Below the pieces are notes generated by a model, which ran no database searches, had not been told where the DNA came from, and saw only the letters and a list, made by a program, of their open reading frames with translations. Below are positions 1 through 64,000 of a DNA stretch of 64,000 nucleotides, piece by piece (position 1 is the first letter of the stretch; every line of letters begins with the position of its first letter). The translations under genes were made by a program, and so were the position numbers. Source of the DNA: Gracilaria vermiculophylla (Eukaryota > Rhodophyta > Florideophyceae > Gracilariales > Gracilariaceae); assembly GCA_019155205.2 (NCBI GenBank), contig JAHNZQ020000181.1, positions 2,847,456-2,911,455 of the forward strand, given 5' to 3'.

Positions 1-494
1 TCTTGACGCACTGCTTGCGCCGTATTCTGGTTGAAACACGCGCTGCATGCAGAGCCGCATACAGAGCGCGTTCATTGATGGCGTCTGTATGTGCGTTGCG
101 GCATATACAGACAACGCTGCGCGTTGCATGTAATGAGAAGCATTGCTGGTGCCGCGCGCGTGAGCGCGGCGTGCCTCTCTATCATGTGCTGTGGCTCAGT
201 TATATTGCAGTGCGGGCCACAGGCATGTCACCTTTGCGTCGTGAGTAAGCTTCAATTCGATTTGTTTATGGCTCCGTGTTAATGAGATAGGACTCTCTTG
301 CAAGGCGAGTTTTTCTGTATTAATGCTATTTTTTCTTTCTTTTCTTTTTTTGAAAATTTTCTATTTTGGCTTCTTCATTAATTATAATTTTTTCATTCTT
401 CTGCTTATATTTCGTAATTTATTTTCCTTTTTTTTGTAGTAGGTTTTCGTTTTGTTTTTATTTAGTTTCGCTTGCGAACGATGTCCCCTCCCCG
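1..494. other. Non-coding, T-rich DNA
   Basis: I see no gene here. The stretch from about 290 to 480 is strongly T-rich with long poly-pyrimidine runs. The first 280 bases are more GC-balanced, and their short open frames have no recognisable content. Confidence 0.5.
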
Positions 495-890
495 TTATTG
501 TTGGAAAACAGATGAGCTATATGCGCCATACTCTCTTGTGACACAGGGCGTACAGTTCACAACTTGAAATATCATTAGATAGGGTGGCTGATCCACAGGG
601 ACGCCAAAAGCTGCTACTGGTGGGTATTGGTCGCCACGCGGCCAAGATCTTAGGAAGACATTACGTAGAATATGCCGCGGATGTTCAAAAGTATCTCGTG
701 TGGCATCGTATCCGTACCATCTTGCGTGGTAGTGGATCCCATGGGTGGTGAATTTGCCACCCAAGATGGTTTTTGAAGTGCACGCCGGTTTTTTGGGTCT
801 TCCCGCACACGGGTTTGTACTGCAATATGCGCAGGAGATGATTAATTTGACTAGGTCCCATGTAAGGAGTCGGCGGCACGCCTCGTACAC
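495..890 (-). pseudogene. Chromodomain remnant of a Ty3/gypsy chromovirus integrase
   Basis: The minus-strand frame is open for 131 codons. Its middle part (about 775 down to 635) has the chromodomain core pattern, HYHARWYGYDATRDTFEHP, where an aromatic-RW-GY-D-TWEP-like signature is typical of the chromodomain at the C-terminus of chromovirus integrases. In the family this domain guides insertion to marked chromatin. No integrase catalytic core is visible next to it on the same strand, and no LTR was found, so it is an orphan end of an old minus-strand element. The assignment rests on the motif only. The frame starts without a clear ATG. Confidence 0.5.
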
Positions 891-941
891 GTATGGCCCG
901 GGGCCTTGTACATTGCAAGCACGGTGGCTAAATTGGACGGG

Positions 942-966
942 TATTTATTTATTTATTTATTTATTA
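942..966. repeat. (ATTT)n microsatellite
   Basis: About six tandem copies of the tetranucleotide ATTT, followed by a looser AT-rich tail to about 990. Confidence 0.85.
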
Positions 967-1302
967 AGGTCTTTTTCTATTTATTTAATTAGTGCTACAG
1001 TACTTCAGGGCGCTGGCATCCCTGCCAACGCCCTCAGCAAACGGTGACCAACGTTCCCGCTCTGCGTTTTCCGCCTGCGTCAGTATCTGCCTCTTGCGAA
1101 GGATATCCTGTATCGTACGGTTGTTCATCCGCCTTGTTCGCTGAGAGCGGCTATTATTGGGTATATTAACAGCCTCACTGTGCTCGCTCCTCTACAAGGA
1201 TCTTTTTGGTTCGCTGTTCTTTGCCTTACGGCTACCTTCCTTTTTCCACCGTGGTTGTACATCCTCCATTATGTGAATCTCGCGACTCGCGTTCGCCCTT
1301 CC

Positions 1303-1887
1303 TGTAGTACAGTGGATTCTAAGGTGATATTATTTTTTGGGTTTACAACGAATTATTTCTAACGAGTGTTCGTATTTTATTAACTGAGCCGCGTAGTGCA
1401 CTAATCGGCCCACGTATGCCACAGTACTCCTGAGGAATTTTAGAATTTAGATTTATTTTAATTAATTAGTGCAGGTACTTCGACAAGTGTACAGTAGTGA
1501 GATCTGTAGAGGCGAGCTCCTGGCCCTGCACTTAATCTGCCAGTCGAGTTTCACCTCTGAGGGAAGCAAACTAAGTACCCTTGAGTCGTTTTCTACTTTT
1601 TCTGGCTGTAGACTCTTGTCGAACGCTTTAAGATATTTACGGTTTCTATAGGGTGCTTTCTGAGCCGCCAATCCCCAGGTTTTCTCATAGAAGCACCTGT
1701 AGTAGCATTGTTCGCCAAAAGAACCGGCTTCTGCGCTTGGTGTTAGCAAACCCCCTTTCAGGATTCCCCCGGCTCGTGACCGTGGTTACCGGAGGCCACC
1801 TTGAGGAACTCACGCCTTCGAAGTCACCAGAAACTCCTAACCCAAGTTGTGCGCTATCACCTCGGAAGGAGAATTGAAGATACAACA
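1303..1887 (+). repeat. 5' LTR of gypsy-A
   Basis: It begins TGTAGTACAGTGGATTC and ends with CA at 1887. The body shares long blocks with the LTRs at 9848, 22718 and 31975, such as TTATTAACTGAGCC and CTACAGTACTCCTG (here with a one-base change). Boundaries were set by comparing the four copies and looking for TG...CA ends; the right end could be off by a few bases. Confidence 0.75.
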
Positions 1888-2540
1888 ACTGATCTCCAGA
1901 TTTAGAGGCCAATCCCCTTAAGTACTTACAAGGGTTGCGACTGAAGATTGGTTCTAGTTTGCATGGATTGCAACCGAACAGTGAAGTTCTTCCTTAAGGT
2001 GATTCGGAAGTGGAAGGAAATCACCCCCCACCTCTTCCTATATAGACCCTTCGGAACCCCAATATAAATAATCTTACAGAACCCTCACGCTACCGACCCC
2101 ATTGGTGGGCGCAGCACGCGCAGCGCTTCTCAAGAGATACCCGTCAGACTGGAGTACCCAGAAAGTGTTCTTATGAATCCTGGCTCCGCTGTAGAGCGTT
2201 TCAAAAATCGCAACAGGAGAGTGCACGATCGGAGGCAATCGGGACCCTCCGCGACACCTCTGGAGAACGCTGAAATGGAGGTTGAAGAGCCGCACACGGC
2301 ATATCATTCACCATTTTAGGAACTGCAGGGAGAGGAACACCTCGAGGCTAACTCTATCTTGGAGCCCATGGCCCAACGCCTTACAGATTGGCTCTCACAT
2401 GAGCTGGTCGAAAGAATTCCTGCAGGTGTTGAGGCACATTTCGGGGAGCGCCGCCACGACCTTGTGGAGTAATTCGCATTGGAGAGTACTCACCGTGCTT
2501 TCGATGCTTTGCTGGATTCGAACACCTTCCTAGAGCAGAT
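1888..2540 (+). other. Gypsy-A leader and broken gag N-terminus
   Basis: This is the untranslated leader plus the first part of gag. A frame opening with ATG at 2275 matches, with interruptions, the gypsy-B sequence from about 23650 (shared residue patterns such as LTDWLS-HELV and IPAGVE). It is broken by stops in gypsy-A. No tRNA-complementary primer site could be identified after the LTR. Confidence 0.5.
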
Positions 2541-4100
2541 ATGAGATGTTTTCGTGCGGAGGTTCGATCCCAAACCACGTGGCAGCTCCCGACAACTGCG
2601 TTTCAAAGTCATTCGTCCGTACAGGAGAGGTTCCCTCTATCAAGACCTAAGGTGACCCTGGGCAGTGAAAGACAGGATACTGCCGGCTCCTACGCCATAG
2701 GAGAAAAGGCTACTGCCGTAGGGAAATGGGAACATCTCAAAAGTATTGCTTTGACTCGTGTGGGCCTATCTCTTTACGGGGAAGGACAGGATACCGGTCG
2801 CGAAGTATTTAACCCAAGGAGAGAAGGACCGGATGCTCCTCAGGTGAATCGCAATAGCGAGGGTATCGTCAGGCTTCTAGAAAGCCTACAGGAAAGACGT
2901 CGAAAGAAACGGAGGGAGGAGACCAGAAAGCAAAACACCGATTCGGACAAAAGCTTAGATTCTGAATCCGTAAACAGCTTCAGCTCGGAGGACATAATAC
3001 CTCCTTAGAAGAAAAGAAGAAGGGTCTTGGAGGTCCTTGCGCTTATCGACCTCTTCGCCAAAGTGGTGGATTATAACACTTACCGGTTGATTGATCGCTC
3101 CACTCTTTATCACGCGTTGGTCGCTAAACGGCTAACGAAGATCCAGCGCCGTATGGATATTCAGTTGAAGAAGTACTCCTTCTCAGGGGAAGACCCCATC
3201 TCGGTGGTGAATTTTCTGACACACTTCCATTCGGCGTGTATTACCAATGGTGCCCATGAAGGTGTCGCCTTCTGGTGCTTTCAGTTCTACCTCACAGGTC
3301 AAGCTTACTCGCTGGTGCAGCCGCGCCTCCCATGGGAGAGCACCATTGCGGATGATCCTGGTACGGAGGTCTTGACGATGTACCCTGAGGGGGTGAATTT
3401 CCTCCTTAAGAGGTACGCAACGGATGAGATGATAGCCGATGCTTTCACCGAATTCACCTCCAACAGACACAGTATGGGAATCATCAAAACGGAGTTCTCA
3501 CAAAAGCTGTGGACGAAGGTCTTAAGTTGCGAGAACGTGTACTCTGAACGTAGGCTGGAGTGTTTGTTTTTCAAGGGACTCATTCCGTCGATCCGCACCA
3601 GAGTGCGTATTCACTTGACGACACACCCGAAGACTACCTATACGGAGTTAGCGCATTTCACGGAGCTCTATTGGGATACCCATCTTGTCGCTCGCCGCAG
3701 CCAAGCTCCACTTCCGGACAACCCAGCTGCCATAAGGAAAGTTTGGGCATCCGCCCTGACGTTGGATTCCTGCACCTCACGAAAGGTTGACGAGCTAACG
3801 TTCGCTAGGGAGCAAGAGGCCTTTGCTCTCACATACGCCTTATCTCAAGAAGCACCGTCTAGGGTAAGGACACCCTCGTCCTCTACCTCGTACGCTTCAA
3901 CGGGATCCTACAGGAATGTCCGATTCGCAGAACCCACGGGGCTACCCACCGCACTGCAGAATATGCTTTTCTCGAGAGCCAGTATACTGCACTACTCTCC
4001 CCCGGGCAATGAGAGCCACCATCCTGCAGGAACGAGAAAAGAATTTCTAGAACCTGAAGGACACACCAAAGGAGGGTGGAAGTTGTCGAACGACGTATAA
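2541..4100 (+). pseudogene. gag of gypsy-A (interrupted)
   Basis: One reading frame runs from 2541 to 4100 with a single in-frame TAG at 3006-3008; gypsy-B has a sense codon at the matching place. The first part is basic and Ser/Asp/Glu-rich with repeated G-Q-D-T-like motifs. The second part (from about 3150) contains a capsid-type Retrotrans_gag region, with the pattern VNFLTHFHSAC, then FYLTGQAYSLVQPRL, then a LLKRYAT stretch. Gag would form the particle that packages the element RNA. Classification rests on these patterns and on the position upstream of the protease. The last part of gag continues past 4100 in another frame. Confidence 0.7.
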
Positions 4101-4475
4101 AGATATCCTCTTCTCTCAAGGAAACTACGCTTACCGCATTCCAGTTGGAGTGCAGCCTATCCCACTCGTATGTGCGCCGCCAGTGCACGAGCCAATACCC
4201 ACAACGGTTGTTCCTGAAGGGAACACGGCGCATCCCGGTGCGCAATCGCAGCAGCCGTCCGGCACCAGAACTCAGACCCCCTCGAACCGGTGAGAACCTC
4301 AGGATAACGCGTAGAGGCTCCACGTGGCTCTTTCCCACCGAACCTCGGCTCAATGACGGCCGCCTTCAGGAAAGTGGAGAAGCCATCTACACGGTTGACG
4401 CAGAATCGGCGGACCCCCCAATCCATGTGGACCCATTACACACCCTTGTGCTCTGTCTGCACGCTCCGCCGTGAG

Positions 4476-4708
4476 AATTATAGGATGTTTGCCTGTATAG
4501 TATGTCTCCCACTCGCCTCCAAATTGGGGCGTGCTATCCTACACACTGGAGCTGGCCCCAACCTGGTGCACGCTGACGTGCTCCAGCGGCTACTCTCGGC
4601 TCCTTTAGGACTGGTAAGCTTCCTACTGGGAGAGACGCGTCGTGTCCAGCATTTAGCATGCTTGTATCACTACCTTTTTATCTCTGGTCGGGTTCGTTAC
4701 AGGTGAAG
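4476..4708 (+). pseudogene. Retropepsin-like protease remnant of gypsy-A, active site changed
   Basis: Around 4531-4560 the frame reads ILHTGAGPNLVHADVL, which matches ILDTGAGPNLVHVDVL in gypsy-B. The catalytic Asp of the D-T-G triad, needed for aspartic protease activity, is His here, so this copy should be inactive even apart from its frame breaks. In the family this protease processes the Gag-Pol polyprotein. The coding sequence is cut a little further on by the Tc1 insertion at 4781. Confidence 0.7.
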
Positions 4709-4780
4709 ATGTGGTTCTTCGTGGCGACCAACTTAGCAGCACAGTGGATATTGGGTACTTCCTTTGTGGATCCGTATGTA

Positions 4781-4800
4781 CAGACTGTTTCAAAAACATA
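4781..4800 (+). repeat. Tc1 copy 1, left terminal inverted repeat (outer direct repeat)
   Basis: CAGACTGTTTCAAAAACATA; the inverse of 6040-6059 with three differences near the tip. It is preceded by the TA target dinucleotide. Confidence 0.85.
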
Positions 4801-4937
4801 CAACTTCCTGTGAAATCTCAAAAAAACGAACAAATTTATACTGTACGCCTACAAAAATAGGTTTCAGAAAAAAGTAAAGTCAAAAAAACGTTTCAAAAAC
4901 ATATGATCATCAACATCAAATCTTTACTGCGCGACGC

Positions 4938-5933
4938 TCAATAGTTTATTTTGCATCCTTTTTGCTGTATAACGCTAATGCAGCGTTTCTGCATCGAATT
5001 GATGTACTTTTCCACAGTTGAAACTGTTATAGATTTCCAGCAATTTTTAATACAGGTTTTAAGTTCAAAAACTGTCTTAAATTGCCTTCCATGCGCATAA
5101 ACCATCCTCGCCAGCAGTCCCCAAACATTTTCAATTGGGTTCAAATCTGGTGAGCGCGCCGGCCACTCTAAAACAGATACCTCAGACTCTTGTAGCCAAT
5201 TTTTGATTAAAGATGCAGTGTGTAAGGGCGCATTATCCTGTTGAAAAATGAAATTTTCTTCATGGAAACATAAACCAAAAGGTAGCAAATAGTTGTATAG
5301 AACTTCTTGATATTTTTCTGCATTCATGTTCGTTTCAATAAATGCAATTTCCGTTAGACCTTTTTTAGAAATGCCCGCCCAGACTATTACAGAGCCTCCA
5401 CCAGAGTGCCTGGTATAAAATTCATGACGTTCCTTACGAAGATCGTGCCAATAAAATTTGTAGCAATCTGGTCCGTCCAAGTTGAACTTTTTTTCATCTG
5501 TAAAAATAACATTTTCCCATTCTTTTTTCCAGTAGGCTTTTCCAGCACACCAGTCAATCCTCTTTTGCTTGTGATGGTCTTGGAGAAAGAAAGTTTTCTT
5601 CATTTTTTTATATTTAAATAAATTTGTGCTGTTTATCTGCCTCCATATAGTTGATTTAGAAACGTTGAGATTGAGATTAATTCCAATTTTTTTGCACGAT
5701 ACTTTTCCTTTACACAACTCTCTTTTAATATTTCTTTTGTCCGCTGGGCTGAGCTTCTTTGGGCGTCCCGGAGATCGTTTTAAGCCATATAGAGTCGGGT
5801 TTTTGAGAAAAGTAGCAATTGTGACCCTAGAACGCTTTAATTTTTTAGCGATAGCACTGTTAGAGTGCTTCTCGGCGTTCAGATTAACGATTAGAAGCTG
5901 TTCTTGCTTCGAAAGTGGCGGGCCTCGAGCCAT
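4938..5933 (-). CDS. Tc1-family transposase (DD34E)
   Basis: I chose the ATG at 5933, giving 331 residues, close to the usual 340 of Tc1 transposases. The longer open frame upstream (to 6077) would run through the terminal repeat and is unlikely to be translated. The N-terminus is a helix-turn-helix region (LSKQEQL, then HSNSAIAKKLKRSRVTI) with a GRPKK basic motif near residue 60, which in this family binds the inverted repeats. The catalytic triad is visible: Asp in VIFTDEKKFNLDGPD, Asp in FQQDNAPLHTA, and Glu in PDLNPIENVWG, with 34 residues between the last two. GGGSVIVWAGIS is the family's conserved strand. The frame is complete with no stops, so the protein may be functional or only recently silenced. 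Confidence 0.9.
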   Translation of the reverse strand: MARGPPLSKQEQLLIVNLNAEKHSNSAIAKKLKRSRVTIATFLKNPTLYGLKRSPGRPKKLSPADKRNIKRELCKGKVSCKKIGINLNLNVSKSTIWRQINSTNLFKYKKMKKTFFLQDHHKQKRIDWCAGKAYWKKEWENVIFTDEKKFNLDGPDCYKFYWHDLRKERHEFYTRHSGGGSVIVWAGISKKGLTEIAFIETNMNAEKYQEVLYNYLLPFGLCFHEENFIFQQDNAPLHTASLIKNWLQESEVSVLEWPARSPDLNPIENVWGLLARMVYAHGRQFKTVFELKTCIKNCWKSITVSTVEKYINSMQKRCISVIQQKGCKINY

Positions 5934-6039
5934 TTTTACTAGAAAGAAGAAGGTGTACATATCTTTTTGAAACGATTCTACATAGACTATGTGCAAAATC
6001 TGGCCTACAGTACAGTTTTGGCGCACTTTTGAGGGGCAA

Positions 6040-6059
6040 TATGTTTTTGAAACGCACTG
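6040..6059 (-). repeat. Tc1 copy 1, right terminal inverted repeat (outer direct repeat)
   Basis: Read on the minus strand it is CAGTGCGTTTCAAAAACATA, the same as the left end apart from three bases near the tip. It is followed by TA at 6060-6061. Confidence 0.85.
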
Positions 6060-6250
6060 TACGTGCAGTATACCCACGCTTGTGAATGGAAATGTTCCAC
6101 GACGCCACTCCTGTATATATAGTGTCTACATCTTCGGGAACGGACGCCAATGCGCGTCAAGGGGTAATCTTTCAAAAGAGACGCAGTCGAATAAGCTTTG
6201 GGGGGTGAAGAGTATAGAGATACCTTAGAGGAGTCAAGCCAAATTTTTGG

Positions 6251-7602
6251 GTGAAAACCTCTGCATCTGGCCTCCCATTTCTACAGGGGAGTCTACATAT
6301 GACAAATAAGCAGCACTCCATGATGGCGATCGGCGTTAAAGAAGGAGTACAGACGATTCCCTTCAGAGGCGTTCTTTCTAACCTGAAGGAGTCGCATTTA
6401 CGGCTTCAAAAAAGATCTGTCGTCAGATTGGCTCTACCCACCCTTGCAGGACTGGCTCATCTTCCTCGTTTGGAATACCGTGATGAATATGAAGCAATCG
6501 CCACCATAGAAACCGAAGTGGCATCCATAGCTCTAGAGAAAGACAAGCCTGCCACTTGGAAGGAGAAGCTTCAAACTGGTGAAGAGTTCAAATATTATCG
6601 CCGTAGAATAGTGGAGATGTTACTCGATTTGGAGGACATGTGGCCTGGTCGCCCTGGTCAGGTGAGCCTGGCCATGATAAAAAATAGCGCTTTATTGCAT
6701 AAACAAAATAGCACCGGATTCAGCTCACACCTGAGGCAAAACCGGTACACCAACTCCCGAGGAGAACCAGGCCTCATGCACGTGATTTTGAACGAGTTAA
6801 GTACAGCGGATGCTAGATGAAGGCGTTATCGAGCGCTCAAATTCCAAACAGGCCTTCCCGGTGGTGTTTGCGAAGAAGAAATATGGCTCCTTGATGTTCT
6901 GTATTGACTATAGACGCACCAACGAGGTGACGGTACGCCGTTCGTACCCGATCCTCCATATGGATGGATGTATTGACTCCTTAGAAGATGTTTCGAGTTT
7001 CTTAAATTTGGATAGCAATAGTTGTTAATGGTGAATCGAGATGGATGACTCAAATATGGATAAGACAACGTTCATTTCCCACTAAAAAAAATTTCCGATC
7101 GCTAAGGATGCCATTTGGATTGAAGAATGCTCCGGCTACGTTCTAACGAGTGGTGGACATAATTCTGTCAAAGGTGAAGGGGCAGTACGCCTTGTTGTAT
7201 ATCGAAAATGTCATTATATATTTCGGAAGTGTGGAGGAACACTTTATGCAAGTGGAACACGTGCTCCATCTCCTAAAGGATGCTGGACTCACCTTGAAAC
7301 TGGAGAAGTGTTCCTTTTTCAAGTCCTCGATGGATTACCTGGAGCACGTTGTGCTCCCGGACCGCCTACAGGTTTCCATAAAAACTCCGGACGCCATCAA
7401 GGACATTCACCCTCCCACAAACCACACGGAGCTTCGTTCCTTTTTAGGGTTGTGGGATGTCTTTCCGACGTTTGTCCCGAATTTATCCCGTACTGCGGCG
7501 CCATTAAATCGCCTCTTGGAGAAGGACAAGCTGACACAATTGGCTATCCTGACGGACGAAGAGTATGAAACCTTTAAAATCTTGAAGAGGAAACTAATAT
7601 AG
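6251..7602 (+). pseudogene. Reverse transcriptase region of gypsy-A
   Basis: After the Tc1 insertion, pol resumes. Positions 6251-6820 are an open protease-RT linker. RT palm motifs follow in broken frames: EGVIERSNSKQAFPVVFAKK and FCIDYRRTNEV (about 6815-6940), then, after a frameshift, VDIILSKVKGQYALLYIEN (from 7150). The catalytic Y-x-D-D box reads Y-I-E-N at 7198-7209, with both aspartates replaced, whereas gypsy-B keeps Y-I-D-D. The connection to RNase H (LRSFLGLWDVFPTFVPNLS, APLNRLLEK) is clear. RT copies the element RNA to DNA; this copy is dead. Confidence 0.8.
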
Positions 7603-7975
7603 CCACCGATCTTGGTACTCCCGAAGCGGCACGGCCGCATGGTGCTAGACACCGAGGCCTGTATATACCAGATCGGACGTGCCCTCCTACAGGAATAACC
7701 TGAAGGTGGACATCAACCTGTAAAATACTGGAGTCGCAGCCTTTCACCTGCGGAACGCAGTTTTTCCACCTCCAAGCGCGAATGTCTCGCCATCGTATGG
7801 GCGATGCTGCTTTTACGCCCGTACCTGGAAGACGCACGTTGCACCTTAAGGACGGACCACGCCCCATTAAAGTGGATACTGTCCTTGACGGATGCTTCCG
7901 GTCGACGGAAAGGTAAAGACTACGCCTTTTGGACTTCGAATTTGAAATAGTCCACCGCCATGGCATATAACACTA
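7603..7975 (+). pseudogene. RNase H region of gypsy-A
   Basis: This continues the 7150 frame past a TAG at 7600-7602. Recognisable RNase H/tether pieces are the VLDTEACIYQIGRALLQE stretch (normally TDAS in the family), PVKYWSRSLSPAERSFS, and RTDHAPLKWI. Further in-frame stops are present. In the family it removes the RNA strand from the RNA-DNA hybrid. Confidence 0.6.
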
Positions 7976-8096
7976 GGCAATGGACGCACTGTCATGAATC
8001 TCTACCGAGAGAGAAGACAAAACACCTTTGGAGGACATCATTCCGTGTCTAGTCATCGAGAACGCCGAGAGGAAAGAAGGATCCGAAGAATAATGC

Positions 8097-9350
8097 TTGA
8101 AAGGCTGTAAATCCGGAGGCATGCTTAGTGGGCTCCCTGAGGTGATGGTCCTTTTCAAGGAGAAGAACGAAGTTCTCCCCATCACCATATTGGATTTCCT
8201 GAAGGAGCAGAGTAAAGACGCGTACTGTAAGGAGTGCCTCGCCACCATGGGTAGTCAAACATCGTCATTCGATGTCCACTGAAACGGTATACTTGTACGC
8301 CGCGCTGCTTTGGACTGTACTCTCCAAAGGATGGTCCCAAAGAGCCTAAGGTCGAGGGTGCTGCATCTCTCGCACTACCCTCGCCTTGCCGGGCACCCAG
8401 GTGGATCGTGCATGTATTTAATCATGAGGAGGGAGTTCAATTGGCCGCACATGGCTAATGAGACTTTCCAGACGGTGGCGGATTGTCACTAGTGCGCCGC
8501 AGCTTGGAGGAATATCCCCAAACACAGGACGACACTCATCCTGTTCCCGCCTTCCGAACCTTTGGAGTTCGCAGCCATGGGTATTTTAGAGCCTTTATCC
8601 AAGTCAGAGAGAGGATACTGATTTATCCCCGTGATCATGGATCAGTTCTCGAAAGTCACGCCCGCCATTCTCCTCAGGAAGACCACTGCAGCAATAATTG
8701 CCGATAACGTTCCGGAGAATTGGGTTTACCCATATGGGATCTCATTATACCTCCTTACGGACAACGAATCTCAATTTGCGTCGAAGCTATTCAGTGTCAT
8801 CTCCGGAATGCTGGGGATGAGGCAGTTGTTTACCACTGCATATCACCCCCAGACCAATGAACAGGCAGAGAGGTTTAACAAAACCATCGCCTCAAGCTTG
8901 GAACACTACGTCGCGGATCACTATAAGGAATAAGACGCTTACGTCGGCCGTCTCATGTATGCATACAACATGCAGGTGCACCGCTCCACGGGGACTGCTC
9001 CTTTCAATCTGGTTCTCTCGCGCATCCCGCCTAGTGCCGTCATTGTGGCACGCGCCACGGCGCACGCGGCGGATAAGCCCCAGGTACCAACAGCGGCTCA
9101 AGCAAAGAGCTCCATCTTAAGGCACTCTGAGGACGCACTCTCCCTCGCAAAGGAGAGACTCAACGCCTCGCAGAGAGGATATAAACAGGATTTCGACCAG
9201 AAACTGAAATAAAGGCCCTCACCTGAAGGAAGGCGACAATGTTTTCCTGGACAAACATGGGGAGACATCCGATGAACCACTGGACGTCACGCGAAAGTTA
9301 GCGTCAGACACCTCAGGGCCTTACAGAAACCTGGGCACATACAGAGGCAC
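8097..9350 (+). pseudogene. Integrase region of gypsy-A
   Basis: Several short frames together carry Ty3/gypsy integrase pieces. The 8310-8492 region has the HHCC-like zinc part (LHLSHYPRLAGHPGG, the spacing of H-x-H in the family). The segment 8631-8933 has the catalytic core end: LLTDNESQFASKLF, then FTTAYHPQTNEQAERFNKTI, the usual D and E region. The segment 8955-9212 has the C-terminal part (YNMQVHRSTGTAPFNLVLSR). Multiple stops and frameshifts separate them. Integrase would insert the cDNA into the genome; this copy cannot be made as one protein. Confidence 0.75.
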
Positions 9351-9399
9351 TGTTGCTATTGAGGTAGACGGTCTCCGAGACGTCGTCTTACGTGATCGG

Positions 9400-9753
9400 G
9401 TGACGAAAGCCCCGACGCCCCACTCTTTAGAAATGCCTGCCACCCCACCTCAGAGGCCACACGCAAAAATTTCTACTCCTACCACCTCAAGGGCGAACAC
9501 ACCTGTAGATAATGGAAAGCCCGTCACAACTCTCGGTGAACCCTTGATGGAAGTTCCAGACGCCATATTGACCCCTCAAGGTGATATTCTCCATGCCCTG
9601 GATCATATTGTTTCTCACCGAAAGACCCCTGCAGAAGTACTGTACCACATACGATGGTACGCGTTAACCTCAAAAGATGACAGGGAAGAACCCACGCAAA
9701 AACTAGGAAGTTCGAGAGAATCCCTGGAAGAGAGGATTTGTCGCATTGCGTGA
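9400..9753 (+). pseudogene. Integrase C-terminal chromodomain of gypsy-A
   Basis: The end of this frame (about 9600-9740) reads ALDHIVSHRKTPAEVLYHIRWYALTSKDDREEP in pieces, a chromodomain core with the aromatic-RW element. A Thr/Pro-rich linker precedes it. It aligns with gypsy-B at about 30440-30536. Chromoviruses use this domain for target choice. The frame is open but detached from the rest of pol. Confidence 0.65.
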
Positions 9754-9847
9754 GATCGCTATGATGGCACCGCCATTAGGAGCCGTTTATGGATTGATCT
9801 ATGGGAGATGCACCTCGGAGACGTTGTGCATTTCAGGAAAGGGGTTA

Positions 9848-10413
9848 TGTAGTTTAGCGCATCCTAGTGTGATAATGTCTTGTGTTTTCACAACGGGGTA
9901 GTCTTAAAAAGTGTTCGTACTTTATTAACTGAGCTATGTGGTGCACTACTCGGCCCACTTGTGCTACAGTACTCCTGAGGAATTGTAGAATTTAGATTTA
10001 CTTTCGTTAAATAGTGTCGGTAATTAGACTAATGTACAGTAGTGAGACGTGTCGAGGGGGGGGGTCTCCTGGCACTGTTCTTAATCTGCCGGTTGAGCTC
10101 CACCCCTGGAGGATGTAGACCAAGCACCCTTAAGTCTTCTTCTACTTGGTCCAGTTAGAGACTCTTGCCGAACACCTTCAGGTTTGTAAACCGTCGATAC
10201 CCAGGTTGCATCATAGCAGCGTGTGTAGGAGCATTTTCCGCCCAGTGAACCCGCTTCTGCACTTGGTGCTTGCGGACCGCCTTTCAGGGATCCGTCGGCT
10301 CGAGACCATGAGTACCGGAGACTACTTTTAGGAACCCGGGTCTTTGGAGTCACCAAAAACTCCTAAAGAACGTTGTGCGCTCTGACCTCGAAAGAATAAC
10401 TGAAGATACCACA
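9848..10413 (+). repeat. 3' LTR of gypsy-A
   Basis: It begins TGTAGTTTAGCG just after a purine-rich tract (CAGGAAAGGGG, a likely polypurine primer for plus-strand synthesis) and ends with CA at 10413. The first 60 bases differ strongly from the 5' LTR; the rest aligns well, apart from a run of ten G residues near 10056. Confidence 0.7.
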
Positions 10414-10459
10414 GTCCTCACAGAGTTTAATTCAGCATACGGTATTTAGACACTTTTAC

Positions 10460-12286
10460 GGAAACAAATCTATGTCAACCGAGACTGCCACATCCCGGAA
10501 TACCTGTTTTGGGACAAACTGTTTCAAACATAACGGCTCATGTTCAACCAGACAAATTAGAAAAGGAAGACACAAGTTCATGCAAAGGTTGGGCTCTTGG
10601 AAAAATGACTTAAAAAACATTTCACCTCCTAGGAAAATTTCGTTTCAACATAAATATGGGACTTATACATACAGAAATTTGGGCCGTATTAATACTACGT
10701 CGGAAGGAGAAACATTGTATTTCATTACTTTTATTGACGACTTTACTAGAAATTCGTCTGTGTATTTTCTAAAATCCAAAACTGAGGTTTTAAAGACGAC
10801 AAAGAATTTTGTCGAGATGATAGAAAACAAAAAAGGAATATCTGTCAAAAGAATCAAAAGTGATCGTAGAGTAGAACATATGCCTAAATCATTTCAAAAC
10901 TTTCTAAATGAAAACGAAGTAATCCTTGAACCGGCAGGATCTTACCAGCCTGAAGAGAACGGAACTCCAGAAAGATTGAACAGAACTATTTGCAGAAAAG
11001 CAAAATGTATGCTTTATTTTCAAAATTTTTTGGGCAGAAGCAATTCAAAAAGCAAATGAAAGAAAACATACTCTACTGACATGAAGTCTTGTAGTTTGTA
11101 GTCCATATGAAAAATGGTTTGGTAGAAAACCAGATGTCTCTAATTTACGTGCGTTTGGATGCAGAACGTATGGGTTTATTCCGAATAGTTAAGGAAGCGA
11201 ATAGGATGCAGAATCAAGAGTCTGCACGTCCTTTGGATAGGACAACAAAAATTATCGTTTTCTGGATAATGCCACAAAGAAGTTCATCATAAGTTGAAAA
11301 GCAAATTTTATTGAAGATGAAGTTCTGGGATGAAAAATCGTAGAAACAGGCCATGATGGAGAAGAAGAAAATGAAGAGCAAACTTTGCTGGAATCAGAAA
11401 ATTTGAACACTGCAAATGGTACAGAAATGGTACAAAATGAAGCAAAATCCGAAGAAAATATGCATCAAGAACAACAGCAATTTTAAAGAAGTACGAGAGT
11501 AAGACAATCGCCGACATGGCTTATATACGAACATGGTCAAGCTCAAGAAAATTCAAACTTCAGGAGCGACTATGATGATTGCAGATCTAACTGAACCGAA
11601 ACCTTTTAAGGAAACATTTCTAAAAAACAATTCTAAATTATGGATAGAAGCTTTGGAGAAAGAAATGAAACCTCAATAGGAAAATAAAACTTGGATCCTG
11701 GATCTGCAATTTCTGAAATTCATATTCTAAATTCGAATTGATTTTCTAAAAGAAAATTGATTCTAGTTGGGGTAGTAAAATTAGCAGAAAATCATTTTTT
11801 TTGGTTATGCAACATTTCACGAAAATTCATGATTAACGTCGAGTTGTCAGGTATATAATTGTATGGCCCTGTCAACAACAGAAGCAGAAGTAATCGCTTC
11901 TAGTAAAACTGTGAAAGAAGAAATGTGGCTCTCAGAATTACGGAAAGAACTGAAATCAAACTTTAGTAAGCAGTTCACATTTTACGCCGACAATCAATGG
12001 ACCACGACACTGCCTAAAGAAGAAGGTGGGTATGGAAAATCAAAAAAATGAAATACTTTATTTCTATGTTCAAGATTCTTTGAAGAAAAATTATCTTCGG
12101 TTGGAATACTGCCCTACAGAAAAATTGATTGCGGATATTCTTACAAAACTACTGACAAAAATCGAATACGAACTCTATTCAAAAGGTTTGGGACTTCAGG
12201 AATTCTCTACTTCAGCCGAGATGTTGAAGAGACACGAAGAAATTTTTGAACAAAGCATACAACTAGAAGGGTTGGGAAGCTTCTAA
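10460..12286 (+). pseudogene. Ty1/copia pol relic: integrase, trace of RT, RNase H
   Basis: AT-rich plus-strand DNA, unlike the gypsy elements. The segment 10472-11059 holds a copia integrase core: YFITFIDDFTRNSSVYFLK (first Asp), IKSDRRVEHMPK (the second site, normally D-x-G-G-E, is damaged) and PEENGTPERLNRT (third, Glu). Near 11570-11700 is the start of copia RT (KLWIEALEKEMK, then ENKTWIL). RT is then almost entirely deleted, and 11863-12286 carries copia RNase H (ALSTTEAEVIAS, FTFYADNQ, LEYCPTEKLIADILTK). Integrase lies before RT, which is the Ty1/copia order and opposite to gypsy. No LTR was recognised. Confidence 0.8.
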
Positions 12287-15094
12287 AAGGTTTTTATAGA
12301 AAGACATGATGTCCAGTTGCATTAATTTTTGATATAAAAGATATAGAACTATACTATATAGTAGAAATGATGTAGGACACTTTGTAAAAACAGTTCTAGC
12401 ACTACATTTGAAAAAAGATAGAAGTCGAGCCGAGTGTTCAATATTAAAAAGAAGTTTTCGTTTATTCAAGTATATCAAAAACTTGTAATGCAGAACCTAC
12501 TTTAGCCGTACTTTCATTCGAGTTATCATGTTCATGAGTAATACATTTTGGTTGTTTATTAATTTCTGTTTTTCTTATAAGACCTTTCGAGATATTTTCA
12601 AAGTCATCATATGTGTTTCAAATCTTTTCTTTAAATGCAATGTTCATTGATTTGATGATTTGGGTTGTTCATTACGAAATAATTTCGATTCTATTTGTAC
12701 TTCAATTTATGTATCTTGTGCTGCCTCGAGAAAGTTTGCTGTTTCAGAAACAAACAAATGTTTTCTTAGTATCTTTCAAAAAACGATAGTTTCGAGCATT
12801 ATATGCTGAGAATGTATATCATCTTAATTTATAATCCCATTTCTTTCAATCCTTTTTTGGAATATACTCATATGCCGAGAAGCCAAAACCCCTTTTATGT
12901 GATACATATGGCTTTCTTCCTGAACATTTTTCACGTGGCCTGGGTCACTCTAAACTTTTCATTGGCATACACTTGCGAGTTAAATTTGCAGAATAGTATG
13001 AGTGAGCTCAGAATGCGCGTGAAAAGTCGTGATCAAATAAAATACTGCGAGGGTTTTCGCACAAAGTACAACAATTTATCCGTTCTGTTATTCAATTCTT
13101 CTGAGTTTGATATGAGCCTGTTGCTTCGTGGGTGGTTTCTATATTCTTAAAGTAATATTTTTTGGCTGGATTTGATACATATTTATTTCTATGATCACTT
13201 GAAATTCTTTAAATAGACATCCATGTTATGTACCTTGCCAGATTAACAAACCCAATAATATTTTCAAATGCTTTACCTTTCTTTTTCAAGAAGTCAACAA
13301 ATCACGTTCTGGGGTAGACGTCAGATAATGACAAAGAACAATATTTTTCCCATTTTGACTTGTCGGTCATCAATCTGCAAATATATTTTTGTATGAACTC
13401 CAACTTATTTTTGAAAGAGAGCTTTTTGTTGCACAAAAAGAAATTTCGACCCTATTTATCAAAACACAAATACCTTATATTCTCATATCAGCTTTTTCTA
13501 TATTTTTAGAACCTAATAGGCAGTTTTTTTACATAATATATGCGGTTCACCATCCAGTTAACTGTAAAGATTCGGGAAGCGTTAAACATCATGTAAATAA
13601 ACGTCCCAGAGGGACACCGATGCGAGTTTAACTATCTAAAGGGGCACGTTATACAGGATTCATGGAATAATATTACACAGGCACACGAGGTGGTTATGCA
13701 CGAGGTCACTAGATCCAGTACGCTGATGACACGGATATTGAAACGACGACGAAACACACACCAGCGGAAGGAATCTTCGAGCAGTGCCGTAGATCCAGAT
13801 TCCCGAAAAAGGGCTCGCGAAAGAAGGGCTCTTCCAAACTATGTCGGTTAGAAACCTTCAAGTCTTGAAATTCAAGGGTGGGTTCTCTTTCTCTCTCTCA
13901 GAGGCTGGAGAGCACCGCTTGAGTAAAGTAGTATGGAATGTCCTAAACACAAAAAAGTTTTTAAAAAATACTAAGAATCTGGTCTAACAAAAACTTACAC
14001 GTATGTCATTCACTAAATCCATTCGATCTTGAATCCACCGCCGCAGGATCTTATACACATAAGTCACAGCTTCCCGGTTCACACACAGCTATGCTTATGA
14101 GTAGAATCTCTACTGACCTGGGTAAAGTGGATTTCTAAACCACCAGTATGCATAATACTAAGCTATTTTGTGACAAAACTTTTTTTTTTTGTGGACGCAT
14201 CTTATATCCCAGAGTTTGGGATTAAATTCGAGGGCTGCGTCTGAAATAAATAGTTTCTGTTCTATTCTTTTATCTTCTAATGCGTACGTGAAGTATTGTT
14301 CTTGCACTTTTATATGTTTTGGAATATCCTTCCGAGAGAAATTTATGCGAAACCCATCTCAGAACTTGTTTTTTTGCCAGTTATCTTCTGCCTAATGGAC
14401 AGCCACAATACTTTGTAACGAAGTTGTCTCCAAATGGGGAACGCCCGGAAACTTTCGGATCTTTCTCGTGTACTGGTACATAAACGGCCAAGCCCTTTCG
14501 AGAGTGGATATGAGAAATTCGATTTGTACGGACGTGGCGGTCATTTCCGCCCTTAGAGAAAAACGTTGAGTGAGATCTCAGTGGTGGTTTTGAGTGGGGC
14601 GTGCTAATCTCTTAGAGAGTGGCAGAAAAAAGAGAGCGCGGACCGTAAAGCTCTCGTGTTCTACATTGTGAAGTACATATCACAGTAGAGGATAAGCACA
14701 GATTCACGAAGGGGAATAGCGTCAGGGACAATAATACAACCTTTTAAAAAGGTGAGCACAGTAGACATGGTAAGCAATATCACCAACTATGAGTGCTCCT
14801 GGTGTACAACGCGGCTGTGCTACTGTGAGCTATGAGGTATCCCTCGAGGAAAGGTTAATACCGTCTTTGACAGAAATATCAGAGCACGGGCTTTGATGAC
14901 CCTATTCTGTGGGAAAAGATGGTAACTGTAACCTTCTTACGTACTTTAGCGAAATGTAGTGTAGTGTAATATCAAACAAAATACATCAAATAAAGACTCT
15001 TCCATATTTTCCTTTCTTCTGCAGTGCATTGCGCGCTCTATCCATTTACTGGTCTTCCTTGAGGCTTGGACGAGTAGCACAATGTCTACTGTGG
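12287..15094. other. AT-rich DNA with no recognised gene
   Basis: I see no supported gene. A 115-codon AT-rich frame at 12803-13150 has no recognised motif. The first part may be the untranslated tail of the copia relic, but I found no LTR. From about 13540 the composition becomes more balanced, still without recognisable content. Confidence 0.4.
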
Positions 15095-15099
15095 ACTAG

Positions 15100-15477
15100 T
15101 GTCGGGGTCTACGCGCCCGAGCGTAGGCAATAGTCACAAATTATGAGAGTGCGATATGGTGCGCACGCGCGGTAGCATAGAATGGGCACACCCCTTGGAT
15201 TCTGGCTCCCTCCCAGATTTGTTCTGTGACGCGCAAGGGGTTTCTTTTGTAGGATGTACACGGCAGACAGTGCCTCGTTAAGTAAAAAAAGGCAAATCAA
15301 ATCGGACAGGCCCATTCGTGTCTAATGGACGGGGTCTACGGGTTAAGAAACCGGCTGGCAAGATTCGAGCACTTGCACATATGCATTCTGTACACTCTCG
15401 GTACTTTCCTTAACGCAGGACCACAATCAAGTGCGCAACCATTCGCCGAACCGATAACACACATTGCGTATGTTACA
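15100..15477 (-). repeat. 3' LTR of gypsy-C (left on the plus strand)
   Basis: Begins TGTCGGGGTCTACG on the plus strand and ends GTTACA. It aligns over its whole 378 bp with 20164-20541, sharing blocks such as GTGCGATATGGTGC, GTGACGCGCAAGGGG and AAACCGGCTGGCAAG. Confidence 0.85.
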
Positions 15478-15520
15478 GGAGTGCCTCATGATTGCACACC
15501 CAAAAGGTGAAGGCATCAGT

Positions 15521-15856
15521 TCAGAGAAAACTTTCGATAGTGGGTTCCCGCTTCTTGCCATTGTTTACGACGTCCAACAAGTATTCTCGTATAAGATTAG
15601 AGACATCTTCCTTCAGAAAATTATATGATACCCAGTCAATTTCATCTGATTTAAAACCGCGCCACTTGACTTGCAGTTCGATTTCGCCCTGACTACGACG
15701 AATGTCAAAGAATATGTCGACAACCAGAAGCTCGCTCCACTGGTATGCGAGATGATTTAGAACTTCCCCTTTTACATCGAAGTCCTTGTTGCGGAAAAAC
15801 TTGAGCCTCCTTACGTGAAAGTCCTCTTGTCTGCCGTCAAGAAGGCTTTCGACCAA
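15521..15856 (-). pseudogene. Chromodomain at the end of gypsy-C integrase
   Basis: The 111-codon frame contains a chromodomain core, LLVVDIFFDIRRSQGEIEL followed by QVKWRGFKSDEIDWVSY, at about residues 47-85. It lies directly inside the 3' LTR, where chromodomains of integrases are expected. This frame is intact locally, but its upstream integrase is broken. Confidence 0.7.
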
Positions 15857-15910
15857 GAATATGCATTCGCTTCTAGACGCAACAACTAGAAAAGATCCTT
15901 ACCATATCAG

Positions 15911-16726
15911 CTACGGTTTCTGTGTGCGCTCTCGTTGTAGTATGCCGCGCAGGATATAGTCACCATCGCTGAAACTCAAAGCGCGTACGTGCGTCTTCCA
16001 ATTATGCGAATATATCGCAGCTTGCCGTTTCTTGGTTGAACGCTCCACTACGTCTTTGTGCATAGTTTCCTGGAATTCGACAAGTTTTTTCATGTATTTG
16101 ACCTGCGCACAGTGGATTTCTTCGATAGAAGACACTTGGAACTCAGTTCCGGCGTATTGCTTTATTGCCTGTAGCCGTATGTCCTGCAGGTGATCCGTGA
16201 GCACAGTGAGAGAGCAACAGTTAGCGAGAAGAGTGATAATATAATTGTACAGAGCAGACTGCAGGACGGGCATGATGCGAGATCAACACCGTTGTGGTAG
16301 CTGATACTCTGAGAGTAGCACGCGTGTTGCCTTTCTTAGCTCGCGATTCATCAATTCGACCGTATCATTACTTCAGGGGCAGTTGGCGAGGGTGAAACGG
16401 TACGCTGAATTGTTTCTTTCGCGAAGAAAATGTACCAGATCGATCTTGGAATGAGAATCCTGGTGTGTAACCTATCGGTGATCGACGCCAAAACTGGCAG
16501 ACCAATTGATGCGGAATCTAATAACGCTCTCAGCAGTTGTGTCCCTGTTCGTTGTTAGCCACAAAAACCAGCACTGGTGGTCCTTGAAGACAAGCACATA
16601 GGTGTAACCATTCTCTCCGTCTGAAATGAAACAAAAATGGAAATGAAGCAAATTGGTGGGTTCTGTAGCGTGCATGGCGTGGCCGAGAGGACGCGGTACG
16701 ATCCTGCCGTTTCTGCAATGAGACAA
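15911..16726 (-). pseudogene. Integrase of gypsy-C, first catalytic Asp lost
   Basis: The frame 16726-16472 carries the zinc-site end and start of the core: IVPRPLGHAMHATEPTNLLH, then YTYVLVFKDHQCWFLWLTT. The family normally has Asp in the HFDFL-type strand; here it reads HFHFCF, so the first catalytic Asp is His. The segment 16273-15911 looks like the integrase C-terminal part. Stops separate the pieces. Confidence 0.65.
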
Positions 16727-17121
16727 TGCAGGCAGAAATGTAGGAATTACTCGACGTCGGAACTCATGTTAGCTCCTTGAAAATGGGTGTGAAGAGTATC
16801 AAGGGTGACGCGCTAACTTCGGGGACCATAGTGTCCTATACGAGCGGCTATCATGACGCGAAGCTTGAGAAGCTCATCAGCTCTTGGTACCAATACGAAT
16901 CTCTCGGTGGCCTTGATAACGTTGTTTGTTTTTCTGAAAGACGGTGGTGGTTTCTTTTTCGATGCAGACTTCGAGGTTTTGATGTCCTGTTGATTAGGCC
17001 AGTCCAGCTTTGAATCCAAACTGGGGCTAGTTGGGGCGCTCATGAGAGTCTTGGCTCGTGGGACCCTGATAGCTTCTACGGAACAAATGGAGTTCACCAC
17101 CCAATGAGTGAGAATGCCGGC

Positions 17122-17783
17122 TCATACGCTCTGTTTACCAAGCAGGTGTTCGACCACGTAAGAAAATGCAGAGAGCTTGATTGCCCAACGCATGAGACTT
17201 CTCGCGGTATCCCGTACGATTACAGGATTCCTGCCGTAGCGATCGTAGAGGTAAACGAAGTTCGCGTGATCTTTGAACATGGTCACTCCACGCCCCGTGA
17301 CGAGGTGATCCAAACGACACATTGCTTCCACAATTGCGTAACCTTCCTTTTCAGGAACCGAACAGTTGGCGGCTGATTTGGAGAAACACCGGACGGGAAA
17401 CATAGCGGTTCGCGACATTGCTCTTCGGTGTCGTCGATGCAGTCTTTTTCGGGTAGTTGGGTGACAACTATAGCCCAGAGAGTGTCCGACGCATCGGAAA
17501 AGAGAGACAGATGGTAGCCGGACTTGGGATGCGCGAGCTTGACAGAGGCAGCGAGTTGTTCCTTGATGTCGGCGAAAGCGACATCTTGAGAAGCGCCCCA
17601 CGAGCTGGTCATGGAGAGGTTGCGAAGCGACTTTTTAGTGCGCCGACCGGTGGTCGGGTAACAGGATTCCAAAAGCTCGTGTAGCGGAGCGGCGCGTTCA
17701 GCGTATGCAAGAATAAAATTGCGCATCCATTTCGTACCGCAGACGAACTTTAGCAACTCGCTAGCCAAAATGGGCCGGTTCAT
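17122..17783 (-). pseudogene. RT thumb and RNase H of gypsy-C
   Basis: The minus-strand frame from 17783 reads through an RT-RNase H junction (LHELLES, VAFADIKEQL) into an RNase H start, YHLSLFSDASDTLWAIVVTQL, where Asp of SDAS is the usual first catalytic residue. A second frame down to 17122 holds the remainder (MFKDHANFVYLYD, then YVVEHLLG). A frameshift splits the two. Confidence 0.65.
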
Positions 17784-17804
17784 GCCCAGTAAAGAGTCGA
17801 AATG

Positions 17805-18458
17805 TCAAGGGTGATACTGGATGCTTTCTGCAGATAGAATAAGGCCGCAAAGCAAAACATCAGTAGAGAAGAAATTGGATTTCCCTCCGTAGACCTTGAG
17901 TCCGATCTTGCTAAAAAAGCGGAGAAAGAACCGGATGGAGTCGAGAAATTCCGTCTCCTCCCTACTATAAAAAAAGAAATCGTCAATCCATGGCCGCAAT
18001 TTGTCGACGCGGCCGTCAAATTTCTGTTGGAGGACAATTTGGAAATGGTTGCCTGAGTCACTGCCGCCCAGCAGTAGACGGCGGGAATAATAGACTCTTA
18101 TAGGTGTCTGGATATACATAATCTCTTGCAAGTCCGGAGAGATAGAGATTTGTCAGTATGCGTAAGCGAGGTCGATATTGGCGAAAGATGTACTGCCGGC
18201 GACGTCTTGGATCTTTACGTCCAGGTAAGGCCAGTGCCGAGGTGATGGGCGCGGTGCTTGAATTTGGTCTGCGCAAATCGACGGTAGATCGCAGCTTTTC
18301 TTTGCCTGGGTTAGGCACCGCGAGAGCTGGACTGGCCCAGAGCGCGGATGAGTTTCTATAAATATTGCCGACTGCTTCAAGCTCCTTAATGGTCCTAACG
18401 ATAAACTACCGTTGCTATAGAACATAACGACGCTCCAAGAAGCGTTGCAGTTTTTCAT
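17805..18458 (-). pseudogene. Reverse transcriptase of gypsy-C
   Basis: Palm motifs in two frames: LRSTVDLRRPN and GSTSFANIDLAYAY (18318-18153), then VLQQKFDGRVDKLRPWIDDFFFYSR in pieces (18131-17805). The catalytic box W-I-D-D is intact. The fingers region is frameshifted, so no full RT can be made. Confidence 0.75.
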
Positions 18459-18886
18459 CTTTGAAGGGTGTGATCACAAGAGGTGGAAAGTTGGAGAGTG
18501 GATCGCTGCCGAGCTGTATTCGAAAAACGTCGCGATACTCTCTAAGCATACTGGTTAGGTGCTGTATCTTATTTTGGAGATTCCATTCTTCCGAGCTTCA
18601 GCGACAATGGCATCAAATGCCTTCCTGATCGACTCGTTAAAGTTCTTGCCGATGCTAGCAGTGAGGTACTCGGATACTTCAATGTGGTCATCGTCGGCTG
18701 CCATATACGATAGGCCTTTGAAGGCAGCAGCGGCGAGCTTGAACGTCTCCTTGTCTAGAGACTTATTGTGTCGATTGTTGATGAGCGGATGCACGCGAAG
18801 GAGATGTAAGCTAAATTGATAATCATAACATTCAGTAAAGGCCGATTGAGGAGAATCTCGCCCATGCCGTTGTCGACACGTAGATA

Positions 18887-19429
18887 TTAAACACCGCGTA
18901 TGAAATCTGGTATATTAGAGCCCAAACAATAGATGGTGTGGGTGAGCAAGACTTTTGCAGATGCCGGGAATGATTTTTTGTCGGTTTTCACCGCGCCCAC
19001 CAGCGTGAGAGGTTCCTTAAGGCATTGCTCTAAAACTGAAGGTTTCGCTTCGTTCAAGTTTTTGAAAGAGAATTTGCCTATCGTATTGAAATCAGAACTC
19101 GAGTCTTCTAGGGCTGTGTCAAAAACAGCGTCCTCGAGAGCAATTTGGAAGCGACCTGCTTCAGCGTCCGGGACAAGTAAGTACGATATCGTAGTGGGTG
19201 TTACCTGCTTCGCTCGCTTGGCATACGTTTTCTTGTAGTGCTCGTCGAAGATTTCCTTTTTTCGCTTTTCGCTGGTATCTGGGCAGTTCTTAAGCGGATC
19301 GTTGCCCTCAAAATCCGGGTTAAGATAGTCATCCACCCAAAGTTTGGCTCTTGCGCTTGCGCGCAGGAGGCTTCTTGCATGGGGTACCATCTGTTCGATT
19401 ATGGTATTAATTGCGTCGTACACGCGCAT
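18887..19429 (-). pseudogene. Gag or protease-upstream region of gypsy-C
   Basis: A 180-codon open frame upstream of RT, by position the end of gag or the region before the protease. I do not recognise a domain. It has a charged middle part (KRKKEIFDEHYKKTYAKRAK). Just downstream, in another frame, VDNGMGEILLNRPLLN could be a protease active-site region, but this is weak. The first part of gag (to 20163) is too decayed to read. Confidence 0.4.
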
Positions 19430-20163
19430 CCTTGGGTCAACGAGAGTTCTAAGGTATGCAGACGCACAGGAGTGCCGTCTCGGTTAATAGCAGGTCGAGT
19501 GTCAGCACTTCAACCTTTTTCTGGAAGATCTGATGTCGGCAAGCTGGTTCTTTTTCCAAGCAAGGCGTCGCATTTTGAGAACTTCTTGCAGAACGGTGTA
19601 TTTGAACTTCTTCATCACACAATCGATGAAGTTCTAGGCAAGATCCTTGTCTTTCAGCACCTCTAATGTCTTACTCCGATCCAACGCCGTGAAATTGCTC
19701 ACGAAAAAATTCGTTTCTCCCCCAACCGGGTCGTCCCTGTTCACTTCATAGAATACGGCAAATAGCGCTGCACTGATGCCCCTGGACAGATCCTTGGGAG
19801 CGTCAGTAGATGCTTCACTGAATCATACTTGAACAGCGTCAGCGGTAGTCTTTTTCGATGCAATCCGTGCCTTCGATTACACTCATGATTCACGGTGTGT
19901 GCAGGGTAGAAGCTTCATCGCAGTCTTTGATCGAGGCTGGTTGCTTCTGGATCTCTTCATCACTGTCTTTGTTCACTTCGTCAACTTTAGCATCGTAAAC
20001 AGTTCATTCGGCTTTGAATTCGATCAGAGCCGGCCGGTCAACCAACTTCACCGTCGGGTGTGTCACAACAGACACAATGCTATAATTGCTTGCCGCAGAC
20101 ATTCTGAACACGAACAGACACCCTAGCTCTTACAATTTCAGGTGAAAGCGCTTTGATGACGAG

Positions 20164-20541
20164 TGTCGGGGCCTACACCCGAGCGTGGGCAATAATCGCG
20201 AGCTCAGCAAGTGCGATATGGTGCACACACGCGGTAGCACATTATGGGCACACTTCTTGTTGTCGGGCTTTCTCTGGGATTTGGTCGGTGACGCGCAAGG
20301 GGTCTCTTTTATAGGGGTATCCGGCAGACAATTCATCACTAAGTAAGGAAACACAAATCAAATCGGACAGGCGCATCCGTGTCTAGAGAACGGGGTCAAC
20401 GGGTTACGAAACCGGCTGGCAAGGTTATAGCGCTTACCTCGATGAATTCTGTAGGTTCCCGGTAACTTCTTCAACGCAGGACCAAACTCAAGTGTGCACC
20501 CATTCGACAAACCTATGACGCACATTGAGTATGTTATAACA
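20164..20541 (-). repeat. 5' LTR of gypsy-C (right on the plus strand)
   Basis: Begins TGTCGGGGCCTACACC and ends ATAACA on the plus strand; the same length as its partner at 15100-15477. Two TA-rich insertions/deletions and scattered substitutions distinguish the pair. Confidence 0.85.
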
Positions 20542-20546
20542 ACTAC

Positions 20547-21902
20547 CGCCAGTGACCGTTGCATTTAGGCATGAATGAGTCGAAGATGGTAGTTTATATG
20601 ACGAGTCCTAATGAACCTCACTCAAATAGGGTACACACTACATATCAACCTCCTAAAACAAATGACAGGACGAATAGGGCAGCGGAATGCAGTGTAGAAA
20701 TCCGTGCAGAAGAAGATCAGTTATGAATTTTTAGTAAAGAAGTGCCCAACTCCGGACATACCTGTGAAGTTCGACGTTATACGTCTGTCGAGTGCAGTTT
20801 CCTTTCCAAAGCGCATTGTGCGTCTGTCGTCACTTATATTACAATTTTTTGTCTTTTAAACAATCCACCGACAGTTGCTGTATAGATTCTAAACTCATCA
20901 AATAAGAAACCTCCAGCCCTGATGGAGAAACTATCCAAAACAGGTTAAGAGTCGTTGCTCATCGTGGATCATGATAAAGGCTTTTATAGGGTAGTTACAG
21001 CGTCTTGCGATCTCCTCATTATTAACAGGTTGCTTCTAATGGAATAAAAACGGAAGTATAATTAGATTGAGGAGCATAGAGTGCTGTATTTCTAGGTGCG
21101 CATTGGGGGTCATCACGGTCATAGCAGTCCACATCTTGTGACGCAGACTATATCCAGATTAGAAAACCTAAGACTTCTCTGACTTTCTTTTTATGATACG
21201 ACATATTTATTCCTGAATGAAACCCAAATAGTACAGACCCCACAGTTGTAAATGGAAGAGAATATAAGCATTCAGAACAGCGTGGCAAAATCCAGTCAAA
21301 CTGAGAAAATGATATAAGTTTTTCAATAACGTATAAATTGAGCATATTTTCTTCTGTTTGATTTCAAGAGACAATGATAACAGTATGCTTAAAGCTCGGT
21401 TTGGAAAAAGGTTCATTAGACACAGCTATCATATTTTTGGTATACGCCTTTGGGGGATACTTAGGAGAGGGGTGGTCCTTTTTAGGAAATGTTCTGTATC
21501 TGCGGGGAAAAAATGCGATGATATCAATACAATCGTTTAAGAAACAGCAAGAGTTCAATGCATAGTGGTAATTTTAGTTAACCACGTGCTGTTTTCCTTC
21601 CCTTCTGGAGGCTGATTCCAAATAAAACTCGGACTCATGTTCCACATCCTGCTTACAGTGTCTTCATTATCACCCTTCACTATGTTCTTACCGCGTTGAA
21701 CTTCCATCGTGACCGTGATCTATTCAACTGCACAGCCTGAAATGTATGCCATCTACAATGTTAGAAACCGTGCTTTCGCCTGCAAAAGTATGCATACCAG
21801 CAATCTGAACAAAGGGAAAACTATGTCAGTTATCTTGAAACCAAAGCAGTGCGTGCAGATAGAAGTACTTGGGTTGCTGCTAGGTCATATCCAATTGTCC
21901 TG
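20547..21902. other. No recognised gene
   Basis: About 1.4 kb without supported coding sequence; only short AT-rich frames on both strands. Confidence 0.4.
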
Positions 21903-22172
21903 TCAAAAGCTTAATCTTCCAGTTTTTGCAATATGAAATGTTTTTGAAGCCGCCACTTCCACCTTGCGGTGATATCGATCTACATGAAAAAGAGGAAGAT
22001 GTTTGGCCGCCCCGGCAATGTCACAAAGGATGTCGTATCCCCACCATCGTACGTGGCAGAGCAGCACTCTTTCCTTTTTGTACGAATGAACTTCGAATCG
22101 GTTAAATCCATTCTCCTGTATGTAGATTTTCCAGATTTCCAGTTTTGTGATCGAGTGCGTATTCCCTCGCAC
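21903..22172 (-). pseudogene. Orphan chromodomain fragment of a gypsy integrase
   Basis: The 89-codon frame has a chromodomain-like core, SYKKERVLLCHVRWWGYDIL, then LFHVDRYHRKV, with the RW-GY element and the closing acidic/basic helix. It matches the integrase C-terminal chromodomain pattern of the neighbouring gypsy relics. Upstream on the same strand (to about 22400) the sequence is decayed and may be the integrase C-terminal region. Confidence 0.5.
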
Positions 22173-22717
22173 AACTCCGGTTTATCCTCTCGGATGTCTT
22201 TTCTGTACCGCAGTGTTTTCGTGCACCTTTCGATATTCCTAGATCTACACCAATTGGCAGGTTTCCCACTTGCGAAGCAGGGTTTAACGCTTGTGTGCTT
22301 GAGCATCTTCGCCCCGGGTGATACACATAATCCACGCTCGCGATGAGGTAGTGCTAGCAGGTGTCTGTCACAATTGAGGGACAGCAGCCTTCGGGCCATT
22401 CCAATCCCTCAATGGGATTATATTGCCAGTATGGCAGGTTGGTGCCATGTTGGTTCCAGAGCTCTCCGGCTTGGTTGCCGGTCACTTAGCTATCAGAAAA
22501 GACTGAGAAATTGGCGGTGTTCATATATTTCTCGGAAATCATCTCTGTTCGGGGACTGACAGTCCGTTAGCAGTGTGTGTGTCCTGGATCACAGCCACGA
22601 CTTGAGAGTCTGCCAATCTTGTTCGGTCGGTGGCCTTTCAGCTATTTTTCATCATGACTAATGAACTCCAGTTGAGCCCTCTCGTGCTCGGGGTGCGTTA
22701 TATCTTGCATACCCCAG
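22173..22717. other. Decayed DNA between relics
   Basis: No supported gene. It may include the remains of the integrase belonging to the chromodomain fragment at 21903-22172. Confidence 0.3.
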
Positions 22718-23269
22718 TGTAGTACAGTGGATCCGAAGCTGATATTGTCATGTGGCTTTACGACGGGATATTCCTCAGGAGAGTTCGTATTTTTTTAACT
22801 GAGCCGCATGTTGCATTATACGGCCCACGTGTGCTACAGTACTCCTGGAGAACGATAGAGTTTAGATATATTAGATTTGATTGGTGCAGGATATTATTAC
22901 AGTAGCGAGACCTGTCGTGGCGGGCTCCCTGCATGGAACTTAGTCTGCCAGTCGAGCTCCACCTCTCGGGAAAGTAAACTAAGCCCCCTTGAGTCTTCAT
23001 ATATTTTCCAGGTTGGAGACTGTCGTCGAACATCCCGAGGTTCTTAAGCCGCCAATCCCAGTCGCCTCGTAGCAGCGCATGTAAAAGCATTGTCGGCCCA
23101 GTGAACCCACTTTTACACTTGGTGTTTGCGGATCCCCTTTCAGGATTCCCCCGGCTTGTGACAGGGATTACGGGAGGCCAATCTTTGGAACCCGCGCCTT
23201 TACAGTCACCAAGCCCTCCTAATTAACGTTGTGCACAACTACCTCGAAAGTAGAACTGACGGTACCACA
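22718..23269 (+). repeat. 5' LTR of gypsy-B
   Basis: TGTAGTACAGTGGATCC start and GGTACCACA end, 552 bp. It aligns with 31975-32527 and with the gypsy-A LTRs. Confidence 0.8.
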
Positions 23270-23346
23270 ACTTTTCTCTCGACTTGGAAAGTCAGTTTCC
23301 TAAAGGAAGCGTACGAGTCACAACAGAAAAACATTTCTAGTTTGCA

Positions 23347-24509
23347 ATGATCGGAACCCAACTGTGGAATTCTTCTTTAAGTGGATTCGGAAGGGAAAGC
23401 AAATCACCCTCGACCTTTTCCTATATGCACCCCTCAGAGCCCTCTATGGAAACCCCATTACTAGACCCTCAAGCAAATGGCCCCATTGGTGGGTACAGCA
23501 TGCGCAGCGCTCCTCAGGAACTGGCCATCAGACTGGAGGACCCCGAAAGTCTCCTTAAGAGTTCTGGCTCTTCTGTGGAGCGTTTCTGGAATCACCTTAG
23601 GAAATTGCATGACCTGAAGTAAGCGAAAACCCCGGATTACTTCTAGAGAATGCCAATGTGGAAGTTAAAGAACCGCTCACAGCATCACATCCGCCACCTC
23701 AGGAGCTGCAGGTACGAGAACACCAGGAGTCTAACTCTCGCTTGGAGTCACCGGCCCCTTTCCTTACGGATTGGCTCTCATATGAGCTGGTCAAAATACT
23801 TCCTGCAGGTGTTGAGAAATATTTCGGAGCGCGCCGCCATGTCCTTGTGAGGGAACGCACAACGGAGAGTGCTCACTGAGCTTTGGATGCATTGCTGGAT
23901 TCGGACCCCTTCCTAGAGGTAATCTCAGATGTTCTACGTGCGGTGCGTTCCCAAACCGCGCAGCTGCTCACCGCAGCGGTATTTTTAAGTAGTTTTACGG
24001 TACAGGTGAGGCTCCCTCTATCAAAACCTAAGGTGACTGCCGGCGGAAAAGGACAGGATACTGACGCCCTTTACACTAGAGAAGGAAAGCATACTGCCGT
24101 AAGGGAGCGGCAGCACCTCAGGAATATTGCTACGACCCGTATGGATCTGTCGCCTTGTGGAGAAGGACAGGATACCAGTCACGAACTACTGCAGCCAAGA
24201 AGAGAAGGACAGGACACTCGTCGGGTGAATTGCCAAAGCGAGGGTATCCTCAGGCACCCAAAAAACCTACAGAAAAGACGTCGAAAGAATCGAAGGGAGA
24301 AAAGCAGAAAGCAAGACACCGAATTGGACAAAAGCTCAGACTCTGAATCAGTGAGCATCTCTAGCTCGAAAGACAGTATACCTCCTGAAGAGAAAAGTAG
24401 AAGGGTCAGGAAGTTCGTCACGCTTAACGACTTCTTCGCCAAAGTGGTGAATTGTGACACCTACTGGTTGAATAATCGCTCCACTCTTTATGACTTGTCT
24501 GTCACATAA
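23347..24509 (+). pseudogene. gag of gypsy-B, 5' part
   Basis: Frames at 23347-23622, 23658-23879 and 23883-24509 line up with the gypsy-A gag. The last one (208 codons) is open and contains the repeated G-Q-D-T motif, a basic KRRRKNRREKSRKQ tract and a Ser/Asp-rich region. It shows that the TAG of gypsy-A at 3006 replaced a sense codon. The capsid part is cut by the solo LTR at 24586. Confidence 0.65.
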
Positions 24510-24585
24510 CGACTCAGCAAGATCCAGCGCCGCATGGATATTCAAATGAAAAAGCACTCCTTCTCAGGCGAACACTTCATCTCGG

Positions 24586-25415
24586 TGTCGTGCAACGCAA
24601 AGGAGCGGATGCAGCCACGAAGACGTTCGGGATCTTCCTCCTTGGAGGGCAGCCAGCGAACAGAGCGCTCTCAAGGCTGACACGACGAAGTCGGGTGTAA
24701 GACCGAGGTCAACCGTCACGACGGGCGTAGAGAGCGGAAAGATTAGCGATCCACGAGTGTGTGTGTGTGGGTCCCCGAGAGGATGGCGGATCCACGAGAG
24801 TGGTGCGACGACCCTCGAATGCAGGCCAGCGATGGCGCGTACACGGGACGACAACAACCAACAAAACAACAAACCCAAAGAGGGGGGAGCGGGGCCACGG
24901 AAGTGGGTAGCGACCAACGGCAACCCTGCGGGGAAAAGGGGGCGGCGGTCGCGAGACCGACGGTATAGGAGAAAAGGGGCGACAACGGAGAAAATATCCC
25001 AATACTGGGGCGAGCACACGGCAGTGGTATGATAATATAGAAACACGCCTGCGGCGGTGAAGCTCCTGTTGTTACAGGGGGATGAAAGATCCATACGTGA
25101 CGCGGCCACACCTCCTTGGAGTGTGGTAGCACGCGGGAGCGGTAGCGCTCAGAGCCAGAAACCCGTGTTGGGGGTCGTACCCTGCTTGAGGAAGTTTACT
25201 GAGTGTCAAGGCGAAATCGCCAAGCCACTATATACTGTAGACTGTTGCAGTAAACTACTAATCTTCCTACAAAAATAGTAAATAAAATATAGAAAGTACC
25301 AGCAGTGCTGTGCCAACCTCCACGTGTAGTGCGCGTCAACCCTCGATGAAGTGCACAATTAAATAAACCAAAAAGACACCTGAGAGGGCCCAATTCCAAG
25401 GAGGGTTGTACTACA
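24586..25415. mobile_element. Solo LTR (830 bp) inserted in gypsy-B gag
   Basis: It starts TGTCGTGCAAC and ends TTGTACTACA, forming a short imperfect terminal inverted repeat with TG...CA ends, and is flanked by a perfect 5-bp duplication, CTCGG, at 24581-24585 and 25416-25420. The intact gypsy-A sequence at about 3190-3215 shows the empty site. It encodes nothing recognisable, is GC-rich to about 25150, and has a CTATATACTG TATA-like site near 25229 and AATAAAATA near 25281. These features fit a solo LTR left by recombination between LTRs of a family not otherwise seen here. Orientation is not certain; the TATA and poly(A)-like sites suggest plus. Confidence 0.85.
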
Positions 25416-26030
25416 CTCGGTGTTGAAGTTTCTAACACGCTTCCGTTCGGCGTGTAATACCAATGTTTTCTATGAGGGGCCCGCCGTTTGGTGCTTTCAG
25501 TTTTACCTTACATTTCAAGCGCATTCGCTGGTGCAGCCACGCCTAATGGAAGAGAGCACCATTTTGGATGATCCTGGAACGGAGATTTTGACGACGCAGC
25601 AGGAGGTGTTGAATTTCCTCTTCAAAAGGTAGGCAGTGGACGAGGTGATAGCCGAAGCTGTCACTGAAATCACCCCCTGTAAACACGGTACGGGAATGAC
25701 TGAGACGGATTTCTCACAGAAGTTGTGGACAAAGGCCCTTATGGTGTGGAAATTTGTACTCCTAACGGTGGCTTAAGTCGATATTTTTCGAGAGGCTCCT
25801 TCCCTCGATCCGTGCCAGGGGGCGTAATATCTTGAAAACGCACCCAAAGACCACCTATACGGAGCTAACGCGTTTCGCGGAATCCCATGGGGATACTTTC
25901 CGTGCTGCGCGCTGCACATACGCTCCAATTTCGGAAAAACGAATGGCCTTAAAGACTGGTCGGGGAACGGCCCTGAAGTTGGATTCCAGCACCTCAGGGG
26001 AGGTCAACGAGTTCACGCTCTAAAGAGAGC
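25416..26030 (+). pseudogene. gag of gypsy-B, capsid part after the solo LTR
   Basis: Resumes with LKFLTRFRSAC and FYLTFQAHSLVQPRL, matching gypsy-A at about 3205-3330. Frames 25420-25632 and 25832-26023 are separated by stops. Confidence 0.65.
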
Positions 26031-26692
26031 AACAGACCATTGCTTTTACATACGCTTTATCTCAGAGAGTACCGTCTATGACGGGGACACCATCCTCTCC
26101 TACCTCATACACGTCCGCAAGATCTTCCAAGAGTGTCCAATTTGCAAACCCTCAGAGCTACCCACCGCTTTGCAGGATTTGAATTTTTCGAGAGCCAGTA
26201 CACTGTAATAGTGTCACCCCGGCAATGAGAACGACCATCTTGTAGGAACTGGAGAAGAACTATTAGGGCCTCATGGACACACCAACGGAGTGCGTAAGTT
26301 ATCGAACCGCGTGTCACCCTTCTTGCTCCCCTTAAGGAAACTACGGTTACCGTTTTCTAGTCGGAATGTAGCCTTTCCCGCTGGCACATGCACTACCAGA
26401 GCAAGAGCGGGCACCCAAACCGGTTGGAACTCCGGAGAACACGGCGCATATCGACGCGCAACTGCACCAGCCATCCCCTAATGGAACTCAGACCCCCTCC
26501 AACCAGTATAACCCTCAGGGTCACGCGTAGAGGCTCGCTGGCCTCCATACCTTCGAGCATTGGCCCGACGGAGGGCGCCTTTGGGAAATGTGGAGAAGCC
26601 ATGTGCACGGTCGACGCAGAATCGGCGGGCCCCCCAATTACTTTAGACACATTCAACACCTTTGAGAATCACAATGTTTATGCTTCTATAGG

Positions 26693-26840
26693 ATGTTCTA
26701 CACTCGCCTCCATAACGATGCGCGTCATCCTCGACACCGGAGCTGGCCCCAACCTAGTGCACGTTGACGTGCTTCTGTGGTCTGCTCCCGGCTCCTTCAG
26801 GACTCTCGAGCTCCCTACAGTGCGAGAGGCGTCGCGTTGA
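26693..26840 (+). pseudogene. Protease region of gypsy-B with intact D-T-G
   Basis: At about 26721-26760 the frame reads MRVILDTGAGPNLVHVDVLL, a retropepsin active site with catalytic Asp. A stop at 26838-26840 ends the frame; downstream pieces continue in other frames to about 27010. Confidence 0.7.
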
Positions 26841-27675
26841 GCATTGAATATCCTCGGAGCATTGCCCTTGTATCTCCGGCTGGGATCTCTAAAGGTGAAA
26901 ATGTGGTTCCTGGTGGCGACCAACGTGGCAGCAGAATGTATATTGGGCGCTTTCTTTGTGGTTCGGTATGTACGATCAATATACCAACGCCTGTGGAAGG
27001 TGACGTTCCATAACGCCGCTCTTGTAGCTATCGTGTCTGCACCTCCGGAACAGGACGCCGATGCGCATCAAACGGGTGATCTTCCAAGGGAGACGCAGTC
27101 GAAAAAGCGCCGCGGGGATAAGAGTATCGAAATTTCCCGCGAGGAGTCAGGCCGAAGTTTAGGTGCCGACCTCTGCATCGGGCCTTTCATTCATACAGGG
27201 GAATCCACATCTGACGACGAAGCAGCATTCCATGATGGCGAATGGCATTATGGAAATAGTGCAGAATAATCCCTTCGGATTCATGCTTTCCAACCTGAAG
27301 AAACCGCCGTTACGGCTCCAAAAAAGATCTGTCATCAGATTGGCACTATGCACCACTGCTGGATTGGCTGATCTTTCTCGTACGAAGTACTTTGTCTAAC
27401 GCAACGCAATCTCCGCCATCGAGGCTGTTGCGGCATAAACGGCTCCAGAGAAAGAGAAGCCTGCCACTTGGCAGGAGAAGCTCCAGATTGACGCAAAATT
27501 CGAATATTATTGCCGTAGAATATTGTAAATGCTATCCGCTTTTGAGAACATGTGGTCTGGTCGTATGGGTCAGATGAGCCTGGCCAAGCACCGGATCCAG
27601 CTCACACCTCATGTAAAACCGGTACAATAACTTCCCAGAAGAGCCAGAAATCTCGCGCGTGAATTCGAACGAAAT

Positions 27676-28166
27676 TTGGTCCAGCGGATTTTGCATAAGG
27701 GCGTTATCGAGCCCTTCAATTCCGAATGGGCCTCCAAGGTGGTCCTTGTGGAAAAGAAAGATGGCTCCTCAAGGTTCTGCATTGACGTCAGACACCTCAA
27801 AGAGGTGAAGGTAGGCGATCGTCCGTTTTCTCCACGCTGGACGCCAACGGCGGCTACTGGAGAATTGAGATGGATGGATCCGATAAGAATAAGGAAACGC
27901 TCATTTCCCACTTTGTTATTTCCATATTCCTAAGGATGCAATTTGGATTGAAGAATGCACCCGCTACGTTCCAACGCGCGGTGGACATACTTCTGTCAAA
28001 GGTAAAGTGGAAGTACTCCCTGGTATATATCGATGATGTCATTATATACTCCTACAGTGTGGAGGAGCACTTCATGCATATGAACCAAGTGCTCCAACTC
28101 CTGAGGGATGCTGGACTCACCTTGAAGCGGGGGAAGTGTTTTTTTTTCAAGTCCACAGTGAATTAG
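27676..28166 (+). pseudogene. Reverse transcriptase of gypsy-B, Y-I-D-D intact
   Basis: Fingers and palm: GVIEPFNSEWASKVVLVEKK, FCIDVRHLKEV (27676-27850), then in a shifted frame FGLKNAPATFQRAVDILLSK and LVYIDDVIIYS, with the catalytic box at 28026-28037. Stop at 28164-28166 and a frameshift make it non-functional. Confidence 0.8.
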
Positions 28167-28224
28167 CTGGGGCATGTTGTGGTCCCGGATCACATATAGG
28201 TTCCCAAAAAGATTCTGGACACCA

Positions 28225-28810
28225 TCAAGGAAGCTCAGCCTCCCAGAAACCAGCGAAGATTCGCTCTTTCCTGGGGTTGTACAATGTCTTTCGGAGATTT
28301 TCGCCGAATTTCTCCCGCCTTGGGGCGCCGTTAAATCGCCTTTTGGAGAAAGTGAAATCGACGCAGTTGGCTCTCCTGACGGACGAATAGTTGGCTTTCC
28401 TGGGGGACGAGGAGTTCGAAGCCTTTACCGCCTTGAAGAAGAGACTAATATATCCACCCACCGATCTTGGTACTCCCGAAGCGGAATGGCCGAATGGTGA
28501 TGGATGCGGACGTCTGTAAATACCAGGTCACTTATGCCTTTCTATAAAAACAACCTGAATGTGGACTTCAACCTATGGGGTACTGGAGTCGCAGCCATTC
28601 ACCAACGGAATGGAATTATTCTACCTCAGAGCGCAAATGTGTCGTCATCGTATGAGCGATATTGCTTTTACGCCCGTCCCTGAAAGACGCGCGTTGCACC
28701 TGAAGGACGGGCCACGCACCATTGAAATGGATACTGTCCTTGACGGATGCTTCCGGTCGAATGGAGAGGTGGAGTCTTCGCCTTTCGGAGCTCGAACTTG
28801 ACATCGTTCA
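28225..28810 (+). pseudogene. RT connection and RNase H of gypsy-B
   Basis: Pieces match gypsy-A at 7430-7930: RSFLGLYNVFRRFSPNFSRL, PLNRLLEKV, then damaged RNase H (frames around 28470-28800). Several stops. Confidence 0.55.
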
Positions 28811-29089
28811 GCGTCCTTGAACAAGAAACTAGGCGATGGTAGCAATGTCATGAATATCTACCGAAATAGAAGACAAAACAAGTTTGTAAGGCAAAAGTAC
28901 GAGTCTTATTATCGAGAACGCTGATAAAGAAAAAGAATCCGAAATAGAACGTTTGTAATGCTGTGAACCTGGATGCAAGTTTGGTGGGCTCCATGAGGGG
29001 ATGACCCTTGTCTAGGAGGGGAAAGAACTTCTCCCCATCACCATAGCGGAGTTCCTGAAGGAGCAGAGTACGCACACATACTGCAAGGA

Positions 29090-30060
29090 ATGCCTTGCTA
29101 CCGTGGGGAGTCAAACATCGTCATTCGATGTCCACTGAGAGGGCGTACTTGTACACATAATTCCCTTGAACTGTACTCTCCAAAAGGTGGTCCCGACGAG
29201 TCTACGAGCGAGGATGCTGTATCTCTCGCACCACCCTTGCCTTGCCGGGCACCCCGATGGATCGCGCATGTATTTAATCATGAGGAGGGAGTTTTATTGG
29301 CTGCACATGGCTTAGGGCGACTTCCGAACGGTGGCGGACTGTTGTTTCTGTGCCACCGCTTGGGAAAGTATCCGCAGACACCGGACGCCGCTCACACCGT
29401 TCCATTCTTCACGACCTTTGGAGTTCGTGGCCATGGAAGTTTTGGGCCCTCTCCGCAAGTCGCAGAAACGGTACTGGTTTATCTTCGTGATAATTGATCC
29501 GTTCTCGAAGATCACGCGTGCCTTTCCCCTCCGCAACACCCTTGCAGCAGTAGTTCCGGGCACGTTTCTGGAGATTTGGGTTTTTCCATATGGGATCCCG
29601 TTGAATCTCTTTACGGAAAACGGACCCCAGTTCGCGTCGAAGGTATTCAATGCCACATCCGGAATGCTGGGGATGAAGCAGTTGTTTACCACTGCATATC
29701 ACCCCCAGATCGACTGGCGGAGAGATTTAACAAAACCATCGCCTCAAGGTTGAAACACTACGTCACAGATCACCATAAGGATTGGGACGAATACTTGAGC
29801 CCGATCACGTATGCATACAACCTGCTAGTGCACCGCACCACGGGCACTGCTCCTTTCAATCTGGTGCTCTCGCGCATTCCGTCTTCTGCCGTCAATGTGG
29901 CACCCACCACGACGCACGCGGCGAATTAGCCACAGGTACAAACAGAGGCTCAAGGAAAGCGCTCGATATTAAGACGCTATGAGGACGCACTCTTCCTCGA
30001 AAAAAAGAAACTCAACGCCTCGTAGAGAAGATATGAACCAGATTTCGACCGCAAGCTCAA
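29090..30060 (+). pseudogene. Integrase of gypsy-B, catalytic Asp residues lost
   Basis: The frame 29331-29753 contains the core with VAMEVLGPLRKSQKRYW and LFTENGPQFASKVF. The family has Asp in both places (V-A-M-D and T-D-N-G), so both are Glu here. The third catalytic residue, Glu in AERFNKTIASRLKHYV, is present in a shifted frame (29576-29929), followed by the C-terminal part TYAYNLLVHRTTGTAPFNLV. Frameshifts split the gene. Confidence 0.75.
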
Positions 30061-30166
30061 AAAAGGTCCTCACCGGAAGAAAGGCGACGATTTTTTCCTT
30101 GACAAACCTGGCGAGACATCCGATAAACCACCGGACGTTACGCGCAAGGTAGCGCCGAACACCTTA

Positions 30167-30536
30167 GTGCCTTTCAAAGTCCTGGACTTCTACACGGACA
30201 CTGTGGCTATCGAAGTAAACGGGCCACGAGAAGTTATCTTCCGTGATTGGGGGACAAAGATCCCGACGCGTAGCCTTTCAGAAATGCTTGATACCCAACT
30301 TAAGGGAACAAACGCGGAATTTCCTCCTCCGACCACCTCAGGAGCGACGACACCGATGGATACTGAAAATTCCATTATAGCTCTCGGTGAATCATTGATG
30401 GAAGCTCCATACGCCATCATGACCCCTCAGGGTGTTATCTTTTATACGGTGGACCATATCGTCTCTAGCCGGCGAACCCCTGCAGAGATACTGTACCGCG
30501 TCCGCTGGTAAGGGTACACCTCAAAAGATGACAGGT
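30167..30536 (+). pseudogene. Integrase tail and chromodomain of gypsy-B
   Basis: The frame 30167-30511 has the integrase tail (RSLSEMLDTQLKG), a Thr/Pro linker and the chromodomain start TVDHIVSSRRTPAEILYRVRW, which ends at a TAA; the next residues GYTSKDDR follow after the stop. Confidence 0.65.
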
Positions 30537-31810
30537 AATAATCTGTGGGATACATATTGGAGAATTTCGTCAGGAGATACCACGCCAATATGGAGCGGAA
30601 ACATATTTCCGCATAGGCGTTTTTCTTTGGAAAACGGGAACGGGGACCCATACTGGAGTGCATTTTCGTTCTCCGCAATCTATCCCTTACCTGGACATTT
30701 CTCTTTCGCCTCCAGGCCGCCATTTCCCGCTTTTCAGACGCTCCTGCGGCAGCACTTCCTGTCGCTGGGCGCTCGGGCATGGCCCATTTGTGTTGCAACT
30801 ACCATTTAGGGAGCTTCTGCTCCACCTCAAGGATTTTTTACTCTGTCGCTACGTAAGATAACTCCCATCGCTGGGGTTTCTCTTCTATAAGTTGCCAAGT
30901 CGCGTCCCATACTCCGCACCCAGGCGAGCCTTTTCTGCGAGAGATTGGCTCTCCATGGAATCCTTCAGGCTCTCCTTCGTGGTATCCATCGAGGCTCGGT
31001 CTACCTGCGCCTTGTGCAGCTTGAGGGCCCAGTCACTAGTCGCGCCAGGGCCTGCACAGGAGAGGCAGGCGCAGGGCAACCCGTCACCAAATACGCCTGC
31101 ATCAACTCCTGAACGGCAGTATCAAGAGCCTCAGAAAACGACCCGCCCGGAGATCCTCCAGAAGCCAAAATCCCTGCTCGCGGCATAACAGCGTCCATAG
31201 AAGGAGTCGTGGACGGCAGACCAGTCGGAACGGAAGGCTCCCGAGTGGATGCAGCCGGCACGTCCGTAAATGACAGCAAGGAAAAGGGCGGAGCGTTGCA
31301 CCGGAGGAGATGTGATGCACCATAGGATCGGACGAAGACGTAGGAGCCTGGGTTGGAGAAGTCGTCCGGAAGGTGGACGTAGTCAGAAGAGCAAAGACCA
31401 ATTTCGGGGTAGCACTTGAGGGGTAGGGAGAAACACCACCTGAAAAGAGACCCGTTATTATACACCCGTCGGAGGAAAGAGCCGTGTCAGGACGCCGTCG
31501 AGGAGTACGCGGAGAGGACGGGTATGGAGATGTAAGAGAGAGAATGAGCGCCATAGCGGGGAGTGAGCTCCTACCAAACGGAGAACGACAACAGGACAAA
31601 ATAAAGAAAAACGGTATGAGTGAGTTATCTCCAATGAAGGTGAACGAGCGGATGCGACGGCTCGGGCATTTCCCGAAAGTGATCCTCGAGGAAATCGGAA
31701 TGCCGGGCGCTCGAGCATCAGCGTCGCACCCCAAGCAGCTGTTTCGAGTTTATGTCGAGAAGAGCTAAGGTCCCAATACCGCCTCAATGGAGATGTAAGA
31801 GCCCATGGTC
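30537..31810. other. About 1.27 kb insertion in gypsy-B, unidentified
   Basis: Gypsy-A runs straight from its chromodomain to its tail (9670-9760), whereas gypsy-B has an extra block between DDR at about 30535 and sequence matching the gypsy-A tail from about 31811. A GGTA at both junctions could be a 4-bp duplication. I found no clear TG...CA ends, inverted repeats or recognised protein. Overlapping long frames on the minus strand (to 210 codons) look like chance frames in GC-rich DNA. Confidence 0.5.
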
Positions 31811-31974
31811 GGTACGCCACGCGTACACGGGGGAAAACGGAGGAAATTACAGGAGGAGAGAATCTGTCACATCGCCGGAGGCCATTCTGATATCAAATCC
31901 GTCTGGAACCGCTCAAGGACCGAACTATGGAAAGATGCACCTCAAACACGGGGTGAAATTCAAGAAAAATGGAA

Positions 31975-32527
31975 TATAGTACAGTAGATTCTGAGGTGAT
32001 ATTTTCATGTGGCTTTTTGACGGAATATTCCCAAGGAAGGTTCTTATTTTATTAACTAAGCCGTGTGGTGCTTTATTCGGCCCACGTATGCTACAGTAGT
32101 CCTGAGAAACGATAGAATTTAGATAGATTAGATTTAATTGGTACAGGTAATTATTACAGTTGTGAAACCTGTCGAGGCGGGCTCCCGGCACAGTACTTCG
32201 TCTACCGGTCAAGGTCCACCTCTGAGAAGAAAACCATGCACCGATGAGTCTACGTCTATTTTTCCGGTTGGAGACTCTCGTCGAATGTCCTTAGGTTTCT
32301 AAGCCGCCGATCCCCAGTTCGCCTCGTAGCAGCGCATGTAGAAGCATTGTCCGCCGAGTGAATCCCCTCCTTTGCTTGGTGTTTGCGGATCCCCTTTCGG
32401 GATTTCTCCGGCTCGTGACAGCGATTATCGGAGACCGGTTTTTAGGAAATCGCGCCTTCGGAGTCCCCAAAAACTTCTATCGGACGTTGTGCACTATCAC
32501 CCCTAAAGAAGAAGTGATGATATCGCA
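31975..32527 (+). repeat. 3' LTR of gypsy-B
   Basis: Starts TATAGTACAGTAGATTC, with TG changed to TA, right after a purine-rich CAAGAAAAATGGAA that may be the polypurine tract. Ends ATATCGCA. 553 bp. Confidence 0.8.
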
Positions 32528-32532
32528 CCAAG

Positions 32533-33400
32533 AGAGGGTAGTCTTTGCGTCCCCTCGACTCTCTTTTGAACAAAGTCAGGATCGACTCTATGGTCTGGTG
32601 CCGACGAGTCTAATATAGATGGTTCCTCCGCAGCGCATCTCCGAGAAGGATTTGACGGGAGTTCTGCGTTCGCGTGGGCATTTGCTTTGCCTACCGTAGA
32701 CGTTTTTACCTCCGCCACATTTGTTTACGTCGACAATGCAAGAAAGGCAGCTTTTAGTTTGTCTAGGCGTGTGTTTTATGGCGACGGCAGGCTGCCAAAC
32801 GAACAGAGCGATTAGACACTAAGAATTTATCCCCCACTTAGACGTAGTTACGGAAGACAATGAATCTATCTTTGGGGGGGTATAATCTCTAGGCTACGCT
32901 AGACTCATGGGGAAATATTTAGAGAGAGTAAACCCGTTCTAAAGAGCCAGTTGATTTCCTTTCACGTATTAGAAGTCTTCATGGCGGCAAAACTGCTGCC
33001 GTAAGATGGCATGCCGTCTTGTCTGAGGGATAAGAAGAGTTGATGACAAGTGAATATTTGTAGGCCATAGACAGGAGAGGAAAAGGAAAACATTTGAATA
33101 GCAAGGATCCAGGGATACCCAATCATGAAGCAGAAGATCGTTGTTGCTGTTGGTGCACACCACGAGTATGTCGGTTTGCATCAGTATGTCAAAAAATGGA
33201 CTGTCAGCCACGGGCGAGAGTTCGTGGCGATTCTCCTCTTCTGGGTTGTCGTAATTATTTTGGACAAGATCAATGGAGGATATCAAACAGGTGTATTTAC
33301 GCCGTGGAAGGGCATCAACATGAAGCTTGGGCGCGACATAAGCGAGCGCCACAGACTCCCGCATAGAGGTCACCAGCTGGGTAAGTCATTGATTTTACAT
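32533..33400. other. No recognised gene
   Basis: About 0.9 kb between gypsy-B and the next relic; no supported coding content. Confidence 0.4.
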
Positions 33401-35470
33401 CTAGATGTAGTCATCCACAGATGGACAAAAGGATGCCGTGGCTTCAGGTTCCAGGGCCACCGTTGGTGAGGCTTTCAACAACACGAGCTGGAATGGTGAC
33501 ACCCAGGTAGTCCGGTTACCATGCATGTTTTGCACAAAAGTCAAAACGTTTATATAAATATCCCATGTCTTTGCGCTATGAACAGCGTCACCCCGGAGAG
33601 AATGTAACATTATCTGGTTTACCTATTCGACTTGTGTATTAAAATGGAGATGGTATTCAGCGATAAACAGGGGCTCAAATTCCAAGATGCTACAAACATC
33701 TTGAAATATCTTGGGTGCACAATGACTTCCAATATCTGAGAAATAATCCAATGGGGAACCATACTCAAAAATGCAGAGTGCACCTAACGCATTTGCCCGT
33801 GTGAAGGCCTTACTCCTGCGAAAAAGAGATTCCAAACCGTTTCGAAAATCGATCCGTGATAAGTCTGAAGAAGTTTTTGTCTCTATGAGTAGTGATGGGT
33901 GGTCCAAGAATATCTATCGCTACGAACGCAAATGTCGCTTTTGCTGGAAAGCAAGAGAGTTTCGTTGTATTTCTCAAAATTATCAAACGATTTTCGTCGT
34001 ACTCCGGACATAATCGTACAGTCGGGAAGCAATCCAATTCCACTGCATACAAATAGAAATCTCGCATAAAGGTTAGGTAGAGCTTCCTACTACCGGCAAA
34101 ACAGCGAATCTGCGCGTCGTGCAAGATTTAAAAACATGCATTTGCAGGAAGTGAGAAATTTCTAATTGTGCACTTTTCTAGAAGTTGGGACAAGCTATCT
34201 GACAACCTTCACTCCTAAAATGAGAGGCTCCCAATCGTTCAAAGTAGCGCGTATCTCCGTGCAGAACAAGTCAGCGAATTGTTCTCGGATCATCTTATCC
34301 GGATGAAGTGGTACAAAAGTGTATGGCATAGGTTTCTCATTCGCATTATTATTGCCTGCGGCGAGCATGTGGTCAATCTCAGCATCAAAGCCCCAGTAAT
34401 CTTGGTTTTCATCTCCACCGAGTCCAATGCTTCCGAGTCGGGTATCTCCACCGTGAGTCTCGGGATGTTATCATCCTTTACCGTAAGTGCTTCCCCGTCT
34501 GTAGGCGGGCGCCAAGTGCGTTGGCCTGGTTGATCATGGCACCCTTTGTCTAGACGAGTTGGATGTAGTATTCTGCTAAGCAGAGCCTTTATAGCATGAG
34601 AGGGCTTAAAAGATTGGATATATTCACCAACCCCCACAAATAGAAGTGATCAGTGTAAACGCTGGAAAAAATCATCAAGAGATATAGGCGAAGAGTAGAC
34701 AGTGCGCATAGGACCGTTGGGCATTTTTTCTACAAAATTCATTGCTTACGTTTGTGCTCATTACGCAAGCTCAGCAATACCCAATTGGTTTCCGTGCTCC
34801 TTTTATTGTGATTTGAAAGCGTGCACATGTAACCGTCTTGATAGTCACTCGGTTTGGTGTGTGCGGAACACTGTAAGCCTGGTTTAAGCAAAGTGAGTAA
34901 TGATTCTGAGATAAAAGCCCCCATGAAATTTTGAAAAGCATTCATTTGCGCAGATATAAAAGGGTCCAGCATGGTCGGCTTAAATTTCCGCAACAGCGAG
35001 TTTAAAGGCCAGGAAATATCCAAACATCAATGAATAAACCCAAGATAGACGTTGTCTAGTCTTAAGAAAAAACGCAACTCTGTTTCTGGTTTAGGAGTTA
35101 GCAATTAGAGGTTCTCCAATAACGATTTTTCGCGATATTCTTCACTTGAAAACCGTCCCGGACGGATTGAGTTCTAAAAGCACTTGATATTTTCTGTGAA
35201 CAATTCCCCTTTCTCCAGTTAGAGTTCAATACCATCATTTGAAAAAAGTGTCATAAACTCACTCACATGAGGTAAATGATCATGCCGAGTATTTAAGACA
35301 TCTGGGGAATAGTTCAGAAAGGGAAAAACGAAACCAGTCAACCACATGAATTGGCTCAAGAAGATGTCCACAGCATGCTGAAAAGTGCCCGAAGCACTAG
35401 TGAGCTCAATGAGCATACGTGTGAAGCGATAAGAACCATAGTGGCAGATGAACGTGGACCGGCTCTCCAT
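33401..35470 (-). pseudogene. Gypsy-D: decayed Ty3/gypsy pol (RT, RNase H, integrase)
   Basis: Reading down the minus strand: RT (35470-35219) with TFICHYGSYRFTRM and SASGTFQHAVDIFL but no Y-x-D-D; RNase H start (35023-34739) with WPLNSLLRKFKP and KPSDYQDGYM; connection (34637-34290); integrase core (34124-33623) with AFVAIDILGPPITTHRDKNF and PLDYFSDIGSHCAPKIFQ; integrase C-terminal part (33610-33401) with FVQNMHGNRTTWVSPFQLVL. Order and motifs are Ty3/gypsy. Each block is a separate short frame. No LTRs were found. Confidence 0.7.
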
Positions 35471-35599
35471 TTCTTTCCGATCAAGGACTTAATAATATTA
35501 TCAATTACCGTGATATGCCGTAAATATGGTGGTGTTCCCAAGGGAGTCATTGCACTCGTTCCTTCAAAGAATAACATACCCATCGCGTACCATCACAGC

Positions 35600-38500
35600 A
35601 TTGAGCCCACAATGGTCGATGCATAGCCTCCAAAGTCCTTTCGCCATCAAAGCCCGTACAATTGGAAATGCCGATAGTGACTGAGCGGACTCAATCAGTC
35701 CTGCACGGAGAGTTATGTCGGCTATAAATTGTTTTTTCTCTTACACCTTAGGCGCTGCACTGCACTGGTGCTTCACCACTAGTCTAGCGTCCGGTTGTAG
35801 ATTGATCCGGAATTTTGAGGCAGTAGTCTCCCCAATTGAGCCATCCCATATCAGGGTGCATTCTCGTATCTTGTCGCTAAGCCGTTAGCGGTGTGAACGC
35901 GGAGTATTTATGGTATCTAGTACTTTGAGAGCTATTGGGGAATGTAATGCATGGGAGCTAGTCGGTGTGGTGTTTTCCTTCTTGCGCACTGTTCCGTTTT
36001 CTTCTTTAGGGGGGTGGGTTTTCCATTTTTGTTTCGTATAGGTATTGCCTCCTTTCTCTGAGACTTGACGTCGACTTTCTATCGATTATCTTCATCAGTG
36101 ACAATTGCGAAGAGCTCTTCAAAGTTCATCTTGATTGGGAGCATTGTGAGCGGATGTAGGGTATCTGAGAAAATTAATAGGTTCTAAACAAGAAACTGAG
36201 CTGTACTACCAAGTTTTGGAACCAAAATCAGAAACAAAGCATCCGTTGTCACCTTTAAAACCTCATTGAAAACTGTTTATCGGCACTTATTTTATAACGA
36301 GAAACGGTATTGAATCATCCGGAAATAAACATCAAAGGCATTCCCATCCGCAACTACTTGGCTTCCAGTCTGTAACCAATTTGAAGAAAAAAACCAAGCT
36401 TTCTAGACTCCAGGGAATCTGTTTCAGGTTTTAGCATGGCAAGAGCGGCGCTTTCTTAGAAAAAGCAAATATAAACTAGTGGCTTACATTTAGAACAAAA
36501 CTGCAGTCCTCTAACTCGAAACTATTTTTGTGGGGCCTCATGAAATGGAAAAGTTGGTTGCAATGACCACATCTCAGTATGTCTCAAGCGACAAGCGACC
36601 AAGAGACAATGAAACCTAGTTTCACAGTCAAGGTTCCCAAGCGCCCGACTAAGTGGACAGGTCTCACAAATTTGAACGATTTGCATTCCGCGCAAGCGAT
36701 ATCAAGTGCCTATCATAAACGGATAAACGCTTGTAAGTACGAAGACAATATTAATTTAGGAACCAGGTTAGTACCTTCACCGGTTCCTCATATCGTTAGA
36801 AACTTCATTATAAACAGGGGGATAATAAAAAGGTCGGCATATATCTTGTAGTTGTGCTTTGTCATTACTCATTAATAAGACGCTATCAGATTTCCGGATG
36901 TGATTCAACCGTATCCATTGTCGACGGAAAACACAGAAGTGTTTCGATTCCGCGTCAGCGGCGTCCTTCTTTGTCAGGATTTTCACCGGGTAGCGCGGCT
37001 GTTGCACCCTTAGCGTCACACAACTCGACGCAGCGCCCTCCTCCAAAATTAAGACTACCGTAACTAGGTTTTGCTGGTCAAAGATTCCCGAGAACGATAT
37101 TCAGTTTCACCTTTAAGGGGGGCTTGGCAATGTAAGACTTATTTGTCAACAAAAGCGGAAATTTTTCTAGTACTTCTCCATGTAAAATTTATTAGTTGAG
37201 CCGGGGCGCGCCGCTATACCGCCACGGTGGGTTCTGTGAAAATGCTTTGGAGAACTTCATCTTGATACGGTAATAGGACGCTATGGGGATCAATACCTTC
37301 TCCTAAGACGGGGGCAAGTCGTATTTTCGTACTATCTGCGGTATGTCACAGATGGATAAGAGACAGTGCGGTAAACTATGAATGTGAATATAGCATAGTT
37401 GGCAGATAAAATTCACTACACGACACGGGGGAGCATCTGTAGGTTTGAGTAATCGTCCTGGTATGTGGGAGGTTGGCCATTTTTGTTGTTGATGGCGGAT
37501 GTATCCAGTTTGATACGGAAAAAGAGACGCTGGGGTCAATTTATTACCAGTGTACAGTAGTACACCGAATTGTCTATGCTCGGAAGTTTCTTCCGTTGTT
37601 GTCGAGAGCTCTATCGTTAGAATGAAGGAATTATCGCTTTGGGCAAAATGAACAATGTCAGACTCTCACTGAAGCTTCTCTTCCGCCATCAGAGAAAGAG
37701 ATAGAGCTGTTTTCTTCATCTCTGACGCCTTGGAAGGCATTGAAATATATTGAGAATGGCGGGTGCAAAATGAATCACCGTCGCCATGTGCGTGTTGCTG
37801 TAGCTTAAGGTAGATTTGCTTCCGCCATCATTCTTCATATCGGTAGACCACTATCTCGATCGCCTTATTCCATTCATATATGAACATCGTTCATTGCTTA
37901 GTCGCAGGACAAAGATTACCAAATCTTTGAGAAGTAATGTGAAGGCGTACCGAGTGATCGATTTCCGTTTTGCCTGTCTTCTGGTTGGTGTCTCCCAGAG
38001 GAAGAATGTCGGACTTAATCACCTTGTTTGTGGCATACGATAGCTGCATGTACTGCCCAGCTTTCGGGTAGCAACTAACCAATCCTACAGTTGTATTACT
38101 CGAGCCACTTACGTAGATGTATTGAAATTTGGTAGCCTATAATAAGTACGACAGAATAGAGTTAGAACGCACTTCTTTTATCACGTATATACCGGTGTCT
38201 GCGTCAAAAAACACCAAAAAATTCGACACTGATATTTAGTTGTCTCTAAAACGTATATGATAACGTGGTTAAAATTGCATGTGCTTCATGCCTTCTTTCA
38301 CTCTTCCTGTGTCATGGGGAATTAGATGCATCGTATTATCCTCCAGCCAGTAGTAATGGAATAACAGCAGCTTCTCATAGATCAGGTTTGTTTACTCAAG
38401 CATATTAAGTCACCAATGCTTCCTGCCTTTTGACTGAATCCGAATAGCACCACTAGTAGTGGACGACCGCTTGGAGTAAATTGAACGCATGTTACAGTCT

Positions 38501-38900
38501 TTGGCGTTTGATTACGAGTTTTCTGCATATTTTGCGTCACTCGGGAAAGAACTCGACGAAGTCGATGTTTCCTACTTGGCATGCATCTGACTCCTTGACT
38601 TCTGCTCCAAGCGTTTTTTCTGCTTCCATCTACATTCTTCACGTTGGAAGAAAGAAACTGGATCAGAAGGGACAAACAAATCCATGAAGACGGTTTGCTC
38701 CAATTTCTCCAGAAGGATTCGAACATGGTTAAACAGGGATTCCGTTCACTAAAATAAAGGCCAGGTTTTTAGGAACATACAGTAGGGTACTGCCAGTATC
38801 TTTTCAAGGTAGCTATTGGTCTTTGAATTTAAAGTTCGACGCTTGATGCGTTACTCTGCTGCTCTTTTAAACTTGTTAGTTTGGATTACGAATCATCTGC
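35600..38900. other. Decayed DNA, nothing clearly identifiable
   Basis: Probably the worn ends of the gypsy-D and gypsy-E relics. Short frames (for example 37891-38082 and 38382-38726, minus strand) lack recognisable motifs. A loose direct repeat links 37262-37297 and 37510-37545 (TGATACGG...GACGCT..GG..TCAAT). Confidence 0.35.
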
Positions 38901-38958
38901 TTAGCAAACTCGTCGTGTTCATAGCCTGTCTTGATTCGTTGCAGGTATTTGTCGTTCT

Positions 38959-39201
38959 TCACCTCGATTCGCCGCAAACAGGATGGTAATCCGGTCTCCT
39001 GCTTAGAGCGTCAGGGACGATGTGTTGAGTACCTGGTAAGTGTTCGGTCCCATACATGTATGAATGCAAGACATCAAGCCATCGAGATTGTTGGCCGGAG
39101 AGTCGGGCATTTGTCTGCAAGTATCTTGTTATTTCGTGGTCTGCTTCAAAAGTAAGCTTCCTTCCCTTCAAGTAAATGTCCCAGTCGCGAAATGCGATCA
39201 T
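38959..39201 (-). pseudogene. RNase H end of gypsy-E
   Basis: The frame holds FRDWDIYLKGRKLTFEADHE, then QSRWLDVLHSYMYGTEHLPG and VPDALSRRPD, the standard end of Ty3/gypsy RNase H and start of the tether to integrase. Confidence 0.8.
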
Positions 39202-39847
39202 GAGAGCCAGTAATTCTTGATCGCTTCTGTTCTAGTTTGTTTCCACTGCGGACAGTCTATGTGAGATGTATGCGATCAATTGGCCGTCCTGCTTAAGCAT
39301 AGCACCAACAGCGTACTTCGATGCGTCAGTAGATCATACAAATTCCTTCTTTGACGATGGGTCAGCCACCACGGGTGCAGATGTGACGGTAGTCTTCAGT
39401 TTGTGAAACGCCTTTTGTTGTTCATCCACCCTCTAGAACTGTTTTTCTCGACAGATGTGACTCACTAGCCGCAGTATCCTGTAATAGCCCTTAGCAAACT
39501 TTCTGTAGATATTTGCCAAGCCAATAAACTGCTGCACCTCTCAAACGGATACAGGTGTTGGCCATTCCAGCATTGCATTCCTCAAATTATCCTGAATGGA
39601 AATGCCGTCTGCTGATACAGTATAGCCAAGAAAGTCGACATAGCTAACTCCAATAACACACTTCGAGTGTTCCGCGTACAGTTTGTTTGCTCTAAGAATT
39701 TCAAAGAGCCGCCTCAGGTGCTTTTATGTTCCTCCTTTGACCTACTGCATACCAACACGTCATCCACAAACAAAACAAAAAGTCTCCGTTTAAGTCTCGC
39801 AGTGGTGCGAACAATAGTCCCAAGAAACGTGCCTAGATATTTATCAA

Positions 39848-40584
39848 TCAAAAGTAAAGAACCCTCCCTTCAAATGATCCATATTGCGTTCGAATCACTG
39901 TCTTCGGTATGTCCTCTACTCCGATCCGCATATGATGATAGGCCTCCAATAGGTCTATCTTAGAAAAGATCGTTGCTTCACGAACGCGATCAATCACTTC
40001 AGAAATCGGTGTTATTGGGTTTGAGTCTGGTATGGTCATCTCGTTCGACGCTTGGTAGTCACGAACCATTCGGAGGTCGCCCTCCTTCTTCTTCAAAAAA
40101 ATACTGAGGGTCCATACGGCGAGCTGGACGGGGGGATAAGTCCTTTAGGTAGAAGCAACTGCATCTGTCTATCGAGTTCTGATAACTCATCTTGAGAAAG
40201 TCGGATCACTGGCCTTTCAGGAGGGGCGTGGTATTTTTTCAAGCTGACTTCAAAGTCAATGTCACGCTTTAATGGCAACGTGTCTTGAAGTTCATCTTGA
40301 AAGACATCCTGGAATTCTGTCACCACTTCTGAAAAGTCAGAGGAAACAGTCATATTGTTCTTTGTGGGTTGAATACTTACTGAAAATAGCTCTGCCTTCC
40401 ATTTCCACACGTGCTTTTTTATTTTCTTGATCGAAATCCTTTTTGAACGCGATCGACTTCTTGCTTGGTACCACATTCTGAGGGCGCAGTATTTTTGTTG
40501 AACCATCAGCTTGCTTGATTCGGATGCAACCTGTGCAACAGTCAATATACGGGTTGTGTGTCCGCAACCATTTTTTTCCAACAA
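39848..40584 (-). pseudogene. RT start of gypsy-E
   Basis: The frame 40584-40093 covers the protease-RT linker and the fingers (DIDFEVSLKKYHAPPERPVI, LLLPKGLIPPSSSPYGPSV). The frame 40096-39848 continues with KKKEGDLRMVRDYQASNEMT and FSKIDLLEAYHHMRIGVEDI, typical palm motifs (Asp of SKIDL). Downstream palm (Y-x-D-D) and thumb are too decayed to place. Confidence 0.8.
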
Positions 40585-40686
40585 AAAGCTTTATGACCCC
40601 CTTCAGTAGTAAAAAAAAAGTTCTTCCTTGCTTGTGACGTTTTCAGACGTCAATGTGGCCATATTCTTCCACTGCGCTGTAGTAAT

Positions 40687-41040
40687 TCATATGTTTTCGA
40701 GCAAAACGTCATTTTCCACGCGCATTGTCGCAAGACCAAGTCGTCTAGTCTCATTTGGATCTATTAGACAGTGAGTTGCATCTGATTCGAGGTATCTGAT
40801 TACTATTTGTTCCTTCACGGTGTATTCATACAACATGTTGCAGTCGTCGGTGGCTGTATGCAGTGATGAAAGCCTTAGTGAGCACTTCAGGAGGTGTGTC
40901 ATATTCGTTCGCCGTCTCGAAGGACGGCATTTCTCGTTTGGAGAATCGTTAGCGTAGGTTGTCTTTCTCTTTTAAGAGTCGTGAGGACACGTGTGGGGCG
41001 GCGTGTACTTCCCACCGCAATCGTAGCAGCATGGGTTTTT
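40687..41040 (-). pseudogene. Zinc knuckle and protease of gypsy-E
   Basis: Near 41040-41000 a minus-strand frame reads CCYDCGGKYTPPHTCP, a C-x2-C-x4-H-x4-C-like zinc knuckle. The frame 40902-40687 contains VIRYLESDATHCLIDPNETR, which has the surroundings of a retropepsin active site; D-S-G is E-S-D here, so the catalytic Asp is lost. Confidence 0.55.
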
Positions 41041-41217
41041 GCGATACAAACTCCTCTCTTTATCTTCAGCCGGTCCACAATACAGTGCATCCTTTTCTCT
41101 GTTCTTCCACTTGGTTTTAGTCGTACTCTCATTCTTGTTTTTGCTTTTCGTTGATGCACGGTCTTTGTTGGTCTTGCTCGAGCGGTCAGTACCACATTTT
41201 GTGGATTTGCTGTTCCA

Positions 41218-42204
41218 TTACATGGCTATCTCTAGCGTTCTTGCATGCTTATACACATCTCGTAAGCTTTCAGGCTCTCCAACGGGGTACGTCGTCGCAC
41301 ATTCTCCCTTGAATTCATCAGTCAGTCCATTAAAGAAAAACAAATATTCTTCCGAGAAAGGTGTATAACAGATATCTACCAACTCGCGAAACGTCAATAC
41401 ATACCAATTTACTGACTTCGACAGTCTGTGCTTCATGAGCCTTTTCTTGACTCAAACCTTCTCATCAGTTGATACAAATTCCTTGAACATAGCTTCTTGT
41501 AAGTCTGACACGGTCTTCGGCTTACGATCGTTTGCTTCTAGGTTCATCGTCCATGTCGCAGTACGGTCTCTTAGATAGCAGCCTGCAAAGTCCAGCATGC
41601 TGGAATTTGTCATCTTTCCTAGCTTACCCACCTTCTTCATGTTGTAGATGAAGGCTCTCACTTTAATCAAGTTTTGCTCATCGCGGGATCCCGTGAAAGA
41701 ACTGATTTGAAGTATCTTCGTCCAAATGATTGATGGAGTGTTCACCGCACTACCTTTCAGAAAAAACTGGGCTGGAGCTGCTCCTTGTGTTGCATTTCGA
41801 GTTGCCGGAACTTTGCTTGTGAGCTGCGCAATCCGGGCCTGTTGCGCTTCGATCAGCCCAAGCATGCTCTGCAACTGTTCTTGAATTGCTTGTATCGTGG
41901 CAGCTGTACCAATAGATATGCTCTGATCCATTTTCTGGACATTCTTTGGTACTATAGATGTGTTTGTTGGCATCTTGAGCAGTGTGGAACTATGCAAAAG
42001 GTCGTGATGCAATCTTTGCAGCCGAAGGTGTCCTCGGTCTCGGTATCTGCGACGGTCTGTCCGGCATCCTTTCTTCGCTCGGTTAATGGCGATGCTTCCA
42101 AGTGAAAAAAATTGTCGATCAATTTTCTGATCTCCTCTGTCGGTCAAGTCGTTTTTCTTCTCTCCCCCCTCCGGTCCGGGTCTCCCCTCCCTCGCCGGCT
42201 GCAA
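41218..42204 (-). pseudogene. gag of gypsy-E
   Basis: The 250-codon frame 42204-41452 carries a coiled-coil-like stretch (IQAIQEQLQSMLGLIEAQQA) and a Retrotrans_gag capsid region (YLRDRTATWTMNL, LQEAMFKEFV). After a stop, 41436-41218 continues with LTFRELVDICYTPFSEEYLF and FFNGLTDEFKGE. The likely true start is a downstream Met before PTNTSIVPKN, since the upstream part looks non-coding. Confidence 0.7.
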
Positions 42205-42551
42205 AACAGCGACGGACTTAAAAATAGAGAAGGTTCTAATTCCTAACTACTTACTGTTACGATTTAGTTGCCACGATGGACATAATTGGCGATCACCTGT
42301 CATCATGTGCCTTGGGTCAAGTCATCAGGGTTTGCGAGGTACTGTGATATGAAGTCCTTTCTGTTGTAGATGTCGGGCAATGTTGACCATGTTTTTGTGT
42401 CTGAACTGGCAGGCTCATCATGCAGTGCGTTTCATATTAATATCACGCCTAAAACTCGCACCAAAGTAGTACTGTAGTGCGCCTTTTGCATAACATGAAA
42501 GTAAAAATCTTTTCATAATTATAACACTACATCAATAACATCCATCGTTAT

Positions 42552-43094
42552 GGCTCAAGGATCACCTCTTTCGCGCTCCGAACAGCTTGAAATCATGTAA
42601 CTAAAAGCTAATAGAAAATTCTATTTTGAAATTAGCCGACTTTTAAAACGTCACCCAGTCACAATTTCCCGTATCCTTAGAAATCCAGCAACCTGTAGAA
42701 CAAAAAACATCTACAGGGCATCCACACCTTTTACTTCCTGCAGGTAAACGCGGTAGAAAACGGAAACTGTGTCGAGGAAGAGGTTCACGCAAAAAAATGC
42801 AAAAACCTCAAACCTCAATTTTTCTAAATCAACAATTTGACATAAAATCAATAAGAAAAATTTGTTCAAGTATAAACAAATTATTAAAAAAGTCCTTTCA
42901 GAAGATAGTCATAAGCAAAAAATAATATATTGGTATGCAAACATGTCGTAATAGAAAAATCTATCGGACACAGTTATTTTTTTTGACGAAAAAAATTCAA
43001 CTTGCATGTTACAAATAGTTAAAATTTTTTTGACATGATTAAAGAAAAAAACGCTCTGAATTATGGACTAGAAACTCTAGAGGTGGTTCTGTAA
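42552..43094 (+). pseudogene. Tc1 copy 2 transposase, 5' half
   Basis: ATG at 42552 starts MAQGSPLSRSEQLEIM followed by a TAA at 42598; the same frame goes on with the helix-turn-helix region (LLKRHPVTISRILRNP). Frameshifts and stops follow. The half ends in the GGSV strand at the Harbinger insertion. Confidence 0.75.
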
Positions 43095-43135
43095 GAGCAT
43101 CTCCACCGGTGTACAAATTGCCGTTTCAATCCAAA
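43095..43135 (+). repeat. Harbinger left terminal inverted repeat
   Basis: GAGCATCTCCACCGGTGTAC followed by AAATTGCCGTTTCAATCCAAA; pairs with 46360-46400 with only a few differences. Confidence 0.88.
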
Positions 43136-43612
43136 TTGTTTGGATTTGGAACTCAAGACCGGCCCCACCCATGGTCCCATCCAAACATTTGGATTGGAAA
43201 TAGGGTGTACATTCGAGTTCGGAGTCCAAATCTTGCCGATTGGAATCCTGGCTGGCGGTGTTCCAATGCAATTCTAACGCCAAAATGTGCGGGTTTGACC
43301 CCATTTGCGCACAAAAGCGGCACTAATTGGCGACAGCTTTCAGCACAGAAGTCGTGGGCTTCGAGACATGCGTCTCTGTCATGTGCCTACCTAGAGGCCA
43401 GCGAGCTTGTACAAGTTTCCAGTGGCCCCGCTTGAGACAAGCAGTCGCACTCGAACAGGAAACAGACACAGTTTCTTGGGGCCCTTTTCCTATTTCTACC
43501 CTTGTACCCGGCGTATATCGCTTGCCTGTCGTGCTAATATTCCACTGCATCCTCTTACCCGCTCGGCAGCATCGCCTTCAAAAATACGGGGTCTGGCAAA
43601 GCGTGGCCGGAG

Positions 43613-44680
43613 GTGGAACTCGTGTGGTGTTGTAAAGCGTACACACGCGGGTCGGAGGTAAAGCAGGGGAACGACTCAACAAAAGCGGACTTCCACATCA
43701 GGATCGGCGAAGAATGGGACGCCATAGTGAAGGATGTGAGAGAGGCAGGTGAGCGGAGCGGAACGAAGGAAGTTTTGCTGCTGCATTGCACATATCGCAA
43801 AGCTGATGCAATTTCACAAATGTTTCGCAAGGTTAAACGCGAATGTTTACGTTTTGAAGGGTTAATCATGCAGGTTAAGTCAATGCGCCTCACCGACGAG
43901 CCATCTGATTCAGATGTTGAGCGTGTTTTGGCGGCTCTGTAAAATGCTGAATGTGCATCTGCTAGGACAGAGGTAAGGCGAAATGTTTATTACTACATCG
44001 GCGACGTACATTCTGTCGAAAAAACTGGAGGAGAGTTTACGTTCATCAAAGCCTTATACTACTTACGAACTAAAACAGGCTTCAGGATGCTGCAAGCGTC
44101 CACAGCAAGCACGAATCATAGTGCCATACCAAATACTGAGAGCAGCAATGGAGACAAAGACAGCAATGTAGTTGCCGAGGCCGACGACGACGAGAAGAAC
44201 GTACAGACTCCAGACAAAGGCGATGCCGATGTGATAGTAAATAGTGAAGCTGGGCATAGCGTACTTCGAAATGAACGCGCAACTGGTGTGAAAGCTCTAA
44301 AACGAGCCGAAAGATCGTTACAAATTGCGGAGGTCATCAGTCGGGGGGCTTTAGGGATTGCCAAGTTTGCAGAGGCCTCACGGAAGCGAGTAAAACTATT
44401 CGAAGAAGCTCTAGAAGTGGACAGGCTGCGGGAGAGAGTGGAAGCTTTGCATGCCAGCTTTTTCCTTTTTCGAATGGAGGGAACTGACCTTGCAATGCGC
44501 ATCGCGTTTTTGCGTGTGGTGCAAGCAGAGATGCTTGAAACGTTCTCGAGAAACGGAAGATCTTTAAATGGTGACAATGTTGATGTGCTTGCCTCACCTG
44601 CAGTGGCTTTTAATAGCGAGGACGCCGCGAGCCACTGCTTTAGCAGTGAAGACCAAAACGATGTCTCAAGAGGCAGCTAG
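43613..44680 (+). pseudogene. Harbinger ORF1: SANT/Myb-like protein with NAM-associated C-terminal region
   Basis: One frame runs from 43613 to a TAG at 44680 with a single in-frame TAA at 43940-43942. The N-terminal half resembles the Myb/trihelix DNA-binding region of Harbinger ORF1 proteins (FHIRIGEEWDAIV, then YRKADAISQMFRKVKREC and CLRFEGLIMQV). The C-terminal half contains EFTFIKALYYLRT and GVKALKRAERS, as in the No-apical-meristem-associated domain. In studied members ORF1 helps the transposase bind DNA and reach the nucleus. The start codon is not certain. With one nonsense codon, this gene is only lightly damaged. Confidence 0.7.
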
Positions 44681-44757
44681 TAGTAAACATGTCGTATCAG
44701 GCATTCCTTTATACTTGAATTGTGCATTTACTATGTGCAGTCTTGTCCTTTAATGGA

Positions 44758-45939
44758 TCAAAGATGTCTGATAAGCGCATTTTGTAAACGTTGGTGCTCA
44801 GACTGGGACTTGATTTCCTCGCTTGCCTTTGCAGTCTGCACGGCATAAATAGCACTCGCTTGCGGGACAAGAGGTGTCATTACGAGGTCTGTCTTGTCTT
44901 CGCTATCGGCAAATGTGTGCAACGTCCCACCCACTCCGTCGGAGGCGTTGCTGTCTCGACGACTTTCTACTACCATGTTGTGTATGATGACAGAACACTG
45001 CGCAATAGTATGCATTTTTACAGATGACCAGAGTTCTGATGCCGTGCAAAGTATACGAAAGCGTCTGAATAGTACACCAAAATGTCTTTCGACGCTCTTG
45101 CGTACGCTCTCTTAACTCTTGCAATACTTTCGTTCAGCTTCCGTTTTTGGATCACTGAGAGAAGGCATGAACACCTTCCATGGAGGATAAATACCATCAC
45201 TGACGTAGTAGCAAGACGTAAATTTATCTCCGGCTCCCGTGTATGATGGAAATACAAAAGGAAAGGTACCTGAAAGTAGCTTATTGAAGTGAGTACTTAC
45301 GTGAAGAATGTTCAGATCTTTAAAGGCACCCGGAAAGCAAATTTGAAAGTCCCAGACCCAGAGGCTTCAGTCGCAAATGGACTCCATTCCAAGACATAGT
45401 TTTCCCTCTTTCCCGATTTTTGAACCTTGATGACATTTAGGGGCGTTTTTCCACACCCAACCCGAGAAATCAACCGCTCCAATACATTCGGGCCATCCAG
45501 CCCTTCGAAATTCCTTTTCTACTCTGCGTAGATCAAGCTCGCTCGGCTCTCTGAGATACGTTTTACCAAAACACTTTAGGACAGTGTTGCAAAAGTCTAT
45601 GAGACATAAAGATGCCGTTGTTTCGGAAACTTCGAACGTATCATCTGCGAGGTCCGCAGGTAATGCGTAAGCCATACTACGTAAAGCCACTATGACCTTC
45701 AAAAGAGGAGTGATTCCGAGCATACCGGTGGCATCAGCGCGCATGCCCATGGCAAGAAAGTCCGAGTTTGCCACAACTGTTTCGAACAGTCGGTTAAAGA
45801 CAACTCTATGCATTCTGAAGCGCCTTTCAAATTCCATCTCAGTCGCTCTTGGACCGCAGTGATTGAGACATCCAGGCCCATTTTCGTTATTGCGACAGAA
45901 GTATTTGAAGTATAAGCGCTTGTGGCTCTCGCTGTACAA
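44758..45939 (-). pseudogene. Harbinger DDE transposase with two nonsense codons
   Basis: One minus-strand frame spans 45939 to 44758 (394 codons) with in-frame stops at 45367-45369 and 45112-45114. Domain order follows DDE_Tnp_4: the helix-turn-helix-like start (TEMEFERRFRMHRVVFNRLF), first Asp in IGAVDFSGWVWKNAP, then a conserved FQICFPGAFKDLNIL, second Asp in CYYVSDGIYPPW, and Glu in VERHFGVLFRRF. The second stop lies in a place where relatives have Gln, so a C-to-T change is a simple explanation. No good ATG is seen at the start; the true start may be further upstream. All three catalytic residues are kept, so the loss is recent. Confidence 0.82.
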
Positions 45940-46359
45940 GCGATCCCTATTTCGGGGCTTTTCTTTGGCTGAGCCACCCCACGGCTTTCCTTAAACGTCA
46001 AAGTTGAAGTCCGCGGCAGCTAAAGCGCCCGTTTGGTGCCAGATCACGATCGCAAGGACCTCATCGATGTCAGCTTCCGTCATTTCGGCAAGAAACGCTG
46101 CAATTTTTGGGCTGCTCGGCGCTCATTCTGAGAATAACAAGAAAAGAAGGTGATAATCGGTAGCTGCTGCTTTTCCCGTTTAGTGCATGAAGACGGGCAT
46201 GATGGAGACTTGCGGCAGGATGTCCTTCCATTGGAATGTACAGTGTCGAGAACATCGGTGGGCGGTTTCTAAGTCCAATCCAATGGATTGGAATTATTGC
46301 TGTCCAGCAGCGCCATGTTTAACACCCGTCCAAGTGTGGCCAATGAGAGCCTCGTACGT

Positions 46360-46400
46360 TTTGGATTGAAACGCGAATTTGTACATCGGTGGAGATGCTC
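46360..46400 (-). repeat. Harbinger right terminal inverted repeat
   Basis: Read on the minus strand it begins GAGCATCTCCACCGATGTAC and continues AAATTCGCGTTTCAATCCAAA, the mate of the left repeat. Confidence 0.88.
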
Positions 46401-46403
46401 TAA

Positions 46404-46828
46404 AGGTCTGGGCTGGCATATCAAAATATGGGAAAACAGATATTACATTTATTCATACACATATAGACTCTGCATGCTATCAAGAAGTTGTTTGTAACTA
46501 TAACCTACCTTACAGATATTGTGTACACGTAAGAAGTTCTGTTTCCCAGCAAGATAATTAACCGGTATACAAGTCTAAACTGGTGTCCGATTGGCTACAA
46601 AAAGCAAACATTATGGTAATGGATTGGCCAACGCGCTCACCAGACGTAAAACCGATTACAAATAGAAGGGATTTATTATCAAGAATGGTTTATGGCCATG
46701 GAAGGCAGTTTGGCACAGTTTTTGATTTGAAAAACTGTACAAAAAAATTATGGGACAATATTTCTATTTTGACAATTAATGAATACATCAATTCGATGCC
46801 CAAACGCTGTATTTGCGTTATTCAGTAA
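46404..46828 (+). pseudogene. Tc1 copy 2 transposase, 3' half
   Basis: Continues with VWAGISKYGKTDITF, SQQDN followed by a stop, then SDWLQKANIMVMDWPTRSPD. The catalytic Glu of PIEN in copy 1 is Thr (PITN) here, and the second Asp of QQDN is kept. Ends at a TAA in line with copy 1. Confidence 0.82.
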
Positions 46829-47009
46829 AAGTTGGATAAATTAGTTACTGAGTCGCCAAAAGAGACTTAAATTTAATGAAGCTGTTATGATTTTGAAACG
46901 GTCTTTGGCCTTGAATTTATTTTAAATCTTGATCTTGTAGTCGTGCAATACCAAAATCGCAATTTTTGTACTTCGACACCGACGCGATATGACTTCGAAA
47001 CAGACTGTA

Positions 47010-48468
47010 CGTTACAAAGTCCTGTTGGTATCCAATGAGAAATAAATATTAATAGGAGCATTTTTACTAGCATCAACATTTTGTTTTTTAATGATAATAG
47101 TTTTCCAGTATCTTTTTTTCTTTAGATAATATGTCTTCTGGAATTCCCACGAAAAATACTTTTTCCCATTTATTTACTCGACTTCTAATGGTCTTTTATC
47201 TTCTATGTTCATGGTTGCAAGAATACTTCTGTCAGGGTTTGGATTAAAAACATATAATTCTAACTGTAACCTGTCCCGTTTTTGCACAATCAGCCCTTGA
47301 GCTGAACATGAAACCAGAAACGACAAAAGAGAAAAATAATTTTTGCCGAGAAATGTGGCCTCTTTTGTTCATATGCGTGTGACGAACGATGAGATCCAGT
47401 TGAACTGCATTAAATTATATGAGATGAGAATAAAGCTCCATGGAAAAGAGAGCAGGAAAGAGCGAGAGCATTGGTATCTCCCGAGACGAAAAACCCATGT
47501 GTCTGAACTGGGGGTTTAGAGTTGCAGAGGGCTCTGCTGGAACGCAGTAAATCGCATGACAGTTCGCGGTAGCAAATGTGATTACACGCAATAGCGGTCA
47601 AAAGAAATCGCGTCGCCAGTCTGTGAAAATGGGACGGAAGGTATGATATATTCTAATGCCATTCAAACCATTTTGAGCATAAAGTTTATCGGGTTTCAGT
47701 GGTCTTCTACACGAAATACGAAAAAGGGGAAAAGGTCGGTGGGGGATGGACGAAAGAGAAAAGGGGTGAGCAGCAAGAGGATTGCCAACACCCATGCAAT
47801 GGTGATTTGATTCGGCCAGGATTGTTTTTGAGAAAGTGAGAGCAAAACGCGACTGTAGTTTAAGCCACGCATGCCACGAGAGGTTGAATAAAAGGCCGTC
47901 CAATGCAATAACCGTACCTTTCTTTTGTCCAACACGGACGTGATTTGTGCAACATGATTGTCACATTTCTTGAGTAATTTTCGCGAGGCAACGTTGGTTA
48001 GAAATTCTGTGGCGTTGATATCTTCGGCATAAGTGTGCGAGAACGAAGCGTCAGTAAATTTCTGTCCGAAACGCTGAACCTAATCAGCCATCATGTTGGT
48101 TGTTTCACCGATTGACCAATCCTCTTCGCGTGGACGAGCTGCAGCAAAGCGCTCTTTCTCGCAAAACGCCCTCAGGTCTAAAAACGTTATTGTCGCCAAC
48201 CCACGGGCCGCTGGGGCATACGTCCGGCCCGCTTCGCAACGAAAATGGAGAGACAGAGCGAATGAAGGGGAACTCTTTCAGCAGGGTACGTCCCGAGCAG
48301 CGCACCGAGGCATGAACGGCATGGGAGCGATGCTTCTCGTGCAGGGGCGCACAGTACTGCCGCCGAAGCGCACATGTAGAACCCACCAATGAACGCGGTC
48401 TGTGTGGAGCGAGACTTTTGTCCAAAATGCAATGTAGAAATTGTGCCTATGAACGAAGATACCCAGGG
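47010..48468. other. Spacer between the transposon-rich and gene-rich parts
   Basis: About 1.46 kb, AT-rich at first, then GC-balanced. No supported gene; the frames at 47598-47935 (-) and 48093-48425 overlap on several strands and show no known motif. The last part is likely the promoter of the WLM gene. Confidence 0.4.
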
Positions 48469-48476
48469 TATATAAA
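48469..48476 (+). promoter_or_regulatory. TATA box of the UBL-WLM gene
   Basis: TATATAAA, 126 bases upstream of the ATG at 48602. Confidence 0.5.
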
Positions 48477-48530
48477 CAACACTTCCCTGTCGCAAAGCAA
48501 CAAAGTTGTCATGCAACGCTGCAGACACGC

Positions 48531-48590
48531 ACGTTAGCGACAGCTGGCGAGGGTTGGCGACGGCTGGCGACGGCTGACGATTGGCGGGAC
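48531..48590 (+). repeat. 10-bp tandem repeat in the 5' leader of the UBL-WLM gene
   Basis: Five to six units of about CGGCTGGCGA lie end to end just before the ATG at 48602 (units: cgttagcga, cagctggcga, gggttggcga, cggctggcga, cggctgacga). The last bases, TTGGCGGGAC, resemble an E2F/DP site. Confidence 0.7.
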
Positions 48591-48601
48591 TTGCGCAAAA
48601 C

Positions 48602-49471
48602 ATGAAGGTGATTGCATTGCACCGCGGAAAGAGGTACGCCCTGCCTGGACTGGCACCCACTTGCTGCCTCGGAGATGTACGCAATGCGGTTGCCTCTGCG
48701 CTGCAGGTGGACGCGGAGCGCGTGAAGCTGCTTCATCGAGGGCGTGAAATGCGTGATTGGCAGTCGTTGGTTTCAGACCTCAAGCCGCCGCTGGTGTTTC
48801 TGGTTGTTCTCAATGATGCTGAACATGCAGTGAAAGCTCCGTCGTACTCGCTGCCAAGCGTAGCACCCCGTTCTTCAGCAGCTGCTGTGAGGTCGTCTGC
48901 AGATGTGCGCATCGGTTCAATACGGGTGTTGGACGGTCTGCCCAACGCCGACGTGGCACGGCGAATGCTGCGACAACTGGCAGAAGATGAGGGTTTCCTA
49001 TATTGTATGAGGCAGAAAGGCTGGCGCGTAAACGTTCTCAAAGAAATGTTGCCTGATGGCAGAGTTGGAGTTGACCCGGTGTGCGTGTTGGGCTACAACC
49101 GTGGGCGGGGGATGGAGATTTCGCTCCGACTTCGTACTGATGACATGCAGGGATTTAGAGATATGTACCGGGTGCGGGAAGTGTTTGCACATGAGTTGGC
49201 ACACTGTGAGCATGACGAGCACAACAATGCGTTCAAAGAGGTTATGCGATGGGTGCAACGCACTGCTGACGGTCGGAGTTGGAACGTAGGCGGTCGGCGT
49301 GTAGACGATGGGCAGTCGGGAGGATTTGGGGGAGGCGGAGGTGATGCAAATCGACTCGGTGGTTTTGACGGTGTGGATGGCGGGAGTGGGCGCCTGGGAG
49401 GAAGTGGTGGCTCTAGTAGGCTGTTACGAGAATTTGAGGAGCAGCGAAGAAGAAGAAGAGACGGCAGGTGA
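48602..49471 (+). CDS. Ubiquitin-like/WLM-domain metalloprotease (Wss1-like)
   Basis: The 289-residue protein starts at the first ATG after the repeat-bearing leader; the open frame upstream has no ATG. Residues 1-75 look like a ubiquitin-like domain (MKVIALHRGKRYALPG, VKLLHRGREM). Residues about 100-225 form a WLM domain: LGYNRGRGMEISLRLR, then the zinc motif HELAHCEHDEH at 197-207, which keeps the two His and Glu of HExxH and the third His five residues on. The tail (225-275) is Gly-rich, followed by Arg-rich residues. In yeast, WLM proteases cut proteins crosslinked to DNA; plant and fungal relatives have the same UBL-WLM order. A DNA-repair role here is inferred. Its end is 15 bp from the end of the DP gene. 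Intronless. Confidence 0.85.
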   Translation: MKVIALHRGKRYALPGLAPTCCLGDVRNAVASALQVDAERVKLLHRGREMRDWQSLVSDLKPPLVFLVVLNDAEHAVKAPSYSLPSVAPRSSAAAVRSSADVRIGSIRVLDGLPNADVARRMLRQLAEDEGFLYCMRQKGWRVNVLKEMLPDGRVGVDPVCVLGYNRGRGMEISLRLRTDDMQGFRDMYRVREVFAHELAHCEHDEHNNAFKEVMRWVQRTADGRSWNVGGRRVDDGQSGGFGGGGGDANRLGGFDGVDGGSGRLGGSGGSSRLLREFEEQRRRRRDGR

Positions 49472-49486
49472 ATGTAAAATTTCGGT

Positions 49487-50551
49487 TTACGGGACTGCAT
49501 GGGGTGGACTTATGTTTTGTTGAATTTGGTTGGAGGTGTGGACGTTTTTCATGGACGCACTGTTCATGAGAAGATCCACGAGGGTATAGTCATGGAGAAG
49601 CCGGAAGGGGGCGTTGAAACTTAAGCCCACGCTGAGGCGGTCTTCGCTGAGCTCTACAAGGCAGGAGCCGGTTGACGAGGACGATTTGCATACGACCATG
49701 ATGAAGGGCATCTCGATACAATTTGCATGGCATGGCACGCGAAACGATAGGTCGCTAGACACTGAGTACCCTCCGGCTCTGACCCTGGACGAATCATTCT
49801 GCAAGTTTCTTGCAAGAAGGGCGCACAGGGACTGTTTGTGGCGTTGCAACGTTTGTAAATATCTGCGTTTGGTTTCGATACATGTTCGACGCGTTTGAAC
49901 GTTACGCTTGAGGTGTTTGACGCGGGTGATGTGGCATGATTGCGAGTGAGGCGTGCGGGAAGGGTAGTGGGTGCGTCGGGGGTGTTGCGTGTGATGCGGT
50001 GAGCGCTCACGCTTGCAGGTGCACGGTTGCAACTGCTGCAAGATGGCTTGCGGACCCTTCCACATGACGTTCTTCCCGGAGCGCACGACGATGCCCATGG
50101 AAGCGAATACATTGAGCGTATCGTACGTCCTTCTGCGAATATTTTTGTCGACTGTCAAAGAGTCGTAGCAGGGCTTGTTTTGATAGTTGTCGAGCGCCTC
50201 GGCGACGAGCATATCAGCCAGGGTGGTGTGTTGGATGGTCGGAAAGCGCGCGAGCTTGTCAGCGAGGAGGGAAGTGAAGGCCTTGAGCCCGGCCTGGTAG
50301 GAGGGGACGGCGGCGGAGGGAAGGGCGCGGGACGGGTGGGGCTTGGAGACCACGATGTCCCGGTGATTGGGGACGGCGAGCTGCTGGGGGCAGGCGATTT
50401 CGCGGAGGGGGGGGCGACGGGGAGGGGATTGGCGGGGCTGCAGCTCCAATTCGCGGCGGCTGAGCTCGCACACACGGGGAGGTGTGGCGTTACGAAGCAG
50501 AGCGGCGCGGTTGGCGGCGCAGGCGGCGCAGTCGGGAGGATGTCGCACCAT
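49487..50551 (-). CDS. DP-family transcription factor (E2F partner)
   Basis: I chose ATG at 50551 (354 residues); the longer frame upstream begins without ATG. Residues 88-166 are the winged-helix DNA-binding domain, with TTLADMLVAEALDNY and the DP hallmark DKNIRRRTYDTLNVF (135-149), which includes RRxYD. DP proteins, unlike E2Fs, have this DKNIRRRVYDALNVL form. Residues 225-250 are a leucine-rich coil (KRRYLQTLQRHKQSLCALL), and 281-330 resemble the DP C-terminal dimerisation region (MPFIMVVCKSS, LSFNAPFRLLHDYTLVDLL). DP binds E2F to control S-phase genes. No E2F gene is in the window. A GTTGGCGCC site lies about 50 bp upstream. Tail-to-tail with the WLM gene. Confidence 0.85.
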   Translation of the reverse strand: MVRHPPDCAACAANRAALLRNATPPRVCELSRRELELQPRQSPPRRPPLREIACPQQLAVPNHRDIVVSKPHPSRALPSAAVPSYQAGLKAFTSLLADKLARFPTIQHTTLADMLVAEALDNYQNKPCYDSLTVDKNIRRRTYDTLNVFASMGIVVRSGKNVMWKGPQAILQQLQPCTCKRERSPHHTQHPRRTHYPSRTPHSQSCHITRVKHLKRNVQTRRTCIETKRRYLQTLQRHKQSLCALLARNLQNDSSRVRAGGYSVSSDLSFRVPCHANCIEMPFIMVVCKSSSSTGSCLVELSEDRLSVGLSFNAPFRLLHDYTLVDLLMNSASMKNVHTSNQIQQNISPPHAVP

Positions 50552-50923
50552 GGCGGGGACGGCGGGCGGCGGGCGGGAGAGGGGACGAGGCGAAAGTGGC
50601 GCCAACCGCAACGCAGTGCCGCACGAGCGCAAAGGCGGCGCTTAAGAGGCGAAGGCGGAACCTCAGCGCGCGCTCTCATGACCTGAAAGCGGCGAGTCCA
50701 TCGGCCGTCGCGAGCGCCCGCGCCACCAAAGCCTCGTGATTCGCATCCCCCACGCAATCATTCCCACCCCCCCCAGAACGCTCTCACGACGCCCCCGACC
50801 CCCCCCCTCGACAGCTGGCACGTTCACCGTTTGCACAAATTCAAATATTATTATTTGCTTACATTTCAAAACGAGACGCAACCGCCATCCCCTTCCGCTC
50901 TTAAAACAACAAAGCAACGCGCG

Positions 50924-52363
50924 CTAATTACGGCCCGCCGCAACACGCTCTCCCTCCTTCACTTTCTGCTCCGCCTCCGCTGGCGCTTCTACCCACACCC
51001 CGTCCTCCTTCAGCAGCTTGATCAGCTCCTCCACCCCATCCGTCTCCGGCACCGTCCGGATCTCCTTCCGTCCCCGATATAACGAGATGAAGCCCGCCTG
51101 TTTCCCCACGTACCCGTAGTCCGCGTCCGCCATTTCTCCCGGCCCGTTTACAATGCACCCCATCACCGCGATCGACAGCCCCGGCATGTGCTTCGTTGCT
51201 TCCCGCACCTCATGCAGCACCGTCTCCAGGTTGAACAACGTTCTTCCGCAGGACGGACACGCCACGTACTCCACCATCGTCCGGCGTAGCCCTAGCCCTT
51301 GCAAGATGCCGTAGCACACCGGAATCTCCTTCACAGGCGCCTCCGTCAGCGATACACGAATTGTGTCGCCAATCCCCTCCGCCAACAACGTCCCGATGCC
51401 AAGCGTGCTCTTGATCCTTCCGTACTCTCCATCTCCAGCCTCCGTCACGCCCAGGTGCAGCGGGTACTTCATCCCCTCGGCATCGAGGCGTTTGGCCAGC
51501 ATGCGGTACGCCGCCAGCATCACCAGCACCTTGCTGGCCTTCATCGAGATGACAATGTTGTGGAAGTTGAGGTCCTCACACACGCGAATGCATTCCAGCG
51601 CGCTCTCCACCATGCCGCGTGGCGTATCGCCATACGTAAACAGCATGCGCTCCGAGAGCGACCCGTGGTTTACGCCTATTCGCAACGCCTTGTCTTGCTC
51701 CCTAAGGCTGATGATAAGCGGCTCAAGCGTATCTCGCAACTTGTTCTTCGCCACCTCAAACTCCTCGCGAGTGTACTCGGTGCGATTGATATCCGGCTTT
51801 TCGAAAACATATAACCCGGGGTTGATGCGCACCTTGTCAACGTGTTTAGCTACCTCTAATGCAATCTTCAGTCCGTTGTGGTGTACGTCAGCCACCAGTG
51901 GCACGTCCTTGTACTCGGCGCGTAGCTTTTGCTTGATGAAGCCCACTGCATGCGCGTGCGCCATGCTGACGCACGTGACACGAACAATCTCGCACCCGGC
52001 CTCGTGCATCTCGCGAATGGAGTTGACCGCGTTGTCGATGTCGAGAGTGTCCTCGTTGATCATGCTCTGCACAACCACCGGGTTGCCGCCGCCGATGAGA
52101 ATGTCGCCCACGCGCACCACGCGAGTGGGGCGACGCTGGATAGCACCGCTTTCGATATCAAGCCCCGCAACGCCCGACTGGTCGGACATGAACGACTTGT
52201 CCTTGACGAGCTCTGGCGGGGGCTGCGGACGAGCCGGTCCGTCATGCATGCGCGGCACGACATGACTGCGCGCAGAACGCGGACGCGTGGCGGAAGTCGA
52301 CGTGCGCCAGACGCGGTTAGCCCATGGCGAGGGCGCGTTGGGAATGAAGGAAGGTGCTTGCAT
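50924..52363 (-). CDS. ispG: 4-hydroxy-3-methylbut-2-enyl diphosphate synthase, plastid IspG
   Basis: 479 residues. IspG reduces MEcPP to HMBPP, the next-to-last step of the plastid MEP isoprenoid pathway, with ferredoxin/flavodoxin electrons. The first 75 or so residues look like a transit peptide (Phe at 6, many Ser, Arg, Pro). The TIM barrel follows: [53 protein letters not shown]. The iron-sulfur domain has C369 and C372 ([14 protein letters not shown]), C403 and E410 ([10 protein letters not shown]), the four [4Fe-4S] ligands. The overall order is the two-domain cyanobacterial form; land-plant IspG has a large extra domain between the two, which is absent. Divergent from MutS2 across 464 bp. 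Confidence 0.95.
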
Positions 52364-52827
52364 GGTGGATTGCCACTATATAGCGGGGACCAAGCCGCAC
52401 AATGTCGTTCCGAGCTGTGCGGCACCGCTGCTGCGGCTGCTGCGGTACAACACGCAGTGTCGCCTACATGACGCGCCAGCCGCCACAGCTTCGCATGAAC
52501 ATGAAGCAAAGAGCGCTCGTCGGGTGGCGCTGCACAACCCCACGTGGCCACGGATGAGATTCATGTGGACCGTCAACGTGGAGACGTGCTCTTCGAACGT
52601 GGCCACGTGGATCGCCGGTTGTGGTCGGCACGTTATGACGGTCTGGGCGCGAAACGACGCGCGGTCGCTTCGCGGCCACCCGCCGCTGCCGTCACGGGTG
52701 GTCGCCACAGCCGCCATAGCGTTGCGCCAACTTCGCACCATGCGCCGTGCCCATGATTCACTGCGATAATCTCCTGTGGAGCGCTACCGTGCACCCCTTC
52801 GCCCACACCTGACCGACGGCGCCTGCG
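52364..52827. promoter_or_regulatory. Shared divergent promoter region, IspG and MutS2
   Basis: Both genes start outward from these 464 bp, so it should hold both promoters. A CTATATAG at 52376-52383 is a possible TATA box for IspG, but it is only 12 bases from the first ATG, so either it is not the TATA box or translation starts further in (next Met at residue 39). I see no clear TATA box for MutS2. Confidence 0.5.
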
Positions 52828-55708
52828 ATGAAAACGCTCCCTTCGTTTACCGCTTGTGTCGCGCTGCAGCCGCGCGCGGCAGTGCCCGCACGGGGGACTG
52901 CTATTTCGCGCGCGTGGCGACCTGCTCGGCTGGCAAACCGGGCCAGTGTTCCACTATGCACGCACGTGGCGCCAACACCGGCCGCTGCCGATGTGCGCCG
53001 AGATAGCGCGCAGCTCTCATTTAGAGCCGCCGAGCGCACCCGCACGACTGATGAAGCTCGAGTCACGCGTGCGCCGGCTGACGAGACGCTGCGACTGCTC
53101 GACTGGCCGGCAGTGTCGGCCCAAGTGGCGCGACATGCCAGCACCGACCTGGCCGACAGGCACTTTCGGCGGGAGCTCGGAATGCCCATTCCTCAGTCTC
53201 AGCAGTACAGCGAGACTCTCTTGGGGCTCACGAGAGCGCTTCACTATCTGTACTTCACTTTGATGAAACCTATCGATTTCCGTGGCATTCGCGACATTGG
53301 CGACTTGTTCGTGCAGGCTGAGAAGGGCATCTTGTTGACCGCTTCTGAGCTTCGGGATATTGCCGACACCCTTTGTGCCGCCCGGAGGATACGTAGGTTT
53401 ATTGATGCCGTCCCGGACGATCGCGTCGCTGTGTTGAAGAAGCTTGTCGATGATGTGCGCACTTATCCGGAAGTCGAATCTAAAATTAGTGCCTTGATCG
53501 ACGAGTTTGGGCAGGTTGTAGATACGTATGATGCCCCTCTCAGACAGATTCGCGCCGAAATGCGAGCCACTAGCACGGATATTACTGCGCGCTTGAATCG
53601 ACTCATGAGCAGCAACGCTGGAGCTATTCAGGATCGCGTCATTACTATGCGTTACGACCGCTATGTCATTCCTGTGAAAACGCCAAGGAAAGCACAATTC
53701 AAACGTGCTGTCGTGCATGATGTTAGTGCCTCGGGCGGCACCACATACTTGGAACCTGCCTGCGTGCGCCAATTTAACGACAGACTTCGTATGTTGGCTG
53801 CCAAGGAACGCGCGCGTGTTAACAAAGTTTTGAGGGAGCTGTCGGAGCTCGTTGCGCCACTGCGCGAGGATGTGAACCATTTGTGTCACGTAATCTGTGA
53901 ACTGGATGTTGCGGCTGCCAAGGCGAGTGCTTCTCATGAGCTCGGAGCTGTTGACGTACATTTTGACAATCAGAAACCTCTGCGCTTGTTGGGTGTGCGG
54001 CATCCGTTGTTATCTTGGCGTGCCATGGCACAAACTATGTCTGTCAAACAGAATCCTAGCTCGCAACAGGGAGGAAGCGATGAAGAGCCACAATGGAAAC
54101 GGGATGTGGTACCAACCAATTACGAACTCTCTAACGACGTGCGATGCGTATGTGTGACAGGGCCGAACACTGGCGGAAAGACTCTGGCGCTCAAGACTCT
54201 TGGCGTGGCAGTGCTCATGGCGAAAGTGGGAATGTTTGTTCCGGGCGTTTTGAACAAATGTGCTGAAGGCAGTAGCCAAACATGTGCCCGAATTCCATTC
54301 TTCGACACTGTACTCGCGGATATTGGTGACGACCAGTCGCTCGTCCAATCCCTGTCCACATTTTCAGGTCATGTAGAGAGAATCAAACGTATTCTGGCGG
54401 CGAGCACGTCTCTATCGCTGGTGTTACTGGACGAAATCGGGTCTGGAACGGTACGTACATATGTTCATTGATCATGAAGCGTTACTTCGAATATGTATTT
54501 TGTTCTTGTGTCTGACTTTGTGTGTGACGGTGATTGCGCAACTCGTCAATATACAGGATCCGGCTGAAGGCGCAGCATTGGGTATGTCCATTCTTCGACA
54601 TCTGGCAGTTGGTAACCGAGCGGCATTAACTTTTGCAACCACGCATCATGGAGAATTGAAAACGCTGAAGTACTTGAAGGACAGCTCTGCCCGGTTCTTT
54701 GAAAACGCCAGTGTTGAATTTGATGATGTGAATATGGTACCGACCTACCGATTGATCTGGGGGATACCAGGACGGTCAAACGCTTTAGCGATTGCGGAGC
54801 GACTAGGCTTAGAATCTTCTGTCATCGAAGAGGCACGATTTCTTCTACACGGAGCGGATGACGAAAATGGTTCAAATACGAGAGTAGACATCGAGAGAAT
54901 GATATCTAGTCTTGAGCGGGATAAGAACGCTGCTGAAACTGCACGTGAAGACTCCGAACGAGCCTTGCGAGAAGCGAACGCAATGCGCTCAGAATTGGAA
55001 AGTCGGCTAACGCGGCTGCGTGAAAGTGAAGCCCAATTGAGGAAGGATCAGAGGAACGCAATGGAAGCAGAGGTCACGCAAGCGAAGAAACAAATAGCCA
55101 AAGTGATTCGCGAGATGCAAAAAGGCGGTGGTTCCGCGCAAGCTGCAGGACGTGCCACTGAAAAGTTGGGCAATCTGAATGTTCCCGGCAGTGACTCTCC
55201 TTTGCCGAGCGAGAATGCATTAGGATCCGTGGATGTGGACGACATAAGAGAAGGCGATAAGGTAACCGTCCCGAGGCTTAGCGTGAACGAATTGGAAGTG
55301 GTGCAGAAACTCAGCAAGAAGGAACTTATGGTGGCGATCGGGGTTATGAGAGCCAAAGTTAAGGTGAAGGAAGTAGTGTCGGTGAATAAGAGAAAAGCTG
55401 AACGATCAAACGCGCAATCTAGACCAAGACCGAAAATCAACACGGTTAGGAAGCAACTCAGGATTCGAACCGCCGCGAATACTGTTGATATTAGAGGGCA
55501 AACGGTGGATTCAGCAAAGCCTTTAGTCGACAGGGCGATCAGCAAGGCGCTGGCGATGGGAACTGTATGGGTTATACATGGATTCGGTACTGGTCGCCTA
55601 AGGGATGGTATCCGGGATTTCTTGTCAGAACATGAACTGGTCGAAAAAATTTCAAACGCAGAGCAAGAGGAGGGTGGAAGAGGAGTTACCATAGCCTTTC
55701 TTCACTGA
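52828..55708 (+). CDS. mutS2: MutS2-type DNA mismatch/recombination ATPase with Smr nuclease domain, one intron
   Basis: Exons 52828-54450 and 54557-55708 encode 924 residues. The first 75 or so look like a transit peptide (Phe at 7; Ala, Arg, Ser rich). MutS2 core: LDWPAVSAQVARHA near 90, lever/clamp helices, VTGPNTGGKTLALKTLG (Walker A, about 445-455), LLDEIGSGT (Walker B, about 533-541) that continues as DPAEGAALGMSIL after splicing, and FATTHHGELKTLKY (ATPase H-loop). Then a charged coiled coil (about 655-740) and a C-terminal Smr domain (about 845-915) with VDIRGQTVDSA and VIHGFGTGRLRDGI. In bacteria MutS2 suppresses recombination and rescues stalled ribosomes; it has no classical mismatch-binding domain. 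Cyanobacterial ancestry and a plastid role are inferred. Confidence 0.93.
54451..54556 (+). other. Spliceosomal intron in MutS2 (106 nt)
   Basis: Starts GTACGT and ends TATACAG, falls between codons (phase 0), and splits the Walker B region after S-G-T; removing it joins SGT to DPAEGAAL, the conserved MutS order. In-frame stops inside the intron prevent read-through. A TCTGAC at about 54510 may be the branch site. Confidence 0.93.
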
Positions 55709-56080
55709 ATGTTGAGCACGGATTAAAATCCATAACTTGAATAAGAGCTTTTATGAACGAGCGTATGAGTTCTTTTTTTCAAGACCATATGCGTACGTGG
55801 ATACGGAGGAGGCACTTTCAGGCTTAACGGATCGACCAAGCTTTGGTCCAGTACACGTATGGTGTCGTACCAAAATAACTTTTGTGTGGACTTTCAGCCT
55901 AGGTGTCCAAAACGCAACTCCAAAGTGCTTCTCGATTCGCGAGGAACATGACGAAAAAGGCATTGAGGACTATGATCTGTGCACCGCATGGTACTGTCGA
56001 AAACCAGAGATCAGAAGCGGAAGGCCATTTCGCCCTTTCGTGCAGCTAACGATCCTTTGATTCTGCAAGTAGCATCAAGA
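55709..56080. other. Convergent 3' intergenic region, MutS2 and LSm6
   Basis: 372 bp between the two stop codons. A 107-codon frame at 55737-56060 (+) has no known motif and overlaps both 3' UTRs, so I do not call it a gene. AATAAG/ATTAAA-like sequences after the MutS2 stop could serve polyadenylation. Confidence 0.45.
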
Positions 56081-56365
56081 TCATGTCTTTGCTGCCGAAA
56101 TATACATCACATTGTTTCCGCGAATAAAGGCATCTCCAAAGGTGTTTTTCAGTTCTCCGTTAACATACTCCTCGGTTTGTTCAAGAGCTATGTTCATGTA
56201 CCCATCCAGGCAAGCCAAAATTCCGCGGTACTCCACGGACGTATTCAACTTCACAACGACGGGGCGCCCAAGCACGGCCTTGAGAAAATCCGCAGGGGTG
56301 TTGCCATGACCGTGACTGGCTGACACGGGACGACTAGACGAGGCTGGCGCTGACGACGAAGCCAT
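56081..56365 (-). CDS. LSM6: LSm6, U6 snRNA-associated Sm-like protein
   Basis: 94 residues from the ATG at 56365; the longer upstream frame starts at a non-ATG codon. A short Ser/Ala-rich N-terminus is followed by an Sm fold: Sm1 (RPVVVKLNTSVEYRGILACL, then DGYMNIALEQTEE) and Sm2 (FGDAFIRGNNVMYIS). The DGYMN and IRGNN motifs bind RNA, and GRPVVVKLN and ACLDGYMNIALEQTEEY are LSm6 signatures. LSm6 sits in the LSm1-7 (mRNA decay) and LSm2-8 (U6 snRNP) rings. This is a clearly eukaryotic gene, which helps show that the bacterial-type neighbours are nuclear. Confidence 0.95.
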   Translation of the reverse strand: MASSSAPASSSRPVSASHGHGNTPADFLKAVLGRPVVVKLNTSVEYRGILACLDGYMNIALEQTEEYVNGELKNTFGDAFIRGNNVMYISAAKT

Positions 56366-56826
56366 CGATGGTAAGGAGGAAAGAGGTAGTCTGCCCTTCG
56401 ACGAAGCAACCTTCAATTCAGTGCGCTAAAGCGTCTTCAAAAACAGGACTTTCTTGAAGCCTTAGGGTCGTATGGCACGCATGGGCGCAGCCCCGTATTG
56501 CAAAGTTTCTCACATCGGCTTACAGTATGCAGTGCAGATCCAAAGATGTAAGGCACAAAAAATCTCCAAAAGGTTGGTACAATTGCACAGCAAATCCTGA
56601 TCCCATCCATCCTATGACGACGTTATCTCGTCATTTACCTCACGCGATAACCTTGGGATCGGGTTCTTGAGCTGCCCACCATTTCACATTGAAAAGGGCA
56701 ATATACGCTGTCGCGCAGTTTATCTAAAACCTCTGTTTTCAAGAAGCATAAAGCAGAAACTCTCATCCACATTCCAAACTTTATAAGCGGTCTGTTCCGC
56801 AGAGAATATCCTCGATTCTCAACAGT
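56366..56826. promoter_or_regulatory. Divergent promoter region, LSm6 and DnaE
   Basis: 461 bp between two outward-facing start codons. Apart from the TATA-like site near DnaE I see no defined element. Confidence 0.4.
56780..56787 (+). promoter_or_regulatory. TATA-like box of DnaE
   Basis: TTTATAAG, 40-47 bases upstream of the ATG, a normal spacing if the 5' leader is very short. Confidence 0.5.
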
Positions 56827-59800
56827 ATGCAATGTATCGCATTTCTAGCACCGTTACCACTGGTCCTGCGCTCTATTTCTGCCCCGCACCAAGAATACGG
56901 CCTCGTTCGTCTGCCGCCCAGAGTAGTCGTTGCTAGTTTGCAAAAGAATGATGTTTCCTCAGGAATTGATGTATTTCCGGCGAAGCAGTACGTTCCTCTT
57001 CATGTTCATTCCGACTACTCTCTGCTAGATGGTGCGAGTCAGCTGTCATCGCTTGTATCAAGGGCCGCCGAACTTGATGTTCCAGCTTTGGCATTGACAG
57101 ACCATGGCGTACTGTACGGCGCCCTTCAACTAATTCGCGCTTGCGCAAACACCGACGTGAAGCCAATTATCGGCAACGAAATGTACATTATTAATGATAT
57201 TCCAGAAGGGCAGTCCAACGGAGAAGCTCCTAAACGATACCATCTAATTGTTTTGGCAAAGAATGAAATTGGATATAGAAATTTGGTCAAGCTCACCACA
57301 ATGGCACATCTAGAGGGTGTTATAGGAAAGGGTATCTTTGCAAGGCCGTGCATAAATAAGGCGCAACTGCATCAATACCGCGAGGGCCTTATTGTTAGCA
57401 GTGCTTGCCTTGGAGGGGAAATAGCGCAAGCAATTCTCAACGATGACATTGACTCGGCACGAACTGCGGCGAGCTGGTTTCGTGATGCGTTTGGAGACGA
57501 TTTTTATCTCGAAATTCAGGACCACGGAAGTGAAGAGGACAAGAAAGTCAATCCAATCATGTTGCAACTGTCTCGTGAACTATCAATCAAGGTTATTGCT
57601 ACTAACGATAGTCATTTCACAAGCTGTCTAGACGCCGAAGCTCATGATGCTCTAATTTGCATTCAAACAGGGAAGCAATTAACAGATGAGAATCGTTTGC
57701 GCTATTCTGGAACCGAGTATTTCAAGTCTGTTGATGAAATGCGCCAATGCTTCGTGGACCATCTGCCATTAAACGCAGTGGACGAAGCTCTGTATAATAC
57801 GCTTGAAGTGGCGAATAAGGTTGAGCCGTACAACCTATTCGGTGCGACTCGAATTCCGGATTTCCCAGTACCGAAGAAGTTTGATAATTCCCATGATGAT
57901 TACTTGCGTCATGTAGCCCAACTTGGACTGCAAGAGCGACTAACAGCACGAACAAAATCAGGTTTGATTCGAAAAGGCTCAGAGCGCACCTACATTGAAC
58001 GTCTGGACCTCGAGCTGGACATGATTCGTCGCATGGGTTTTTCCTCGTATTTTCTTGTTGTTTGGGACTACATTCACTATGCTAGGACCCGCAACATACC
58101 AGTTGGACCCGGAAGGGGATCTGCAGCCGGTTCATTGGTTGCTTTTGCGCTGCGAATTACAGACGTAGATCCGATTCCATTCAACCTGCTCTTTGAGAGA
58201 TTCCTCAACATTGAGCGAAAGAGCATGCCTGACATTGACACCGACTTTTCCGTCGATGGAAGAGAAAAAGTAATCGAGTATGTAACAGAGCGTTACGGTC
58301 AGAGTCGTGTAGCGCAAATCATCACCTTCAATCGATTGACGAGCAAGGCTGTGTTGAAAGATGTCGCCCGAGTGCATAATGTATCTTATAAAGAAGCAGA
58401 TCGACTAGCGAAGCTCATCCCTGTTAGTCGAGGAAAACCGGCGACTTTGAAAGAGCTGCTTTCCGGAAAACCTCCGAGTCGAGACTTCAAAAAAGCTGTG
58501 GAGAGTCGTCCGGACTTTCGAGAATGGCTGGATAAAGCGCAACGCATCGAAGGGACAAACAAAACTTTTGGGATTCACGCCGCTGGTGTTGTAATATCAG
58601 CGGATCCCCTGACTGACATAGTGCCCTTGACGAAGGCGAAGCACGGTGAAACCATTACTCAGTACGCCATGGAAGATGTCGAGTCTGTCGGTTTGTTGAA
58701 GATGGACTTTCTTGGACTCAAGAACTTGACCGTGATAGAGATGGCTTTAAAGTTTATCAATCAAGGAAGGAGGGAGCAAGGGATTGGTGAGGATATTGAT
58801 TTTTCTGTGGATGCTCTACCTCTTGACGACGCCAATACTTACAAATTACTCGCTGAAGGGGAACTTGACGGAATTTTTCAATTAGACGCTTCTGCAGGAA
58901 TGCGCAACATTGTTCGCGAGCTTCGACCAACCTCTTTGGAAGACATATCCTCCGTATTGGCTCTATATCGTCCTGGGCCCCTAGATGCGGGCTTGATTCC
59001 GAAGTTTATCCGTCGCAAGCATGGCATAGAACCAATTGAATACGATCACCCGCTTCTTCAACCAATATTGAAAGAAACATATGGGATCATGGTTTATCAA
59101 GAACAAATCATGCGTATTGCCCGAGATCTTGCAGGTTACAGCTTGGGTCAAGCAGATATTCTTCGCAGAGCTATGGGGAAAAAGAAATTGAAGGATATGG
59201 AGAAAGAACGCCCAAGGTTTGTTAAAGGCGCGGAAGAACGAGGGATTGCGAAGGACGTATCGGAGAAGTTATTTGACATGATGGTGAAGTTTGCAGAGTA
59301 TTGCTTTAACAAGTCACACTCTACCGCCTACGCGTATTTGACGTATCAAACAGCTTTTCTCAAAGCGAACTATCCGGTAGAGTACTGCGCGGCCCTCTTA
59401 ACATCCAATATGCAGCAATCGGAAAAGTTGGTTCGTTATTTGGCGGATGCAAGGGTGCTTGGTGTTCGAATTCTTCCTCCTTCCGTGAACAGCTCTGGGC
59501 TCGGCTTTACAGTTCACCGCCAGAACAATAAAAGTATGGTACGATTCGGGTTTGAAGCAGTAAAAACCGTTGGTTCGTCTGTGAGCCAAGCGCTTATTGA
59601 TGAACGGAATGCTCACGGCCCTTTTAGAAGCATAGGAGACCTAATCAATCGTGTTGATTTGCGAGTGCTAAACAAACGGGCGATGGCCTCTCTCATACAA
59701 GCGGGTGCCTTTGATGAACTTCATCCAAATCGAAAGGTTCTACTCGAATCGTTTGAAGATTTGTTGACTCTGCGGCGCAAGCTTCGGGATAAAAGGAAGC

Positions 59801-62646
59801 GGAGAGAGAACAAAAGCAAAGCTCCGGATGATATGGACGAACTGAACCAACAAGAACAATTAGCATGGGAAGAGGCTGAAATCGGGCTTGCTCGAGCTTG
59901 CGATGAAGATCCAGACTTTGCCGATCTAGAGAGACTGTCTGGGGAAAAGGCGTCCATAGGATTCTATGCCTCAGGTCATCCTCTTCAAGATATGCAAGAT
60001 GTTGCAAAGTTTCTGGGGTGCGCTCGTGTCGATCTCCTCGTTGGAGAAGGGATGGACTCTAGCTACGATTTAGGTGGACCTGGTACACTGGGTTCAGTTT
60101 CATCTGGATTTCCAAGTGACTCTGAAGTGATGATTTTGTCGTGCATAACTGAGTTAAAGAAATTAACTACTGCAAAGGGAAGGAAAATGGCTAGGTGGAT
60201 GATAGAAGATGCGACAAGTCGCATAAGTGGAGTTGTATTTCCGGGGCACTATGAAGTCGTTGAGCAAGTGGTAGATCATTCCAGCAATGAAGCCGCTTCG
60301 CTCCGTCTTGAAATGGAGATCGGACGAAGCCATCCCAGCGTTCAAGATATGAACAAGGAATCCGATCCACAATTTGTTGTACAAAACGACGCAAGGGTGC
60401 TCGTATGGGGAAAAATCGACAGAGAGTCTTCCGGAACTGTACAGGTTATTGTTGACGATGTGCAACGGGTTGAGGATGTCCGCGTTGTGGTTGCCACAGC
60501 GAGATACAATCCGAAGCGATCCAAAGCAGAGAGTTTGTTAATTCTTCGGGAACTGGCTAAAGACGTTCTCGGAGATAAATTTGATGGGAAAGAGAGCGAT
60601 AGTAAGCTTTCACAACGACGACGGTGGATGAAGCCAAAATCATTGAGTAAGAAGAATCGCGTTCCTCTTGTCCTTCGTTGCCTTGATGAGCAGGGCAATA
60701 CCGCGACGACCACAAACGCTGGGAACGAGTATCGTTTTCCGGCAAATAACCAAGAGCTTGTTGCCGAGCTTCAACGAAAGACAGGGATGGAATGCCTGGA
60801 GATCTCTGTGATGGATGACATAGCGGGCGTAAGCAGGTCGCTTATGTTAAACTTTGATGATGTTGATAATCAAAATGATGAAACATGCACTACTCATGAG
60901 ATGAAAATTGCATCGGGAGAAAATGCACCAGTTGGTATTGAAGTAACTGCCCAGGAGTTGATCTCTGATGAATGTCCCCAGAAAGAATTGGATGAACGGA
61001 CAGATCATCGGTTTCATAACCAAAACGAAATGGAAGGACTATACACAGACGTGAAATCTTCCCCCATCTCACTCCCGGGATCTTCAAATGGCGGCTCAGA
61101 TTCTCATCCGCCTTTGAACACGTCTCTTACTCAACCAAAGATCAATATGAACGGATACGAGGATGAGGACCCAGTTCATCCACATGCAGACGTCACAGAT
61201 ATGGGCTGGAGTGCAAGTAAGAGAGCGGAAGTGATTAACAGTATGAAATGGATGCCGAAACGCGACACTTTTGCGGAACGGATTTTCTGCGCCGGTCCGC
61301 GAATGAACGACTTCGCTCCTTCGGATGCGTTCCTGAGATACAGTGAAGAAGCTAAATCTTCCATACTCACTGCGGCTTGTATTGACAAACCATTTCGTAC
61401 ACACGACCAGATTAGGGCCCGATTGGAAGCCAACTTGCAAAGCGTTACTCTTGACTCGCCGGTGGAATATTTGTCAAGTACTCACCCTGAGAATGAACAT
61501 GATGGCCTTGACTGTGGCACTATGGAAACATCAGAAGGGTCGATTTCAGAGGTTTCTGAAAACGAATGCAACGAATTACTATCTGGTTTCAGCATTCGTA
61601 GTGAACGGGATGAGGTACATGGAGATTCTAGTGACGAAGGATCCTTTCCAATCGCGTGTTCGTCGGCAGCGCAGCAGTCTTTGCTCCTGGGCAAGGAATA
61701 TCTCGATTTGAAAACGGGCTTATTAGTTGATTATGACCAGTATGGACTTGAGGGCGTTCTTGATGCAGTTTGCTTGTTTGCAAGTGAAATAGCTCTACAT
61801 TATTCTGGAAATGAATGCGCTCTGGCTGGAATGACTAGTTTATCCGTCTCAAAACTTAAAGAGACGGACGTTGTGTTGAAGGTGAGCGGGCAATTGTCAT
61901 ATGTAGAAGATCGCTGTATATATGTGCTCATCGATATCCGTGAAAACGAGCCAAGTGGCGATCGAAAGCGAGTGAGATCTTTCGGTCCCCTTGTTGTCAT
62001 GCTTTTAGCAGATACCAACCAGGAATCTTTGAATAATTCACCAAAGAAACGGCAAATGGTTGTTTCATCATCTTTGAAATGCTTGGAGAAAGCAGCTCGA
62101 AGAAACGTTCATTCGACCAAGCAAAAGAGGAACTCAAAGTCAGAGGCCTCTGAGCGACATCCCGATCGCTCTTCAATCCGGCAATCATTGGCGATATCCG
62201 TTGAACAAATCCATACAGCTCGTACGGAAGGGTACAGATTTCACGCTGATGGGGGGCAGTTTCTGAGTTCAATGCACCGAATGGCTCTTCTATGTGTTGC
62301 CAATACGTCTGGAATTGCGAGAGAGAAGCTTTACGTAACATCATCCGAGTCCATCACTATCTCCGATCCAGCTGTGCTGCAAGGGACCATCCAAAATGAA
62401 TCAATAAGTGCCATGATTCAGGATGTATCTTCAAAAACCGCAAGTGTTCAAGTGAAGAGCACACTGTCTACCGTGCATGGAACTACAGCTCAGGTCCTTG
62501 CGACGTTTTTCGTTGCATGCAAAGGGGGTATGAAGTTACCGAAGATTTTTTTAACAGAGGGTCCGCCCCCTCTATTTGAGAGTCGAGAAGTCGAGGAATA
62601 CTTTCTAGACCACTGCAGACGGGTCTCAAGTAATATGGAGGTGTGA
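56827..62646 (+). CDS. dnaE: Cyanobacterial-type DNA polymerase III alpha (DnaE) with C-terminal double-hotdog-like extension
   Basis: One intronless frame of 1939 residues. The first 50 or so look like a transit peptide (Phe at 6). PHP domain: H59, H61, D63 (VPLHVHSDYSLLDGA), D92/H93 (TDHG), NDSH (260-263). Family C polymerase: GPGRGSAAGS (427-436), PDIDTDF (468-474) with catalytic D469 and D471, GLLKMDFLGLKNLT with D627, ALYRPGPLDAGLIP, and YGIMVYQEQIMRIA. At KFAEYCFNKSHSTAY (821-835) it crosses the cyanobacterial split-intein site without any intein. A helix-hairpin-helix near 905-935, QEQLAW (1009-1014, a possible clamp-binding motif), LSGEKASIGFYASGHP and an OB fold (1100-1215) complete a cyanobacterial DnaE to about 1330. 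Residues 1455-1935 resemble a tandem hotdog fold. Plastid replication is inferred. Confidence 0.93.
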   Translation: MQCIAFLAPLPLVLRSISAPHQEYGLVRLPPRVVVASLQKNDVSSGIDVFPAKQYVPLHVHSDYSLLDGASQLSSLVSRAAELDVPALALTDHGVLYGALQLIRACANTDVKPIIGNEMYIINDIPEGQSNGEAPKRYHLIVLAKNEIGYRNLVKLTTMAHLEGVIGKGIFARPCINKAQLHQYREGLIVSSACLGGEIAQAILNDDIDSARTAASWFRDAFGDDFYLEIQDHGSEEDKKVNPIMLQLSRELSIKVIATNDSHFTSCLDAEAHDALICIQTGKQLTDENRLRYSGTEYFKSVDEMRQCFVDHLPLNAVDEALYNTLEVANKVEPYNLFGATRIPDFPVPKKFDNSHDDYLRHVAQLGLQERLTARTKSGLIRKGSERTYIERLDLELDMIRRMGFSSYFLVVWDYIHYARTRNIPVGPGRGSAAGSLVAFALRITDVDPIPFNLLFERFLNIERKSMPDIDTDFSVDGREKVIEYVTERYGQSRVAQIITFNRLTSKAVLKDVARVHNVSYKEADRLAKLIPVSRGKPATLKELLSGKPPSRDFKKAVESRPDFREWLDKAQRIEGTNKTFGIHAAGVVISADPLTDIVPLTKAKHGETITQYAMEDVESVGLLKMDFLGLKNLTVIEMALKFINQGRREQGIGEDIDFSVDALPLDDANTYKLLAEGELDGIFQLDASAGMRNIVRELRPTSLEDISSVLALYRPGPLDAGLIPKFIRRKHGIEPIEYDHPLLQPILKETYGIMVYQEQIMRIARDLAGYSLGQADILRRAMGKKKLKDMEKERPRFVKGAEERGIAKDVSEKLFDMMVKFAEYCFNKSHSTAYAYLTYQTAFLKANYPVEYCAALLTSNMQQSEKLVRYLADARVLGVRILPPSVNSSGLGFTVHRQNNKSMVRFGFEAVKTVGSSVSQALIDERNAHGPFRSIGDLINRVDLRVLNKRAMASLIQAGAFDELHPNRKVLLESFEDLLTLRRKLRDKRKRRENKSKAPDDMDELNQQEQLAWEEAEIGLARACDEDPDFADLERLSGEKASIGFYASGHPLQDMQDVAKFLGCARVDLLVGEGMDSSYDLGGPGTLGSVSSGFPSDSEVMILSCITELKKLTTAKGRKMARWMIEDATSRISGVVFPGHYEVVEQVVDHSSNEAASLRLEMEIGRSHPSVQDMNKESDPQFVVQNDARVLVWGKIDRESSGTVQVIVDDVQRVEDVRVVVATARYNPKRSKAESLLILRELAKDVLGDKFDGKESDSKLSQRRRWMKPKSLSKKNRVPLVLRCLDEQGNTATTTNAGNEYRFPANNQELVAELQRKTGMECLEISVMDDIAGVSRSLMLNFDDVDNQNDETCTTHEMKIASGENAPVGIEVTAQELISDECPQKELDERTDHRFHNQNEMEGLYTDVKSSPISLPGSSNGGSDSHPPLNTSLTQPKINMNGYEDEDPVHPHADVTDMGWSASKRAEVINSMKWMPKRDTFAERIFCAGPRMNDFAPSDAFLRYSEEAKSSILTAACIDKPFRTHDQIRARLEANLQSVTLDSPVEYLSSTHPENEHDGLDCGTMETSEGSISEVSENECNELLSGFSIRSERDEVHGDSSDEGSFPIACSSAAQQSLLLGKEYLDLKTGLLVDYDQYGLEGVLDAVCLFASEIALHYSGNECALAGMTSLSVSKLKETDVVLKVSGQLSYVEDRCIYVLIDIRENEPSGDRKRVRSFGPLVVMLLADTNQESLNNSPKKRQMVVSSSLKCLEKAARRNVHSTKQKRNSKSEASERHPDRSSIRQSLAISVEQIHTARTEGYRFHADGGQFLSSMHRMALLCVANTSGIAREKLYVTSSESITISDPAVLQGTIQNESISAMIQDVSSKTASVQVKSTLSTVHGTTAQVLATFFVACKGGMKLPKIFLTEGPPPLFESREVEEYFLDHCRRVSSNMEV

Positions 62647-62794
62647 GATCCCAGGCAGGGTGTGCTTCGATTGCAATTTTGTTTTCTGTGATGCCCAGTC
62701 ATGATTGATGTACGGTGTAATAATCATCTAAATCTAAAGAACGTGATAACAATTTCCCGCATCTCATTCGGTTCTTCCATCCTTGTCGCTTCTT
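62647..62794. other. Convergent 3' intergenic region, DnaE and LigA
   Basis: 148 bp, no gene. Both 3' UTRs must end here or overlap. Confidence 0.6.

Positions 62795-64000
<1,206 letters not shown>

Follow-up and report, generated by a model that had tools for sequence, protein, structure and literature searches.

Motifs of the QxxLF type dock the bacterial polymerase subunit DnaE onto the beta clamp. Among hotdog proteins, ACOT7 and ACOT12 form trimers whose subunits are double hotdogs, and FapR is a bacterial HTH repressor with one hotdog. For organellar replication in red algae, the passages concerned in two papers give POP and Pol I as the polymerases, refer to DnaE or Pol III for bacteria only and do not treat Gracilaria (PMC3914683, PMC4166229). 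Among the literature matches listed (title and start of abstract, few subscription journals), we found no description of a DnaE/double-hotdog fusion or of a red-algal DnaE, in keeping with the opinion, in an earlier sequence-only reading of the locus, that such a fusion is undescribed. Here we analyze a gene within a 64,000-nucleotide stretch of the Gracilaria vermiculophylla genome (the window) in which a DnaE polymerase is fused to a tail that is almost certainly a double hotdog.

A single gene for polymerase and tail

The surroundings of the gene and its parts up to the end of the linker, numbered along the window, are as follows.

50924-52363, minus strand: GcpE, upstream of the DnaE-hotdog gene
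52828-54471 and 54461-55708: MutS2, in two frames, upstream
56093-56365, other strand: small LSM-domain gene, upstream
56827..56985, plus strand: N-terminal extension (residues 1-53), a possible plastid transit peptide with a Phe near its start, MQCIAFLAPLPL
56986..60741, plus strand: DnaE (C-family DNA polymerase III alpha; residues 54-1305), with PHP, NTPase/palm, fingers, HHH and OB regions
59773..59805, plus strand: basic block RRKLRDKRKRR (residues 983-993), adjoining the site of the cyanobacterial clamp-binding motif (GQGNLFDL-like)
60742..61206, plus strand: acidic linker (residues 1306-1460), poorly conserved
downstream, other strand: NAD-dependent DNA ligase, a 902-residue frame

The gene, in a 44.8 Mb assembly of 27 contigs, is read from 56827 to 62646 of the plus strand as one uninterrupted frame of 1939 codons. 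Over the last 611 codons this frame contains one stop, the terminal one, compared to 32 and 47 in the other two frames; the probability that 610 codons stay open at the base composition of the window is ~7e-15, and third-position GC is uniform over the gene (0.42-0.44). The sequence-only reading was therefore right that the DnaE frame runs on for about 600 codons. It also placed the end of the polymerase near residue 1330, which agrees with the DnaE models, whose matches reach residue ~1325, and with an alignment containing nine cyanobacterial DnaE proteins, in which the cyanobacterial protein ends opposite residue ~1305.

A search with residues 1330-1939 (7990 candidates scored, those sharing most words) returned three proteins of 1914-1950 aa, each matching the whole stretch: one from Agarophyton chilense (51% identity) and, at 41% each, one from Gracilaria domingensis and one from a EukProt transcript assembly. 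The protein of A. chilense, a member of the Gracilariaceae, is 75% identical to the window protein over the alignment; the G. domingensis record is annotated merely as "DNA-directed DNA polymerase." When residues 1010-1560 of P0003 were used as the query (7987 candidates scored), 26 proteins were obtained (P0001-P0026), which together with the window protein make up our red-algal set of 27. The fusion, which the sequence-only reading had suggested seeking in other red algae, was found there: a tail of 562-835 residues beyond the alignment column of residue 1330 is present in 26 of the 27 proteins. The exception, P0026, has 0 residues beyond that column, and since it stops short of where cyanobacterial DnaE ends, it is probably a cut sequence rather than a tail-less polymerase.

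P0003 (EukProt, TRINITY assembly, 1915 aa) carries polymerase and tail on a single transcript, which counts against two genes or an assembly join and favors the one-transcript alternative, with RNA from a species other than that of the window. We considered whether two genes had been joined by a lost stop or a frame error, or whether a chance hotdog-like pattern had been mistaken for a domain. Nothing was found in favor of either possibility. The 26 tail-bearing proteins, one of them a transcript assembly, speak against an artefact of assembly or frame, and model and profile agree on a hotdog tail (see below), leaving such explanations vanishingly improbable.

Contig C18 carries, close to its end, a second but broken version of the entire DnaE-hotdog gene, which is interrupted by ten in-frame stops when read in its best frames and changes frame once. 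The larger part of this copy matches P0002 and P0003 at 70-71%, versus 59% for the window gene.

A cyanobacterial-type polymerase core and its missing clamp motif

Four Pfam families (PF02811, PF07733, PF17657, and PF14579) and two NCBIfam models (TIGR00594 and NF004226) scored over their cut-offs in the DnaE core; NF005617 gave the top score, 1500 bits, but this is below its cut-off of 1653. By Pfam and NCBIfam matches, the PHP, palm/NTPase, fingers and HHH regions follow one another in the order of a C-family DnaE, and the OB region was assigned from the NCBIfam span and a weak match to PF01336 below the cut-off. The whole core is strongly conserved among the red-algal proteins. All 27 retain the motifs PDIDTDF and MDFLGL, which we take to be the sites of the catalytic aspartates, so the enzyme is probably an active DNA polymerase.

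The best 80 of 585 relatives in prokaryote genomes were all cyanobacterial, with 49-54% identity in the best segment. In a tree restricted to the 27 red-algal cores and 14 of the 80 cyanobacterial ones, the two groups lay on the two sides of one branch (support 100/100), and the red-algal clade was divided into a branch of 5 rows (100/95) and a branch of 22 (93/99). From the single clade shared with the named proteins, we infer that the gene has probably spread in red algae beyond the Gracilariaceae.

Red-algal transit peptides bear a Phe near their start. More than 30 residues lie ahead of the core in 16 of the 26 P records, all 16 with a Phe within the first 28 residues; the other 10 begin at or within the core and are uninformative on the extension. 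Residues 1-53 could possibly be a plastid transit peptide, bearing in mind that any 28 residues will often contain a Phe by chance, and we regard a plastid location of the red-algal DnaE as rather likely.

A difference that the sequence-only reading did not mention, and that may weigh more for function than the name of the fold, is that the clamp-binding motif has been lost. Nine aligned cyanobacterial proteins have a GQGNLFDL-like sequence in the interval from the HHH region to GFYxSDHPL, whereas 11 red-algal proteins have a charged stretch that starts with an RRKLRDKRKRR-like block. All 80 cyanobacterial proteins had the pattern Q..[LMI][FL] no more than 125 residues ahead of the anchor (the narrower Q..[LM]F occurred in 70 of 78 cyanobacterial ORFs), compared to none of the 26 red-algal proteins that could be scored, P0017 being without the anchor. 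This count covers the internal QxxLF motif before the OB region and leaves room for a wholly different clamp motif. The pattern of the basic block was present in 24 of the 26, with near variants in P0010 and P0021.

We also searched the genome, exon by exon, for partners of a replicative polymerase. Neither PF00712 nor TIGR00663 detected DnaN, although both models score in 10 of 14 controls, with Synechococcus among the 10; a DnaN gene with many introns or strong divergence could escape such a search, and the assembly may be incomplete. The same search gave five DnaB_C matches, the two best on low-GC contigs, C19 (202 kb; GC 0.29 over the 3.8 kb surrounding the gene) and C2 (498 kb; GC 0.28), which look plastid-like by size and GC. 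DnaG was matched on C18 as one frame in two pieces with a score under the curated cut-off. For DnaX, TIGR02397 gave matches below cut-off only, probably to RFC, and PF12169 gave none in the genome but also misses the Synechococcus control; the sub-cut-off matches fit a changed holoenzyme without showing what replaced it. A family A polymerase gene (PF00476) is encoded as well, the match not distinguishing POP from Pol I.

The presence of a family A polymerase means that DnaE may be a repair enzyme that needs no clamp. According to this alternative, DnaE would fill gaps during plastid DNA repair, POP would be the replicase, and the tail would do no more than anchor DnaE to a partner. The lost clamp motif would suit such a role, and POP is the named organellar polymerase of red algae in the passages concerned (PMC3914683, PMC4166229). 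However, the strong conservation of the whole core, together with DnaB and the below-cut-off DnaG in the assembly, leaves room for a replicative fork, and we consider a pure repair function somewhat unlikely. More speculative still, and in our estimation improbable, is a working fork of cyanobacterial type (DnaB, DnaG, and DnaE) that runs without a sliding clamp, in which an oligomeric tail derived from a retired thioesterase would serve as a new processivity or coupling device.

The double-hotdog tail

The features of the tail, all on the plus strand, are as follows.

61207..61356, plus strand: conserved lead-in motif (residues 1461-1510), KRDTFAERIFCAGPRMNDFAPSDAF, spotted by eye in ~16 of 26 tails
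61720..62007, plus strand: hotdog domain 1 (residues 1632-1727), from AlphaFold2 model m4b4445b0b493, Foldseek and VIA-align, and a profile match
61963..61977, plus strand: conserved basic hairpin RKRVR in hotdog 1 (residues 1713-1717)
62041..62097, plus strand: inter-hotdog helix (residues 1739-1757), by DSSP on the model
62179..62520, plus strand: hotdog domain 2 (residues 1785-1898), from the model, fold matches and a profile match
62248-62256, plus strand: DGG at the head of the long helix of hotdog 2
62581..62640, plus strand: C-terminal helix (residues 1919-1938), by DSSP on the model

The connection between polymerase and tail is acidic (D+E 19% and K+R 8% over residues 1306-1621), with a mean column identity of 0.20-0.30 over residues 1326-1450. 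Within it, the lead-in pattern RDxFxxxxF...F..(H/S)DAF was seen by eye at residues 1479-1502 in ~16 of 26 tails. The suggestion that an RDT-type lead-in resembles the start of ACOT9 found no support: in place of an ACOT9-type first hotdog strand, a second model (alignment A4, 10 of 26 tails; pLDDT 67.9) predicted a low-confidence helix. The A4 rows were chosen after inspection of the motif, and P0007 and P0009, both inspected, were omitted, so the conservation of the motif in A4 is biased. The lead-in may be a short docking motif and does not speak for ACOT9.

Single-sequence searches of Pfam, NCBIfam and PDB with the tail gave nothing useful, and only profile and fold comparisons produced matches. 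Alignment A3 comprised 19 of the 26 tails (P0012, P0013, P0014, P0016, P0020, P0022, and P0024 were omitted and the start of P0023 was shortened), and Pfam revealed no family common to two of these 19 members. No tail-length relative was found at E values up to 1 among 7602 candidates of ~175-556 aa, a range that excludes fused proteins. The AlphaFold2 model of the tail, in contrast, matched ACOT12 and ACOT7 structures by Foldseek and VIA-align at 8-14% identity and places two hotdog domains in one chain, the arrangement of the ACOT7/ACOT12 kind. Profile comparison matched hotdog 1 to ACOT7 (4zv3) and hotdog 2 to ACOT12 (4mob; whole-sequence E 0.0089, the single stretch not being significant alone). 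The double-hotdog module proposed from sequence, and both of its blocks, are thus recovered where they had been placed; the ACOT9 label is not, the nearest solved structures being ACOT12 and ACOT7 in a comparison without ACOT9.

Parts of both domains are strongly conserved. D1646, E1706, R1713, R1715, R1717, D1808, G1810, A1820, and F1894 are identical in all 26 tails, G1809 is kept in 24, and K1714 is kept in 24 and replaced by R in the other 2, such that the hairpin reads R, K/R, R, x, R throughout.

HMMER aligned the C-terminal hotdog of ACOT12, GGQIMAWMETVA, to GGqiLssmsraA of the tail. The Glu of the ACOT12 helix (GGQIMAWME), which we take to be the catalytic acid, lies opposite residue 1817, where the 26 tails have S (10), T (6), C (3), A (3), H (2), F (1) and N (1); an acid was found at this position in none of them. 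In hotdog 1, position 1649, opposite which we presume the ACOT7 Asp to lie, is C (12), A (8), T (2), V (2), G (1) or S (1), the paired ACOT7 residue falling just outside the printed alignment. The remark that the usual active-site residues are not evident thus holds for the helix acid at the testable position, and with this acid missing, it is more plausible that the tail binds than that it cleaves. The link between replication and a membrane that the sequence-only reading offered as an example is not supported by these observations. The simplest reading of these sequences is a module that carries a basic patch and has no catalytic function, and we think that the tail probably lacks ordinary thioesterase activity. 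Catalytic residues vary among hotdog enzymes (PMC516016, passages concerned), and loss at one position therefore does not prove inactivity.

This variation gives some room to a bifunctional enzyme whose tail still cleaves a thioester through the non-canonical acidic residues D1646, D1808 and E1706, which are identical in every tail, as hotdog enzymes with other catalytic positions are known (PMC516016). Against this stand the non-acidic residues that all 26 tails have at the ACOT12 acid position and a separate 4HBT gene on C8, and we find continued cleavage quite improbable. A sensor of acyl-CoA or acyl-ACP has more in its favor, while still being unlikely in our view. In this explanation, the hotdog would bind a plastid lipid precursor and switch or place the polymerase, tying DNA copying to membrane lipid supply. 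The fold is that of acyl-CoA thioesterases, the conserved basic hairpin could meet CoA phosphates, and the malonyl-CoA-controlled FapR offers a precedent for a hotdog apparently without catalysis on a DNA-binding protein (PMC516016, in part). The same basic residues would, however, suit binding to DNA or protein.

A putative retired thioesterase on a probable plastid polymerase

We favor, at about one chance in two, a nuclear, cyanobacterium-derived plastid DnaE that dropped its clamp motif and gained a pseudo-thioesterase double hotdog as a binding or assembly module. Under this interpretation, a nuclear red-algal DnaE, whose most likely destination is the plastid, would have lost the sliding-clamp docking motif of its cyanobacterial ancestors and acquired a C-terminal double hotdog attached through a flexible acidic linker. 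The two hotdogs would most likely have given up acyl-CoA hydrolysis for a role in binding and assembly, with the basic hairpin holding polymerase copies or DNA together; alternatively, the tail may dock on a partner bound to acyl-CoA or acyl-ACP. The tail would thereby partly replace clamp-based tethering. We suggest only tentatively, at somewhat less than even odds, that tethering or oligomerizing is its main role.

A family C polymerase that was kept and rebuilt in red algae would alter current views of plastid DNA copying or repair in these algae, and a DnaE with a lipid-enzyme fold and no clamp motif raises the question of what replaced the sliding clamp. It would also provide a new example of a hotdog enzyme recruited to DNA machinery as a structural or sensing component.

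Compared to cyanobacterial DnaE, the red-algal protein has the same catalytic domains and the same end of the DnaE part, adds an N-terminal extension, a basic block and, after a ~316-residue linker, a 318-residue double-hotdog tail, and has lost the QxxLF-type clamp motif. POP is the organellar DNA polymerase of red algae in the passages of PMC4166229 but belongs to family A and is unrelated to DnaE. ACOT12 and ACOT7 differ in that the red-algal tail is fused to a polymerase, and the likeness to ACOT9 drawn by the sequence-only reading lay in an RD(S/T)(F/Y) lead-in and a helix pattern, whereas the lead-in here is not predicted as a strand. Chain Fi of 7pua, an assembly intermediate of the trypanosome mitoribosome small subunit, is without a polymerase, and many plain thioesterases score equally. 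FapR likewise has a hotdog apparently without catalysis attached to a protein that acts on DNA (PMC516016, in part). We would file the red-algal protein as a C-family DnaE polymerase variant carrying a double-hotdog tail without one feature of the ACOT enzymes.

Bacterial-type genes beside DnaE-hotdog

Three bacterial-type DNA genes, encoding MutS2, DnaE-hotdog (the DnaE polymerase with a double-hotdog tail) and an NAD-dependent DNA ligase, lie on one contig within ~12.7 kb, and the only other gene seen between them is a small LSM-domain gene.

Genes of the group (window coordinates unless stated)
52828-55708, MutS2
56093-56365, minus strand, small LSM-domain gene
56827-62646, DnaE-hotdog
62795 to the window's end (251-2959 of extracted locus L093), NAD-dependent DNA ligase

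MutS2 is carried by two overlapping frames that split at 54450-54580, and inspection by eye suggests that one short intron is probably behind the split. The group is adjoined by GcpE, which belongs to the plastid pathway of isoprenoid synthesis. Further upstream, about 42 kb of the window (6078-48580) contained no frame of at least 260 codons; within it, stretches some 20.8 kb apart are diverged copies, 75-83% alike, and it is adjoined by a Tc3-type transposase (4938-6077).

Tails of the deep branch

In P0022-P0025, homologues from the deep five-row branch of the red-algal DnaE clade, the C-terminal PLF stretch was absent by eye, and the residues invariant across all 26 tails were kept. These four proteins are perhaps from a different class of red algae.

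Second DnaE-hotdog copy and DnaB loci

The assembly also holds a full-length but broken copy of DnaE-hotdog, interrupted by ten in-frame stops and one frame change. The larger part of this copy resembles the long tail-bearing homologues P0002 and P0003 more closely than it does the gene in the window.

Loci elsewhere in the assembly (G000)
C18, about 2346.4-2352.2 kb (L092 589-6391), second DnaE-hotdog copy
C19, 168300-172076 (L096; 202 kb contig), low-GC DnaB locus
C2, 135091-138867 (L097; 498 kb contig), low-GC DnaB locus

The two DnaB loci share about 77% DNA identity over 1.66 kb; the assembly may contain plastid-type DNA from two different algae which, if true, could bear on the second DnaE-hotdog copy too.
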